Source of the DNA: a virus
DNA length: 51,271 bases
Direction: 5' to 3' (one strand)
IMG/VR virus record: IMGVR_UViG_3300017917_000927
Coordinates: 1 to 51,271 of that record
Of this stretch, positions 1 through 51,271 are shown in pieces (within the stretch, counting starts at the first letter, position 1; the number at the start of each line of letters is the position of its first letter). The notes beneath the pieces were generated by a model, which saw only the letters and a list, made by a program, of their open reading frames with translations, did no database searches and had not been told where the DNA came from. A program made the position numbers and the translations under genes.

Positions 1-80
1 GTGCTATAAAAAGAACTAATAGCGGGTAAGTATACTGCGTAATCTTTTTGTAATGGTGTTAAGTTAACTTGTCGTTTCAT
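1..80 (-). CDS. N-terminal fragment of an unknown phage protein, cut by the window edge
   Basis: An ATG at position 80 opens a frame that stays open to the left edge for 26 codons, beginning MKRQVNLTPLQKDYAVYLPA. A purine-rich GAGAGA lies a few bases upstream and could serve as ribosome binding site. The frame overlaps the 3' end of the preceding gene by 17 bases, as often happens in this compact genome. The start resembles conserved proteins I recall next to the sliding clamp in marine T4-like phages, but no function can be assigned from the fragment. Its reality rests on the uninterrupted frame, the start context and its place in the gene chain. Confidence 0.6.
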   Translation of the reverse strand, partial: MKRQVNLTPLQKDYAVYLPAISSFYS

Positions 81-435
81 AATCTCTCGCTAGTTTAGCT
101 GTAATGTTTAATTGTTGTTTTGCCTGTTCTACTTTCTCTAATGCTATTTTAACAGCCTGGTTCTTTTCTGCCAACTCTTTCCAAGCCATTTCTTCTTCAC
201 GTTTTTGTTTAGCCCAATCTAACAATGATTCAGCTTCACTATTTAGGCCTACGGTAGCATAACTCATAGAAAGTATTTGCCAAGTGGTTCCGTCCCAGAC
301 TTCCATATTTTGGTTGGTGGTGTTAAAACGTAAATTTCCAACACCTTGCGCACCAGAATAATTGTTTATGTAGTTGGAGGCGCCGCCTCCATTTACATAC
401 ATATATTTGCCTTGAGGAGAAAGGCCTTTAATCAT
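64..435 (-). CDS. Small virion-type protein with fibre-like motif and coiled coil
   Basis: 123 residues, function not recognised. The first half is rich in Gly and Asn. It contains a GNLRFNTTNQNMEVWDG-type segment, a pattern common in tail-fibre and collar proteins of marine myoviruses. The second half (about residues 65-115) is a charged helix with heptad-like spacing and is likely a coiled coil. The start codon overlaps the stop of the sliding clamp gene (TAATG), so it is translationally coupled to gp45. The structural role is inference from composition. A replication accessory role is also possible given the neighbour. Confidence 0.6.
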   Translation of the reverse strand: MIKGLSPQGKYMYVNGGGASNYINNYSGAQGVGNLRFNTTNQNMEVWDGTTWQILSMSYATVGLNSEAESLLDWAKQKREEEMAWKELAEKNQAVKIALEKVEQAKQQLNITAKLARDYETTS

Positions 436-1172
436 TAAGCTGCCTGCGCTGGAATAATGTATTTGTAAGTAGCAAGTCCGCTATCTAGAGTAATCTGAAT
501 AGCACCTTCGTTACTCAACGACATCTTAGTATTGTTTACATCTGCAATCTTAAGAATACTCAAGATTGGCAACACTGGCCAAGTCCACCCACGATCTAAT
601 TTGCCGTCTACGCCTTGTGCAAAGATAAACTCGCCGCCGTGTGTTGAAGCATCGCCAAAGATGAACTTCAAGTTACCACCGTCTGTTTTTGCTAGAAATG
701 TTGGATGCTCGTTGTTAGCACCTGCTTGGAAGTTAAAACGTTGTACTGCGGCAACACTAGGTTCAATTTCTACGTCCCACTTAACACCGCGGAACTTAAC
801 AGTCTTCATCTTTTCGTTGATAATTTCTGTGTTCATAAAGCGATAGTCGTTCTTAAAGTCGCCGCCTTTGTTTTCAAAGTGAATACCAACTGGAATAGTT
901 TCGCCGTTGCGTTCTGCTGTAGTGATGCTGATTTTTGCATCTTCTTTGTATTCGCTGCCGTCTAACAAATATTTCAATTTGTTAAGTTGTGGCATACCAA
1001 ACACACCAATCATATCTGGATATGGATTAGCAGTAGTAGCTTCCATAATAACTGAACGGTCATCAGCCATTGAGTTGATAGTTGTGCCTTGTTCTGTACC
1101 TGTAACTTTTACAGTTGTTAGAAAGCCTAGGTTTTGTGTATGTGACACGATGTCTTGTAAAATGTCTTTCAT
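435..1172 (-). CDS. 45: DNA polymerase sliding clamp (T4 gp45-like)
   Basis: 245 residues, close to the 228 of T4 gp45. The family forms a trimeric ring that tethers gp43 to DNA and, in T4, also activates late transcription. Visible features are an N-terminal amphipathic segment (MKDILQDIVSHTQN), a central run of beta-strand-like segments, and the C-terminal half with the ILSILKIADVNNTKMSLSNE pattern I recall from cyanophage clamps. It lies directly downstream of gp43 with a 59-base gap. The ATG is preceded by CGGAG and, 28 bases upstream, by a CCTAAATA late-promoter-like motif. Assignment is by family pattern and synteny with gp43. Confidence 0.85.
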   Translation of the reverse strand: MKDILQDIVSHTQNLGFLTTVKVTGTEQGTTINSMADDRSVIMEATTANPYPDMIGVFGMPQLNKLKYLLDGSEYKEDAKISITTAERNGETIPVGIHFENKGGDFKNDYRFMNTEIINEKMKTVKFRGVKWDVEIEPSVAAVQRFNFQAGANNEHPTFLAKTDGGNLKFIFGDASTHGGEFIFAQGVDGKLDRGWTWPVLPILSILKIADVNNTKMSLSNEGAIQITLDSGLATYKYIIPAQAA

Positions 1173-1199
1173 TTAGATTTCTCCGGTTATATTAAATTA

Positions 1200-1207
1200 T
1201 ATTTAGG
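1200..1207 (-). promoter_or_regulatory. Late-promoter-like CCTAAATA upstream of gp45
   Basis: Reads CCTAAATA on the minus strand, 27 bases before the gp45 start, with a ribosome binding site in between. It matches the NNTAAATA pattern seen before many genes in this window. T4 and cyanophage late promoters are (T/N)ATAAATA. The motif is short and the DNA AT-rich, so a chance match is possible. Confidence 0.4.
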
Positions 1208-1231
1208 TTTATGGTAAAAAGCAACCGCAAT

Positions 1232-3901
1232 TTACTCAAAGTCAAACAGTTTGTTGAATGTATTATCACTGCGGGTTGAACTGATGTCCCATTCCAAAAC
1301 ACCAATTAAGTTTTCTAATTTTTCATCGATAACAGCATTTTCCATTTCAGCATCATTAAAAGGAAGATCCTTAAACCATTGTGGTAAACGTAATTCATCT
1401 ACTGGATAAGCTACAGAAGTATAGCCCATTGGATTATCTTTGACTTTGCAAACAATAACTTTTGCTCCGTCTGTAATTGCCATTGAATACTTGTCATCCA
1501 TCATACGCTTTAAAGTGTTCCAGTTAAGACTTGCACGAACGTGTCCGGGCATATTAGTCTTGCCTGCTTTCTTTTCTTTAGCCTGATACTCAGTGATGTT
1601 GTTAGCACGTTTGGGCGATCCTTTCTCCCAACCCGGACGTGTCTTAAACTCAGTACGGAAGTTAGTGATATATTCCAGCACTTCTTCTTTTTCAGCACCA
1701 TTCAGTACTCTAGTCAATACTTCGCTTAAGAAGTCTTGAATGACCACAGGAGTATCTGACCGTTTTAGGTCAAGTCCCATAGCTTTGATTTTTCCTGGCT
1801 TACCATCAACATCGGCACGTTTTCCTTCTTTGTCGTAGTAGAGGACTGCGTATCGTTTCTTGGTGATGAATAGTCCTTTGGAAGCAACAATCTCGCGACC
1901 TGCTTTGATGACGTCACCTCTGGTTTTCGGGCAGTGGAAAGAATCTTGCATAAACTTGACGAACGTACCATTTACTGTTTCTCCTATTGTATCATATAAC
2001 TCAACTACGTTTTCTTTAGACCAAGGAATAATACCTTTTTCTATATCTTTCTTTAGAGTACTATAAGCTGAAAAATAACAAGAGTCTGTGTCACCGTAGA
2101 TAACTGCTTTACCTACGTGATCATATTCACCTGTGATAATTTCGTTTACTTTAGCTGCCATATGTTTAGCAACTTGACGTCCAGTAAGTGTAGTTGATTG
2201 CCCAATTCTGTTATCAAAGAATCTACAGCCTGGGTTCAAAATAGCACCATACAAACTGTTAAGGTTAATCTTCTTAACTAACTGACGTTTGTCCCAGTAT
2301 TCTTCTTCAATCTTATTACCCGCAGCAATACATTCTTTTAGTTTGGCCTGCATCTCTTTACGTTCGGCATACCAACGTTTTAGTAGTCCTGGAATGATAC
2401 CTTCACGTTCGTATGTAAAGATAGTACCATTAGCACTGATCATCCAAGGCTGATTACTTTCAAAAATTAAATCATAGATCTGTGCAGCACTTAGCGTATC
2501 GCTGCCACCACCTTCCCAATCGATGGTAATTTCTCTACCTACTTCTCGATCCATTACACTAGTATATTCTAAACTACCAAAGATACCTTCCCAAGCACCA
2601 GCAAAGCTACTGCCTTTTGCCATCTTTTCTTCAATAAAGGCTTTAGTACCATCTGGACGTAATTGACCAACAATAGTTTCGGGTCCCATATTCAACGCAC
2701 GAATCGCACTTGGATACAGTGAGTTAATATCTAGTGAACCAATCCACTCGTGAATACCTTTCTTAGGAAACGCAACATACGCACCTGCTGCCGCAGTACT
2801 TTCATTAGGATCACGTTGCTGACGATTAGGTACAATCATTCCACGCTTGTGTGCTTCGTTAATAATAGCCTGTTCAGTCACAGCCACAGCACCCATTGTG
2901 GTTTGTAGCAATACGGTACACTCGTGTGCCAGTGTGTTAGCAAGATCCATAAACTTTAATTTCTTGTCTAGGTCATCTAATAGTTGACAGTCTTGTCTAT
3001 TGTATTCAATAAACTTTTTAAAGTCATTGTTATAAAGTTGATCTAAAGTACCTTCATATTGTGTTTTAGTTTTACCAAGCTCGTATTCGGCAATAGCATC
3101 TAAACGATACGTGTGACGTTCTTCGTATGTGTACTTACGATACAATTCAAGACTGTCAAGATGCACACGACCAATGAAGTCATAGGTAATTGCAGTTTTG
3201 CCATATTTTTCATATTCTCGTTTTTTAGGAATTTGATTCCATAAACAGAATCTACGAGTATCTTCTTTTGATAGAACTTTAGTAACGCGGTTAACAGTAT
3301 ATGGAATATCAAAGCCTTCACTGTTCCAGCCACTTAATACGTCAGCATCTTGAATTAGATCTAAGAACGTGTCTAACATATCTGCTTCGTTGTCAAACAA
3401 CATAGTGTTTGGAAATTCTTCAACCATTCGTTTAGCTTCATCCATACTAATTGTCTTAGGAGGAATAGCTAAACATACCATTGTTTCCATCCACTGTAGA
3501 TAAACAGCAATAGCAGTAATAGGCATAAATGCATCTTCTGGCGATGCATATCCACGTTCTGGATCAAAGTCTACCTCAATGTCAAACCACGCCACATTTA
3601 ATTTTGGCGCATCAGCATTTAGATAGTGGTCTTCTAGACAGCGATAAATTGGATTAATATCGCTTTCAAACAGTTTTTTGTTGGAATGTATCGCAAGTTC
3701 TTTGCGAAGTTCTTTTACGTTCTTACACGTGACACGAGTTAAAGGTTCACCTTTAATCGATTGAAATTTACCCTTAGGGTCTTGATAATAAAATAGATGT
3801 TTAGCAGGATAATCTTTATAATGTCTTTGACCTTTGTCATCTCGTTCGACAACATTGATCACATCCTGCTCTCTATCATAGAAAGCGTCTACGTAACTCA
3901 A
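1232..3901 (-). CDS. 43: Family B replicative DNA polymerase (T4 gp43-like), TTG start
   Basis: 889 residues, full length for the family. It replicates phage DNA and proofreads. The exonuclease domain shows Exo I DIEVD (107-111), Exo II around DVLSGWNSEGFDIPY (187-201) and Exo III YNRQD (300-304). The polymerase domain shows motif A DINSLYP (391-397), motif B KKINLNSLYG (543-552) and motif C YGDTDS (602-607). All catalytic acids are present. The start is TTG at 3901. An in-frame TAG lies four codons upstream, AGGAG is 6 bases away, and the resulting N-terminus MSYVDAFYDR matches remembered cyanophage gp43 starts. A TATAAATA motif lies about 75 bases upstream. gp45 follows downstream, as in other T4-like replication clusters. 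Confidence 0.97.
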   Translation of the reverse strand: MSYVDAFYDREQDVINVVERDDKGQRHYKDYPAKHLFYYQDPKGKFQSIKGEPLTRVTCKNVKELRKELAIHSNKKLFESDINPIYRCLEDHYLNADAPKLNVAWFDIEVDFDPERGYASPEDAFMPITAIAVYLQWMETMVCLAIPPKTISMDEAKRMVEEFPNTMLFDNEADMLDTFLDLIQDADVLSGWNSEGFDIPYTVNRVTKVLSKEDTRRFCLWNQIPKKREYEKYGKTAITYDFIGRVHLDSLELYRKYTYEERHTYRLDAIAEYELGKTKTQYEGTLDQLYNNDFKKFIEYNRQDCQLLDDLDKKLKFMDLANTLAHECTVLLQTTMGAVAVTEQAIINEAHKRGMIVPNRQQRDPNESTAAAGAYVAFPKKGIHEWIGSLDINSLYPSAIRALNMGPETIVGQLRPDGTKAFIEEKMAKGSSFAGAWEGIFGSLEYTSVMDREVGREITIDWEGGGSDTLSAAQIYDLIFESNQPWMISANGTIFTYEREGIIPGLLKRWYAERKEMQAKLKECIAAGNKIEEEYWDKRQLVKKINLNSLYGAILNPGCRFFDNRIGQSTTLTGRQVAKHMAAKVNEIITGEYDHVGKAVIYGDTDSCYFSAYSTLKKDIEKGIIPWSKENVVELYDTIGETVNGTFVKFMQDSFHCPKTRGDVIKAGREIVASKGLFITKKRYAVLYYDKEGKRADVDGKPGKIKAMGLDLKRSDTPVVIQDFLSEVLTRVLNGAEKEEVLEYITNFRTEFKTRPGWEKGSPKRANNITEYQAKEKKAGKTNMPGHVRASLNWNTLKRMMDDKYSMAITDGAKVIVCKVKDNPMGYTSVAYPVDELRLPQWFKDLPFNDAEMENAVIDEKLENLIGVLEWDISSTRSDNTFNKLFDFE

Positions 3902-3974
3902 ATTTTTCTCCTATGTCATTTGCGGCTGACAAATACCTAAAATGCGGATTATGGCCTCGCCTACCATCTAACAA

Positions 3975-3982
3975 TATTTATA
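3975..3982 (-). promoter_or_regulatory. Consensus T4 late promoter TATAAATA before gp43
   Basis: An exact TATAAATA on the minus strand that overlaps the stop codon of the small membrane gene and leaves a leader of about 70 bases before gp43. It is the only exact T4-consensus copy I found next to a gene start. A late promoter before a replication gene would be unusual, so it could be coincidental. Confidence 0.4.
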
Positions 3983-4271
3983 ACATTCTAATAAGGCCAA
4001 CTGTATCTATGGTAGTAAGCAAGATGTAGTTAGCCAACATCCCAAACGATTTCCTAGTATAAGCAGCCCAACCATACATAGCGCAACCAGCAATCCAAAT
4101 AGGATAGAGTACAAGTAATGGAGGGTTTGGGACAGTGATGGCCATAACAAAGCTACAACCAATACTGATAGCCCAAGCGAACAGCTCAATAATAAACCGA
4201 AAAGGATGACTGTTCCAATCATCTCTTATCCATTCGATAGTTCCGCCAAATACATTTGATAGAAAGTTCAT
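3978..4271 (-). CDS. Small multi-pass membrane protein
   Basis: 97 residues. A soluble N-terminus of about 25 residues is followed by two hydrophobic segments (about residues 29-48 and 52-70) and a weaker one near the C-terminus (about 78-94), so two to three membrane passes in the host inner membrane are likely. Similar short membrane proteins sit beside gp43 in marine T4-like phages as I recall, but no function is known. Its start overlaps the stop of dsbA (ATGA), so it is coupled to that gene. The transport topology resembles small vitamin-permease fragments, but I see no diagnostic residues. Confidence 0.65.
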   Translation of the reverse strand: MNFLSNVFGGTIEWIRDDWNSHPFRFIIELFAWAISIGCSFVMAITVPNPPLLVLYPIWIAGCAMYGWAAYTRKSFGMLANYILLTTIDTVGLIRML

Positions 4272-4528
4272 TCTGGAATACGTTTAGTGATGCCAAGAAT
4301 ACCTTCAATCTCTTCCCACTCTTCTTCGTGTGATTTCCAGTTATCTTTGTGTGCAATTTTAATTGCTTTATTAATAATACTTGGTTTAATTTGTAGTTCT
4401 TCTGCAACTGCTTTAACAGTTTCTTTAAGACCTTCGTTTAGATCTTCTACTTCGCGTAGTACATTTGAACCTTCGTTGATAAGACGCTCAAGTTTTGCTT
4501 TTTCTTCCGGACCGTACATTCTAGCCAT
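4268..4528 (-). CDS. dsbA: DsbA-like double-stranded DNA-binding transcription factor
   Basis: 86 residues, against 89 for T4 DsbA, which binds duplex DNA near late promoters. The protein is all helical and charged. The C-terminal part with IAHKDNWKSHEEEWEEIE aligns by eye with the LYHKDNRDVFEAETEEV region of T4 DsbA, and the preceding ELQIKPSIINKAI resembles its helix-turn-helix-like segment. The ATG is preceded by AGGAGA. Transcription probably begins at a sigma70-type promoter 21 bases upstream that is fused to a terminator. The membrane protein gene overlaps its 3' end. The identification is by remembered similarity, not a search. Confidence 0.75.
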   Translation of the reverse strand: MARMYGPEEKAKLERLINEGSNVLREVEDLNEGLKETVKAVAEELQIKPSIINKAIKIAHKDNWKSHEEEWEEIEGILGITKRIPE

Positions 4529-4549
4529 TGTGTTTTCTCCTATACGACT

Positions 4550-4578
4550 ATTATATAGTCAATAAAAAAGCCAGTCAA
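4550..4578 (-). promoter_or_regulatory. Sigma70-type promoter for dsbA, overlapping a terminator
   Basis: On the minus strand: -35 TTGACT (4578-4573), 17-base spacer, -10 TATAAT (4555-4550). The -35 box lies at the loop and 3' arm of the terminator hairpin of the upstream gene. The expected +1 is about 15 bases before the dsbA ATG, leaving room for the AGGAGA site. Confidence 0.75.
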
Positions 4579-4594
4579 CAAATGACTGGCTTTT
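4566..4594 (-). terminator. Rho-independent terminator of the 4613-5428 gene
   Basis: A perfect 12-bp stem (4566-4577 with 4583-4594) and a 5-base loop. A T-rich run follows in the minus direction. It starts 18 bases after the stop of the 4613-5428 gene. Confidence 0.85.
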
Positions 4595-4612
4595 CTTTAC
4601 CGTTTGGTAAAA

Positions 4613-5428
4613 TTACTTTTGGTCTTCGCTTAGTACGTCGTACATTTCAAATGCACCGCCCATACGCTCATAAACCAAACCTGCATAAACTTCTTGTTTG
4701 GTAGACTCAGTAAACTTAGCTGATGCAACACGTTGAGCCCAAGCAAACAATTCTTTGTCTGTTGGATCAATTTGTTGTTGACCGCCACTTTCTTGAACTA
4801 GCTGGATCATTTGTTTGAAAGTTAATTTCTGTTCAACTGATTCTTTAACTGGACGCTTTTTACCTTTTGGCATCATAGCACTTTCGTTCTTCTTGCCAAA
4901 ATATTTTTCTTGTTTGGCTGACATACCTTTCTTGCCATCTTTCTTGTCACTACCTTTGTCAGCAGCAGCTTTTTTCATTGGCTCTTTCTTGTCACCGTCT
5001 TTATCAATATCTAAGAAATCTGGTTTAGCAGCTTCTACCATTTTAGAAAACTTAGCTTTGAATGCTTCTGAATCGATAGATTCTTTTTTAGCTTTCTTTT
5101 TAGACTTTGGTGCATCTTCATCATCGTCTGCCTTTTCTTCACTACCACCGTAGGCCTTATTGCTTTTGTGAACAATACCTGTTTTAGTTTTTTCAACAGT
5201 ACCTGTAGCAATGTTTTTCTTATCGCCAACTTTCATTTCTTCTTTTACTTCTTCTTCTTTTTCTTCAGCTTTTTTCTTAGCTTCAGCAACATATGAAGAA
5301 GTGCCTGCTAGTACACGTAGTTGTGCATCTTCGTTGAGTTGTACGGCCTGCGGTAAAACCGGAGCCTTAGGAGTTTCAATGGAATCATCCATCGAACTAA
5401 TTTTATTAATAAGTGATTTGAAATCCAT
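4613..5428 (-). CDS. Highly charged Lys/Glu-rich protein with a DxDxDG motif, probably capsid-core or scaffold-like
   Basis: 271 residues, function not recognised. The middle (about 50-190) is extremely rich in Lys, Glu and Asp and looks disordered, with alternating acidic and basic blocks. A DIDKDGDKKE segment near residue 140 fits the DxDxDG pattern of calcium-binding loops. The C-terminal 70 residues look folded. Several I/L-x-E sites such as LVQE-S could be cut by a T4 gp21-type prohead protease. Two in-frame ATGs compete (5434, 5428). I chose 5428 because AAGGA is then correctly spaced. The gene is followed by a strong terminator. A capsid-core role is inferred from composition and from neighbours with leader-like N-termini. 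Confidence 0.65.
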   Translation of the reverse strand: MDFKSLINKISSMDDSIETPKAPVLPQAVQLNEDAQLRVLAGTSSYVAEAKKKAEEKEEEVKEEMKVGDKKNIATGTVEKTKTGIVHKSNKAYGGSEEKADDDEDAPKSKKKAKKESIDSEAFKAKFSKMVEAAKPDFLDIDKDGDKKEPMKKAAADKGSDKKDGKKGMSAKQEKYFGKKNESAMMPKGKKRPVKESVEQKLTFKQMIQLVQESGGQQQIDPTDKELFAWAQRVASAKFTESTKQEVYAGLVYERMGGAFEMYDVLSEDQK

Positions 5429-5430
5429 TT

Positions 5431-5742
5431 TCATCTTCCTTGATATTTTTTCTGTAACCATTGCTCGACGAGCTCAGTTTTAACTTGATGTTGTACTGAC
5501 TCTTCAAAATCTCTAGGACCTTGTTCAATTTGTCCTGCTGCAATCTTTTCATATTCAAGATAATGATACACACTTGAAATATAATCAGAAGCTTTGGTAA
5601 TTTTAGCTTGGACCCATCCGTCCAATTCTTCGCCTTCTTCGATCATCTTAAACAGTTTAGCAGAATATTGAGCTAACTTATAAAGGTCAGCTTTTGCCAT
5701 TTTTGCTTCGTGATCGTCAGGTTGTTGCTTTTCTAAGTCCAT
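5431..5742 (-). CDS. Conserved T4-like phage protein of unknown function
   Basis: 103 residues, all-helical and acidic to neutral, with the core ADLYKLAQYSAKLFKMIEEG followed by WVQAKITKASDYISSVYHYLEYE. I recall this core in several cyanophage and pelagiphage proteins, none with a known role. The ATG at 5742 is chosen over an upstream alternative because the family begins shortly before the MAKADLYKL core. The stop codon lies two bases before the next gene's start, so the two are likely co-translated. A GATAAATA motif sits only 4 bases upstream of the ATG. No membrane or signal segment is visible. Confidence 0.7.
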   Translation of the reverse strand: MDLEKQQPDDHEAKMAKADLYKLAQYSAKLFKMIEEGEELDGWVQAKITKASDYISSVYHYLEYEKIAAGQIEQGPRDFEESVQHQVKTELVEQWLQKKYQGR

Positions 5743-5746
5743 ATTA

Positions 5747-5754
5747 TATTTATC
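5747..5754 (-). promoter_or_regulatory. Late-promoter-like GATAAATA directly before an ATG
   Basis: GATAAATA on the minus strand ends 4 bases before the ATG at 5742 and overlaps the end of the upstream gene. If active, it would give an essentially leaderless message. Chance occurrence in AT-rich DNA cannot be excluded. Confidence 0.3.
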
Positions 5755-6010
5755 TTTTAATAGCAGAGCCACCACCAAACAAGCTAGACTTCATATCTAG
5801 TGCGTTTGCGGCTGTACCATCCTTCTTTTTAGGCTGTACAACTTTAGGTTGAGGGGGTGCTTTTGTGCCGCTGCCGGTTTCTGGGCTTCCTGTATAGCTC
5901 TTTTTACCACGAGCTTTACCTGGGCTCAGATGCGGAGCATCTACAGTGGCTATATTTCCTGCGGAAGTTGCACCTGCGGTAGCCGATTCTAATATATCAC
6001 GTATTTTCAT
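5750..6010 (-). CDS. Small basic protein with a capsid-targeting-like N-terminus
   Basis: 86 residues. It starts MKIRDILESATAG, which resembles the T4 internal-protein leader: a short amphipathic start followed by an I/L-x-E site (ILE before Ser) that a gp21-type protease could cut. The rest is Gly, Ser, Pro and Lys-rich, probably disordered, and ends in a GGGSAIKR tail. No enzymatic motif is seen. The gene sits in a run of similar small genes. An AATAAATA motif lies 7 bases upstream of the start, with no clear ribosome binding site in that interval. The leader assignment is inference. Confidence 0.6.
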   Translation of the reverse strand: MKIRDILESATAGATSAGNIATVDAPHLSPGKARGKKSYTGSPETGSGTKAPPQPKVVQPKKKDGTAANALDMKSSLFGGGSAIKR

Positions 6011-6016
6011 AATATA

Positions 6017-6544
6017 TTATTTATTCCTGCCCGATTTCATATTAGCACACCAATGGGCCATACGTGCTTTTTCACCCGATGAATTTTTAGCAGTTTTGCG
6101 TAAACTTGAAACACTGGCTTTACAATTTACTCCGCTACGTTTGGCAAGTCCTTTGCGTCCAGGTTTCTTTCCATCAGCGAAATTTTCTACATTATAAGTA
6201 GGATCTGTTTTTTGACGTTTCATATTTTTAGGCTGGTTAGGATCAACAGGATCAATGTCGGTTGTTGTTAGACCTGTTTTTTGTAACGCCTTGATATATT
6301 CGTGTTCTTCTTCTTCGCTACCGAAAGATAAAATAGTACTAGGAGGTCCCTTACCAAAATCGTGTTTGCCAAGGCCTTTTAGATCACTAATGTGCTGGCC
6401 TAATTTATACCAATCGTATACGTCGGATACATCAACTTTTACCGTACCCTTAGGCATTGTGGGCTTAGTTTCAGGACCTTGTGGTTTTTCGTTGGGGTGC
6501 TGATCCTCAACTTTCTTTTTTACAATAAATTCTTTTGCTCTCAT
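6017..6544 (-). CDS. Unknown protein with MRAKEF leader and conserved Cys/His C-terminal module
   Basis: 175 residues, function unknown. It begins MRAKEFIVKKK, one of three genes here that share the M(R/K)A(K/S)EF start. A central globular region (about 35-95) carries the DVYDWYKLGQHISDLKG segment. The C-terminal module of about 45 residues (GLAKRSGVNCKASVSSLRK, then SSGEKARMAHWCANMKSG) is basic with two Cys and one His. I recall it recurring in marine T4-like phage proteins of no known role, and nucleic-acid binding is a guess. The start overlaps the preceding stop (ATGA). Confidence 0.65.
   Translation of the reverse strand: MRAKEFIVKKKVEDQHPNEKPQGPETKPTMPKGTVKVDVSDVYDWYKLGQHISDLKGLGKHDFGKGPPSTILSFGSEEEEHEYIKALQKTGLTTTDIDPVDPNQPKNMKRQKTDPTYNVENFADGKKPGRKGLAKRSGVNCKASVSSLRKTAKNSSGEKARMAHWCANMKSGRNK
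6018..6025 (-). promoter_or_regulatory. Late-promoter-like AATAAATA before the 5750-6010 gene
   Basis: AATAAATA on the minus strand overlaps the stop codon of the upstream gene and lies 7 bases before the ATG at 6010. A late transcript starting here would have almost no leader. Confidence 0.3.
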
Positions 6545-7443
6545 TTCATTGCCACTTTATAATCTTGAAACTTTTCTTTTCTATCAGGCAAACCTTTTAA
6601 ACCTGAGTTGATTGGTTTAGTAGCAGCTCTGGTATTACTAAAGTCATCTACTTTAGGTTGTACACGATTCTGCCAAAACCATACAGCAACTTTAGCAGCC
6701 ACTTCTGGTTTTTCTACAAGTTCTGGTTTATTAACAAGATCTAAACCTAGTGCGTTTCCTGCTTGTTTATAATTGTATTTTCCAGTAAGCTGTATATAAC
6801 CTCTACCCTTAAATCTTTCTCCGTCACCAGGACGATCGTTTCCTAATGTAACTGCTTTGGGATTAAAGTTTTTTGGTTTTTTAGTTTTAGAATCAATAAT
6901 AGTCTTACCAGTCTTTTTATCTTTAGCAAACTTAGGTTCATATTTTTTAAAATAGTTTGAACCACCGTACTCAACCATCGACTTAAAGTTGTGTGATTCG
7001 TGTGCTGTTTGTGCTAGAAATTGTGCCAGTTCTTCGCCTTTAATGCCAGCGGCAACTGCGGCTTGTGTTAAAAACTTTTCGTGTGGACTACCAGATACTA
7101 AATGTTTAGGAACTGCATCTTTGGCAATTGTGTCAACACCTTTTTTAAAGTCGTTTTTTTGATCAACTTTAGCAACTATTGAGGTTGGTTCTTTTTCTGC
7201 TTGACTTGATTTATATGCATCGTATGCAGAATTTCCTGCACCTAATGCAGCAGCACCTAGTGTTCCTGCTGCTACCCAGTCTTTCCAACCTTCGCCAACC
7301 GCCCCTCCGACTCCTGTCCCGCCATCGCCACTGTAGCCTGTAGCAAACCCGTAACCGCCGTAGGGTCCTGGCCCGTAGGCAGCCCAGCGTGGTTTACGCT
7401 TACGCTTTTTCTTTTCTACAATGGTAAATTCGCTAGCTCTCAT
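6541..7443 (-). CDS. GH19-family lysozyme/chitinase domain with capsid-targeting-like leader
   Basis: 300 residues. The N-terminus [17 protein letters not shown] resembles an internal-protein leader with an IVE cleavage site, followed by a Gly/Tyr-rich stretch (20-50) and a mildly hydrophobic Ala/Gly-rich helix (52-72). The C-terminal part (about 115-300) is a glycoside hydrolase family 19 domain: a catalytic Glu in TAHESHNF (Glu149) and the substrate-cleft GRGYIQLTGKYNY (214-226). It should cleave peptidoglycan. A separate endolysin lies at 16.8-17.4 kb, so this copy is more likely carried in the virion and used at entry. That role is inference from the leader and the neighbours. It is coupled by ATGA overlaps on both sides. 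Confidence 0.85.
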   Translation of the reverse strand: MRASEFTIVEKKKRKRKPRWAAYGPGPYGGYGFATGYSGDGGTGVGGAVGEGWKDWVAAGTLGAAALGAGNSAYDAYKSSQAEKEPTSIVAKVDQKNDFKKGVDTIAKDAVPKHLVSGSPHEKFLTQAAVAAGIKGEELAQFLAQTAHESHNFKSMVEYGGSNYFKKYEPKFAKDKKTGKTIIDSKTKKPKNFNPKAVTLGNDRPGDGERFKGRGYIQLTGKYNYKQAGNALGLDLVNKPELVEKPEVAAKVAVWFWQNRVQPKVDDFSNTRAATKPINSGLKGLPDRKEKFQDYKVAMK

Positions 7444-7637
7444 ACTTTTGAATACGGATTTATTTTTTCGTCTGAGTCTATACTTTGTGGTTCAGGATAA
7501 ACAAGATAGTCCTGTTCAGCTAACGAAGGATCATTCCAAACATTACGATTGTTCCATATTCGTGCTTCTGGTAGCGGGCCGCAGCCTAAGCGATTCCATT
7601 CTGATTCGGAATAAAAATATCCTTTAACTGGTTTCAT
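7440..7637 (-). CDS. Small acidic unknown protein
   Basis: 65 residues, no recognised family. It is rich in aromatic residues and Pro ([20 protein letters not shown]). The [19 protein letters not shown] segment looks like a short folded motif. It has no membrane or signal segment. It is tightly coupled on both sides through ATGA overlaps with the Fe-S carrier upstream and the GH19 gene downstream, which supports its being real. Confidence 0.55.
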
Positions 7638-7960
7638 ACTGAAAAGCTACTCCCACATCCACAGGTTGTTTGTGCATTAGGATTCTTAATACTAAATTGA
7701 GATCCTTTGATATCCTCTTGATAATCAATAACAGCACCGGTCATATATTGCATACTCATAGAGTCAATGACTAATTTGAATTTTTCATCTAATGGAATTT
7801 CCCAATCGTCATCATTTTTTGAATCGTCAAACGTAAATCCGTATTGAAAGCCAGAACATCCTCCGCCTTGAACAAAGGTGCGTAACATTAAATTTGGATT
7901 GTTTTCATCAATCAATAAGTCTATGACTTTTTGTTTTGCTGATTCTGTAATTTCAATCAT
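7634..7960 (-). CDS. A-type iron-sulfur cluster carrier (ErpA/IscA-like)
   Basis: 108 residues, the usual size. A-type carriers hold a [2Fe-2S] or [4Fe-4S] cluster, or iron, and pass it to target enzymes. The three cluster Cys are present: Cys35 in [11 protein letters not shown], and Cys100 and Cys102 in [11 protein letters not shown]. The GGGCSGFQY signature is closer to ErpA than to IscA. A second A-type carrier with an IscA-like signature lies at 41962-42282, so the phage has two. It overlaps its neighbours by ATGA on both sides and sits among leader-bearing genes, but its own N-terminus is a normal A-type start. Confidence 0.9.
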
Positions 7961-8157
7961 ACTGGTTTTTCTCCGGTTAGGTAAGGTTTACTGAACCACA
8001 ATTTAAACCATTCGTCAGTACCAGGTTTAATATTATGTTTTTTCATTAGTTCGCCTTTTTCATTTCCAGTAATACTTATATTGCTGCCTTCATAGGCCTT
8101 TAAACCTTTGAATTCAGTAATGCCAGCAAGACGTTTAATTTGAGATAGTTCGTCCAT
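7957..8157 (-). CDS. Small unknown protein with an LAGITE N-terminal motif
   Basis: 66 residues. It starts [18 protein letters not shown]. The RLAGI-x-E pattern recurs at the N-termini of marine T4-like phage proteins as I recall, and contains an I-T-E site of the type cut by gp21-like prohead proteases. The remaining 50 residues ([20 protein letters not shown]) look like a compact fold without known motif. A GTG three bases earlier could also start translation. ATG at 8157 is preferred because it forms the ATGA overlap typical of this region. Function unknown; a packaged protein is possible. Confidence 0.55.
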
Positions 8158-8759
8158 CACTTATCGTTAGTATACAAATCACTAGGAGCAATAGTAATAG
8201 TTTCTGGATCACGACCGTCTGCTTTAAACTTAGCTTTTAATTTGTCCATTACTGCTCGAGCGTGATCATCATTCTCAAAGTCTTTCCACTTCTTACCTTT
8301 GATATAAACTGAATAAGGTGTACGTGGACGGCCTGTTCTTTGAGCAACATACGCATCACTCCAACCTTCTTCAACACCTTCGGTAGCCTGCTCTCCAGTA
8401 ACGTATACTTTCCATTCTTTACCGGTTGCATTGGATTTTTTCTGAGCCCAACTTTGTAGCTGATGATAATGATCTTTTTCTCGTTGATCGTCAGCATAGT
8501 AGCCGCGACCCTTAAACACTTTCCACTTCTTACCGTTGATATAGACAGCAAAGTTATTAGGAGGTTCAGTATTACCTTCATCCCAGTCTTCTGGATCTCT
8601 ATATCTCTCATCCATAGGAATACGATCTTTCTTATGTTTAACATTGCCTTGTTTTTCGGCACGTTTCATATCTTTGTGTGCGCCAGCACCTGCAGTTTTT
8701 TGATTTTTAACTACAAAATTGCGTGGCTTACTTGCCGGTATAAATTCTTTTGCTTTCAT
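8157..8759 (-). CDS. Unknown protein with MKAKEF leader and a duplicated YI(N/K)GKKWK module
   Basis: 200 residues. It begins MKAKEFIPASKPRN, sharing the leader-like start of its neighbours. A basic linker (20-48, with AGAGAHKDMKRAEKQGNVKH) follows. Two copies of a small domain come next: NNFAVYINGKKWKVFKG (about 68-84) and TPYSVYIKGKKWKDFEN (about 148-164). Each continues into a helical segment and a short strand (KEWKVYVTGE; PETITIAPSD). The repeat points to an internal duplication of a roughly 60-residue alpha/beta unit. Nucleic-acid or protein binding is possible, but nothing is diagnostic. Overlap TAATG with the gene upstream. Confidence 0.65.
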   Translation of the reverse strand: MKAKEFIPASKPRNFVVKNQKTAGAGAHKDMKRAEKQGNVKHKKDRIPMDERYRDPEDWDEGNTEPPNNFAVYINGKKWKVFKGRGYYADDQREKDHYHQLQSWAQKKSNATGKEWKVYVTGEQATEGVEEGWSDAYVAQRTGRPRTPYSVYIKGKKWKDFENDDHARAVMDKLKAKFKADGRDPETITIAPSDLYTNDK

Positions 8760-9433
8760 TATGATCTCTTTTGCTTAGGACCTTTACGAGTTTTCCATTT
8801 CTTATCAGTTGAACACCAGTAGCGTCCATAACCTTCTTCAAGACTTTCACTTATACCCATACCTTTACGAACAGCATCAAACATTGGTTTAGCATATTCT
8901 CCGGCACCGGTAGCTTCTTGGAAACCTTCTAGATCATTATTAGCAGCCGCAGCTCTTGCCTTGCTAGCACTTACTCCACTAACGCCAGGACTATCTGGAT
9001 CTCTTTCACCCGACGATACAAAATCTAATACTTCAAATTTATAAAATCCGTGTGCTTTGCCTTCAACACCGTTGTAGTCTGATATTAATTTTTTAAAAGA
9101 TTCTAATCTATCACTACCTGCAACAAATGTGGCATTGCGATATCCTTGATCATATAGATAGCTTGCAACTTTACCAATAGTGTTAAGTGATGAATCTTCT
9201 ACTACGTGTTCAGCATAATTAGGATGTATTGCTTTGATAAAATTAATTTTTTCGCTGTAACTTAACGGATTTTCTTTTTTATCTTGAGTCTGACTAACAA
9301 AAATTTTATAATCTCCTCCCTGTGCAGCCATTGTTTTAAACACTTGTTCGTGACCAACGGTGGGAGGATTCATTCTGCCAAAGCAGAATGTTACGTGTTT
9401 GTTATCGGCTTCAAATAATTCAAGAAGCTTCAT
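8759..9433 (-). CDS. Cytidylyltransferase-like nucleotidyltransferase
   Basis: 224 residues. The Rossmann-like nucleotidyltransferase fold is shown by TFCFGRMNPPTVGHEQVF (residues 15-32), where the T-V-G-H is the (H/T)xGH nucleotide-binding motif, and by SGVSASKARAAA (about 151-162), the counterpart of the ISSTxxR motif. FVAGSDRLESF lies between. Such enzymes transfer a nucleotide to a phosphate (NMN, pantetheine phosphate or sugar phosphate). The substrate is not evident. The N-terminus MKLLELFEADN resembles the leader of T4 Alt (MELITELFDED), with L-F-E as a possible cleavage site. The ATG at 9433 has AAGG 5 bases upstream and is preferred to a GTG at 9439. The C-terminus is basic. Confidence 0.85.
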   Translation of the reverse strand: MKLLELFEADNKHVTFCFGRMNPPTVGHEQVFKTMAAQGGDYKIFVSQTQDKKENPLSYSEKINFIKAIHPNYAEHVVEDSSLNTIGKVASYLYDQGYRNATFVAGSDRLESFKKLISDYNGVEGKAHGFYKFEVLDFVSSGERDPDSPGVSGVSASKARAAAANNDLEGFQEATGAGEYAKPMFDAVRKGMGISESLEEGYGRYWCSTDKKWKTRKGPKQKRS

Positions 9434-9761
9434 AGTCACCTTTCTTTAAAAACTGTTCTTGTTCTTCTGCAAAACGTTTTGCTAGTTCAATAATTTTTTC
9501 TTTAGGAAATTTTTCTGATCGATCATCAATTTCAAATTTTTGACAATAGTGATTAAGACAGTTTTCAATTGGTCTAATGTAAACTTTGAATACATTAGGA
9601 TTTCCTTGATGTTCTTTGTGTCTTTTTACTGCTGGAAAAAAATATTGGTCAAGCATTTTATCGTCGTTATCGATAAAAAATTTAAGATCATCTAACCAAT
9701 TGACTTCCTGATCGTCTTGTTTAGGAGCACCAATTGGGCTAAACATTTCTTTTAATAACAT
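9420..9761 (-). CDS. Conserved phage protein, unknown
   Basis: 113 residues, helical and mixed charge, with a distinctive NWLDDLKFFIDNDDKMLDQ segment (about 24-42) and a PAVKRHKEHQGNPNVF stretch. I recall similar proteins in marine T4-like phages without a function. The start at 9761 (MLLKEMFSPIGAP) overlaps the stop of the gene upstream (TAATG), and its 3' end overlaps the nucleotidyltransferase start by 14 bases, so it is embedded in the same translational chain. No Cys pairs, signal or membrane segment is seen. Confidence 0.65.
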   Translation of the reverse strand: MLLKEMFSPIGAPKQDDQEVNWLDDLKFFIDNDDKMLDQYFFPAVKRHKEHQGNPNVFKVYIRPIENCLNHYCQKFEIDDRSEKFPKEKIIELAKRFAEEQEQFLKKGDYEAS

Positions 9762-10504
9762 TACCAGCTCCTGCAAGACCAGTAACGTGCTTTCCAACGC
9801 GGACCTGGATTTTTACAATTATGACGAGCACGGAATGATTTTCTGCGCTTAGGATTAGATTTCTTAATACGCATTTTCTTGTCGCCAAAGTTTACTTTGA
9901 CAATTTTACCGTTAGGCTTGCGTACATATACTTTTGATTTTTTAACATCGCCTGGTAATTTTTTACCTAGCGGAACTTCTTTACCGTGATACTTGGCTTC
10001 GTCTGTTTGTTCTTCTTCTAGATCTTCGCCCATCTTAACACAGTTGTCTACACGCTTGCCACCTTTCATCTTGGTGCCCATACGCTTGTAACCTTTCCAA
10101 CAGGCTTTGCCATCAAGACCTTTTTGTTTTTCTTCGTTAACTACTTCGCCTTCTAAAAAGGTTAACCCTTCATTAGTTAACATTTCTAATGCTGTGTCGT
10201 CTAGTTCGATAACAATACCGTCTTGTAAAATATCTACAATTTCAGTGGCAATTTCGTGATCTTCTGAAAAGCTAATGCCAAATGCATCACCTATTTCAAA
10301 TTCTTCCGCAAAGCCTTTAGATTTAGCTTCTTTTTCTAGATCTGATCTGCGTTGATCAATAGCAGCGGAAATTTCAGGATCTGCTGATGCTACAGGATCC
10401 GCTTCGAGATCGTCTAATGCTTGATGTTTAGCCTGTAGATCTTCTTTGTCTTTTAATGCTGTTTCGCTGATAATAGCGTCTAGTTTAGATAATAAGTCTC
10501 TCAT
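9761..10504 (-). CDS. Unknown charged protein with leader-like start and basic Cys-rich C-terminus
   Basis: 247 residues. The start MRDLLSKLDAIISETALKD resembles a capsid-targeting leader with an I-S-E site. An acidic helical middle (20-130) precedes a Gly/Lys-rich module with the sequence GLDGKACWKGYKRMGTKMKG. The C-terminal 60 residues carry a strongly basic, aromatic module: KRRKSFRARHNCKNPGP followed by RWKARYWSCRSW. Both modules recur in marine T4-like phages as I recall. DNA binding or packaging with the genome is plausible from the charge. A TTG four codons upstream is an alternative start, but the ATG has GGA at a reasonable distance. A GATAAATA motif lies 24 bases upstream. Confidence 0.65.
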   Translation of the reverse strand: MRDLLSKLDAIISETALKDKEDLQAKHQALDDLEADPVASADPEISAAIDQRRSDLEKEAKSKGFAEEFEIGDAFGISFSEDHEIATEIVDILQDGIVIELDDTALEMLTNEGLTFLEGEVVNEEKQKGLDGKACWKGYKRMGTKMKGGKRVDNCVKMGEDLEEEQTDEAKYHGKEVPLGKKLPGDVKKSKVYVRKPNGKIVKVNFGDKKMRIKKSNPKRRKSFRARHNCKNPGPRWKARYWSCRSW

Positions 10505-10528
10505 AGTATGTTCCAAAAGGTCATACTA

Positions 10529-10536
10529 TATTTATC
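10529..10536 (-). promoter_or_regulatory. Late-promoter-like GATAAATA upstream of the 9761-10504 gene
   Basis: GATAAATA on the minus strand, 24 bases before the ATG, in the short gap between two genes. The spacing leaves a normal leader with a GGA ribosome binding site. It could drive the whole 10.5-5.4 kb gene chain late in infection. Confidence 0.5.
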
Positions 10537-10548
10537 GTTGATTACAAC

Positions 10549-10926
10549 TTAGTAATTATAACGAATTTCTGTAATTGTGCCCTGTTCTAGCTGGTAAGCA
10601 GCACGAATGTAGACAAATTTTCCAGTAAAACTACGTGTAGCACTAGCTACAATGGGGGTACTATCTAAAGCGTCTAGGGGAGATGCTAGTAATGTAGCAG
10701 GATCAACTAATGTAATATCGACCCAGTCTAATTCTCCGGGATACAATTCTAAAGTTCCTTGGATTTTAACAGATCCTTTAAAATTGTCAAAGTCAAACAC
10801 TAGCGTATGTGTGCCGTTATTATTCTTTTGATACCCAGCAGCCTTATTTTTATTAGAATATTGCCAAACAGACGGCTGAGAATCGTTGGCTGCATTTGAT
10901 AATAAAACTAGATATTCTGTGGACAT
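10549..10926 (-). CDS. Beta-rich, probably virion-associated protein
   Basis: 125 residues, mostly predicted beta strands (THTLVFDFDNFKGSVKIQGT; GKFVYIRAAYQLEQGTITE). The closing pattern, in which a strand ending in a VYIRAAY-type motif is followed by GTI and a short hydrophobic end, is one I recall in small virion proteins of marine myoviruses. No catalytic motif is seen. The upstream gene ends 3 bases before the start region, and a GATAAATA motif lies 4 bases before the ATG. The structural role is inference. Confidence 0.6.
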   Translation of the reverse strand: MSTEYLVLLSNAANDSQPSVWQYSNKNKAAGYQKNNNGTHTLVFDFDNFKGSVKIQGTLELYPGELDWVDITLVDPATLLASPLDALDSTPIVASATRSFTGKFVYIRAAYQLEQGTITEIRYNY

Positions 10927-10929
10927 CAG

Positions 10930-11610
10930 TTATTTATCGCTAACAATGTAATTATAAATGCGACCTATTACTTCAGAATTTCGCAATTTAAGCATTAACA
11001 GTGTAGATTCGTCTTCTACTAGTATATATCTACGATCCCAGTTCCAGTCAGTGTTTAAAAACCACCTTTGAACCGCTTCTGTGCAAGTTACCTTAGGTTC
11101 CTGACGTCTAACCCAGTCGATATATTTTTGTTTACCTTCTTTATCACCTGCCATTTTGTGCGGTAATAGATATACTCTGTATCTATAACGATTGTGAGGC
11201 AATTTTTTAACAGATACAGCTGAATGTGAATCTGTTAAAAGATTAATAGTTAGTGGGTCTGGTTCAAATCTATGTATTAATGATTCTTTAAATTCTGTTG
11301 ATAAAGACTCATAAAAGTTTTTATCATTGGTATAAAGATCTATAGCATTATTTTCAATACGTTTAGTCCATTCTTTAGCGTCATACTTTTCTAAAAAAGA
11401 GCAAAGATTAAAAATCTGATCTCTATTTTGAAGTGCTTTAGCATACATTGTATATGGACGGTCGTCCGGCTGGGCATTAGTAATATAGTCTTTGATATGA
11501 TCTAGACTTTTATATCGTAGAATGCCGCAGCCAGTTAGACGTAGGCTAACTTTATACAACCATTTATTATAAAATCTTCTACTCGTTAGTTTCGTTTTCT
11601 GTAACATCAT
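10930..11610 (-). CDS. Unknown basic protein downstream of ClpA
   Basis: 226 residues, function not recognised. It is mixed alpha/beta and rich in Tyr, Arg and Lys, with notable segments FYNKWLYKVSLRLTGCGILR near the N-terminus, HNRYRYRVYLLPHKMAGDKE in the middle and EDESTLLMLKLRNSEVIGR near the end. No Cys-pair, Walker or nuclease motif is evident. The start (ATGATG) lies inside the last codons of clpA, so translation is probably coupled to it. The association with ClpA hints at a role in targeted proteolysis or in its regulation, but that is only positional. Confidence 0.6.
   Translation of the reverse strand: MMLQKTKLTSRRFYNKWLYKVSLRLTGCGILRYKSLDHIKDYITNAQPDDRPYTMYAKALQNRDQIFNLCSFLEKYDAKEWTKRIENNAIDLYTNDKNFYESLSTEFKESLIHRFEPDPLTINLLTDSHSAVSVKKLPHNRYRYRVYLLPHKMAGDKEGKQKYIDWVRRQEPKVTCTEAVQRWFLNTDWNWDRRYILVEDESTLLMLKLRNSEVIGRIYNYIVSDK
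10931..10938 (-). promoter_or_regulatory. Late-promoter-like GATAAATA directly before an ATG
   Basis: GATAAATA on the minus strand, 4 bases before the ATG at 10926 and overlapping the upstream TAA stop. No ribosome binding site is visible between it and the ATG. Confidence 0.3.
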
Positions 11611-13939
11611 CTTGTTCTGCTGTTTTAGCAGCCTCCAACGCCCTCTGAGCTTTAATGGCTTTCTTTTCTTCTTTGGTTAAAGGTTTAGGGATTTCGCTGA
11701 CCGTAAATGTTAGATCGTTGTCTACAATCTCAATATTAACACGACCACCGTCAACTAGATCGCCAAACAATACTCGACGACTCAGCGGAGATTTAATCTT
11801 GTTATCAATTAAACGTGCTAGTGGACGAGCACCCATCTTTTTATCGTAACCTTTTTCTGCTAACCATTTAGCGGCAGCGGTAGATAATACAAGTTCAATT
11901 CCTTTGTCTTTTAGTTGAGTATTAAGCTCGCCAACAAACTTCTTAACAATTTGTACAACTGTGTCAGAACTAAGGCCAGCAAACTTAATAATACCATCTA
12001 ATCGATTGCGGAATTCTGGAGCAAAGAATTTCTTAACTGCTTTATCATCTTCACCGTCACGAGCCAATTCACCAAATCCAATAGTATTATTTTCGTTATC
12101 TCTAGCACCTAAGTTACTGGTCATAATTAAAATACAATTACGACCGTCGGCTTGTTTACCATTTGATCCTGTAATAAAACCGTTATCCATAAATGCTAGT
12201 AAAATATTAGTAACATCCGGATGTGCTTTTTCAATCTCATCTAATAATAAAATAGAATTAGGATGTTCCTGTAATTTAGTAATTAATTGACCAGCATTAT
12301 CTTCGTAACCAACATATCCTGGAGGAGCACCAATAAGTCGAGACACAGAATGTTTCTCTTGATATTCACCCATATCAAAGCGAATCATTTGCATACCCAT
12401 TTTATCTGCAAGAACTCTGGCAGTTTCTGTTTTACCAGTACCTGTAGGACCCAAGAACAAGAACGAACCGATAGGTTTGTTAGGATGTTTCATACCTGCT
12501 TGACTTACAAAAATCTTATCAAGTAATGTATCTACAGCCGCATCTTGACCATACACTGCTGCTTTCATCCCACCTTCTAAATCAGCAAGATTTTTACTTT
12601 CTTTTTGTGCAACAGTTTCTAACGGCATATTGATCATTTTGCTAAGTTCGTATGTAACTTGTTCAATGTCAACAATTTGCTCAATGCCTTCCATTCCATC
12701 TTCGTCTTTTAACTTATAACGGGCAGCGGCACAATCTAAAATGTCAATAGCTTTGTCTGGCAATTTTTTATCTGCCATATACTTGATAGATAGTTTAACT
12801 GCCTGTTCGATGGCTGCATCACTGATCTTAACATTGTGATGTTTTTCGTAATACTTCTTAATGCCTTTGAGAATCTTAATAGTCATTTCCTGACTAGGTT
12901 CGTCAATAGTAACACGCTGGAATCGACGCATTAGAGCACGATCACTTTCAAAGTGCTTGCGATATTCTTCCCAGGTAGTAGATGCAATTAATTTAATTAC
13001 ACCCTTGGTAAGGATAGGCTTTAACATATTAGCCATATCATTACTGCTGTTATTAGCAGCACCAGCACCTTGCATCATATGTGCTTCGTCAATGAAAAGA
13101 ATAATCTTTCCTTTCTTTTCAAGTGCAGTAAGAACAGCCTTGACACGTTCTTCGAAGTCACCTCGATACTTACTACCAGCAAGCAACGAACTGATGTCTA
13201 AGGTATAAACCTGATGATCTTGAATAAATTTAGGAACTTTCTTTTCAAAGATCTTTTTAGCAAGTCCTTCTGCAATAGCAGTCTTACCAACACCTGGATC
13301 ACCAACCATTAGTACGTTTGCTTTGTTACGACGAGCAAGCACTAGTTGAATTTTTTCAATTTCATCATCACGACCAATTACTGGATCAATTTTACGTTGT
13401 TTTGCTTTTAATGAAAGGTTGGTACAAAATTGATTCAAAATTCGATCCGCTTGGTTAGAGTTAACAACACGATTTTCTTCTAATTCTTCTTCTTCGTGGA
13501 CAGCAATGTTTTCTTGGAAATACTTAACAAATTTTTCTTTGGTTACTCCGCCTTTGCTTAGAAAGTAAAAACCAAAGCTATTTTTTTCACTGAGTACACT
13601 GGTAATAACATCAGCAACTTCCATACGTTGACGTCCGCTGAATAATACCTGTGTAAAGCAACGATTAAGCACACGCTCTACACTGTTGGTTTTTTTAGGT
13701 TTATAATTTTGAGTACCTTCAATCTTAATGTCATTGAGATTGTTTTTAAGATAATGTTCTAAATTTGTTTTGATAAATTTAGCATCGGCACCAAAACTTT
13801 CTAATAGTGCATATGATTCCTCATCGCACATAATACTATACACAATATGTTCAATTGTGATATATTCGTGATTAAGTTGACGAGCAGTGCTTACAGAATT
13901 TTCAAAAATATTCTGCAAATTTTGGCTTGGTTCGATCAT
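11579..13939 (-). CDS. clpA: ClpA-type AAA+ unfoldase with a ClpP-docking loop
   Basis: 786 residues, slightly longer than the 758 of E. coli ClpA. The N-domain (about 1-150) is followed by two AAA+ modules. D1 has Walker A GDPGVGKT (213-220) and Walker B ILFIDEAH (280-287). D2 has Walker A GPTGTGKT (497-504) and Walker B LLLDEIEK (564-571). Between the D2 Walker B and the arginine-finger region FRNRLD lies IGF (620-622), placed like the IGL/IGF loop with which ClpA and ClpX dock on ClpP. The protein should therefore unfold substrates for host ClpP. The C-terminal 35 residues are a charged tail. It is coupled to peptide deformylase by a TAATG overlap. Confidence 0.95.
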   Translation of the reverse strand: MIEPSQNLQNIFENSVSTARQLNHEYITIEHIVYSIMCDEESYALLESFGADAKFIKTNLEHYLKNNLNDIKIEGTQNYKPKKTNSVERVLNRCFTQVLFSGRQRMEVADVITSVLSEKNSFGFYFLSKGGVTKEKFVKYFQENIAVHEEEELEENRVVNSNQADRILNQFCTNLSLKAKQRKIDPVIGRDDEIEKIQLVLARRNKANVLMVGDPGVGKTAIAEGLAKKIFEKKVPKFIQDHQVYTLDISSLLAGSKYRGDFEERVKAVLTALEKKGKIILFIDEAHMMQGAGAANNSSNDMANMLKPILTKGVIKLIASTTWEEYRKHFESDRALMRRFQRVTIDEPSQEMTIKILKGIKKYYEKHHNVKISDAAIEQAVKLSIKYMADKKLPDKAIDILDCAAARYKLKDEDGMEGIEQIVDIEQVTYELSKMINMPLETVAQKESKNLADLEGGMKAAVYGQDAAVDTLLDKIFVSQAGMKHPNKPIGSFLFLGPTGTGKTETARVLADKMGMQMIRFDMGEYQEKHSVSRLIGAPPGYVGYEDNAGQLITKLQEHPNSILLLDEIEKAHPDVTNILLAFMDNGFITGSNGKQADGRNCILIMTSNLGARDNENNTIGFGELARDGEDDKAVKKFFAPEFRNRLDGIIKFAGLSSDTVVQIVKKFVGELNTQLKDKGIELVLSTAAAKWLAEKGYDKKMGARPLARLIDNKIKSPLSRRVLFGDLVDGGRVNIEIVDNDLTFTVSEIPKPLTKEEKKAIKAQRALEAAKTAEQDDVTENETNE

Positions 13940-14433
13940 TATTTTACTTTCCTAATTTTCTTCATAGCTAAGTTTAACTTCATCTGTGATACTTTGTCAA
14001 CAAAACAAATGCCATCTAAGTGATCTAACTCGTGTTGAAAACATTTTGCTAGATACCCATCTATTTTAATTTCGTTGATATTACCTTTGCTATCTTGATA
14101 TTCAGCCACAACCCAGGTTGGCCTTTTAACCATTAAGAATAAATCTGGGTAACTTAGACACCCTTCTTTATCCAAAACCATTTCGTCGCTTGCTTGAATA
14201 ATTCTAGGATTAAACAATGCAAATGGTGCAGGAAATCCTGGAATGATGTTACTGCCCATAACAAAAACTCTTTTTGCTAAACCAACCTGATTGGCAGCAA
14301 GTCCAATACCATTATTAGCTAACATAAAATCAATTAATTCTTTTTCAAGAACTTCAGCGTCTTGATCCTGATCAAAATTCCAAGGATCGCTTTTTTGAAC
14401 AAGAGTTTGATGTGGTCCTAATTTAAAGTTCAT
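13939..14433 (-). CDS. def: Peptide deformylase
   Basis: 164 residues. It removes the N-formyl group from new proteins using a bound metal. All three family motifs are present: GIGLAANQ (42-49), EGCLSYP (90-96) with the metal-binding Cys, and HELDHLDG (134-141) with the two metal His and the catalytic Glu. It is close to bacterial length, with a short C-terminus (KKIRKVK). Phage deformylases are known from cyanophages, where they may favour rapid processing of host or phage proteins. It overlaps the DnaJ gene by 11 bases and the ClpA gene by the TAATG arrangement, so the three form one operon. Confidence 0.95.
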   Translation of the reverse strand: MNFKLGPHQTLVQKSDPWNFDQDQDAEVLEKELIDFMLANNGIGLAANQVGLAKRVFVMGSNIIPGFPAPFALFNPRIIQASDEMVLDKEGCLSYPDLFLMVKRPTWVVAEYQDSKGNINEIKIDGYLAKCFQHELDHLDGICFVDKVSQMKLNLAMKKIRKVK

Positions 14434-15253
14434 CTTTTAGTTTTCTTATTTTTTCAAGTTGATTGTTATTAAGATTTTTTGGTATTGCTACTTTAATTCT
14501 AATTAAAAGATTACCCCGTTGTCTGGTTCTCATATGTGGAAGTCCTTCGCCTTTACAACTTAGAATTGTCTCGGACTGTGTTCCTGATGGAACTGTGATA
14601 CTTAATGTTTTATTGTCTAAAGTTTTGATATTCATTGTAGAACCTAACATTGCGTCCCACACACTGATTTCTTTATCAAAGACCAACGAGGTGCCTTCTC
14701 TTTTAAACAGTGGATGTGGTCGAATAACAACATTAACTAATAAATCGCCGGGGCGTAAATCTGGAATAGAGTGATCACCCATTCCTTCGTACCTAATTTG
14801 TTGACCATTATCAATTCCCGGTGGAATATGAATGTTGATCATTTTATTTTTACCGCCTGGTACATTTAATTCAGCACTGACATCCTTACCAGTTAGTACT
14901 TCTTCTAAGGTAATCTCTACGTTGATATTAAGACTTTTATTTCTGCGTTGAGGACGCTGATTAAATCCAAACCCAAAATTACCAAAAATGTCGTGTAAAT
15001 TTTCTGTACCAAAGTGGAATTCAAACGGTCCTTGATTAAATCCACCGCCTTGTTGATTAGGATCCATTCCAGCATCGATCATTCTGCGTTTTTCTGGATT
15101 GCTTAAAAATTCATAGGCCTGATTAACTTCTTTAAATTTCTTTTCATCACCACCGCGATCAGGGTGATGTTTCATCGCCATACTGCGATAAGCCTTTTTA
15201 ATATCGGCGTCAGATGCACCTCGTTTTAATCCTAGTGTAGCGTAATAATCCAT
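14423..15253 (-). CDS. dnaJ: DnaJ/CbpA-like co-chaperone
   Basis: 276 residues. The J-domain is at the N-terminus with HPD (30-32), followed by a Gly/Phe-rich linker (about 66-100) and two C-terminal substrate-binding beta domains (about 105-270). The Cys4 zinc-finger region is absent, so it is CbpA-like. It should stimulate host DnaK through HPD. It is the first gene of the dnaJ-def-clpA operon, read from a sigma70-type promoter whose -10 box ends 6 bases before the ATG, so the message is probably leaderless. J-domain proteins are uncommon in phages, though reported in some marine ones. Confidence 0.93.
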   Translation of the reverse strand: MDYYATLGLKRGASDADIKKAYRSMAMKHHPDRGGDEKKFKEVNQAYEFLSNPEKRRMIDAGMDPNQQGGGFNQGPFEFHFGTENLHDIFGNFGFGFNQRPQRRNKSLNINVEITLEEVLTGKDVSAELNVPGGKNKMINIHIPPGIDNGQQIRYEGMGDHSIPDLRPGDLLVNVVIRPHPLFKREGTSLVFDKEISVWDAMLGSTMNIKTLDNKTLSITVPSGTQSETILSCKGEGLPHMRTRQRGNLLIRIKVAIPKNLNNNQLEKIRKLKDEL

Positions 15254-15259
15254 AGTTAT

Positions 15260-15288
15260 ATTATATGATAAAAAAAGGACTACGTCAA
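15260..15288 (-). promoter_or_regulatory. Sigma70-type promoter of the dnaJ-def-clpA operon, inside a terminator
   Basis: On the minus strand: -35 TTGACG (15288-15283), 17-base spacer, -10 TATAAT (15265-15260). The -35 box lies in the loop and the base of the 3' arm of the terminator hairpin at 15273-15299. The expected +1 falls on or next to the A of the dnaJ ATG (15253). Confidence 0.75.
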
Positions 15289-15299
15289 GCAGTCCTTTT
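15273..15299 (-). terminator. Rho-independent terminator after the lysis cassette
   Basis: A 9-bp perfect stem (15273-15281 with 15291-15299), a 9-base loop and T tracts on both strands. It lies about 28 bases after the stop of the exported-peptide gene and ends the lysis transcription unit. Confidence 0.85.
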
Positions 15300-15326
15300 A
15301 TTTAATGTTGATTTACTGAGCTCGAA

Positions 15327-15554
15327 TTATTTCTTAGGAGCCTTTTCTGGAACTTTAGTGCCTTCGTGCTTCTTATGTACTTTTACAGTTTTGCAATCTT
15401 GTTTAATTGAGCCATCTTTATTTTTTACAGGTTTGCCATCTTTGCCTTGTACATCTAAACAAACTTTTTTAGTTTTTGGAGCCTCTGGCGCATCTGCTGC
15501 CGATACTGGCATAGCAAATGCCGCTGTTAGAATTAATGCTACAAATGTTTTCAT
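15327..15554 (-). CDS. Small exported protein with a signal peptide
   Basis: 75 residues. The first 20 form a typical Sec signal peptide (MKTFVALILTAAFAMPVSAA) with an A-x-A type cleavage site. The mature part is about 55 residues, very Lys-rich, with two Cys (in KKVCLDVQG and KQDCKTV) that could form a disulfide in the periplasm. The start has AAAGGA 6-7 bases upstream. It is the last gene of the lysis cassette and precedes a strong terminator. Function unknown. Candidate roles are lysis regulation or a periplasmic effector. Neither is shown by sequence. Confidence 0.7.
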   Translation of the reverse strand: MKTFVALILTAAFAMPVSAADAPEAPKTKKVCLDVQGKDGKPVKNKDGSIKQDCKTVKVHKKHEGTKVPEKAPKK

Positions 15555-15567
15555 AATTTTTCCTTTA

Positions 15568-16062
15568 TTAAAGTTCTGGATCAGCGTCTAGCATTGGACC
15601 AGGTTTTCCTGATGCTGATGTAAATGTTGCTGGTTTAGCAGCCGGTGTGCTATAGCTTGGTGTAAACGTTGGAGCCGCCGCCGGCTTAGGAGCACTAAAA
15701 CTTGGAGCCGCCGCAGGTGCTGGAGGAGTATAAGATGGAGTTGCTGTTGGAACAGCTAGCCCGCCATTATTTGCACCAGCAATTTTTTCTTGTGTTCTAC
15801 CAAATGCCGCAATACCTAAAATAGCACCCATTGCCATATGGAACAATCCAGCCCCTTGTAGCGTGATTGGCATCCATTGAGTTTCTACTTTGCCACCACC
15901 CATAGTTTGTAAAAGACCCCAAAGGATTGGAAATAATACAAAGTCAGCCATACAGACAGCCATATACATCCAGCCCATCATTGGACGCCATTTATTATTC
16001 ATCCAATCTTCTTTTTTCTTTTCTGACTCACTCATTTCGTGGTAATTTTTTTGTTCGCTCAC
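15568..16062 (-). CDS. Holin-like membrane protein with Ala/Pro-rich tail
   Basis: 164 residues. A charged N-terminus carries NKWRPMMGWMYMAVCMADFV, which resembles the RP-x3-W entry into the first helix of the 3-TM holins known from gene transfer agents (GTA_holin_3TM family). Two clear membrane segments are seen (about 28-50 and 63-87). The remaining 75 residues are an Ala/Pro-rich, probably extended tail. The start is GTG at 16062 with AGGAG correctly spaced. It has both a sigma70-type promoter and an NNTAAATA motif upstream. The position beside endolysin and spanins supports the lysis role, but holin function is inferred. Confidence 0.7.
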   Translation of the reverse strand: MSEQKNYHEMSESEKKKEDWMNNKWRPMMGWMYMAVCMADFVLFPILWGLLQTMGGGKVETQWMPITLQGAGLFHMAMGAILGIAAFGRTQEKIAGANNGGLAVPTATPSYTPPAPAAAPSFSAPKPAAAPTFTPSYSTPAAKPATFTSASGKPGPMLDADPEL

Positions 16063-16080
16063 TGTTCGCTCCTAATTGTG

Positions 16081-16109
16081 AATATAATACTATTTAACTG
16101 CTTTGTCAA
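16081..16109 (-). promoter_or_regulatory. Sigma70-type promoter before the holin-like gene
   Basis: On the minus strand: TTGACA (16109-16104), 17-base spacer, TATATT (16086-16081), inside the end of the o-spanin-like gene and 19 bases before the GTG start. A GTTAAATA motif (16098-16091) lies in the spacer, so the gene may respond to both host-type and late phage initiation. Confidence 0.6.
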
Positions 16110-16350
16110 AAATCTCTTTTTGCTCTTTGTGCCATTGTAACCAAGCATCTACTTTAACACGACATTCGTAATAAGTGCTGTAATTAACAACTACAACGTC
16201 AAGCAATTTACTTAATTCTTGAGTATTCTGTGCTGCTTCTTGTAATTCTGGGCAGGCTTTTTGTAATTCTGGCGGAATATCTGGAAACTTAGGTGCTGTA
16301 GTTAAACAACCTGTAAGTAATAATGTTGGGATTAGTAATAGATATTTCAT
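16090..16350 (-). CDS. o-spanin-like lipoprotein
   Basis: 86 residues. The N-terminus MKYLLLIPTLLLTGCLTT is a lipoprotein signal with lipobox LTGC, so the mature protein starts at Cys15 and is anchored in a membrane, probably the outer one. The mature part (about 72 residues) is helical. The gene overlaps the upstream i-spanin-like gene by ATGA, the standard arrangement of two-component spanins (Rz/Rz1) that fuse inner and outer membranes at lysis. It is longer than lambda Rz1 and not very Pro-rich, but PKFPDIPPELQ follows the Cys. The role rests on lipobox and context. Confidence 0.75.
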   Translation of the reverse strand: MKYLLLIPTLLLTGCLTTAPKFPDIPPELQKACPELQEAAQNTQELSKLLDVVVVNYSTYYECRVKVDAWLQWHKEQKEIFDKAVK

Positions 16351-16817
16351 TTACTTTCTCCTAACTTTCTATTCTTTGCTGCCGCATTGTGAATGTCAAT
16401 TGCTTCTGGAACAACTTTACATTCTTTATCGATAAGTTTTTCAACTTCTTTAATACGGTCACGATAGACCACAGTATTTTCTTTAACCACTTTAACTTTT
16501 TCTACAATCTTAGTTTGAATTTTATTGTTAGCTTCAACAGCTTGCTTTTCAGCTAGTGCTGCACGTTCTTCAGCTATGCGTAATTTTTCACGCCAACTAG
16601 CTTCAACATCATACCCGCCTTTGAAATAAATTCCTGCAACAAGTAATACAGCACTGACAACTTGAATTAACAAGTGATATGGTGCCAGTGCTGGAAACTT
16701 ATTTAAAATTCTATGTAAAACAAAGAATGAAAGGAATGAGCCAATCGCACCGATGATTAAGATAGTGTTTACTATCCATAACAATAAACTATCAGGTACG
16801 AAAGATAACATCCACAT
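16347..16817 (-). CDS. i-spanin-like membrane protein with periplasmic coiled coil
   Basis: 156 residues. Two hydrophobic segments (about 11-35 and 48-65) are followed by a long charged helix (about 75-140) with a KTKIVEKVKVVKENTVVYRD-type repeat and an ending with DKECKVVPEAIDIHNAA, a pattern I recall in phage i-spanins. Classical Rz has a single N-terminal anchor, so the second hydrophobic segment is unusual. The ATG at 16817 is chosen over a TTG at 16829 because GGAG is 6 bases upstream and it lies directly after the endolysin stop. It couples to the o-spanin-like gene downstream. Confidence 0.7.
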   Translation of the reverse strand: MWMLSFVPDSLLLWIVNTILIIGAIGSFLSFFVLHRILNKFPALAPYHLLIQVVSAVLLVAGIYFKGGYDVEASWREKLRIAEERAALAEKQAVEANNKIQTKIVEKVKVVKENTVVYRDRIKEVEKLIDKECKVVPEAIDIHNAAAKNRKLGESK

Positions 16818-16818
16818 A

Positions 16819-17445
16819 TTAAACTCCAAAAACGTGTAGTGCGTGGTTGTAATGTTTGATACGATCTTCTAGACCAATTGTACCACCGTTGATGCGCTTG
16901 GTCAATGTTAAGATGTCGCCTTTGTCTGCCCATTGATTTAGGTTATTGCTTTCCCAGAACCAGCAAGCTGATTGAACAGCACCTTCAAATGTTGCTAGGT
17001 ATTCAGGAACTTCTTCAACTTCCATATCTAAACTACCCGCAAACAGTGTGTAATTGTTTTTACCAGTTAACTGAATAAGACCGCGACCACAGTAACGGAA
17101 TCCGTCACCGCTGGCTTCGTCGCCGTTGCCCATACGATTAGCATAAACTCTGTTAGCAATCATTTCCTGTTTGTTTGCATATTGAGCTGCAATAGCATCG
17201 TCTGGGAAATACTTAGGAAATACCTTACGCAGACTTGCCGCTTTATAGTTTAAATTTTCTTTCAATAATCTAAAGCCGCCACTTTCGTGAGCACACTGCG
17301 CAATAAATGCCGCTACTCGTTGTGGGGTGTTAATTTCATACTCAGGAAGAATTTCGCTTAATGCATCATACCACTGATCTACATATGGATTTCCGTGAAG
17401 CATTTCTGCTAGTTGTTCCTTGGTAAAATTAAATGTAAAACTCAT
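16819..17445 (-). CDS. Endolysin of glycoside hydrolase family 19
   Basis: 208 residues, a single GH19 domain. The catalytic Glu is in QCAHESGGF (Glu54). The cleft motif GRGLIQLTGKNNY lies at about 118-130, followed by AVQSACWFWESN and TKRINGG. It cleaves peptidoglycan for host lysis after holin action. There is no signal peptide or membrane segment, so it depends on the holin. An AAAGGA site precedes the ATG. It is followed immediately by spanin-like and holin-like genes, a full lysis cassette. It is only distantly similar to the second GH19 protein at 6.5-7.4 kb, which has a leader and linker instead. Confidence 0.93.
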   Translation of the reverse strand: MSFTFNFTKEQLAEMLHGNPYVDQWYDALSEILPEYEINTPQRVAAFIAQCAHESGGFRLLKENLNYKAASLRKVFPKYFPDDAIAAQYANKQEMIANRVYANRMGNGDEASGDGFRYCGRGLIQLTGKNNYTLFAGSLDMEVEEVPEYLATFEGAVQSACWFWESNNLNQWADKGDILTLTKRINGGTIGLEDRIKHYNHALHVFGV

Positions 17446-17447
17446 TA

Positions 17448-18185
17448 TTAGATCCTTTTCAATAACATAGAACGATTACCATTGTTGAAAACAAATGTTT
17501 CTCCAATCTTATTAATGCTGTAATCGCCTAAAACTTTTGTAAGCCAAAATACTTCGCTAGTTGCCGCTTCGTCGACAGAATAGCCATCTGCTATACCTTC
17601 TAAGATAGATTCTGTTGAATCATCTTTAATCATTTCAAGTTGAACTTTATTACCAAAGTGCTTATGGATGGTAATAACATTTCCATCTATAGTTAGATCG
17701 TCCATAAGTGTTTTGCTAAAGAAACGTTTGATACCTTCAACTCTTACTCGAGTTACAAATCCGTCATAGTCTATTGCAGTTAATGGAATATGACTTTTTA
17801 AATTTTCTTCTGTGGCTTCGTGTATCTGACCTTCTTTGTGATACTTAAATTTAAAATCATCAATGCCTGTTAGTTTACGAACACCGTAAGTTAATTCTTT
17901 AATTTCTTCTGCAAGTTTTGGAGATCTTGAAAGTTCCACAAACACAGAATATTCTCCGTTGTTATCTTCACCCGAACTAACATCGGCATCTAAAACAAAG
18001 TTGTAACCCTTTTCGATAAACTCCATTAAGTCTTTTGCAGGGGATCTATCTTTTACTTTAAAGCTAACAACACATACGTCACGATCCTCTCCCATTTTAC
18101 TACGGAAAGTATCTACTTCAAATGTTGGATGGACCATTTCTTTTAGGTCATCTGGACGTAGTCCCTCGTTAAGCTGCTGGTGCAT
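17448..18185 (-). CDS. Conserved T4-like cyanophage-type protein, unknown
   Basis: 245 residues, alpha/beta, with the N-terminal block MHQQLNEGLRPDDLKEMVHP and then FEVDTFRSKMGEDRDVCVVS. I recall this block from conserved cyanophage proteins of unknown function. The ATG at 18185 has AGGAG at 7 bases and overlaps the upstream gene by 17 bases. An earlier start would only add sequence read in the overlapping gene. The partner gene upstream is also conserved with it, which suggests a two-protein unit. A structural or morphogenetic role is possible but not shown. Confidence 0.7.
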   Translation of the reverse strand: MHQQLNEGLRPDDLKEMVHPTFEVDTFRSKMGEDRDVCVVSFKVKDRSPAKDLMEFIEKGYNFVLDADVSSGEDNNGEYSVFVELSRSPKLAEEIKELTYGVRKLTGIDDFKFKYHKEGQIHEATEENLKSHIPLTAIDYDGFVTRVRVEGIKRFFSKTLMDDLTIDGNVITIHKHFGNKVQLEMIKDDSTESILEGIADGYSVDEAATSEVFWLTKVLGDYSINKIGETFVFNNGNRSMLLKRI

Positions 18186-18693
18186 TAGCCATCTCCTGTG
18201 CCTGTACTTCTGCTGGATCAATAGTAGCATTAACTCCAGATGCTCCAACTATATCTTCTATTTTATTTTTATCTAATTCAGTGTAGCCTCTATTAATGTC
18301 GTGCATTAATTTTTTAGGCATAGCAATTTTAATCATCCATATTGGCTCTTGATCAATCTTGCCTTTGCGTGTACCAGGACGAATATCATCTGGCGTTTTA
18401 ATTTTACGAACTTTGGCAATTTGACTTTCAGCCACTTGAACTCTACAGCCGTATTCTAATAGACGTTTGCCGCCTGCTGGTTCGGGCATCTGTTCTTTAG
18501 GCCACATAAATGTACACTCAACGTAATAGCGACTTTCTTTAGGTCCTTCAACTAGCTCACCGTCAATCCAGTTGTCGTAAACATATACATCTAATTCGTC
18601 AATAACACGCTCAAAATCTTTAAGTAAATTTAAGCTATTGTTAGACCCGTAAATAGTCTCTATGTTTTGTATAATATCTTTAATATCAGCCAT
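18169..18693 (-). CDS. Conserved T4-like protein, partner of the 17448-18185 gene
   Basis: 174 residues. The core reads ERVIDELDVYVYDNWIDGEL, then GPKESRYYVECTFMWP, GGKRLLEYGCRVQV and PDDIRPGTRKGK. I recall the same order of motifs in cyanophage proteins annotated only as hypothetical or structural. It is mostly beta with a short Pro/Ala tail. The ATG at 18693 follows an AAGGGAG ribosome binding site, and a GATAAATA late-type motif lies 14 bases upstream. The gene starts the minus-strand unit divergent from phoH. No enzymatic motif is seen. Confidence 0.7.
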   Translation of the reverse strand: MADIKDIIQNIETIYGSNNSLNLLKDFERVIDELDVYVYDNWIDGELVEGPKESRYYVECTFMWPKEQMPEPAGGKRLLEYGCRVQVAESQIAKVRKIKTPDDIRPGTRKGKIDQEPIWMIKIAMPKKLMHDINRGYTELDKNKIEDIVGASGVNATIDPAEVQAQEMANAPAA

Positions 18694-18707
18694 AATATCT
18701 CCCTTTG

Positions 18708-18715
18708 TATTTATC
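18708..18715 (-). promoter_or_regulatory. Late-promoter-like GATAAATA before the 18169-18693 gene
   Basis: GATAAATA on the minus strand, 14 bases before the ATG, leaving just enough leader for the AAGGGAG ribosome binding site. It is among the best placed copies of the NNTAAATA motif in the window and lies in the divergent gap with phoH. Confidence 0.55.
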
Positions 18716-18774
18716 GTCAAAACTTAAACATAACTTATAATATTTTTGCCACCGACTTAAATACATTTGTGTTC

Positions 18775-18807
18775 GGTCACGGACACTACGGTTTATAGGT
18801 CCGTGCC
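18775..18807 (+). promoter_or_regulatory. Inverted repeat in the phoH leader
   Basis: GG-T-CACGGAC (18775-18784) is complementary to GTCCGTG-CC (18799-18807) with one bulged T: a stem of 7 plus 2 bp around a 14-base loop. It lies between a weak TATAAT at 18736-18741 and the AGGAGG site at 18818-18823, so it would be transcribed in the phoH leader. It has no T tract. It may be an operator or an RNA structure that controls phoH. Confidence 0.5.
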
Positions 18808-18835
18808 TAACACTTACAGGAGGGCTAACCTTAAT

Positions 18836-19576
18836 ATGAAGCGAAAAAGAGCGCAAACGCAGCAAAAAGAGCAGTATGATGTACGATTCCAAGCCAATGT
18901 TATAAATATTGACCATCGTTTAAATGAAAAACGCAAACGAGTTCAAATATATCCTAAAAACTTAAGTCAAGAGACTTACCTACTAAAACTCAACGATCCT
19001 AGTAAAATGATTATATTCGCTATCGGCCCAGCCGGTACGGGTAAAACTATGCTGGCCGTACAGTGGGCTATTGATCAACTTAAGTATGGCGGAGCCGACA
19101 AAATCATCATTACACGCCCTGCTGTATCAGTAGACGAGGAACACGGTTTCCTCCCAGGTGACTTGAATGAAAAGATGGCACCTTGGACCAAGCCTATTTT
19201 TGATGTATTTTCCGAAAACTTTAATGCTAGAGAAATCGAAAATTTTGTGAGAGAGGGGGTGATTGAAACCAGTCCTCTAGCATATATGCGTGGAAGAACA
19301 TTTAAAAACGCTATTGTTATTGCAGATGAAATGCAAAATGCAACACCAAGCCAGATGAAAATGTTGCTGACTCGATTGGGAACTGGTTCAAAGATGGTAG
19401 TTACAGGAGACCTACAACAAGCAGACCGCCCTTCAAACAACGGATTACTAGAATTCCTGCAATTGTTTAATAACTTTACAGGACACACGTATGTTGATGT
19501 TTGCCACTTTACTGTGGAAGACGTTGAACGTCACGAAGCTGTTAAGGAGATTTTAGCAATATACGGAGACACTTAA
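18836..19576 (+). CDS. phoH: PhoH-like P-loop ATPase
   Basis: 246 residues. Walker A is GPAGTGKT (64-71) and Walker B lies in AIVIADEMQNATPSQMK. KMVVTGDLQQAD follows, the sensor-like motif of the PhoH family. The family comprises ATPases with suspected RNA helicase or nuclease-linked roles and is common in marine phages. The N-terminus is basic (MKRKRAQTQQK). The open frame extends further upstream, but ATG at 18836 is preceded by AGGAGG, although at 12 bases. It is on the plus strand in a minus-strand region, has its own structured leader, and its stop overlaps the stop of the convergent gene by 4 bases. Confidence 0.95.
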   Translation: MKRKRAQTQQKEQYDVRFQANVINIDHRLNEKRKRVQIYPKNLSQETYLLKLNDPSKMIIFAIGPAGTGKTMLAVQWAIDQLKYGGADKIIITRPAVSVDEEHGFLPGDLNEKMAPWTKPIFDVFSENFNAREIENFVREGVIETSPLAYMRGRTFKNAIVIADEMQNATPSQMKMLLTRLGTGSKMVVTGDLQQADRPSNNGLLEFLQLFNNFTGHTYVDVCHFTVEDVERHEAVKEILAIYGDT

Positions 19577-19809
19577 GGAAGGTAGGGGGTCAATCGATCC
19601 CCTAACATTCTTTTATAAAAATCTAACATATCATCGTATTCGGCTTCTGGATTAAGGCCGTTCTTGACTACTTTTTTGTCCTTGAAATCGAGGATAACCT
19701 TTGCAGTCTGTAAGTGTTTCATTCTTAAATTATTTTTAAATTCAGTTACTTCATCCCATAACCCGTTGGGCTTCTGAATGTAACTAACAATCATATAACG
19801 TTCACTCAT
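19573..19809 (-). CDS. Small unknown protein next to dCMP deaminase
   Basis: 78 residues, no recognised family. The sequence begins MSERYMIVSYIQKPNGLWDE and includes KVILDFKDKKVVKNGL, an alpha/beta pattern. The ATG at 19809 overlaps the dCMP deaminase end. The stop overlaps the phoH stop by 4 bases in the opposite direction. The reading frame also carries the terminator-like hairpin of phoH near its end. Small conserved proteins of this type follow the deaminase in related phages as I recall, but no role is known. Confidence 0.6.
   Translation of the reverse strand: MSERYMIVSYIQKPNGLWDEVTEFKNNLRMKHLQTAKVILDFKDKKVVKNGLNPEAEYDDMLDFYKRMLGDRLTPYLP
19583..19604 (+). terminator. Probable terminator of phoH inside the convergent gene
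   Basis: TAGGGGG (19583-19589) pairs with TCCCCTA (19598-19604), including one G-T pair, around an 8-base loop, followed by CATTCTTTT. It starts 7 bases after the phoH stop and lies in the coding end of the opposite gene. The T tract is modest. Confidence 0.5.
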
Positions 19810-20302
19810 CAATTTTCTCCACAATTACCCCAGACTTCTTAAGAAACTCAACTCCATCGTCGTTGCGATAAGAGTTACGATAGAACACACTGTTAATCCC
19901 AGACTGATATATAAGTTTGGCGCAGTCCAAGCAAGGGGAATGAGTAACAAAGAGAGTAGCGCCATCACCAGATTCAGTGCTTTTTGCAAGTTTAGCCAGA
20001 GCGTTTGTTTCTGCGTGTAAGACTTCCGGTCTTGTTTTGAGTTCATACCTTGTACCATCTTCTTCTAAATATTGCCACCTCTGTTCAATTTCTTCTAGGC
20101 TCAGCCAGCCGCCTTCGTCGCCACTTGAATATACTTTGTATTCACAATCATTATCCCACCCGGCCGGCATTCCGTTGTATCCAATGCTGATAACACGATC
20201 ATCTTTAACAACAATGGCACCTACGTGTAGTCTACGAGCGTGACTAAGTTCAGCAAATATTTCTGCTGTTTTCATATAGGCTTTTTTAAGTTTTGGTTTC
20301 AT
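19802..20302 (-). CDS. cd: dCMP deaminase
   Basis: 166 residues. It converts dCMP to dUMP for dTTP synthesis. Zinc ligands and catalytic Glu are in LHAETNAL (His96, Glu98) and SPCLDCAKLI (Cys124, Cys127). The N-terminal GYNGMPAGWDND (41-52) is typical of T4-like dCMP deaminases. It lies in a chain with gp44 and DUF2452 genes through ATGA overlaps, consistent with early nucleotide metabolism. Length agrees with T4 Cd (193) minus its extensions. Confidence 0.93.
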   Translation of the reverse strand: MKPKLKKAYMKTAEIFAELSHARRLHVGAIVVKDDRVISIGYNGMPAGWDNDCEYKVYSSGDEGGWLSLEEIEQRWQYLEEDGTRYELKTRPEVLHAETNALAKLAKSTESGDGATLFVTHSPCLDCAKLIYQSGINSVFYRNSYRNDDGVEFLKKSGVIVEKIDE

Positions 20303-20790
20303 TCTACTGGGTTTCCGTTGTGGTCTACTTCAATCCAGGTGTAATCACCTAGCCATTTGACCTTACAGATATAATTATACTCTTCTGGAGGACTAGAGCT
20401 CCAGTCCTGAGGGCCAGTGTGTGTTAATCTTGTAAAATTCTTTTTTGAATCATAGACTAACCAATACGTCTGTCCGTGATATGTTTGAAAATCATACTTT
20501 GCAGAATGAACTGCATCTGTAATTTCTAATCTGCGCTTAATGCTGGCTGCTTGTTTTTGTAATACTTCAACCAGTTCCATTATGCGATTGTATTCTTGTT
20601 GCCCGTGCATACGAGCAACATTAACCATTATGTCTTTTTGTCGTTCAACCGGAATTAAATCAAACGCAGGTCCGCCTACTTCTGTAGGATAAGGTGTAAC
20701 ATTCTTGTTAAAAAATGCTACAAGCCCATTATCTATGTTAGCATCAAAGCTGTTAGCACCTTTTGCAACGTTTGATTTTTTATCAGACAT
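20299..20790 (-). CDS. DUF2452-like protein
   Basis: 163 residues. The helical segment IMELVEVLQKQAASIKRRLE is followed by AKYDFQTYHGQTYWLVYD, then LTHTGPQDW and KVKWLGDYTWIEVD. This order matches DUF2452 proteins as I remember them (eukaryotic C1orf50-like and phage members): a coiled helix, a YYLY-like strand pair, a 'P-x-W' turn and a final W-x-E/P strand. Biochemical function is unknown. It sits directly downstream of gp44, where T4 would have gp62 or RegA nearby, but it resembles neither. Overlap with gp44 is 8 bases. Confidence 0.75.
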   Translation of the reverse strand: MSDKKSNVAKGANSFDANIDNGLVAFFNKNVTPYPTEVGGPAFDLIPVERQKDIMVNVARMHGQQEYNRIMELVEVLQKQAASIKRRLEITDAVHSAKYDFQTYHGQTYWLVYDSKKNFTRLTHTGPQDWSSSPPEEYNYICKVKWLGDYTWIEVDHNGNPVE

Positions 20791-21703
20791 TAAGTTTTGA
20801 CAATCTAACTAATGTAGCCGCAAGATTAATTTCTGGATCAGCACAGATTGTGTGATCAACTAAACCTTGTTTAATTATGAGAATGGCTTTGTCTTGATTT
20901 TCTTCGCTACCAAAGATACTAAGGTTATCATAGAGCCAACGATAAACCTCCTCCATTTCTTCTGCACGTAATTTTCCACACAACAGCTTACGAGCTTCTG
21001 TGATTTTTCCAGCAGTAAACAATGATACCATATCAAACTTCCAATCGGCTTCACCGCTGTCTCCGGCATTAGCAGCACCTAGCTTACCTTCTTGTACATT
21101 TTGTTGTACTAGATTAATACACTTACGTAGATCTGGATAGGTCACCTTTACATAAGCATCTAAGGTGTCAAGATCAAATTCGACATTTTCTTCAACAAGG
21201 ATTGTTGCCACACGAGCAGTAAACTCTGTTTGATCTGTACGTTCTACGTGAAAGCCTTGACAACGACTATGTAATGCTGGAATGATACGATTAGGATAGT
21301 TGCAGGTTAAGATAAATCTTGAAGTACTGTGATATTCTTCCATAACTCCACGCAACGCTGCCTGTGCGTTAGGTGATAGATAATCAGCCTCGTCAAGCAA
21401 CACAATCTTAAACGGACCAAACGGAATCATCTGCACAAAGTTTGTAATTTTATCACGAACATCGTCAACTGAGTTAGTACGACTTGCGTTAATCTCTAAC
21501 ACATCATAATCTTCGATACCTAGCTCGTGAATAAGGATTTTTGCCAGTGTGGTTTTTCCAATACCAGCACTACCGCTTAATAATAAATGCGGAATGCTTT
21601 TATCTTTAATCCAGGTTGCAATTTGATTGCGTTGATGATCATCTCTAAACACATAGCCGTCCACGGTACTTGGACGATATTTTTCTACCCAAAGTTCTTT
21701 CAT
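20783..21703 (-). CDS. 44: Clamp loader large subunit ATPase (T4 gp44-like)
   Basis: 306 residues. This AAA+ ATPase loads the gp45 clamp on primer ends. Walker A is GSAGIGKT (44-51), Walker B VLLDEAD (101-107), sensor 1 is in FILTCNYPNRI (130-140), and the arginine-finger motif SRC lies at 146-148. The start MKELWVEKYRPSTVDGYVF is typical of gp44 and RFC small subunits. Length compares with 319 in T4. Its usual partner gp62 is not recognisable in this window. The coupling with flanking genes (ATGA, 8-base overlap) places it in a replication/nucleotide operon. Confidence 0.95.
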   Translation of the reverse strand: MKELWVEKYRPSTVDGYVFRDDHQRNQIATWIKDKSIPHLLLSGSAGIGKTTLAKILIHELGIEDYDVLEINASRTNSVDDVRDKITNFVQMIPFGPFKIVLLDEADYLSPNAQAALRGVMEEYHSTSRFILTCNYPNRIIPALHSRCQGFHVERTDQTEFTARVATILVEENVEFDLDTLDAYVKVTYPDLRKCINLVQQNVQEGKLGAANAGDSGEADWKFDMVSLFTAGKITEARKLLCGKLRAEEMEEVYRWLYDNLSIFGSEENQDKAILIIKQGLVDHTICADPEINLAATLVRLSKLNV

Positions 21704-21891
21704 TCTTTTGCCTTATTAATAATGTTATCTGCTATTATACTATTTTTACCGTCAATAATCGACAGTTCGTGTACTCGATCTGCACAGTTGTGTATATCCT
21801 CGGACAATGTAGAATCGCCAGTTTCTTCTAACACTTCACGAGCTATTTCGTGTAGAGCTATAACGAAGTCTACAAGTTTGATATTTCTCAC
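21700..21891 (-). CDS. Small acidic helical unknown protein, GTG start
   Basis: 63 residues, helical, acidic, with pattern VDFVIALHEIAREVLEETGD and CADRVHELSII. The start is GTG at 21891, overlapping the stop of the upstream membrane protein (GTGA). Its stop overlaps the gp44 start (ATGA). No family is recognised. The two-helix composition resembles small regulators or antitoxin-like proteins, but nothing is specific. Confidence 0.55.
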   Translation of the reverse strand: MRNIKLVDFVIALHEIAREVLEETGDSTLSEDIHNCADRVHELSIIDGKNSIIADNIINKAKE

Positions 21892-22082
21892 ACCAATTCC
21901 TCTAGTATTCCCAAACCTTCTGCTGCAATTAAAAGTGTACCGGCGGTTATGACAAATATCTCAAAATTGAATGATTCTACCCCAGCCATAATTAATGCTA
22001 CACCTGCAACGATTCGAATTACACTTTTAGCAAGGCTAACATAAAAATGTCCTTTGCTAGTATCTTTAGGTTGTATATTCAT
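21888..22082 (-). CDS. Small two-pass membrane protein
   Basis: 64 residues. A short polar N-terminus is followed by two hydrophobic segments (about 19-36 and 40-58) separated by a tight ESFNFE turn, giving a helical hairpin in the inner membrane. It has no charged residues within the membrane parts. It resembles many small phage membrane proteins with no known function. It overlaps the MazG-like gene by TAATG and the next gene by GTGA. Confidence 0.6.
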   Translation of the reverse strand: MNIQPKDTSKGHFYVSLAKSVIRIVAGVALIMAGVESFNFEIFVITAGTLLIAAEGLGILEELV

Positions 22083-22450
22083 TATTTGATCACAAATGGT
22101 GCAAGTGTGGGTGGAACCCAGCCTACGGGTTTCAATACTTTCCCATCTTCACGCTTACGCACCTTGCCAGTTTCTTTATCAATCTTGGCAAAGTTAGTAC
22201 TCATAACTTCTTTCCAAGCACCTTCAGCATCTGCACCCATACTATGGATAGCTCCAATTGTAACAACTAAAATATCAATCAACGCATCTAACTGTTCGAT
22301 TTTATCATCATTTTGCACAGCCACTGACAGTTCTTGAGTTTCTTCAGCAATTAAATTAAGATACATTGAGTACTGTGCTTCGTTATAACCTTCGACTGAT
22401 TGATCGCAGGCTTTCATAAATTTTTCTTGATCGCGAAATGCGTTTGTCAT
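22082..22450 (-). CDS. MazG-like nucleoside triphosphate pyrophosphohydrolase
   Basis: 122 residues. The family signature E-x-x-E followed after a gap by E-x-x-D is present: EETQE (36-40) and EQLDALID (52-59). This is the magnesium-binding site of all-alpha NTP pyrophosphatases, which hydrolyse dNTPs or modified nucleotides. The C-terminal RKREDGKVLKPVGWVPPTL tail is a common extension in phage versions. MazG in marine phages has been discussed as altering nucleotide or alarmone pools. The substrate here is unknown. It is coupled to the UDP-sugar dehydrogenase gene by overlap. Confidence 0.85.
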   Translation of the reverse strand: MTNAFRDQEKFMKACDQSVEGYNEAQYSMYLNLIAEETQELSVAVQNDDKIEQLDALIDILVVTIGAIHSMGADAEGAWKEVMSTNFAKIDKETGKVRKREDGKVLKPVGWVPPTLAPFVIK

Positions 22451-23247
22451 TATAATTTCCTATGTTTTCTGTTTATATCTTCTACACGACCTAGTAATTC
22501 TAACTCTATTCCTAAATCTAGGCTTTCTTCTAGTATAGCAGCAATGTCTTTAGGAAAGCAAGAGCCTCCCCAGCCATATTGACCATCTGGACCTGGAACA
22601 TCCATATGTGTACTGCCAATTCTTGAATCAAAAATGGAAAGGTATTGTAGATCCTTCCATTCTACAGATTCAGCATCTGCTAATTTTTTAAAATCGTTCA
22701 TAAAGGTTACCTTAGTGGCAAGATAACTATTCATCATATATTTGTATAGAGCCGCTGTTTCAATCGACACAATTATATGTTTGTCTTGAGTTAAGTTACG
22801 ACCGTGCTGAATAATTTTTCTAGCAACCACACACCATTCGTAATCCCCGCCAAGCACACAATAGTCTGCATTAGCGTAATCTCTAACAGAATCTGCCTGT
22901 GTTAAAAATTCTGGACTGTGTACAATATTTGGATATTCTTGTTGTAGCTGTTTGTAAACACTAGGCGGCGCTGTGGTTTTACAAATAATAGGAATTGATT
23001 TATTGATATTAACAAACAATAATTCTTTTAGAGTCTGTTCTAGAATAGATGAATCGCAGTGACCGTCTTCGATTAAATCACCTTTAGGGGGACTGGGCAC
23101 ACAAACAAAAATAGCATCACAATCGACAAATTTGTCTAGCGATGCAGAGTTTTCCATTTTAGGATCACGAATGACTAAGTCGTCGTTGCGATATGCCCAT
23201 CCAATAGCTTGGCCTACGTAACCAAAACCAATAATACCAATCTTCAT
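22450..23247 (-). CDS. Truncated UDP-glucose/GDP-mannose dehydrogenase
   Basis: 265 residues, compared with about 390-450 in bacterial enzymes. The NAD-binding motif GFGYVG (7-12) and the catalytic motif GGSCFPKD (Cys230, Lys233) are present, with TTAPPS and SPEFLTQADSVRDY in between. The sequence ends about 30 residues after the catalytic Cys, so the C-terminal sugar-nucleotide-binding domain is missing. The family oxidises UDP-sugars to uronic acids. Whether this short form is active is uncertain. It may modify capsule or LPS precursors. Similar short forms are, as I recall, known in marine myoviruses. Confidence 0.88.
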   Translation of the reverse strand: MKIGIIGFGYVGQAIGWAYRNDDLVIRDPKMENSASLDKFVDCDAIFVCVPSPPKGDLIEDGHCDSSILEQTLKELLFVNINKSIPIICKTTAPPSVYKQLQQEYPNIVHSPEFLTQADSVRDYANADYCVLGGDYEWCVVARKIIQHGRNLTQDKHIIVSIETAALYKYMMNSYLATKVTFMNDFKKLADAESVEWKDLQYLSIFDSRIGSTHMDVPGPDGQYGWGGSCFPKDIAAILEESLDLGIELELLGRVEDINRKHRKL

Positions 23248-23256
23248 TAAAATACC

Positions 23257-23496
23257 TTATGACTTTAGTATTTTAATTATACGCTTTTGTTCTTGTTCAG
23301 TCAACCATTGCTTTTCAATTTCGCCAAAGTCTGGAGCATCGGCAAGGGCAGTGTCTATGATATTTTTGAGTAGATATAGATCTTTCTTACATTCAAACGA
23401 AGTGAAGCCGTCGTTATAAGAACTGGAACACTCTCGAGATAACGAATGTATTTGATTCGCTATATCGGAAGCATCCCAGCTTTTTCTAAAACCCAT
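23257..23496 (-). CDS. Small conserved unknown protein
   Basis: 79 residues, helical, with the sequence GFRKSWDASDIANQIHSLSR at the N-terminus, a YNDGFTSFECKKDLYLLK middle and a C-terminal LTEQEQKRIIKIL helix. No motif is recognised. It lies between the GroES-like gene, which ends directly before its start (no gap), and the sugar dehydrogenase gene. Function unknown. Confidence 0.6.
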   Translation of the reverse strand: MGFRKSWDASDIANQIHSLSRECSSSYNDGFTSFECKKDLYLLKNIIDTALADAPDFGEIEKQWLTEQEQKRIIKILKS

Positions 23497-23916
23497 TTAG
23501 TTTACTCGAGATAAGTTCTGAGGTAAAAAATCTTCTGGATTAATGTTTAAACTAGAACCATTACTAAATTCTTGACCGATATAAAAGTCATTTGGTTTTT
23601 CATTTGCTACAGCAATAATAGATTTTACTTCAACTTTTTGAAATTCCTTTTCGCCTTCGCCGTCATTAATTTTAATCTTACGGGTCCAGCGACCGTGTTC
23701 GATTAATACCCATTGACCTTCTTTAACGCTGATATCACAGTTTGAACCAACCTTATAAACCTGTGCCCAACGAGGTTTAACACCGTGTGCTTTCCCATCA
23801 TCGCTTTGAATAACAATACCGGCCGCAGTAGTTTGTTCGCCCATATCCATATCAATTACAAGAATATCTTTAGACAGCGGGCGTACTTTAATGTTTTTAA
23901 CATCAAATGAAGACAT
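23497..23916 (-). CDS. GroES/gp31-like co-chaperonin
   Basis: 139 residues. The fold signature is KVRPLSKDILVIDMDMGEQT, then AAGIVIQSDDG (mobile-loop region between the first strands), AQVYKVGSNCDISVKEGQWV and KVEVKSIIAVAN. It matches the order of elements in GroES (RPLHDRV, AGGIVL, VGxG, VKVGDxV, ILAIV). T4 gp31 replaces GroES with GroEL to fold the capsid protein. The C-terminal 35 residues extend beyond the barrel. Together with DnaJ, ClpA and deformylase it makes a set of four protein-maturation factors in one window. Confidence 0.8.
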   Translation of the reverse strand: MSSFDVKNIKVRPLSKDILVIDMDMGEQTTAAGIVIQSDDGKAHGVKPRWAQVYKVGSNCDISVKEGQWVLIEHGRWTRKIKINDGEGEKEFQKVEVKSIIAVANEKPNDFYIGQEFSNGSSLNINPEDFLPQNLSRVN

Positions 23917-23924
23917 AGTATTCC

Positions 23925-24155
23925 TTACTTTTTGCTACCGCGAGCTGCTACTTCTTCTCGCAATGCGTTAGGATTTTGTTCATAATAGTCAGCTAGGACC
24001 TGTTCTCTTGTGCGGATAATTTGGCCACCTGGACCTAATTCGTCGCCGCGAGCATTGACTCTTGCATTTCCTACTGCTGGTGTTTTTTCATTTCTAAGAG
24101 ACAGCTTTTCCATATCGATCTGCTTGCCTCTAACACTGGTGTAAATTCTACCCAT
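23925..24155 (-). CDS. Small conserved protein, unknown
   Basis: 76 residues, basic. GRIYTSVRGKQIDMEKLSLR at the N-terminus is followed by GNARVNARGDELGPGGQIIR and a helical tail. I recall the ARVNARGDELGPGG motif in marine T4-like phages, where it is associated with unknown or structural proteins. It overlaps the DnaE-like gene upstream by 8 bases. No function can be assigned. Confidence 0.6.
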   Translation of the reverse strand: MGRIYTSVRGKQIDMEKLSLRNEKTPAVGNARVNARGDELGPGGQIIRTREQVLADYYEQNPNALREEVAARGSKK

Positions 24156-24624
24156 TTTGTTCTCCTTTGAAGAATTCTTCTATTGGTAAATTGTATTTAA
24201 TACTATCTACCTTGTGTACCCCTATCAAATAGAGTACATAACTTGCTACACTTGACCCACGTCCTACACCCCAAACTACGTTATTATTGCGTAATGTATC
24301 TACAATAAATTTCATACAGTGGAGTACATCATACATTCCGTTTTTTACAAACAGTTCTAGTTCTAAACTTACCCTATCTTTTTGTTCATCTGTGTCGCAT
24401 TGATCATAAAGCCAGGCCATAAGATCTGGAAAATAGTCATCTGGAATAAACCAGCGTGTTGTGTCTATTTTAGATTTTGGAGTTGGATAATCTAATCTCT
24501 CATCGTTAATACGTTTAAAATAACGTTCAAGATCGTCGGCAGTTTGACAATGATTTAAAATGTCAGGCCCGTGTCTTAATACACCTTCTATGAGTTGTTG
24601 TTCTGTATTAGTTTCAGTCCACAT
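24148..24624 (-). CDS. DnaE (Pol III alpha) palm-like fragment protein
   Basis: 158 residues. The C-terminal part, VVWGVGRGSSVASYVLYLIG (about 115-134) then VHKVDSIKYNLPIEEFF, resembles the VGPGRGSAAGSLVAYAL and DPL-x-F-x-LLFERF stretch at the palm/finger border of bacterial DNA polymerase III alpha. The upstream region with DDYFPDLMAWLYDQC resembles the segment before it in DnaE. The catalytic Asp motif is not present, so it is not a polymerase. It lies in the replication/nucleotide operon with gp44. A role in interaction with the host replisome or in DNA binding is inference. A promoter lies inside the preceding gene. Confidence 0.7.
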   Translation of the reverse strand: MWTETNTEQQLIEGVLRHGPDILNHCQTADDLERYFKRINDERLDYPTPKSKIDTTRWFIPDDYFPDLMAWLYDQCDTDEQKDRVSLELELFVKNGMYDVLHCMKFIVDTLRNNNVVWGVGRGSSVASYVLYLIGVHKVDSIKYNLPIEEFFKGEQNG

Positions 24625-24844
24625 TAATCAATTGATCCAAGTCGTCATCATTCTGTTTAAGTTTTCGAGCATATCTATTACTGAGCTCGTCTCTATATAT
24701 TGTAATGAAAGTTGACAACTGTGTCAAGAGATCTCTACTGCCCATTCGGGCAGCAGCGTAGTATTTTTTGTTCAATTCGATTAATTTTTGCTCAATTTCA
24801 GTATCTTTGAGCTCGGTTAAATCGCCTTCAAGGGGATGAAACAT
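24614..24844 (-). CDS. Conserved T4-like protein, unknown
   Basis: 76 residues, helical and acidic at the C-terminus. The motif order FHPLEGDLTELKDTEIEQKL, AARMGSRDLLTQLSTFITIY, RDELSNRYARKL and a DLDQLINVD ending is one I recall in cyanophage and pelagiphage proteins of unknown role. The ATG at 24844 overlaps the stop of the tail gene upstream. A sigma70-type promoter sits inside its coding region and would drive the following genes. This marks the border between the tail-fibre block and the replication operon. Confidence 0.65.
   Translation of the reverse strand: MFHPLEGDLTELKDTEIEQKLIELNKKYYAAARMGSRDLLTQLSTFITIYRDELSNRYARKLKQNDDDLDQLINVD
24699..24727 (-). promoter_or_regulatory. Sigma70-type promoter inside the 24614-24844 gene
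   Basis: On the minus strand: TTGACA (24727-24722), 17-base spacer, TACAAT (24704-24699). It leaves about 68 bases of leader before the DnaE-like gene and would start the replication/nucleotide operon down to the phoH end. No late motif is needed here, fitting early expression. Confidence 0.65.
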
Positions 24845-25434
24845 TAGCTGAATGTTCCTACGTACTTCATAAAGAAAGTAGTTTCGGTATGTCTCCACAC
24901 TTCAAAAACCACAGCAGTAGTTGATGATGCTAGAGAAATAACTGGATTGCCCGATGCATATCCAGGAAAGCCGTTTGATTTAACAGTAGTTGCTCCACTA
25001 CCCGATAGTGAAAAATTCACAGTTTTTGCTGAACCGTCGTTACCGTATAGTTCTACTGTAACTTTTCCTACCTCAGTTCCCGCTGTTGGAAAATTTAAAA
25101 AATCAAAAGTAAAAGTACTCGATGTGATAGTAAAAATCTGATGATGTCCGTTTTCAAAATCAATAGTTGATGTTGTAGTAGTGTTTGGAAGTGTTCCACC
25201 ATTTAATACTGTTTCAGTATTGAAAATTAATTCTGCATTAGTAATAACATTACCGTTAAAATCACTAGTTTGGTCTCTGCGAGATACATTATCTTCAAGA
25301 TCGGTAATTTCTGTTTTAGCTGTGCTGAGTGCAAGTTTGATAGAATCAAAATTGTCTCTAAACACTTGTGTGTCATTATCTTCCCCTGCTACAGGAAAGT
25401 TTTCATTAATAGTTGTAAAGTTGATGTTGCTCAC
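24844..25434 (-). CDS. Tail-fibre cluster protein with short docking-like N-terminus
   Basis: 196 residues, start GTG at 25434 overlapping the upstream stop (GTGA). The N-terminus NFTTINENFPVAGEDNDTQVFRDNF weakly matches the NDG-x-GD-x-(I/L)R-x-(A/S)F-x-KVN-x-NF block of its neighbours. A short coiled coil (about 33-55) precedes a beta-rich C-terminus with GTEVGKVTVELYGNDGSA and an ending VVFEVWRHTETTFFMKY. It probably belongs to the distal fibre or baseplate periphery. The strand content and position support a structural role; receptor contact is inference. Confidence 0.65.
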   Translation of the reverse strand: MSNINFTTINENFPVAGEDNDTQVFRDNFDSIKLALSTAKTEITDLEDNVSRRDQTSDFNGNVITNAELIFNTETVLNGGTLPNTTTTSTIDFENGHHQIFTITSSTFTFDFLNFPTAGTEVGKVTVELYGNDGSAKTVNFSLSGSGATTVKSNGFPGYASGNPVISLASSTTAVVFEVWRHTETTFFMKYVGTFS

Positions 25435-27926
25435 GGTAATTTTTCTCCACGTTGCGGAAATGCAAGGTATTTATCCTGGATTTCTTTGTTTAAAATATCT
25501 ATTATATATCTATCTGCTACGAAGTCGATAGATTTAAAATCAAAATTTGCTGCTTTGATACGAGCTATTACAGCTTCTGAACTGCCGGGTTTAACATAGC
25601 ATAACGGTAATGCTTTGGTATACCCTGGCTCATATTGTGCTTGATCTTGAATACTGCGCATCCAAAGCGGTAATAATTCACGATCACGATCTCCTACAGT
25701 TTGAATCTGCTTTCGCATATTCTTAACACTATTTGGAAATACTCGCTGATGGTCGCTGTCGCTGGCAAACGGAATATCGCTATCAACTTTAATAGCATCG
25801 TAGCTGATCAGCACCTTGCTTTTTATAGTATCTGATAGTTGAACAGTTTGACTAATACTCTTGCCGTCTTTTTCGTATTGGTCCACAATGTCTGCATAGA
25901 TTATTTCGTATACAGTTTCTTGTGTGTCTGGATCTTTAGCTTTGGCTGTTTTAATATCACCAAATAAAAATCTTTTACGATAGTGATTGCGACTCATTGC
26001 CTGTACATATTTGACCGCTTCTTGGCTTTCAATCCCTGCATAAATTAAAATTCTTAAATCAGTTTGAATACCAAAGTTGGGATCACCATAACGATATAGA
26101 TCGCTAGGTTTGAAAATTGTAGAGTCTGTGATGAAATCGTACCAGTCCAATCGTTTGGTTTTACTTTGGAATGCTTTAACGTAAAGATTAGCAAAGGTTT
26201 TTTGATTGTCTGCAATAACAGTAATAGTAAATGTTCGATCTAATGTAGCAAAATTTACGCTGTCTCTAGCACGTACTGTAAATGTAAATGTTTTATCAAA
26301 TGTAGTTGTGCCACCATCGAACACGCCTGTAAAATCTCTTGACAGCGTAGATGAATCTTCTCCTGGTGTTGGGGAATCAGTTCGTTCGTAAAATCTAGTT
26401 AATCCTAGACCAGCATCGTCTGCAAATTGTTTTACCTTACCTTCAATTGCACCTGTTGGTAAAAAACTTAATCCAGGAGGTAACTGACTAACAGTTCCGT
26501 CTGGATTTGTAGATTGAAATTCGTAGCCAATACGTCCGCCATAAAGCAAACTTTCTGCTTCAACAAAAATTCTACTAGGCTGATTGGGTTTAATTGTGCC
26601 TCGATCACTAGGAGTAATCCAGTTAACTGCACTTTCAATTTCACCCACAATTTCTACAGTAAATGTTTTTTCTGCACTAGAAGTTCCAACAATCCAAAAG
26701 TCTGTGTTAGTTGGTAATTGATTTCTATGAGCTACTGTACAGATATAAACATTGCCTAGATATATTACAGCATCATTAACTGCGTATGTGCTGCTAGAAT
26801 TCCAAGTACCTCTTAGTGTATATGTTGTAGTTGCTAAAGTACTTGGATAGTTTACAGCCAACATTGTAAAATTGTATCGTTGGCTTATACGTGATTGATA
26901 CGGCACACGTCCTGCAATTTCGCCTGTGATACTATCTAATTCCATACCTGGTGGCAACACGCTGGCAGTATTATCTGGATTAGACGGTAATAGAAAATAT
27001 GTAATTGTACCTGGTAAACTAGGAGGATCGTACACGTCTAAGAAAATTGTCACATAGTTATTGGCTCTAAAGCGGCCTAGATTACTTTCAGTAATCCATA
27101 TTGGTCTTCGATCGCTAGAACTATCTGCTGTAAACACGTTAGTGTCTACTTGAACAATACTGTTGTCGGCCTGCAAAAATTCTTCAGTAACAACATAGAT
27201 TTTAAATAATCTAGTTACAGTATTTGCACCGTCAGTGACTGCTACTGCAAATGTATAAATGCGACTTAATCTTCTTGGTACCTGACTAGGTTCGTTATAA
27301 TCAAAAGTTTGATTATCGTAGACAAATGTATCATAACCATTAGATTTAGCCTCTACAAAATCTAAAGGTACTACATCTAATGGAGCAGTATCATAACCGC
27401 CATAAGGATTGTTAGAGTATTCTAACGCAAAAATAGGATCAGTAAATCCAGAAATTCTACCGTCAGAGCTTAAAGATAGTCCTGGTGGTAATAATCCACC
27501 CATTGGCATTAGATAGTATTCTAATACATCTCCAACAATGGCATCGCTGTCATAGGCTTCAAGTTGAAAATTAACCTGAGCATTGTCTAAAACAAAGTAT
27601 GCCCTAGCTGGACCAACATTTAAAAATCCTGCTTCGGTGACCCACTGCGGAACATCACTGCCGTCAACTGCTAGACTAAATGTTCGATCTTCAATATCGG
27701 TACCATCGCTGGCACGAATAACAAATCTGCTTTCAGTATAACGTTTAACTTCAACTGGTGAACCTTTGATAGCATTTCCAGTTAATCTTAAACCTCTAGG
27801 AAGATTACCTGCAATAATTGAGTATGTTACCGTGCCAGTGTTAGACGTGGCGGAAATTGGTATATTAATTAATACTCTTTCAGTAAGTAACCCTAGGCTG
27901 CCAGCGGGTGTGATCCAAGTAATCAT
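25431..27926 (-). CDS. Tail-fibre/adhesin protein with repeated He_PIG-type Ig domains
   Basis: 831 residues. Four repeats of the putative-Ig (He_PIG) type are marked by LPxGLxL-x-G-x-I-x-G segments: LPRGLRLTGNAIKG (near residue 43), LPPGLSLSSDGRISG (near 147), LPPGMELDSITGEIAG (near 325) and LPPGLSFLPTGAIEG (near 483), each ending in a strand such as FVIRASDGT. The last 260 residues form a distinct domain with YRYGDPNFGIQTDLRILIY. Such domains make extended adhesive stalks. It overlaps the next gene by GTGA. Its N-terminus lacks the KVNxNF module of neighbours, so it may be a stalk paired with them. Confidence 0.75.
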   Translation of the reverse strand: MITWITPAGSLGLLTERVLINIPISATSNTGTVTYSIIAGNLPRGLRLTGNAIKGSPVEVKRYTESRFVIRASDGTDIEDRTFSLAVDGSDVPQWVTEAGFLNVGPARAYFVLDNAQVNFQLEAYDSDAIVGDVLEYYLMPMGGLLPPGLSLSSDGRISGFTDPIFALEYSNNPYGGYDTAPLDVVPLDFVEAKSNGYDTFVYDNQTFDYNEPSQVPRRLSRIYTFAVAVTDGANTVTRLFKIYVVTEEFLQADNSIVQVDTNVFTADSSSDRRPIWITESNLGRFRANNYVTIFLDVYDPPSLPGTITYFLLPSNPDNTASVLPPGMELDSITGEIAGRVPYQSRISQRYNFTMLAVNYPSTLATTTYTLRGTWNSSSTYAVNDAVIYLGNVYICTVAHRNQLPTNTDFWIVGTSSAEKTFTVEIVGEIESAVNWITPSDRGTIKPNQPSRIFVEAESLLYGGRIGYEFQSTNPDGTVSQLPPGLSFLPTGAIEGKVKQFADDAGLGLTRFYERTDSPTPGEDSSTLSRDFTGVFDGGTTTFDKTFTFTVRARDSVNFATLDRTFTITVIADNQKTFANLYVKAFQSKTKRLDWYDFITDSTIFKPSDLYRYGDPNFGIQTDLRILIYAGIESQEAVKYVQAMSRNHYRKRFLFGDIKTAKAKDPDTQETVYEIIYADIVDQYEKDGKSISQTVQLSDTIKSKVLISYDAIKVDSDIPFASDSDHQRVFPNSVKNMRKQIQTVGDRDRELLPLWMRSIQDQAQYEPGYTKALPLCYVKPGSSEAVIARIKAANFDFKSIDFVADRYIIDILNKEIQDKYLAFPQRGEKLP
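25468..25475 (-). promoter_or_regulatory. Late-promoter-like GATAAATA before the 24844-25434 gene
   Basis: GATAAATA on the minus strand inside the end of the 831-residue protein gene, 33 bases before the GTG. It has the expected spacing for a late promoter with a leader. Confidence 0.4.
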
Positions 27927-27939
27927 TTAGGACATATCC

Positions 27940-28533
27940 TTAAACTATAGTACCACAGTCCAGATCTAATCTCCCCGGCAATAATATAGTTCCAAAATCA
28001 ATATTAGACGCTGCATATGCAACCTGCATAGCATTGTTGTATACTCCGTTAATTTTTCCAAAATCGTAGGATGTAAGAATATCTGTTATAGGCAAAATGG
28101 TTTTAAAGTTAACAGTTGATCCAGATACTGTTATTTCGATATCTTTTCTCTGTGTAACTGAGCCCGGAGCCGCAGCACCGGTTAATGTAATTTGTCCATT
28201 ACTGTTACCAATACCTGCTGTAATTTGACCGGAGTCGGTATCGAATCGTGTAAAGGCATCAGGAGCGGTATTGTTAACAACAATAGTTTCTCCGGTGTCG
28301 TTTAGTAAAATCTTTGTACCCGATACTAAATTTTTAAATTTAAGTTCAGATCCGGTCTTGCCTGCAAAAATACTAACACCCGTAGTTGACGGTCCGGCCG
28401 GAACAACGGTTACAGTTAGCTCACTTGCTAGACTACTAAAGTTAGCATTTACTTTTTGAAACGCAGTGCGTAAATCGTCACCTAAGCCGTCATTTACTAC
28501 GTTACCGATATTAATTGTGTTTATAGTTGCCAT
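27940..28533 (-). CDS. Short tail-fibre protein with KVNxNF docking module
   Basis: 197 residues. The N-terminal module TINIGNVVNDGLGDDLRTAF followed by QKVNANF is shared with the 1146- and 2254-residue fibre proteins. The middle is beta-rich (ITAGIGNSNGQITLTG), and the end with NIDFGTILLPGRLDLDCG is a distinctive short tail. It probably connects to or caps a fibre. The ATG follows an AAGAGAG site, and a GGTAAATA motif lies 18 bases upstream. Function inferred from the module and location. Confidence 0.7.
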   Translation of the reverse strand: MATINTINIGNVVNDGLGDDLRTAFQKVNANFSSLASELTVTVVPAGPSTTGVSIFAGKTGSELKFKNLVSGTKILLNDTGETIVVNNTAPDAFTRFDTDSGQITAGIGNSNGQITLTGAAAPGSVTQRKDIEITVSGSTVNFKTILPITDILTSYDFGKINGVYNNAMQVAYAASNIDFGTILLPGRLDLDCGTIV

Positions 28534-28551
28534 AATACGCTCTCTTTAGTA

Positions 28552-28559
28552 TATTTACC
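28552..28559 (-). promoter_or_regulatory. Late-promoter-like GGTAAATA
   Basis: GGTAAATA on the minus strand in the 27-base gap after the LamG protein gene, 18 bases before the next ATG with a ribosome binding site between. Confidence 0.4.
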
Positions 28560-28560
28560 G

Positions 28561-29877
28561 TTAAGGAACTAGTAATAGTTTAGTGTTTCCTGCTGTAATA
28601 GCAGCAGTATTAGAACCACCGTAGGGATTAGCACCAGCTGTAGCTGTCAGAGATGATGTAGGAACGGTAAATGTTCCTGAGTAAATTCCCTGTCCTTTGA
28701 TCCAACGTAAGTTGGTTATATAACCATCAAATGCTGAATTTGTAGCAGGTGTGTTAGTATTGCCTATGTATAGATCTTGTGTAAGATTGTTGTAATCTGT
28801 TGAGTCAGTTAAGTTAGAACCAAACTGTGTACCATTCTTGTAGATCCTTGTCACACCACTGATCCTTACTATGGCCCAGTGTACCCAGGTATTGAGATTT
28901 CCCGCAGATCCATAGCTAGTTGCCGCTCCATTCCGCCAATAATAAAATGTACCATTTTCTATGCTGACGCCAATCTCGATGGGACTCTTTGCTCCACTGT
29001 AATCTCCTACAGTAAATACACGCTGAAAGTCTGTAGTAGAGTTCTGATAACTAAACCATTCTATAGTAAAATTACCTGTGCTTAATGCCCAATCTTCGCT
29101 GGCTGCACGACTGATCCAACTGTCAGCAGAAACAGAAAACTGATAACTGTTGCCACCTCCAGCAAATGGACTTTGTGCTGCTGTTGTAACTGCCGAACCT
29201 GTGGCTTCGTACAATCTAAACTTCATACTCATCACGTGGCTGTATCCAGTCCATATAGTATTCACTCTGCCTTGTCCGCCCAGCTGTAAAGGACTGCGGG
29301 TTTCACTCTGACTACCATATTGGTATATGGTAGGGAAACAGGTGACCACATTAGTTCCACTGATCTGTGCAGTTCTTGGTGCAGCCAATGCTCTCACTGC
29401 TCTGAAAGGTATAATACTATGACCAACGATGAACCAGGTGTTGGCAGGGACAGTCATTGATGTGCCTGCTGGATGTTGCACAAAGGCTCCCTGTGATGAT
29501 GAAAAGTTACTGGTTCCATCGTTAGATAACGCGGTATGTGTAGCACCAACTCTAAAAACATTAGGAGCAACTCCTACAGCGTACCACCATCGTTTAGGGC
29601 TGGAAACCTGTGTTGAATATGTTCCAACTCCTATCCTATTGACACTATCATTAGATATGATGATGGCCTGATGGGCATAGCATAATTGGAAACAACGATT
29701 TTGAACAGATCCCAATATGTCTGTGCTATTACTAGTTTGACTGGTCCAAAAGTCAAAGTAAGTATTGTCAGTCCAGGCTACTGCGGTAGTACCAGATATG
29801 TCCGGTTGTACTTCTGCGTAAGGAGAGGTTACTCCTCTCCTGCCCAATCTCATAGATTTGCTAAAGCCGCCAAACAT
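28561..29877 (-). CDS. Tail-fibre protein with LamG/concanavalin-type lectin domain
   Basis: 438 residues. The C-terminal half (about 250-420) is a LamG-like jelly roll: STGNFTIEWFSYQ, RVFTVGDYSG, TFYYWRNGAAT, TWVHWAIVRISGVTRIYKNG and QDLYIGNTNT are the usual strands. DGYITNLRWIKGQGIYSG, which closes the domain, is typical of phage and bacterial surface lectins. The N-terminal half is beta-rich. It likely recognises a carbohydrate receptor. The ATG at 29877 is preferred over a TTG at 29880 because it forms an ATGA overlap. GC content is clearly higher than in most of the window, as in the next gene. Confidence 0.8.
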   Translation of the reverse strand: MFGGFSKSMRLGRRGVTSPYAEVQPDISGTTAVAWTDNTYFDFWTSQTSNSTDILGSVQNRCFQLCYAHQAIIISNDSVNRIGVGTYSTQVSSPKRWWYAVGVAPNVFRVGATHTALSNDGTSNFSSSQGAFVQHPAGTSMTVPANTWFIVGHSIIPFRAVRALAAPRTAQISGTNVVTCFPTIYQYGSQSETRSPLQLGGQGRVNTIWTGYSHVMSMKFRLYEATGSAVTTAAQSPFAGGGNSYQFSVSADSWISRAASEDWALSTGNFTIEWFSYQNSTTDFQRVFTVGDYSGAKSPIEIGVSIENGTFYYWRNGAATSYGSAGNLNTWVHWAIVRISGVTRIYKNGTQFGSNLTDSTDYNNLTQDLYIGNTNTPATNSAFDGYITNLRWIKGQGIYSGTFTVPTSSLTATAGANPYGGSNTAAITAGNTKLLLVP

Positions 29878-32800
29878 CAAGCGCCTCCAAAGGATGTCAA
29901 CATACCTAACACAGTGTAAGTGTCAGTGGCTGTACATAATATGCTGAAAGTTACCACATCGGTTCTGCTGGCATTACCTGAGGGTGCGGATGATGCTCCC
30001 TGCCATAAGATAGTCTGTGCAGCACCTGCAATCTGAACAGCAGTACACATTCTTGCTGTTACTCCCTGTACTAATACCAGGGTAACTGATGTGGCTTCGC
30101 CTGCGGATAATCCAAGGTTGGTAAAGTTAGCGGTAAAGCTCGCTGAGATACTGCTGTGATAGAATAATCTATTTGTATTAGCATTGTGTTCTACAACACC
30201 AGTAGCAGAAGTCTTGCTTTCGAATGGTTCTTCTAATGCTGCGCCACCACCGCCACCTGAACCGGTGATAGTAATATTACCATCGGCGTCGGATGCAGTG
30301 GTTATGCCTCCTGCACCTATGAACTTGATGACATTGTCTGAAGACACTAATTGTTGTGTAGAATCGTCTGCTGCTACATAGAACTGATATGTGCCTCCTA
30401 AGTTTGGTTTGTCTGTTAAATCATTATAACTACCGCTAAAGAATGAGGGCTTGTTAGTTACATTGTCCCAAGCCACGCCACCAGTCCAGGCGGTGCTTTG
30501 AACTGTGCTGTCTGGGAATGTAAGTTTTCCAGTAGGATCAAATGTCCAGATTCTCGCAGAACTGTCCGCAGCATCAACTGTGATTTTTACACTTTCTGTA
30601 GAAGTTAGATAGACATCACCGTCGGCAGCTTTGAGTTCTATGGCGTTGACATCACCGGCATTATTTCCTGCTGTAGAACCAAATATTAGTTTACCGTTAG
30701 TAGGCACACCGCCGGCAATATAACTTAGACTCTGATCGTTGCCGTCGAGAATAAGATATTTTCCGTTAGTACTGTGTGTAGTACCTATGTAGAAAGATCC
30801 AGTGTCTGATGCTAATAGATTCCAGTTTAGTGTTATAGTGTCGCTGCCTATGACATTGTCACTGAATTCCCAAACAAAACTGTTGGTAGTGCCAGTAGTG
30901 GTAGTTGGCATAGTAACAGTTTGTCCAGCGTAGTTGGCACCGTCTGGGAATGTTAGTTTTCCATCTTCACCAAACTGCCATCTGCGCAGTGTAGAGTCAG
31001 CGAGATTGATGTCAATGTTGATATTGCCTTCGCTCTTGATATCACCGGGAATGGTTAATGTACCATCATCTCTGTAAATCCACTTTTTATTAAATCCTGC
31101 TGCGATAGTTGTACCAGTATTAGTGCCATAGGTTTGCAGATACAGACCGTCCGGCGATGTTCCACTACCTTGAATAGTTTGGATCTGTGCAGTTGCAGTA
31201 CCAACATTTCGCCATTCTATAGTACCAACTTGAGAGTTGCCGCTGTCAACAGGCATATACAGGGAGCCGTCCCAGGAGAATCTAAATTTCCGTTCTGTAT
31301 CAGTACCTACACTGTGAGTCACAATTTCTACACCGTTAGAAATAGTAGCGTATCCGCCACCACCTAGTGACACCATATCAGCAAATAAAGGACCTTCTAT
31401 TTTTAGGAAACCGTCAGTGGTATTGTTTTTAAAATAACCACGAGGTAGTGTTAAATCGCCATTAGCACCAAATGTCCAAGTGTTATTGCTGGTTGAATAT
31501 ACTGGGAAGTTGATGCTGACAATGCCTGTTTGATCAGCTGGCAATGTTGCATCGATCCTACCACTGACTCTACCCCAGGTTGGGTTAGCAGGATCGCTTT
31601 GACCAGTTGCTGAAAATCTTTGTGTCAATGTTCTGGTTAATGTTTGATTTCCGCTACCAGTAGAATATGTTACAATTACAGTTCTACCTAATGCTAATCC
31701 AGTTAGATATGTCTGAAATGCTGATGGACCAAACAAGGCAAATTCAATTTGTTCGCTGTTACGCTGATACCAACCTGCTATAGCATATCCTACTCCTGGA
31801 TCTACATCGGTTGAAAAGTCTACGGTATTAGTATAGCTGTTGTTAGTAGTCACAGTTGCACTGGTATTAACAGTAGCATCACTATCTATGACCTGTGTGA
31901 TAGATTTAGCAAGTTCAGAATTAGGAACAACACCACTAACACCATCTACTAACAATGTTGAGTCGTCAGCAAACACTGAACCGGTTACATCACCATCCAG
32001 TGAGGTCTGTGGTCCAGTATAGGCTGTGGTCTGTGTAGTCCCATCTCCAAATATAATAGCACCGTTAGCAGCACTGTCTAAGATAAATTTTCCTAGAGTG
32101 TTAACATCTCCGCCAAACTTACCGCCGCTTTGTACTACCAACCAACCTGGATAATCTGTGTTCAGACCACCATTGTTGGAAGGCATACCAGTACCGATAA
32201 ACAAGCTGCCTTCTACCGCAGCACTCATAGTGCCGGAGCCATTGGCAGCGAATGTGAATAGGCTGTTAGTAGCACTAGAACTGGAACGATAAACACCTGC
32301 TTTGTCTATGCCTGCCTGTGCCACACCAGTAGGACCAGACCAATAGTAACTGCCTGATCCCCCGTCTACGGTGAGATTCGAACCATTACCGATGTTAAAG
32401 GCATTCAGGGTTGGAAAGCTCTGTAACAATACCACAGCACCCGATCCCGAATATGATGAGATGCTGTTTCCCTGTATCTGGAAAGTGTTGTTCTGACCTG
32501 TCTGTATGTTTATGGTTTTATTGGTAAAGGTATCCGAGCTTGATGCAGTGATGCCTGAGCCAGTGATAGTGATATTACCTTCTGCATCAGATGCAGTGGT
32601 CACTGTGCCGCTGCCTATGAATTTGATGACTTCGTCTGATGATATTAATCGCTGTGTGGAATCATCAGCAGCCACAGAAAATTGATATGTGCCTGCGAGA
32701 TTAGGTTTGTCTGAGAGATCATTGTAGCTGCCTGATGTTGCTACAGTAGAGAATGTAGGTTTACCTGTGATATCTGTCCAGGCCGTGCTACCGCCACCGC

Positions 32801-33317
32801 CACTTGGGGTGCCATTGACCCAAAACCCGCCTGCCCATTGCAAAGTATCCCCGACCTGAGGATCGCTGACAATTACATCATTTACATTTAAATTTAGACT
32901 GATGTAATTTCCGTTGTCCTGGACTAGGCGATTATTGTTTATTAAAATTTCACCGTTAGCATCAACTTTTAAAGAATTGCCACCTAGATATATGGTTGAG
33001 TTGCTGACATACAGACTACGCCAAGGTTTAGCAGAAGACCCTAGATCTCCACCGTTGGCAGTCTGTGGCAGTATATCTCCGCCTACGGTTAAGTTGCTGG
33101 TAACAGTGGTTGCACGATCTACAGTTATTGATGAACTGTCATCAGTGCTAATTGTACTGCCTAAGAATGTCAGTGCGGTATCTTGTCCTGTATCACTAAG
33201 ACCCACAGCTTCATACAATTCAGTAAAGTTGGCATTTACCTTTTGGAACGCAGCACGTAGGCTGTCACCTTTCTTGTCATTAGCTGATGCACCTACGTTT
33301 ATTGATTGTTTTGCCAT
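29877..33317 (-). CDS. Large tail-fibre protein with KVNxNF module and internal repeat
   Basis: 1146 residues. The N-terminal docking module SINVGASANDKKGDSLRAAF-QKVNANFTELYEAVGL is followed by repeated fibre-type segments (GNLTVGGDI..., DGTLTIPGDI, DGKLTFPDG). A roughly 72-residue block occurs twice, about residues 180-253 and 950-1019, both containing GTYQF-x-VAADDSTQ and IKFIG then TTASDA-GNITITGSG. GSVFADDSTLLVDG is shared with the next fibre gene. The C-terminal 120 residues are a different beta-rich end. It is probably a trimeric long fibre. Large parts of the gene have raised GC, suggesting exchange of the distal fibre part. Confidence 0.8.
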   Translation of the reverse strand: MAKQSINVGASANDKKGDSLRAAFQKVNANFTELYEAVGLSDTGQDTALTFLGSTISTDDSSSITVDRATTVTSNLTVGGDILPQTANGGDLGSSAKPWRSLYVSNSTIYLGGNSLKVDANGEILINNNRLVQDNGNYISLNLNVNDVIVSDPQVGDTLQWAGGFWVNGTPSGGGGSTAWTDITGKPTFSTVATSGSYNDLSDKPNLAGTYQFSVAADDSTQRLISSDEVIKFIGSGTVTTASDAEGNITITGSGITASSSDTFTNKTINIQTGQNNTFQIQGNSISSYSGSGAVVLLQSFPTLNAFNIGNGSNLTVDGGSGSYYWSGPTGVAQAGIDKAGVYRSSSSATNSLFTFAANGSGTMSAAVEGSLFIGTGMPSNNGGLNTDYPGWLVVQSGGKFGGDVNTLGKFILDSAANGAIIFGDGTTQTTAYTGPQTSLDGDVTGSVFADDSTLLVDGVSGVVPNSELAKSITQVIDSDATVNTSATVTTNNSYTNTVDFSTDVDPGVGYAIAGWYQRNSEQIEFALFGPSAFQTYLTGLALGRTVIVTYSTGSGNQTLTRTLTQRFSATGQSDPANPTWGRVSGRIDATLPADQTGIVSINFPVYSTSNNTWTFGANGDLTLPRGYFKNNTTDGFLKIEGPLFADMVSLGGGGYATISNGVEIVTHSVGTDTERKFRFSWDGSLYMPVDSGNSQVGTIEWRNVGTATAQIQTIQGSGTSPDGLYLQTYGTNTGTTIAAGFNKKWIYRDDGTLTIPGDIKSEGNINIDINLADSTLRRWQFGEDGKLTFPDGANYAGQTVTMPTTTTGTTNSFVWEFSDNVIGSDTITLNWNLLASDTGSFYIGTTHSTNGKYLILDGNDQSLSYIAGGVPTNGKLIFGSTAGNNAGDVNAIELKAADGDVYLTSTESVKITVDAADSSARIWTFDPTGKLTFPDSTVQSTAWTGGVAWDNVTNKPSFFSGSYNDLTDKPNLGGTYQFYVAADDSTQQLVSSDNVIKFIGAGGITTASDADGNITITGSGGGGGAALEEPFESKTSATGVVEHNANTNRLFYHSSISASFTANFTNLGLSAGEATSVTLVLVQGVTARMCTAVQIAGAAQTILWQGASSAPSGNASRTDVVTFSILCTATDTYTVLGMLTSFGGA
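30261..30470 (-). repeat. Internal fibre repeat, C-terminal copy
   Basis: It encodes residues about 950-1019 of the 1146-residue fibre protein and is similar in DNA and protein to 32559-32780. The shared core covers SYNDL-DKPNL-GTYQF and IKFIG, then TTASDA-GNITITGSG. It probably reflects a duplicated fibre domain. Confidence 0.75.
32559..32780 (-). repeat. Internal fibre repeat, N-terminal copy
   Basis: It encodes residues about 180-253 of the 1146-residue fibre protein. The copy is diverged from 30261-30470 at synonymous and some amino-acid positions (for example SDEVIKFIGSG versus SDNVIKFIGAG), so the duplication is old. Confidence 0.75.
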
Positions 33318-33328
33318 TTATCGCTCCG

Positions 33329-34840
33329 TTATACTAATGCTGCTATTCTTGTTTGGAAGTCACTAAAACTAGTACTTGCCGCTACTAGTGATTTAAAATC
33401 ATTAAGAAGAATTAATTTACTTCCTCGAACTAGTAATTGATTATTAACTGTTAAATCGTTTTCTACAACTACATCTGATTCAAATTTCATTAACGGTGTA
33501 ACTACAATCTGTGATGAATCTGCACTATCGATTAAGTTAGTAAACACGTTACCTGTAATTGTACCAACAAAATTGTCAGTAGTTAATGTATTTGTGTTAG
33601 GATTATATGTTAAAGATGTATCAGTTCTTACATTTTCGTTTCCTGTAGTTGCATCAACAAACGTAACATAGTGTGTGGCTGCTGTAGTATTTGTTGCTAC
33701 TAACGTGACAGTTGTGGCTATTCCTGCAGTTCCAGAAATGTCTCCTGTTACATTACCAACAACTAAACCTGTAAATGTTCCCTGCACTACTTCCGCTGGA
33801 ATTCTGCCACCCGGTCCATCGACTAACAAAGTTGAGTTATCTGCAAACACAGATCCAACAATGTCAATTCTATTGTTTACCGCAATAGTTAATGTGTCGT
33901 TTACTGGATTGTTTGTTAAGGTAATTCCGTAACCTTGACTAAAATTAAATGTATCTGATATGGAATCTGCTACAACATCGTTGGCAGATAAATCGCCATC
34001 AATGTGAAACGTTGTGAATGCCGCAGACGGAGCTGTTGTTGGGTTAAAAGAAACCTGAGAAATTCCTGTAGCAGTATCTGTTGATACCGAAATACCAAAT
34101 CCTGCCTGAACTCCTAAAATACCTGTGTTAGTAATTTTAATGCCATCACCGGTTGAATTATCAATATTGATACCATCGCCGATAGTTCTGCCACTTGGCA
34201 ATGCAGTAGTACTAGTTAAACTTCTAACACCGGTGTTAGTAACAGTTATATTGCCAGTTGCAGAACTAACACTTACTCCTAGTCCAGCAACTAACCCTGT
34301 AACACCTGTGTTGTTAAATGTAATGCTTTCGCCAGCAGAATCAACTACTAACTGCATTGCAGTACCTGAATTTAAATTCAATGTATCAGCAAAATCATTA
34401 GCAACTACTGATTCTGAATTGTCAACCTGCGCTGTTTTAAAAAATGTTTTGTCTGGATCAATAATTAAACTAACACCGATGCCCGTTGCCGGGTCTCCGC
34501 CTATTGTTGAATTTGCTGGAAGATTAACTGTTAAGCCTACACCTTTAATTTGTGCAGAGCCTGCCCAAAGACCGTTTAATTCTGATCCTGCAATGTTGCT
34601 CCACTCGCTGGTATAAACGCTTTTCCATCTATAAGTTGAACTACCTAATTGATATGTATTTGAAGTTGCTGGACTAACATTAGTGTTTAATGTTTCAAAG
34701 TCGATAGGAGTTAATCCTGAACCCGTTCCAACTGTAGCTACTAAAATATCAAAGTTTTCGTTGACCTTAGTAAATGCATCGTGCACCTCACTCCACAGTA
34801 ATGGAGGACGTCCCGGTGTTATATTTGTATTGAATGCCAT
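33329..34840 (-). CDS. Tail-fibre protein with variant docking module
   Basis: 503 residues. The N-terminus FNTNITPGRPPLLWSEVHDAF then TKVNENFDILVATVG is a variant of the shared module. The body is made of fibre-type repeats (VGLGVSVSSATGNITVTNTG and similar; SSTALPSGRTIGDGI). GSVFADNSTLLVDG-x-GGRIP is shared with the 1146-residue protein. The C-terminal end (QLLVRGSKLILLNDFKSLVA, SFSDFQTRIAALV) is helical and probably ends in a short coiled coil. It overlaps the 2254-residue gene by a TAATG arrangement. A structural fibre role is well supported by composition. Confidence 0.75.
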   Translation of the reverse strand: MAFNTNITPGRPPLLWSEVHDAFTKVNENFDILVATVGTGSGLTPIDFETLNTNVSPATSNTYQLGSSTYRWKSVYTSEWSNIAGSELNGLWAGSAQIKGVGLTVNLPANSTIGGDPATGIGVSLIIDPDKTFFKTAQVDNSESVVANDFADTLNLNSGTAMQLVVDSAGESITFNNTGVTGLVAGLGVSVSSATGNITVTNTGVRSLTSTTALPSGRTIGDGINIDNSTGDGIKITNTGILGVQAGFGISVSTDTATGISQVSFNPTTAPSAAFTTFHIDGDLSANDVVADSISDTFNFSQGYGITLTNNPVNDTLTIAVNNRIDIVGSVFADNSTLLVDGPGGRIPAEVVQGTFTGLVVGNVTGDISGTAGIATTVTLVATNTTAATHYVTFVDATTGNENVRTDTSLTYNPNTNTLTTDNFVGTITGNVFTNLIDSADSSQIVVTPLMKFESDVVVENDLTVNNQLLVRGSKLILLNDFKSLVAASTSFSDFQTRIAALV

Positions 34841-37800
34841 TATGTTCTCCCTACTGCAATTTCAATTGTACCAATGTGATCACTGTCATAATCTTGTAGT
34901 GCTTTACCAACCACAGTTCCAACCTTAACGTCGTCGCCGCCGGCAATTGCAACCCCTGGGGTTCTTGCTGTCACTAACATATCTCCTTTGCGTATCTTAC
35001 CAACTACGCGACACGGAACACGACCTTGTAGCGCAACTAGATTTTTAAATCCAGGACAAGCATCGTACATTACAAATGCTGCTGTGTTTGAAACAACACC
35101 AGCAACTCGTTTGTCGCCTTGCTGATTAGTTACAGTTACTTCTTTATCCCCACCAAACACTAGCACTGTACCTACTGGGTAATCTTTGTCACCCTCGTAG
35201 TATTCAGCTAAGTCAGCGGAATAAGTTGCTTGTAATCTTGATTCGTTTGGACTAGTTCCAGTCAATGTCCAACGACCTGTAATAGTACCAGCAGTAGTAT
35301 TACCGCCTGTGGTAATTGCAGTTACCTGGATACTTGATGCTGTAATTGGTGCAGCACTTAGACCGTTCTGTGTTCTAAAACTATGTGCATCGTTATCATA
35401 GTAAGTTACTTTGTCAGCAGCTAAAGAACCACTACTTACTAACACACCGCCTGCTGAACCGAAGCCGTATAGTCTAATAAATCCACCAGTAGCAGTTGTA
35501 GAACTATCTAATGTTAGATTATTATCAATTTTAATTTGACTTAGATCTGCAACTCTAGCACCAAAGTCACCGTTGCTGTCACGAATAATTAATTTGCTTA
35601 CTTCTGGAGCAGCCGCAGTTCCTGCTGCCGCTTCAATCATAGTGTAGTCCGCATCTGAAGTATTACTTCCTGATGATGTTCTACGTAAGAATCCAGTTGA
35701 GCTATATTGTGATTTTTTAATACCTAGACCGTCGTTAACCACAGTGCTAAAGTCAACTTGCGCAACGTTGGCAGTTCCAAGAGTAGCGTTACCAAGAACT
35801 TTCTTAGTACCAATCTGTTCAAGTTCAGCAAGTGTAGTTCCGTTGTCTTTGAGTGTTACCCAACCATCTGTTACTGTGAATATTGCCGAGTCAAAACTTG
35901 ACAATCCTCTATCAGCTTGTGTAATTCCAGCAGCGTTTGCTCTGGTAGTAGCAGCGTTCATTGCTAGTTTACTTTGAACAATTGCAGCATCTGATTTAAT
36001 GTCAGCATTAATAATTGTGTCAGGATTAATTTGAACATCAATTTGATTTAACGCACTATCAACACCAGTGGTTAAATTAAATGTAACATCACCAATTACA
36101 GTAGCATTAACGGAACTGTTTCCTACGCCAGTAAACACTAATAAATCGCTGGCGTCAACATTATTGCCGCTGAAGTTTTGGAAATTATTCCAGGTTAAAC
36201 TTCTTAAATTAACAGCATCTTGTGGATTAGTTGCATCTGTAAGATTGATAATTTTATTATTATCAAGGTTCATACTAGCTTTCATAGCCAGTTGTCCATC
36301 AAGGGACATATAACCACCACTTACTGTTGGAATTAATTGTGATGATGTTACAGGAGCACCGTCGTGTGTTAATCCTAATCTACGTTCAATATAGATACGT
36401 GTAGCGTTTTCTGTTGGAACAGTATCTGTAGCATTGTCTGTAAATGCAGAGTCTGTTGAGAATTCACTAACTGGAACACCACGTTTGAAACCAATACCGT
36501 CTAGGTTACTCAAAGCAATTGAGCTTGAGAATGTTACAGTACCAGTACCTTGGTCGACCTTAAAGTAAGGACCAACTTTAAAGTTACCATATTGGTCAGT
36601 GGTCACATAGAACACACGACCTACATCGCGTTCGTCAGTTTCGGTGTCTTCGTTAAGAGCATTAACTGATTGACCGTAAATTTCTTTTGGATAGTTTGTA
36701 TCAGCGTATGATCCAGTACCAATTTCTAATAAATCGTGTGATGTAACACGAGTCAACGAAATACGAATTGTTAAGCTACCTGTAGCTCCGTTTGATCTAA
36801 TAGGTACCGCAGATTTAACTGTGTATGATGAACCATAGGCAATCACACTATCGACTAACGGACGACTAAGATTTACTCGAGCATACGGTTCGTTGGTTAC
36901 AGTCTCAGGCTCATAATCAGTAATTATATACTCTTCGCCTTTGAACATAAACTTAGAACCATCAACTCGAGAAATCTCCAACGAGCCAACTGGTACAACT
37001 GCAAATGATGAATCTCCTGCACGTCCAGTTACCTTACCAACTTTAACTGTGCCTACAGTTGTTCCAGAAGTGTCAACAGCAGTACCTCCAGGAGTTAAAC
37101 TGATTCTAAATACATTGGCACCGAGTCCGGTTGATAGAACGTGATAGTTATAAAGTGTACTCATTCCAGTTGGAAGACTTCCGCCAGATGACACTGTAAA
37201 TTTAATAACATCTCCAGCATTAAATCCGTGAGTGTTTAAATTAATTTCAGTTGGTGCACCAACTGTAATTGTACAGGTAGTACCAGTAGGAGTAGTACTA
37301 ATAAACTCACCAGGTTGCCATAATGTCAAATCAACGTAATTATAGTTTTCTCGAAGATTAGTTTTTGTTAAACCTTCCAACGCATAAGTGTGTATTCCAG
37401 ACCCAGCAGTTGTAGTATTAATTACATTACCTGATCTAGTAGCCGATATACTAAAATCAGTGTTAGTTAACCCATCAGATATAACATAATAGGTAGTGCC
37501 AGATACTAATGGACTAGGTAATGCTCCTGATGTTAGAAAACTAACAGTGTAATTTTCTAAAAGTTTGTGAGTTTTCTTACCTTTAATAGATAATCCAGTT
37601 CCGTTAACTAGTGCGTGTACTGAACCTCCGGGTGAAGTTGAAACAGTAAACTGATTGTATTCTGGAACACTAATAACATAATAAGGAGTTCCTTGACCAA
37701 AACCATTAGCAGTAGATGTTGGAATAAATTGATCGCCAACTCTTAATTTATGATTCTGAGATGTAGTACAGACATTAGTATCAATTGTAGTAACAGTTGC

Positions 37801-40800
37801 TAATACATTCAATACCGCTGGACTACCATTAGAAATTAATACCTCGTATGGACCATTACTATCAATGTACGAACTAAATTGTAAAACACGATAAACAGTA
37901 TCTTCAGTTTCTCTTAGTTTTAAACCAGTAGATGGTCTAACAGCAACTTCTGCTAGGTCACCAGTCAATATAATTTGACCGTTCTGTCTTAGAGTCATTA
38001 CAACATCGTTAGCAACGTCATCATACAAACCTTCTGAATCGGCTGCTCCTGTTCCTGCTGATAAATTTAATCTAGCTACACCGGCTGGTAAATCTGCTGT
38101 TGACACAGATGTTACAGGATAACGATAGATTATTCCTCCGTGATCAATTTCTAATTCAGCATTGGCTGTAGGAGTATAATCATATTTGTAAACATAGATA
38201 AACAGTCCGCCTACAGTATTAGCAAAGCTCGGACTAGGATAATAACATTTTACTTTTTGCGAAAAGTCTTCATAGACAGTTGTTGGGGTTGGCACTTCTA
38301 ATGGATCAGCACCTTCTGCAACCAGCGCATAGATACCGTGCGCACTTGAACCACCTACAGAACGAATCTGACCACCATTTAATGAGTAATATGAAATATA
38401 GCAATAGTAAGTAAACATACTTACTAATTCTATTAAACCGCCGTTCTGTGCAATTGCGCCGTAACCCATATCGTTAATTTGGGTAAAGTCGTTGGCCAAC
38501 ATTGATCTGTTACCAGGCATTAACAATTCGTATGTGCGTTGATAACTAATTGTTCCAGTACCGGTGCTTGTGGTATTAACTTTAACAATAGATCCAAATG
38601 TTGCGGTTATATTAAATGTGTTATTTGTAAGACCGTCACCGGTTACATAATATTCTTTGTTTGCTTGAATTCCGTTTGGTAGTGTTCCTGTGCTAGAAAA
38701 TACAATAATAGAACCAGCTTGTAATCTATGATCTGTTTTTGTAATTACCGCAGGTGAACCAGAACTTACTGTACAGGTCTGTGCACCGGCTGATCTAGTA
38801 AACGGAGTTGTTTCATCTAAAACAAATGTAGCTGTTGATCCGGAAGGACTGTATACAAAATCTCGTACATAGTTAACACGATATACTGTATCATCAACTA
38901 AAAACGAAGCAGGCAATGCTGGGAATCTATCTAAATTAGTTACAGACAGTCGAGTAAATGTTCCATCACTGGCTGAATGTTTAAATTGCAAGTTACCAGC
39001 AAAGCCGTCAACAAACATACCACCAGCAAATGTCTGTGCATCAATTGATCTACTGAAAGAAGCACATTCCTGGAAGTACGGAGATTTAGCAAGAATTTGA
39101 CCTGTTGGATCAAGAACACCCATAAATCCGCCGTGATCTTGACAGCTAATTGCTTGCCAACGAACTGCATCGTTAGCAAGGAACACGTCCATATCTTGGT
39201 TTTCTTTAGGCTGATTTACGCTACCGTATCCTGGACCTGACTCATCAATAATATCTTTAATTGCCTGAACCAATGCAGTAATAACAGCATCTGCTCCGCT
39301 TTCTGATTGATATGCGGAATCAATAACTTGTGGATACAAAGTTTGATAAACTGTTGTGATTGCAGTATTATCGATAATGCTTTGCATTAATGAATCTAGT
39401 TTTGTTAATACTGCTAGATACTGTGACAGCTGAGATGTAATAGCAACTAAGGCGCTGGCACTTTGATAATATTTTAATGCAGCTGACACTGTTCTATTAT
39501 AGTCACCATATTTTAAATCGAATACAATAGCATCGACGATAAGGCCAGCATCTCTCTTACACAATGCTTCGTTGTAATCGAATGTAGGACTAAACGGAGT
39601 AACACTGTTTGTAATATTATAATTCATCCAAGCAATGATTTCTTCTTGAATAAATGATCTGTTTAGATCTAATAGCGCAGCAGCTGAATCAAAATCGCCT
39701 TTGTTATTAATTTTTGGATAAACAGGAGCACTGCTATCTAATAGATAATGATATCCATACAAGTCAGATGCAGTGGTTAATCCGTCAACAGTTAAGTCTC
39801 TACGGAATTTTTGGAAGGCCCAAGGAGAACTAGAAGTTCCTGGTCTCGGTCTAATAATACAACGTCTAAATTCGTCACCAACAATAGAACAGTTCTGTGG
39901 AACCTTCAATGGATAATTTTCGTAGTATTCGCCGCTTTCTACTAAAATACTAATTTGAATATTTTTAGAAACATCACCGTAGGAAATAACTTCGTCAATT
40001 TCAAAAGCACCAAATTTGATATCTACATCGAATATCTCATTACCGTCACTATCTAGTTGACCGCTATGTGATAGAATCTGAGCAAGAGCGCCGGTAGTCT
40101 CACCTCTTAGGTACAGACCTTCTCTAATGTCTCGACCTCTAATTGCTTCTGGAGTATTAGTGCTTACATCGCCAGTGTAGTCTGTGCGATATCCTTCGGT
40201 TTTAATTGTAAATCTTGGAAGGTCAACAGTTAATGTTGGAATCGAGGTAAACCCTGTACCTCTATCTGTAATAGTAATACTTGTTACAATACCGCCTGCA
40301 ACTACCGCAGTACCAAATGCACCGCTGCCGCCCCCTCCGGTAATACGTACAGAAACTAAACTGTAGCCTGTACCACCGTTGGTAATTGATACGCTATTAA
40401 CTTTGTATGTTAAATCAAATGTTGCTGTGTTTGTTCTAGCAACCCCAACCGGTGCAGCTGATGTAGTAATCTCTGTTGCAACATTAGATGACCCTGGCAA
40501 ACTAGTATATGAACCAGTGGAGTTAATTCTATAAGTTACAATATTGCCTGGAGTAGTATTTGTTGTTAATACTTCGATGAAACATTCCGATCCAACAGAT
40601 GTCGGAGTTCCGCCTACAACTTTTAAAATGTCTCCAGGATAATAGTTAGTACCAATACTGTTTAATGTGGCAACATCCACACTCATACGAACAGCACCAA
40701 TAAATCCTGTTCCGGAAGTTGGGCTAGTTGTAATAGCATTCAAGGTACATTCTGATGCACCATTGTTATAGGTTAATACTTTTTTGTAAGGACCTATTTC

Positions 40801-41604
40801 TTCACGTGCTTCTAATACTAATTCTTCAGCACGTCTTAGTGCTGCTTCAAGTGTACGGTAAGCATAAGCAAGAGCTCGCCCTTGTAGAGCTTTTGATACA
40901 CCTGGGCGGTCGTCCTCGCCCGATGTTGCAACATACAAGTTTACAGAACTACCAAACGCTGCGTTATCAACATAGCGTTTTGTGGCAGCAACTAAACCGC
41001 CATATAATTCGTCATCATCTGGTTCTGGATCTCTTGATAAAATCAACGGACCGCTCATACGACCAAATGCTGAATTTACATTTCCAGTTTCTGGATCTAT
41101 TGCATTTACACCAGCTCGAGCAATTTTTGTATCAGCATAGTTTTTATTAACTGCTTCGTGTTTAAAAATTGGCTGTAATGGTATTGAAGTAGTACCAAGA
41201 TCAAAAATTCTATATTGTGTTCCGCCTGATCTAGCTGATAAATTTCCACCTAGTTGTGGAGTAGTATCTGCTGAAATTTCAGCAAAGTCAGCATTAAGAG
41301 TAATTTCATTAGGATTTGAAGAAAAGTCAATACTAATGCCGTTTCCGGGTCTAAGTTGTTTAAATGTTAATCCTGATTCAGTATTGTTTACTGTAACTAA
41401 CGGAGTAGCATTAGTGGCACTGTCGTTTTGGCCTACATATGTATTTGGTGTGTCGTCGAGCGCAATAAATGTTAACTTTTCGCCAAGCCCTAATGAGCTG
41501 TATAATTCGCGGAAATTATCGTTAACCTTACGGAACGAGTCACGTATACTATCACCGGTACCGTCATTACCAACCGTACCAATATCAATAATCTTTCTTG
41601 CCAT
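34840..41604 (-). CDS. Giant tail-fibre/tailspike-like protein (2254 residues)
   Basis: 2254 residues, the largest gene in the window. The N-terminus IIDIGTVGNDGTGDSIRDSF then RKVNDNFRELYSSLGL is the clearest copy of the docking module. Around residues 550-590, VESGEYYENYPLKVPQNCSI then VGDEFRRCIIRPRPG looks like a right-handed beta-helix entry typical of pectin-lyase-like tailspikes. A long run of repetitive beta segments follows. The last 130 residues, YSADLAEYYEGDKDYPVGTV then LVFGGD and VAGVVSNTAAF, resemble the chaperone/autoprocessing-type C-terminal domain (Peptidase_G2-like) found on phage fibres. It may be cleaved after trimerisation. It is probably the main adhesin. Confidence 0.85.
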   Translation of the reverse strand: MARKIIDIGTVGNDGTGDSIRDSFRKVNDNFRELYSSLGLGEKLTFIALDDTPNTYVGQNDSATNATPLVTVNNTESGLTFKQLRPGNGISIDFSSNPNEITLNADFAEISADTTPQLGGNLSARSGGTQYRIFDLGTTSIPLQPIFKHEAVNKNYADTKIARAGVNAIDPETGNVNSAFGRMSGPLILSRDPEPDDDELYGGLVAATKRYVDNAAFGSSVNLYVATSGEDDRPGVSKALQGRALAYAYRTLEAALRRAEELVLEAREEIGPYKKVLTYNNGASECTLNAITTSPTSGTGFIGAVRMSVDVATLNSIGTNYYPGDILKVVGGTPTSVGSECFIEVLTTNTTPGNIVTYRINSTGSYTSLPGSSNVATEITTSAAPVGVARTNTATFDLTYKVNSVSITNGGTGYSLVSVRITGGGGSGAFGTAVVAGGIVTSITITDRGTGFTSIPTLTVDLPRFTIKTEGYRTDYTGDVSTNTPEAIRGRDIREGLYLRGETTGALAQILSHSGQLDSDGNEIFDVDIKFGAFEIDEVISYGDVSKNIQISILVESGEYYENYPLKVPQNCSIVGDEFRRCIIRPRPGTSSSPWAFQKFRRDLTVDGLTTASDLYGYHYLLDSSAPVYPKINNKGDFDSAAALLDLNRSFIQEEIIAWMNYNITNSVTPFSPTFDYNEALCKRDAGLIVDAIVFDLKYGDYNRTVSAALKYYQSASALVAITSQLSQYLAVLTKLDSLMQSIIDNTAITTVYQTLYPQVIDSAYQSESGADAVITALVQAIKDIIDESGPGYGSVNQPKENQDMDVFLANDAVRWQAISCQDHGGFMGVLDPTGQILAKSPYFQECASFSRSIDAQTFAGGMFVDGFAGNLQFKHSASDGTFTRLSVTNLDRFPALPASFLVDDTVYRVNYVRDFVYSPSGSTATFVLDETTPFTRSAGAQTCTVSSGSPAVITKTDHRLQAGSIIVFSSTGTLPNGIQANKEYYVTGDGLTNNTFNITATFGSIVKVNTTSTGTGTISYQRTYELLMPGNRSMLANDFTQINDMGYGAIAQNGGLIELVSMFTYYCYISYYSLNGGQIRSVGGSSAHGIYALVAEGADPLEVPTPTTVYEDFSQKVKCYYPSPSFANTVGGLFIYVYKYDYTPTANAELEIDHGGIIYRYPVTSVSTADLPAGVARLNLSAGTGAADSEGLYDDVANDVVMTLRQNGQIILTGDLAEVAVRPSTGLKLRETEDTVYRVLQFSSYIDSNGPYEVLISNGSPAVLNVLATVTTIDTNVCTTSQNHKLRVGDQFIPTSTANGFGQGTPYYVISVPEYNQFTVSTSPGGSVHALVNGTGLSIKGKKTHKLLENYTVSFLTSGALPSPLVSGTTYYVISDGLTNTDFSISATRSGNVINTTTAGSGIHTYALEGLTKTNLRENYNYVDLTLWQPGEFISTTPTGTTCTITVGAPTEINLNTHGFNAGDVIKFTVSSGGSLPTGMSTLYNYHVLSTGLGANVFRISLTPGGTAVDTSGTTVGTVKVGKVTGRAGDSSFAVVPVGSLEISRVDGSKFMFKGEEYIITDYEPETVTNEPYARVNLSRPLVDSVIAYGSSYTVKSAVPIRSNGATGSLTIRISLTRVTSHDLLEIGTGSYADTNYPKEIYGQSVNALNEDTETDERDVGRVFYVTTDQYGNFKVGPYFKVDQGTGTVTFSSSIALSNLDGIGFKRGVPVSEFSTDSAFTDNATDTVPTENATRIYIERRLGLTHDGAPVTSSQLIPTVSGGYMSLDGQLAMKASMNLDNNKIINLTDATNPQDAVNLRSLTWNNFQNFSGNNVDASDLLVFTGVGNSSVNATVIGDVTFNLTTGVDSALNQIDVQINPDTIINADIKSDAAIVQSKLAMNAATTRANAAGITQADRGLSSFDSAIFTVTDGWVTLKDNGTTLAELEQIGTKKVLGNATLGTANVAQVDFSTVVNDGLGIKKSQYSSTGFLRRTSSGSNTSDADYTMIEAAAGTAAAPEVSKLIIRDSNGDFGARVADLSQIKIDNNLTLDSSTTATGGFIRLYGFGSAGGVLVSSGSLAADKVTYYDNDAHSFRTQNGLSAAPITASSIQVTAITTGGNTTAGTITGRWTLTGTSPNESRLQATYSADLAEYYEGDKDYPVGTVLVFGGDKEVTVTNQQGDKRVAGVVSNTAAFVMYDACPGFKNLVALQGRVPCRVVGKIRKGDMLVTARTPGVAIAGGDDVKVGTVVGKALQDYDSDHIGTIEIAVGRT

Positions 41605-41622
41605 AGTTTAAAATCCTAGATT

Positions 41623-41634
41623 GAGCAATTGCTC
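41623..41634. repeat. 12-base perfect palindrome GAGCAATTGCTC
   Basis: A perfect 12-bp palindrome in the 73-base divergent gap between the giant fibre gene and the plus-strand zinc-ribbon gene, 3 bases from a GCTAAATA motif. It is a candidate operator for a dimeric repressor. A chance palindrome of this length in a short gap is unlikely but not excluded. Confidence 0.35.
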
Positions 41635-41637
41635 TAG

Positions 41638-41645
41638 TATTTAGC
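41638..41645 (-). promoter_or_regulatory. Late-promoter-like GCTAAATA before the giant fibre gene
   Basis: GCTAAATA on the minus strand, 33 bases before the ATG of the 2254-residue gene, in the divergent gap. Confidence 0.45.
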
Positions 41646-41677
41646 CCAAATTTTTATAAGCCTAATGTAAATACTTG

Positions 41678-41965
41678 ATGTTTCTAAGAACAAGAACAGA
41701 AATTTCCGAGTATACTAGAACTAGTAAGACTGGATTGACTCATACATATAAACGTAACAAAACCATTGCGGTTTTTCGTTGTGATGAATGCGATACAATA
41801 ATTGAACGTGATCTAAAACACGTGGATAAGAAAAGACTAAGCAATAACTATTTTCATTGTTGTGCCAATTGTGATCCTAAAAGATTTGCTCAACGCAAGG
41901 GTGTTGAACAGAAGAAAATATGGGATATGCCAGCTAGTACTACACTACCAGTAGGTAAGTTTTAA
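41678..41965 (+). CDS. Zinc-ribbon-like protein
   Basis: 95 residues, basic. Two CxxC pairs form a likely zinc ribbon: Cys35 and Cys38 in [10 protein letters not shown], and Cys62 and Cys65 in [10 protein letters not shown]. The N-terminal [20 protein letters not shown] and the C-terminal [13 protein letters not shown] match a conserved marine T4-like protein that I recall but whose role is unknown. Nucleic-acid binding is the usual guess. It is on the plus strand, with no clear ribosome binding site and a GTAAATAC motif very close to the ATG. Its stop overlaps the stop of the convergent IscA-like gene by 4 bases. Confidence 0.75.
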
Positions 41966-42282
41966 ACTCTAAAACTTTCACCGCAGCCGCAGCGATCTTT
42001 TTCGTTGGGATTTTTAAAATCAAACCCTTCATTAAGACCGTTTTTAATCCAATCCATTTCTATACCGTCTAAGTAAGCTAGACTTTTAGGGTCCACAAAA
42101 ACGTGTACACCGTGACTAATAAAGCTCATATCTTCTGCACTAGGAACGTCTACGTATTCCATAACATAGGCTAAGCCAGAACAGCCGGTAGTTTTTACTC
42201 CTACACGGATTCCTAACCCTTTACCCCTACGTTCTAATTGAAGTTTAACTTTTTCTGCTGCTAGTTCTGTTAGTGTAATCAT
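41962..42282 (-). CDS. iscA: A-type iron-sulfur carrier (IscA-like)
   Basis: 106 residues. The three ligand Cys are Cys34 in [10 protein letters not shown] and Cys98/Cys100 in [10 protein letters not shown], positions almost identical to E. coli IscA (35, 99, 101). The family carries Fe-S clusters or iron. It starts at ATG 42282, just after the stop of the oxygenase-like gene, and not at a TTG inside that gene. Sitting next to a probable non-haem iron oxygenase, it may supply iron to that enzyme, although A-type carriers normally serve Fe-S enzymes. A second carrier lies at 7634-7960. Confidence 0.92.
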
Positions 42283-42283
42283 A

Positions 42284-42991
42284 TTAAAAAGTCGCCGATT
42301 TTGATCTTTCAATGGGATTTTGCACCCACTCCATAGGTTTCATTTTAGCAAAAAACACTAATGTAAGCCTAGAATCTTCTTGATTATTGCCAAAGAATAT
42401 ATTTCCTCGATGCCAATCGCTAGCATTATAAACAACTAATCTATTGTATACATTACCTACTTCCATAGTTTGTGTATACGAATTATTATATCGATCTCGC
42501 TGTTTTCTGTAGTATTCTAAATCTAAATCTTCGCCTTGATAAAATTTACGTTTTAGCTCTCTAAATTCCTGCATTTCATCTGGACTAAAGTTGATATCTG
42601 GATTGGCACGATAAATTGAAGTACCGCCAGTAACTGGTGCATCTGGAGTCAAATACACAAGTCCAGCAACTTCCCAATCGGTTTCCGGAACATTATTTTG
42701 ATAGTTTAAATCGTTATGCACCCAACCTTCTTCGTATTTTGATGAAATCATATGAAACATTGATTCAACTTTAAGATTAACGTGATGGATATTAAAATCG
42801 TAAAAAAGTGAAAATATCTTTTGATTAAAGTACCTAGCTAGTCCTGGATCAATTTGATGTAAAAACTTTGATCGAACACCAGGGTAAATTCCATTACCTT
42901 TGGTATACTCAAGACTCAACGCAAGCTGTCGCATCATTGATGGAGTTTCAAAAAAATTATCCACTACAGTTGTCGGAATTCGTTGAGTCAT
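42284..42991 (-). CDS. Probable Fe(II)/2-oxoglutarate-dependent oxygenase
   Basis: 235 residues. The double-stranded beta-helix signature is visible: HxD in [12 protein letters not shown] (His92, Asp94), the strand pair [20 protein letters not shown], the distal His in [13 protein letters not shown] (His194), and a downstream Arg in [10 protein letters not shown] (Arg208) that could bind the 2-oxoglutarate carboxylate. The substrate is unknown. Prolyl, sugar, nucleobase and lipid substrates all occur in such phage enzymes. The ATG at 42991 has only a weak ribosome binding site, and an ATTAAATA motif lies 31 bases upstream. It is coupled to the IscA-like gene. Confidence 0.75.
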
Positions 42992-43022
42992 TAGTAAACC
43001 TCTAAATAAATATCACTATTGC

Positions 43023-43030
43023 TATTTAAT
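43023..43030 (-). promoter_or_regulatory. Late-promoter-like ATTAAATA (minus) of the divergent pair
   Basis: ATTAAATA on the minus strand, 31 bases before the oxygenase-like ATG, in the 80-base gap with the plus-strand Lys/Ala-rich gene. The facing plus-strand gene has its own copy. Confidence 0.4.
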
Positions 43031-43042
43031 ATAATATACTAT

Positions 43043-43050
43043 GTTAAATA
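43043..43050 (+). promoter_or_regulatory. Late-promoter-like GTTAAATA (plus)
   Basis: GTTAAATA on the plus strand, 21 bases before the ATG of the Lys/Ala-rich gene, with AAGGAGG between. It faces away from the minus-strand copy at 43023-43030. Confidence 0.45.
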
Positions 43051-43071
43051 AAAAAACAAGGAGGAACTTAA

Positions 43072-43326
43072 ATGTTCGGATTTATTAAAAAATTATTTGG
43101 CGGTAATACACAGGCAACAACTGACGATTCAGCAAAGTGCCCATTCAAGGTTGAGTCTAAACCAGAAGTTACAGAACAACCAAGCCCAGTTGCTGTGAAA
43201 GCATCTGAAGCTGCTGTTAAGTCTGTTTCTAAACCGGCTGCTAAGAAAACTGCGCCAAAGAAAAAGGCTGCACCAAGTACAGCCCCAAAACAAGCCAACA
43301 AACCTAAAAAACCAAAGACTAAGTAA
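43072..43326 (+). CDS. Lys/Ala/Pro-rich histone H1-like small protein
   Basis: 84 residues. The first 12 (MFGFIKKLFGGN) form a short amphipathic helix that could touch a membrane. The rest, from about residue 38, is Lys, Ala and Pro-rich with AAKKTAPKKKAA-type repeats, as in histone H1 tails and bacterial nucleoid proteins. It has an excellent AAGGAGG site and a GTTAAATA motif upstream. Its stop overlaps the convergent UV endonuclease stop. DNA or RNA binding is inferred from charge. The hydrophobic start is unusual for a histone-like protein. An ORF on the other strand is a shadow of this gene. Confidence 0.65.
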   Translation: MFGFIKKLFGGNTQATTDDSAKCPFKVESKPEVTEQPSPVAVKASEAAVKSVSKPAAKKTAPKKKAAPSTAPKQANKPKKPKTK

Positions 43327-44341
43327 TTTTTTTAGCTTGTTCGTATAGTGCAAAGCTGGCTAGATTTTTAGCCTTGCTTTCGCACATAATATCAAAGTTG
43401 TCTCTAAAACTCAAAGCCCATTCGTTCACTGCTGTATTCCAGTAGAAGTTAGAGTGTGCTCTGAGTTTTGCTTTTTTGTGTCCGCTTTCTATCAGCGTAC
43501 TAAGACAGGGTGATACGGTTGGGGAATGGTCAGCAAGATGCTCTTCCCGTGACACACTATAATGTATAACAGGCCGCTGACCACGCCAGCTATCAATAAT
43601 CCTTTTAACACGGTCGTCATTTGCTTCAATATATTCTCCTGAATGTATCCAATGGTGATGTATATCTAATACTAGAGCACAATCTTTTGCTAGTTCAATG
43701 CTAGAATCAATGCCCCAGGTCATTTCGTCATTTTCAATAGTTAATGTATTACGAGCTTCGGGAGTCATACGTGCTAGAGCATTACGAATACCTTGTGGAC
43801 CTTGACGACCTGCGATATGCACATTAATTTTAAAGTCTTGAAATGTTTTACCGTAGCCCATCCACCGAGCCATATCTGCGTGATATTCAAATTCTTCTAT
43901 ACTGCGATTTACAATGTCAGGAGTATCAGACGCCAACACGCAAAACTGGCCAGGATGAAAACTAAGGCGAACATTACTCTTGCGAGCCACATTGCCCACT
44001 TGGGCAAATCCTCTTTCGCAAGCGGCTCTAACATCGGGCTCCCGCCAAAACCAGCTCCAAGTAGGCTCAGTGTATACAGGAAGTATATCACTACTGAGTC
44101 GTACCATTCTAAGATCTTCATCTAATTCTCCTACCCTCTCAACTAACAGTCGAGAAGATTCTATATTTTGGTGTAGCAGTGACCATAGCTTTTCTACTGC
44201 TACATCTTTAGTTTGGCGATTAAGCCAAGCTACTGTAGTACTACCGGTGTTGTATTTTTTAGCATCATCTTTAGGTTTGATACCATCTACTTGTCCTGCG
44301 TGATCAATCCATTTACAAGCAAAGCCGATACGTTTAGGCAT
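43319..44341 (-). CDS. uvsE: UV damage endonuclease (UVDE/UvsE family)
   Basis: 340 residues. The TIM-barrel enzyme nicks DNA 5' of UV photoproducts. Family motifs are LSFHPGQFCVLAS, KINVHIAGRQG, LTIENDE, CALVLDIHHHWIHSGEY and VIHYSVSREEHL. These contain the His, Asp and Glu that bind the metal cluster (HPGQ, END, DIHHH). The N-terminus MPKRIGFACKWID is typical. Cyanophages and other marine phages carry it for repair under sunlight. It overlaps the WYL_2-like gene start by 8 bases and converges with the Lys/Ala-rich gene. Confidence 0.95.
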   Translation of the reverse strand: MPKRIGFACKWIDHAGQVDGIKPKDDAKKYNTGSTTVAWLNRQTKDVAVEKLWSLLHQNIESSRLLVERVGELDEDLRMVRLSSDILPVYTEPTWSWFWREPDVRAACERGFAQVGNVARKSNVRLSFHPGQFCVLASDTPDIVNRSIEEFEYHADMARWMGYGKTFQDFKINVHIAGRQGPQGIRNALARMTPEARNTLTIENDEMTWGIDSSIELAKDCALVLDIHHHWIHSGEYIEANDDRVKRIIDSWRGQRPVIHYSVSREEHLADHSPTVSPCLSTLIESGHKKAKLRAHSNFYWNTAVNEWALSFRDNFDIMCESKAKNLASFALYEQAKKIT

Positions 44342-44615
44342 TTTCTTTTACTTTCACTGAAATTAAATTAGCAATACGGAAACTGCGCCACTCTTTTTTA
44401 TCTAAACACCAAACGTTCATTACACCTGGGTTTTCTTTTTTAACTTTTGGAACTTCACCTTCTGCAAGTACTTTTGGCTCAACTGGGGGAATTAACTCAG
44501 CCTTGAGTGTGCAGGGCATAGAACGTACATCGCCATTAATTTTAGTAAACTCAACAACACATTCATTTTTAAGAAGCAGATCGTGTAATGCTTCGGGGGT
44601 AATAGTACAAGTCAT
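44334..44615 (-). CDS. WYL_2/DUF2693-like SH3-type small protein
   Basis: 93 residues. The order CVVEFTKINGDVRSMPCTL, PKVKKENPGVMNVWCLDKKE and WRSFRIANLISVKV matches the Sm/SH3-like WYL_2 family (DUF2693) that I recall in marine T4-like phages. It is a small beta barrel that may bind a nucleic acid or ligand. The ATG at 44615 is the only credible start, because the homologous block begins soon after. The promoter upstream puts the expected +1 on this ATG, so the mRNA is probably leaderless. Confidence 0.8.
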   Translation of the reverse strand: MTCTITPEALHDLLLKNECVVEFTKINGDVRSMPCTLKAELIPPVEPKVLAEGEVPKVKKENPGVMNVWCLDKKEWRSFRIANLISVKVKENA

Positions 44616-44621
44616 ACTACT

Positions 44622-44650
44622 ATTATAACATCGCTAACACCAGTTGTCAA
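44622..44650 (-). promoter_or_regulatory. Perfect-consensus sigma70 promoter, leaderless placement
   Basis: On the minus strand: TTGACA (44650-44645), 17-base spacer, TATAAT (44627-44622), an exact match to the E. coli consensus. The -10 box ends 6 bases before the ATG at 44615, so transcription should start at or within a base of the initiation codon. It lies beside the end of the glycosyltransferase gene. Confidence 0.9.
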
Positions 44651-45440
44651 CTACAAATTTATCCTTAACATCTTGTGGTTTTGGATCACCGTGGAACACA
44701 GTTACAGAACAATCGTGATGTACCTCTACAGAATGATCAACATCTCTAAATGCACGTTTACCATTTATAATGGTTAGTTGTTCTCGTCCGCGAATTTCCC
44801 ATTTATAACTTTGAATCCATTCTCTAGGCCAAAACTTAATTTTATCTTTGCACAATTTCCAAATCCAATCTTGATCACCTTGTAACTTCATAGCCTCTTT
44901 TGGATTAGATTTAAATTGGTCCCAAATATAACTTTGTGTACCGTGATTCCAAGCCATTACACTACTGTTAAGATTTTTCCAATTGGCATAAAATTTTCTA
45001 TTAAAATCGTGAATGCCTAAAAATTCTGTAGGGTGTGCTAGAGCTAACTTATCAATATTGTTATGTATTACAACGTCAAGATCAAAGTACAATACTCTTC
45101 CAACTAGTGGTAATGAATTATCGAACATATGAACTTTGTGCCACCAACCTTTTTGATAGTTTGCATTGGGCTGCACAATACTGCGAACACCGTCTATGGG
45201 ATGTTGATCATCCGTTAGACATACAAATTCATATGGAACGGTAAGATGTCTCTTAACCATATTTCGTAATCGTTCGACATACTCACGACCGTATCGATTA
45301 CCAAATCGCACACACAGGACTGTGATTTTATGATCTGTGGAAATACTAGCCAAAGCCTTTCTATTTTCTTTTGCTGCCTTGGCTTCTCGTTTAATTCTTT
45401 TGCGTTCTTCTTTAGTTAAATTTTCGTTTAACGATTCCAT
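44634..45440 (-). CDS. Glycosyltransferase (GT-A, DxD type)
   Basis: 268 residues. A GT-A fold is indicated by [20 protein letters not shown] near the start of the domain (about 38-57), VCLTDDQHP, and the DxD motif in [13 protein letters not shown] (about 120-132), which binds the metal and nucleotide sugar. [10 protein letters not shown] and LQGDQDWIW complete the usual order (compare GT8-type and DUF6625-type enzymes). The N-terminal 30 residues are a charged helix. It probably modifies host or phage glycans. The ATG at 45440 overlaps KdsA by 29 bases, so expression is linked to Kdo synthesis. Confidence 0.82.
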
Positions 45441-46245
45441 CAATGGCTACCAACTCTTCTAAAATATTTTTAAGGTTATCTAATTTAACCATATTAGGAC
45501 CGTCGCTAGGAGCACAGTCGGGATTTTCGTGAGTTTCCATAAACACACCAGCTACACATCCGGTAGCTACAGCGGCCCTCGCCAAGTAGGGCACCATTTC
45601 GCGGTCTCCGCCAGACACTTGTCCCAAACCTCCAGGTTGCTGTACAGAATGTGTAGCATCAAAGATAACGGGATAACCAGACTGTGCCATAAGAGGCAGA
45701 CTACGCATATCCACAACAAGATTATTGTATCCAAATGTATATCCTCTTTCGCATAACATAATACGCTCATTGCCTGTGGATGCAATCTTTGCCGCAACGT
45801 TTTTCATATCGTGCGGTGCTAAAAATTGTCCTTTCTTAACATTAACAGCAAGACCAGTTTGTCCTGCGGCTAACAGCAAATCTGTTTGACGACATAAGAA
45901 TGCAGGAATTTGCAATATATCAACTCCGGCATCAGCAACAATACTGGCCTGATATGATTCGTGAATGTCTGTTAAAATAGGAATACCAAACTCGTGTTTG
46001 ATAGAGTTTAATACTTTAAGACCTTCGTCGATTCCGATGCCACGCTGTGTACCAATACTAGATCGATTAGCTTTATCAAAACTACTTTTATAAACTAATC
46101 CAATACCTAACGAATCACAAATTTCTTTGATACGTCCGGCTGTTTGTTCTGCGTGATCGAGACTTTCTATTTGACAAGGGCCAGCAATAAGAAAAAATGG
46201 ATTCTTATTACTGACTGATATTTGATGAATGTTAAATGTGCGCAT
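45412..46245 (-). CDS. kdsA: 3-deoxy-D-manno-octulosonate 8-phosphate synthase (KdsA)
   Basis: 277 residues, full length (E. coli KdsA has 284). It condenses phosphoenolpyruvate and arabinose 5-phosphate to Kdo 8-phosphate, the precursor of the inner LPS core. Visible motifs are [17 protein letters not shown] (18-34), [12 protein letters not shown] with the KANRSS PEP-binding segment, [32 protein letters not shown], and [12 protein letters not shown]. Catalytic residues are intact, so activity is likely. LPS-type enzymes are unusual in phages and point to remodelling of the surface of a Gram-negative host. A GGTAAATA motif lies 5 bases before the ATG. Confidence 0.96.
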
Positions 46246-46250
46246 AGAAC

Positions 46251-46258
46251 TATTTACC
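46251..46258 (-). promoter_or_regulatory. Late-promoter-like GGTAAATA directly before kdsA
   Basis: GGTAAATA on the minus strand, 5 bases before the kdsA ATG and overlapping the stop of the upstream membrane gene. If used, the message would be leaderless. Confidence 0.3.
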
Positions 46259-46433
46259 AGTGCCTAACAACTCCAGCAACAATAAAGAAGTTTGTTATGA
46301 TATAGATGCCCACTATCACTGTACGAACAAGTGCTACACGATCTGCTTCATTATCGGTAGCACCAGCTTTTTCACCTAGGGCCTTTGCCCATATTCGCCA
46401 AAGTTTAGCCTTCGTAGACTGCTGAGTTTGCAT
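46254..46433 (-). CDS. Small conserved single-pass membrane protein
   Basis: 59 residues. The motif [15 protein letters not shown] is followed by [20 protein letters not shown] and a hydrophobic end [14 protein letters not shown] recall this small protein in cyanophages and pelagiphages, where its function is unknown. The C-terminal 22 residues are the likely membrane anchor. The ATG at 46433 is chosen because the upstream part reads through the end of queD. It overlaps queD by 29 bases and is followed closely by kdsA. Confidence 0.7.
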
Positions 46434-46944
46434 TATGTTCAAATACTTCCACTGAACGTAACTTAACACCTTGTCCTACTGGATAGCGGCAATTAAATTC
46501 TTTTAGAGTAGTGCCGTCCTGTGCAACAAGGAACCAAGAATTACCTGCTTGGAATGCCTTAAGAATATTTTCCATAGTTTTATAAGCAAGTTCTGAAAAC
46601 TTTTCACAGCCAACGGCTTCTACAATACGAATATCGCATACTCCGCCTTGATCTTGTAAGCCAAGTTCAGCCATCTTCTTAAACATATCTAGATGAGGAT
46701 CATCGGCACCAATCACTAGCGTGTGATCAAACATATATTCACTCCATTCTTTAAATGCTTTGAGTCCACCAAAGTCCATAACCCAGTTACGGTCGTCTAA
46801 TGTTTCTGATTCAAATATTAGTTTGATACCGATTGAGTATCCGTGTAGTAACGAGCAATGTGAATGGGTACTACGCCATTGTCTAAAACAGCAGCTTAAA
46901 CCGCGATCGTTACCGTAAGTTTTTGTTGAAATATATTTTGCCAT
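46405..46944 (-). CDS. queD: QueD/6-pyruvoyl-tetrahydropterin synthase-like enzyme
   Basis: 179 residues. The T-fold enzyme makes 6-carboxytetrahydropterin in queuosine and 7-deazaguanine synthesis. Visible are THSHCSLLHGYSI (residues 26-38) with the catalytic Cys30 and zinc His27, His29 or His34, MFDHTLVIG (71-79) with the Asp-His pair, and VEAVGCEKFSELAYKTM with the pterin-binding Glu. The second His of the usual HGH is Tyr (HGY), a variant I recall in a subfamily with CRQWR-THSHC. No queC, queE or folE is visible in the window. The mRNA leader is about 95 bases and carries a structured region. Confidence 0.9.
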   Translation of the reverse strand: MAKYISTKTYGNDRGLSCCFRQWRSTHSHCSLLHGYSIGIKLIFESETLDDRNWVMDFGGLKAFKEWSEYMFDHTLVIGADDPHLDMFKKMAELGLQDQGGVCDIRIVEAVGCEKFSELAYKTMENILKAFQAGNSWFLVAQDGTTLKEFNCRYPVGQGVKLRSVEVFEHNANSAVYEG

Positions 46945-46977
46945 CTCTAGTCTCCTTTAATGAATGAGCAAGTTTGA

Positions 46978-47021
46978 TGACTGCAGAATTTTTATAGAGG
47001 GATGATGCCATAGAGTCCTCT
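46978..47021 (-). promoter_or_regulatory. Possible preQ1-I-like riboswitch in the queD leader
   Basis: On the minus strand, AGAGG (47021-47017) pairs with CCTCT (47000-46996) around a 16-base loop. The 3' side continues CCCTCTATAAAAA, the same string as in the Bacillus queC preQ1-I aptamer as I remember it. A short pseudoknot (GCA in the loop with TGC after the A-rich strand) is possible. The loop is 4 bases longer than usual and the tail is not an exact match. A 15-codon open frame (47039-46992) spans the same bases and offers an alternative leader-peptide reading. Confidence 0.3.
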
Positions 47022-47045
47022 TAGTGCCTGTGTGTTCATTTAACT

Positions 47046-47073
47046 ATTGTACTATCTTTGTATTTAATGTCAA
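47046..47073 (-). promoter_or_regulatory. Sigma70-type promoter upstream of queD
   Basis: On the minus strand: TTGACA (47073-47068), 16-base spacer, TACAAT (47051-47046). The +1 is expected near 47039, giving a leader of about 95 bases before the queD ATG, the longest leader seen in the window. An ATTAAATA motif also lies in the spacer region. Confidence 0.75.
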
Positions 47074-47681
47074 GCAATTAATTCGTTAATGTTTGTGAAA
47101 CGGACATTCGGTTTCTTCCATTCTTTAGGCATTTCCCATCCAGAATGATTAATAATGTTAAAGGTAATATTAGGGTAGTAAAAAAATAGTTGGCCTATTT
47201 GATAAACCCAATATGAATAGTCTACTGCTTGTCCGTCTGGTTTGGCATAGTTATCTGTGCCTTTGTAGAAATTATTAACTTTTTCTTTTACTGGATAAAG
47301 ATCAAAACCAATAATATCAATTTCGTTAAATCCTAAATTTGCAGCCACTAATAACGCATACCCACCACTGCCCCAATTATCTGGATGATCTTTTTTTGAT
47401 TCTCCTTGATACGGCAAAGCAGGTAGTTCGATGATATTTTTATTTTTTAAAATTTTTCTAAAATAGTGAAACCAACTTTTACGAACGTAAATTTTTGTAT
47501 TTGTAGTGTTAGGATTTTTAACAGCTTCGTCAGCCATTCTGCGATCGCAGCAGATAAGATGATCAACAATAATGTCACGATGCAGAGCATTACATCCTAC
47601 AATTGTATATTTGGATTTAAACTTTTCGAGATTAAGATTTTTACGACTTTCGCCGTTACCAACTACTAATGCTCGAGACAT
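47070..47681 (-). CDS. Rossmann-type protein resembling GT42 sialyltransferases or DUF115
   Basis: 203 residues. LVVGNGESRKNLNLEKF at the N-terminus corresponds to the nucleotide-binding start of CstII-type (IAGNGPSLK) and MAF_flag10/DUF115 (GPGPSL) proteins. YTIVGCNALHRD, DHLICCDRRMADEA and GSGGYALLVAANLGFNEIDI then IGFDLY follow the same order as in these families. A CMP-sugar transferase or a related sugar-binding role is possible, and the closeness to kdsA makes a Kdo- or sialic-acid-like donor attractive. Catalytic residues were not confirmed by eye. TAATG overlap with the structural paralogue upstream. Confidence 0.6.
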   Translation of the reverse strand: MSRALVVGNGESRKNLNLEKFKSKYTIVGCNALHRDIIVDHLICCDRRMADEAVKNPNTTNTKIYVRKSWFHYFRKILKNKNIIELPALPYQGESKKDHPDNWGSGGYALLVAANLGFNEIDIIGFDLYPVKEKVNNFYKGTDNYAKPDGQAVDYSYWVYQIGQLFFYYPNITFNIINHSGWEMPKEWKKPNVRFTNINELIA

Positions 47682-48520
47682 TATTCGATTCTACCGAAAC
47701 CGCTCCATAGGCCTGGATTGCCCGCTCTTGTACATACCCAACCCACAAACTTACCTGGTTGAGGATCTGAATTCCACATAATGTCACCTTCATTAAATGC
47801 ACCACCTTGTGGAGGTTCGCTGCCGCTTAAATGAATTTTATCATTAAACTTAATAGCACCGTTAACGTGTAGATTAGTTCTTGGATCAGTATTAGTTACA
47901 TTAATACCTAAAGATCCAACAACAGATACCTGTACAGGTCCAAAATTAGGATTGCCTAATGTAATATTTCCGCCAGCACCAATAGTAAGTCTAGCAGTGT
48001 TGTCAGTGACTAATTCTAAATCAGCACTGTTAAATGTGCCAATGCTACCCACATTGGGTTCACTAGCACCTAGAACTAATTCAATATTCATATCAACAAT
48101 GCTGATAGGTGCCTTAGGTTGATCTGTGCCTAATCCTAATCTATCAGTGTTTGCATCATAGAACAAATATTGATTAATGCTTACGCTGCCGTCAACTAAT
48201 AATCCTTTGAGTCGTCCTACTTCGCGTAACGAACTTTTAGTAACTGTAGGTCCTAGTTGCTCACCGTCAAGCACCTTTACATTGTTTACTAGAATACCCT
48301 TGCCCTTGGCTAAATCTAAATCTTCTGACACAAAAAATCTATCAGGATTGTCAATAAAAATAAATTGTTTATTGTGTCCGCCAGTGCCAGTCCATATTAA
48401 TCCTTTACCGGGAATATCGCCTTTAAAGTTTATAAAAGGAACTTCAGCAACGCTAACATCTGCGCCTGATTCTAACACAGCTCTCATCGCTGCCAGTAAC
48501 GTTTCTATTTTGTCAGACAT
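47681..48520 (-). CDS. Structural-like protein, paralogue of the next gene (short copy)
   Basis: 279 residues. Nearly its whole length aligns by eye with residues about 130-372 of the gene at 48523-49641: GKGLIWTGTGGHNKQFIF, LGPTVTKSSLREVGRLKGLL, VDGSVSINQYLFYD, NRL-like LGLGT, GAGGNITLGNP, DPRTNLHVNGAIKF and GDIMWNSDPQPGKFVGWVC. The pattern of repeated beta strands and the G-x-L-x-VNG block are typical of fibre proteins. The first 30 residues are helical and differ from the long copy. A tail or decoration protein is the likely role. Confidence 0.7.
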   Translation of the reverse strand: MSDKIETLLAAMRAVLESGADVSVAEVPFINFKGDIPGKGLIWTGTGGHNKQFIFIDNPDRFFVSEDLDLAKGKGILVNNVKVLDGEQLGPTVTKSSLREVGRLKGLLVDGSVSINQYLFYDANTDRLGLGTDQPKAPISIVDMNIELVLGASEPNVGSIGTFNSADLELVTDNTARLTIGAGGNITLGNPNFGPVQVSVVGSLGINVTNTDPRTNLHVNGAIKFNDKIHLSGSEPPQGGAFNEGDIMWNSDPQPGKFVGWVCTRAGNPGLWSGFGRIE

Positions 48521-48522
48521 AA

Positions 48523-49641
48523 TTATGAATTCCCAATTTTACCAAACGGTTCCCAAATACCAGGACTACCGGCTTGAACACAAACCCAACCAACATACTG
48601 ATTAATTTTTGGTTCTGAATTCCAAACAATGTCGCCGTTATTATAAGAACCTGCTGTAGGATATGATCTGTCTACTTTTTGTAATCTATTACCAAACTTA
48701 ACTGAACCTGCAATGTGTAGATCAACTTCTGGATCGGGAGTAGAAACTCTTACAGCTAATTTTCCGTGTACAGAAACTTGTACTGGCGGAAGTTTAGGAT
48801 TGCCTAACAAAATATTACCGCCTGCTGAAACACTAATTCTTGAAGAGTTATCAGTTACAATGTCAAATTGATGACTAGCATATGTACCAATGTAACCTTT
48901 ATTAAAATCTTTTGTTCCTATGATAACTTCAATGCCGTCTTCGGCAATACTAAATGCACCATTTGGCTCTTCAGTTCCGAGACCTAAACGATTTGTTTCG
49001 TTGTTAAACATTAAGTATTGTCCGATAGAAACAGAACCGTCAACTATCAATCCGTTTAATCTACCAACTTCACGTAGATTACTTTTAACGATAGTTGGTC
49101 CTAGTGATGATTCATCAAACAGTTTAATATTATTAACTGTAATACCTTTGCCTCGAGCAAAGTCTAAATTTTCAGAAGAGAAAAATCTATCTGGGTTCGA
49201 AGCATATATGAACTGTTTAGTGTTGCCTTGTCCAGACCATAATAGGCCTTTGCCTTCTAGATTATCACCTGAGAATACAATAGGAACATCTTTTTCAAAT
49301 TTAATATCTGCTTTGATTTCTTTAACTTCTAAAATATCTGTTTTAATAATTTTAGAAGTAACAGTTCCGCTAACTGTTAAATTGTTAACACGATCAACGG
49401 ATAGAGAATTTATGTGAACACCGTCATCTTTTATTAATATCTGCTGTTTTGATGATTGGTCAGTAATACCGGCACTGGCAAAATTTTGTATCTTACCGCC
49501 ATTAATGTGGTCGCCGCTGAGCGATCTTAGAGGGATTTTTTTAACAAAATCCTTTGGATTAGTTAAAAAACTATCTGGTTCTTGGCTTTTTAATGCGTCT
49601 CCAAGTGCCGCTAGTGCTTGATCAAGATTGGTTTTGTTCAT
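48523..49641 (-). CDS. Structural-like protein, long copy of the tandem pair
   Basis: 372 residues. The helical N-terminus MNKTNLDQALAALGDALKSQ is followed by a middle part with VNNLTVSGTVTSKIIKTDIL, and then the same fibre-like block as its neighbour: GKGLLWSGQGNTKQFIYA, LREVGRLNGLIVDGSVSIGQ, SAGGNILLGNPKLPPVQVSV, DLHIAGSVKFGN and GDIVWNSEPKINQYVGWVC. The ATG at 49641 is 7 bases after a GATAAATA motif and 23 bases after a terminator. An upstream TTG is not needed. The two genes are separated by two bases. Confidence 0.72.
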   Translation of the reverse strand: MNKTNLDQALAALGDALKSQEPDSFLTNPKDFVKKIPLRSLSGDHINGGKIQNFASAGITDQSSKQQILIKDDGVHINSLSVDRVNNLTVSGTVTSKIIKTDILEVKEIKADIKFEKDVPIVFSGDNLEGKGLLWSGQGNTKQFIYASNPDRFFSSENLDFARGKGITVNNIKLFDESSLGPTIVKSNLREVGRLNGLIVDGSVSIGQYLMFNNETNRLGLGTEEPNGAFSIAEDGIEVIIGTKDFNKGYIGTYASHQFDIVTDNSSRISVSAGGNILLGNPKLPPVQVSVHGKLAVRVSTPDPEVDLHIAGSVKFGNRLQKVDRSYPTAGSYNNGDIVWNSEPKINQYVGWVCVQAGSPGIWEPFGKIGNS

Positions 49642-49648
49642 AGTAACG

Positions 49649-49656
49649 TATTTATC
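49649..49656 (-). promoter_or_regulatory. Late-promoter-like GATAAATA after a terminator
   Basis: GATAAATA on the minus strand, 7 bases before the ATG of the 372-residue gene and 8 bases after the end of the terminator at 49665-49690. Placement after a terminator favours a real promoter. Confidence 0.5.
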
Positions 49657-49664
49657 CGCCAAAC

Positions 49665-49690
49665 AAAAAGCGGGCCTAAACCCGCTTTTT
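49665..49690 (-). terminator. Rho-independent terminator of the 49708-50901 gene
   Basis: A perfect 10-bp stem AAAAAGCGGG/CCCGCTTTTT (49665-49674 with 49681-49690) around a 6-base loop, ending in T-rich sequence. It lies 17 bases after the stop of the 397-residue gene. Confidence 0.9.
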
Positions 49691-49707
49691 GGTGGATACG
49701 CTACTAT

Positions 49708-50901
49708 TTATTGTACTTTAAGCAAGATTGTGTCTTCGTTACAACGTCCGTTAAGTTTGATATCTACTGCTTTAATGTCATCTAAGAACTTACGTAGCTG
49801 GACTTTGCCTGATGATTTAAATTCTTTAAGCTGTTCTTCAGGCTTACGCAGAGTCTTTTGTACACTCTTGTTTTCATCAAAGTTAATAATAGTTGTGCCT
49901 TTGACACTGAGCTCTGCAAACTCTTTAGCAACATATTTGCCTAGTTTACGAGTTTTTGTGTTAAACACCCACAGTTCTTGTACACCAATAATATCTGTAG
50001 GATTAATCGATACCAGTTTAAGTTTTTCGTCTTGTTTGGCAAATTTAAGTTTAGCAACAAGTTTTTCTGTAGGAACAGATTTTTTAGCACGAGGCTTACG
50101 AGAAACTTTAGCTTCTTGCATCAACATATCGCAGGCACTTAGAATCTCAGAATAAAACTGCGTAATCTTTTTAAGATTGGCTTTACTCAAATGGCTGTAT
50201 GCTTCTTTGAGTTGTTCACAGGAGCCCTGTGCAGCTTCAACTAATTCGTCGTAATTGCGATTGTAAAAGTCTTTGATAATACGAGCGTGGGCAGCTTTGA
50301 CCTGTTTACCACGAAGCAAATTTAGTACCTTAAACGATTTAGGATCAAATGATTCTGGATCTACTTGAAAAGATTCAATAGCATCTTCAATTTCTTCAAC
50401 CATACGTCCTGCAGCTTCACGCACACGTTCTTGAATTGACGGCTGCACTACTGCTGGCTTTACTTCGCTAGTTTCTTCTTCGGCACGATCGTCATCTTTG
50501 CCTTCGTTAATAACTCGAACAATAGCGTCTTTCAACCAGGTTGCGGTATCTCGACCATCGTTGAAGTCTGCTCTTACCGCAGGCATACCACGAAGCATAT
50601 TAGCGGCAATTGCGCCCATTGTAGTATTACAACGATTGTCTTTGGTATCTTTAAATAACTTGATCTGCTCTTTGGTATAACCGTTAGCCTGCATCCACAT
50701 AATGACCTTAGGTTTAAGATCTTTGCCAGAACTTTCCAAACGATACCAAGTCATAGAACTTACAAAATAACGATGAAACTGATCTGATGACCAAGATTCA
50801 CAACCATCCCATTTTGGGCTTAAATCTTTAGTTGCACGACTGCGATGTTCTTGAACTTGTTTTGCAGTCACACGAGTTTTTTTGGTTGTTGCTTTTGCCA
50901 T
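49708..50901 (-). CDS. Conserved T4-like protein of unknown function
   Basis: 397 residues, basic. The N-terminal part (VQEHRSRATKDLSPKWDGCE, SSDQFHRYFVSSMTWYRLES, KDLKPKVIMWMQANGYTKEQ) matches a family that I recall in cyanophages and pelagiphages, with no known role. A helical middle (about 150-290) contains FKVLNLLRGKQVKAAHARII. The C-terminal 100 residues are beta-rich with VQELWVFNTKTRKLGKYVAK. The ATG has AGGAGC 8 bases upstream. An exact-consensus sigma70 promoter lies upstream and a strong terminator downstream, so it is its own transcription unit and probably early. Confidence 0.75.
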   Translation of the reverse strand: MAKATTKKTRVTAKQVQEHRSRATKDLSPKWDGCESWSSDQFHRYFVSSMTWYRLESSGKDLKPKVIMWMQANGYTKEQIKLFKDTKDNRCNTTMGAIAANMLRGMPAVRADFNDGRDTATWLKDAIVRVINEGKDDDRAEEETSEVKPAVVQPSIQERVREAAGRMVEEIEDAIESFQVDPESFDPKSFKVLNLLRGKQVKAAHARIIKDFYNRNYDELVEAAQGSCEQLKEAYSHLSKANLKKITQFYSEILSACDMLMQEAKVSRKPRAKKSVPTEKLVAKLKFAKQDEKLKLVSINPTDIIGVQELWVFNTKTRKLGKYVAKEFAELSVKGTTIINFDENKSVQKTLRKPEEQLKEFKSSGKVQLRKFLDDIKAVDIKLNGRCNEDTILLKVQ

Positions 50902-50923
50902 TCAATGCTCCTATGCGTTAAGT

Positions 50924-51142
50924 TTATATAGTTATTATAGCACCATTTTCGTCAACTGTCAACCGCTCAATTTCTTCTTGATCGCCGTCTTCAGTTTCTC
51001 TGTATATATAAACAGTACCGTTTGCGTCTTCTAGTGACTTTTTGGATAAATCTCTTGCTTCCTTAAGACTCTTGGTAGTGTCAATCAGTTGTTCGTGACC
51101 ATCTTCATCTTCTTGCCATACTTCGTATAGTTCCCAGCTCAT
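50924..51142 (-). CDS. Small acidic unknown protein
   Basis: 72 residues, very acidic, with pattern MSWELYEVWQEDEDGHEQLI, then helix TKSLKEARDLSKKSLEDANG and strand TVYIYRETEDGDQ. It may be a small alpha/beta fold that mimics DNA or binds a basic partner, by charge only. Its 3' end carries the promoter of the downstream 397-residue gene. The ATG at 51142 lies 23 bases after the stop of the partial gene at the window edge. No family recognised. Confidence 0.6.
   Translation of the reverse strand: MSWELYEVWQEDEDGHEQLIDTTKSLKEARDLSKKSLEDANGTVYIYRETEDGDQEEIERLTVDENGAIITI
50934..50962 (-). promoter_or_regulatory. Perfect-consensus sigma70 promoter of the 49708-50901 gene
   Basis: On the minus strand: TTGACA (50962-50957), 17-base spacer, TATAAT (50939-50934), an exact consensus inside the end of the small acidic gene. 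The expected +1 leaves about 26 bases of leader with AGGAGC before the ATG at 50901. Confidence 0.9.
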
Positions 51143-51165
51143 TTTAGTTTACTTAAATCTCCTTG

Positions 51166-51271
51166 TTAATTTTTGTCATCGGGCCATTCAACTGGAACCC
51201 AACCTAGCTTATTTAAATCAATTTTGATTTCTTCAGTAACTGTTCCTTCAGGAACATACCCACGATCACCA
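51166..51271 (-). CDS. C-terminal fragment of an unknown gene at the window edge
   Basis: The frame enters from the right edge and runs 34 codons to a TAA at 51166, ending DLNKLGWVPVEWPDDKN. The uninterrupted frame, the acidic Trp-rich end and the short gap before the next gene make it probably real. The start is outside the window, so length and family are unknown. Confidence 0.5.
   Translation of the reverse strand, partial: GDRGYVPEGTVTEEIKIDLNKLGWVPVEWPDDKN

Follow-up and report, generated by a model that had tools for sequence, protein, structure and literature searches.

The DNA analysed here (hereafter the window) is a virus record of 51,271 bases, a fragment of a giant aquatic phage that covers ~14%, or about one seventh, of an estimated genome of 350-365 kb; no tRNA genes were found within the 51,271 bases. 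Four minus-strand ORFs, dnaJ, def, clpA and orf226, overlap one another by 11, 1 and 32 nt respectively, and stand between a predicted regulatory element and a gene for a protein of 125 residues:

15260-15299, minus strand: predicted fused terminator/promoter before dnaJ (hairpin, -35, -10)
14423-15253, minus strand: dnaJ (Pfam DnaJ, 3.3e-22; DnaJ_C, 1.5e-41; J-domain with HPD)
13939-14433, minus strand: def, peptide deformylase (PF01327, 1.6e-41)
11579-13939, minus strand: clpA, two-module AAA+ unfoldase of the ClpA type (TIGR02639, phrog_4871, E. coli ClpA)
13280-13303, minus strand: Walker A of ClpA module D1, residues 213-220 (motif reading)
12428-12451, minus strand: Walker A of ClpA module D2, residues 497-504 (motif reading)
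12074-12082, minus strand: codons of the ClpP-docking motif IGF, residues 620-622 (alignment with E. coli ClpA)
10930-11610, minus strand: orf226, a virus-only protein of 226 residues, overlapping the 3' end of clpA
10549-10926, minus strand: 125-aa gene, next after orf226, predicted beta-rich fold

A sequence-only reading of this DNA had proposed a dnaJ/def/clpA operon, with DnaJ and deformylase made from the clpA message; the arrangement of the three ORFs bears this out, in that they overlap on one strand and look co-transcribed. The relatives referred to below are G027 (364 kb; ClpA 69% identical to that of the window), G052 (a 353-kb contig; 82%), G019 (an incomplete contig; 80%) and G005 (83%, about as close as G052). 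For three large contigs of the clade, read piecewise, the comparison was made gene by gene. The window is colinear with ~168-222 kb of G027, where nearly all of the reciprocal best hits found for 47 of its 60 ORFs are located, and G027 holds the whole dnaJ-def-clpA-orf226 operon. Since the two contig ends of G027 map side by side in G005, G027 is close to complete.

The clpA product has the Pfam domains Clp_N, AAA, AAA_lid_9, AAA_2 and ClpB_D2-small, in this order, corresponding to the N-domain, D1, D2 and D2-small, and its residues 11-746 align with E. coli ClpA (1ksf, 1e-198). Walker B motifs (ILFIDE at 280, ILLLDE at 563) accompany the Walker A motifs at 213 and 497, so that both modules carry the intact pairs described previously, and the IGF also described at 620-622 lies, in the alignment, opposite the ClpP-docking IGL of E. 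coli ClpA. The best model for the protein is TIGR02639, ClpA (9.3e-268; the ClpB and ClpV models score 672 and 572 bits), but its 890 bits fall under the equivalog cut-off of 993, and we therefore name it a viral ClpA-type protein; it belongs to phage family phrog_4871 (833 bits). The docking motif IGx is not found in ClpB or ClpV. In our searches it was present after the D2 Walker B of the window ClpA and absent from T6SS ClpV-like controls, and a genome scan found (I/V)GF at the docking position of five bacterial ClpAs. Within the clade, IGF is unchanged in 63 of 63 distinct ClpAs, while loop positions 613, 617, 624 and 626 vary. Among isolated jumbo phages, the loop reads IGF in Atu_ph07, Phosso and PA5oct, and IGV, IGM, LGM, IGG or, in the RaK2 group, MNM in others. 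ClpA occurs together with a ClpP-family protease in 17 of 18 large isolate genomes (Atu_ph07, Phosso, PA5oct, SCTP-2, RaK2, 121Q and others); the only one without a ClpP hit, LR756501, has lost IGF, its loop having changed to QGM, which suggests that the docking loop and ClpP tend to go together. These comparisons support the view that the protein is an intact unfoldase of the ClpA type and that its docking motif is under constraint.

As to the other two enzymes, CxxCxGxG zinc-finger repeats occur in none of 63 clade DnaJ sequences, and the dnaJ product is thus a class-B rather than a class-A J-protein. The deformylase motifs G.GLAA.Q, EGC and HExxH are intact in the window, and all three are found in 39 of 39 clade sequences; def itself was present at 48 of 75 loci in the clade survey and is an optional member of the operon. 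Deformylases are already known from phages (PMC7162821).

Upstream of dnaJ lies a hairpin, AAAAGGACTGC-TTGAC-GTAGTCCTTTT, followed by a T-run, and the loop of this hairpin is at the same time a -35 box. The -35 hexamer (TTGACG, 15288-15283) is separated by a 17-nt spacer from a -10 hexamer (TATAAT, 15265-15260), after which come 6 nt and the dnaJ ATG. The hairpin is kept in all 47 distinct clade upstream regions, and 38 of these have both a good -10 and the TTGAC loop, at a distance of exactly 17 nt in 37; across relatives the stems change on both sides, i.e., they covary, while the TTGAC loop stays. We predict that the element is a terminator whose loop serves as the -35 box of a σ70 promoter. 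With the usual promoter spacing, transcription of dnaJ would begin at the ATG or close to it. RNA polymerase has been documented to reinitiate following intrinsic termination (PMC6978380), so that the hairpin could hand polymerase arriving from the upstream genes on to the operon. In a scan of the whole genome the fused element did not emerge as general in the phage, and the literature searched (terminator/promoter fusion, phage ClpP) offered no direct precedent, which is weak evidence of novelty.

A profile search with PF00574 found no ClpP in the window. The earlier statement that clpP is absent thus stands for these 51 kb, but it does not extend to the genome. The search of the full genome that had been suggested could be made in near-complete relatives, and it recovered clpP in G027 and G052, both of which have a gene for a canonical ClpP at a distance of 150-215 kb from clpA, and also in G019, at the contig edge. 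In G027 the gene is at 330 kb, ~108 kb past the segment matching the window. The apparent lack of a protease partner only reflects how little of the genome, about one seventh, the window covers. The slot occupied by clpP, also in G052, is flanked by genes for an aminotransferase and an HNH protein and lies ~210-215 kb downstream of clpA. We surveyed 80 viral contigs of the wider clade with the HNH gene; five could not be scored, and among the remaining 75 the slot contains clpP in 72 and lacks it in three. The three empty slots, L260 (G005), L261 and L262, are candidate cases in which host ClpP is truly used; that of G005 is occupied by sugar-nucleotide-like genes instead. All three are confined to one shallow clade, and because this small clade also has a clpP-positive row the absence looks like a recent loss. 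In a ClpA tree the window weakly joins the branch holding G005, and not G052 or G019, but it falls outside the G005 subclade itself, the ClpAs of which are near-identical to one another. The window does not appear to belong to the shallow clade without clpP and, judged from these comparisons, its phage very probably has clpP.

The slot ClpPs are on average 64.5% identical to that of E. coli, and the triad S97/H122/D171 is present in 31 of 31 distinct clade sequences. The G027 protein scores 324.5 with the ClpP subfamily model NF001368, above the cut-off of 249, and 105.8 with the head-maturation model, below the cut-off of 120; its best matches are E. coli-like solved ClpPs. Together with their axial N-terminus, this identifies the slot proteins of the relatives as ClpP rather than head-maturation protease. 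The character of the pocket is conserved, and relative to E. coli the changes Y62F and I90Y/F are fixed, at residues 62 and 90, which we take to be pocket positions. A second ClpP-family gene (~191 aa; G027 264805-265317, also G016 and L082) was considered as the ClpA partner and set aside, its product sharing just 25-27% identity with the slot ClpP.

A PF02617 search found no ClpS in the window. ClpS is present in G027, G052, G005 and others, where it adjoins full-length DnaK:

G027, 288508-291263: dnaK - Hsp20-like - clpS
G005, 11669-14424: dnaK - Hsp20-like - clpS
G052, 34565-37286: full-length DnaK, ClpS

The gene between dnaK and clpS in G027 and G005 matches IbpA-like Hsp20, and in both, clpS is followed by the gene of a helical protein that by eye resembles heme oxygenase. 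In the incomplete contig G019 neither ClpS nor DnaK was above cut-off, and a search for GrpE found no phage copy.

Taken together, the operon is best explained as part of a self-contained phage ClpSAP and DnaK/J set of a ~350-365 kb aquatic jumbo phage, a reading to which we assign a probability of about 0.8. Genes, motifs, positions and conservation are read directly from the sequences; that this phage has clpP, clpS and dnaK as its relatives do, and that its ClpA assembles with the phage ClpP, we infer from them. The phage ClpA would unfold substrates and feed them, via its IGF loops, into the phage-encoded ClpP specified ~210 kb away, and the phage ClpS could hand it N-degron substrates. 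The J-protein would partner the phage DnaK, the product of the dnaK - Hsp20-like - clpS operon, probably with host GrpE, and the two may keep proteins foldable or pass them on; the deformylase would be an optional passenger for translation. Host proteins, defence proteins, early phage proteins that are spent, and aggregates may be among the targets of degradation. Four points count against this explanation: the window genome is incomplete, and its own clpP, clpS and dnaK are therefore not seen; G005, with a ClpA about as close as that of G052, lacks clpP in the slot; the ClpA of the window groups, if weakly, with the G005 branch; and the ClpP pocket differs from that of E. coli at residues 62 and 90.

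The remaining gene of the overlapping set, orf226, had been proposed to be translationally coupled to clpA and perhaps to encode an adaptor. Coupling is plausible, as an overlap of 8-65 nt between the two genes occurs at 80 of 80 loci, but no Shine-Dalgarno sequence with good spacing precedes the orf226 ATG. The protein can be aligned over 60 sequences and its predicted model is confident (pLDDT 92). Searches with Pfam, phrog and TIGR-type profiles gave no family match, an INPHARED search gave no relatives and a PDB search gave no structural relatives and no ClpS-like fold; in BFVD the model has 8 relatives at E<=1e-3, all from tailed phages and including a weak one in Atu_ph07. The reverse transcriptases among the PDB fold hits, with TM under 0.3 and E over 0.01, were rejected as relatives, and comparing profiles of the two halves of the protein gave no support for an internal duplication. 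That orf226 is a dedicated adaptor or regulator of ClpA is a tentative suggestion, which we consider doubtful. The invariable overlap is consistent with it, as are similar-sized ORFs at this position in several relatives whose ClpA is 46-60% identical (HMM E 9e-24 to a marginal 0.02). However, the neighbouring dnaJ and 125-aa gene keep the same order as well, no orf226 adjoins the clpA of Phosso, Atu_ph07 or PA5oct, and the fold searches brought up nothing that resembles ClpS or another PDB protein. Moreover, the relatives already encode ClpS, the standard ClpA adaptor, so that orf226 is not needed in this role, though it may still have it.

ClpA and DnaJ might alternatively act mainly as virion-assembly chaperones or as a disaggregase, with no proteolysis. 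The operon continues into the 125-aa gene, which has a homologue in phage PA5oct with the annotation of a structural protein detected by MS, several jumbo phages have clpA beside genes for tail or other structural proteins, and virion assembly is among the uses suggested for such proteins (PMC7824862, PMC6102473). Without proteolysis, however, nothing would keep the docking motif from drifting, but it does not vary within the clade, and the relatives retain both clpP and clpS; we regard this alternative as unlikely. (Eph receptor and CBM beta-sandwiches were rejected as relatives of the 125-aa protein, the best PDB E value being 0.006.) A bolder version of the ClpSAP reading, in which a private phage system is orthogonal to that of the host through the shifted ClpP pocket, orf226 is a virus-only ClpA partner and the fused terminator/promoter starts a leaderless chaperone message, is distinctly unlikely as a whole. 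Lastly, the sequence-only reading had the phage without a ClpP of its own and its ClpA docking on host ClpP, redirecting it to chosen substrates; IGF is indeed a general bacterial docking motif, and the G005 lineage, with ClpS and an IGF-bearing ClpA but an empty clpP slot, indicates that this situation may exist in nature, in a minority, but for the phage of the window it is very unlikely, given the clpP found in nearly all scorable slots and in relatives with 69%, 80% and 82% identical ClpA, and the position of the window outside the G005 subclade.

The self-contained set that we favour has counterparts among known phages. Agrobacterium phage Atu_ph07 (490 kb) was reported with ClpA, ClpP, ClpS, ClpB, ClpX and DnaJ (PMC6102473), and a review of jumbo phages lists ClpA, ClpX, ClpP, ClpS and DnaJ, with suggested roles from host takeover to assembly (PMC7824862). 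In Atu_ph07 dnaJ likewise adjoins clpA and ClpP, ClpS, ClpB and ClpX are encoded, but its ClpA is 39% identical, no def lies between the two genes, no orf226 follows clpA and no DnaK was found. Sinorhizobium phage Phosso (469 kb) shares the order dnaJ-def-clpA, with clpP and clpS elsewhere; its ClpA is 43% identical, and it too differs in having no orf226 after clpA and no DnaK that we could find. The aquatic Moraphages (up to 307 kb) carry ClpA, which is conserved, DnaJ, which is frequent, and, in some, DnaK and HSP20 (PMC12619734), but their reported hosts are mostly Bacteroidota and their DnaK is of the Flavobacteriales type, whereas the clade of the window has genomes of ~350-365 kb and a ClpP that is nearest to proteobacterial ones. 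The bacterial ClpAP/ClpS and DnaK/DnaJ systems agree in domains, motifs, docking tripeptide and ClpP catalytic triad; the nearest ClpAs in the cellular collection, however, are ~42-44% identical to the viral branch, two phage-like MAG contigs excepted. Besides dnaJ and the 125-aa gene, L347 (335 kb, binned as Neomarinimicrobiota) and L348 (40 kb, binned as Pacearchaeota) have a clpA that is 53-57% identical, and both are probably misbinned jumbo-phage DNA. The INPHARED entry 'Acinetobacter phage MD-2021a' (L173, CAKLQF020000008.1) was not accepted as a phage, since its clpS-clpA lies amid argC, ilvA and rpiA, as in a bacterial chromosome.

The operon is thus a further case of the chaperone and Clp sets already known from jumbo phages. 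What the analysis corrects is a claim made from absence: a fragment cannot prove that a phage lacks ClpP, and the near-complete relatives show the opposite. It also yields a virus-only neighbour of ClpA that can be tested and a compact predicted terminator/promoter with its -35 box as the loop. Above all, it points to a widespread clade of uncultured jumbo phages with ClpA, ClpP, ClpS, DnaJ, DnaK and an Hsp20-like protein, in which the virus would bring its own protein quality control.
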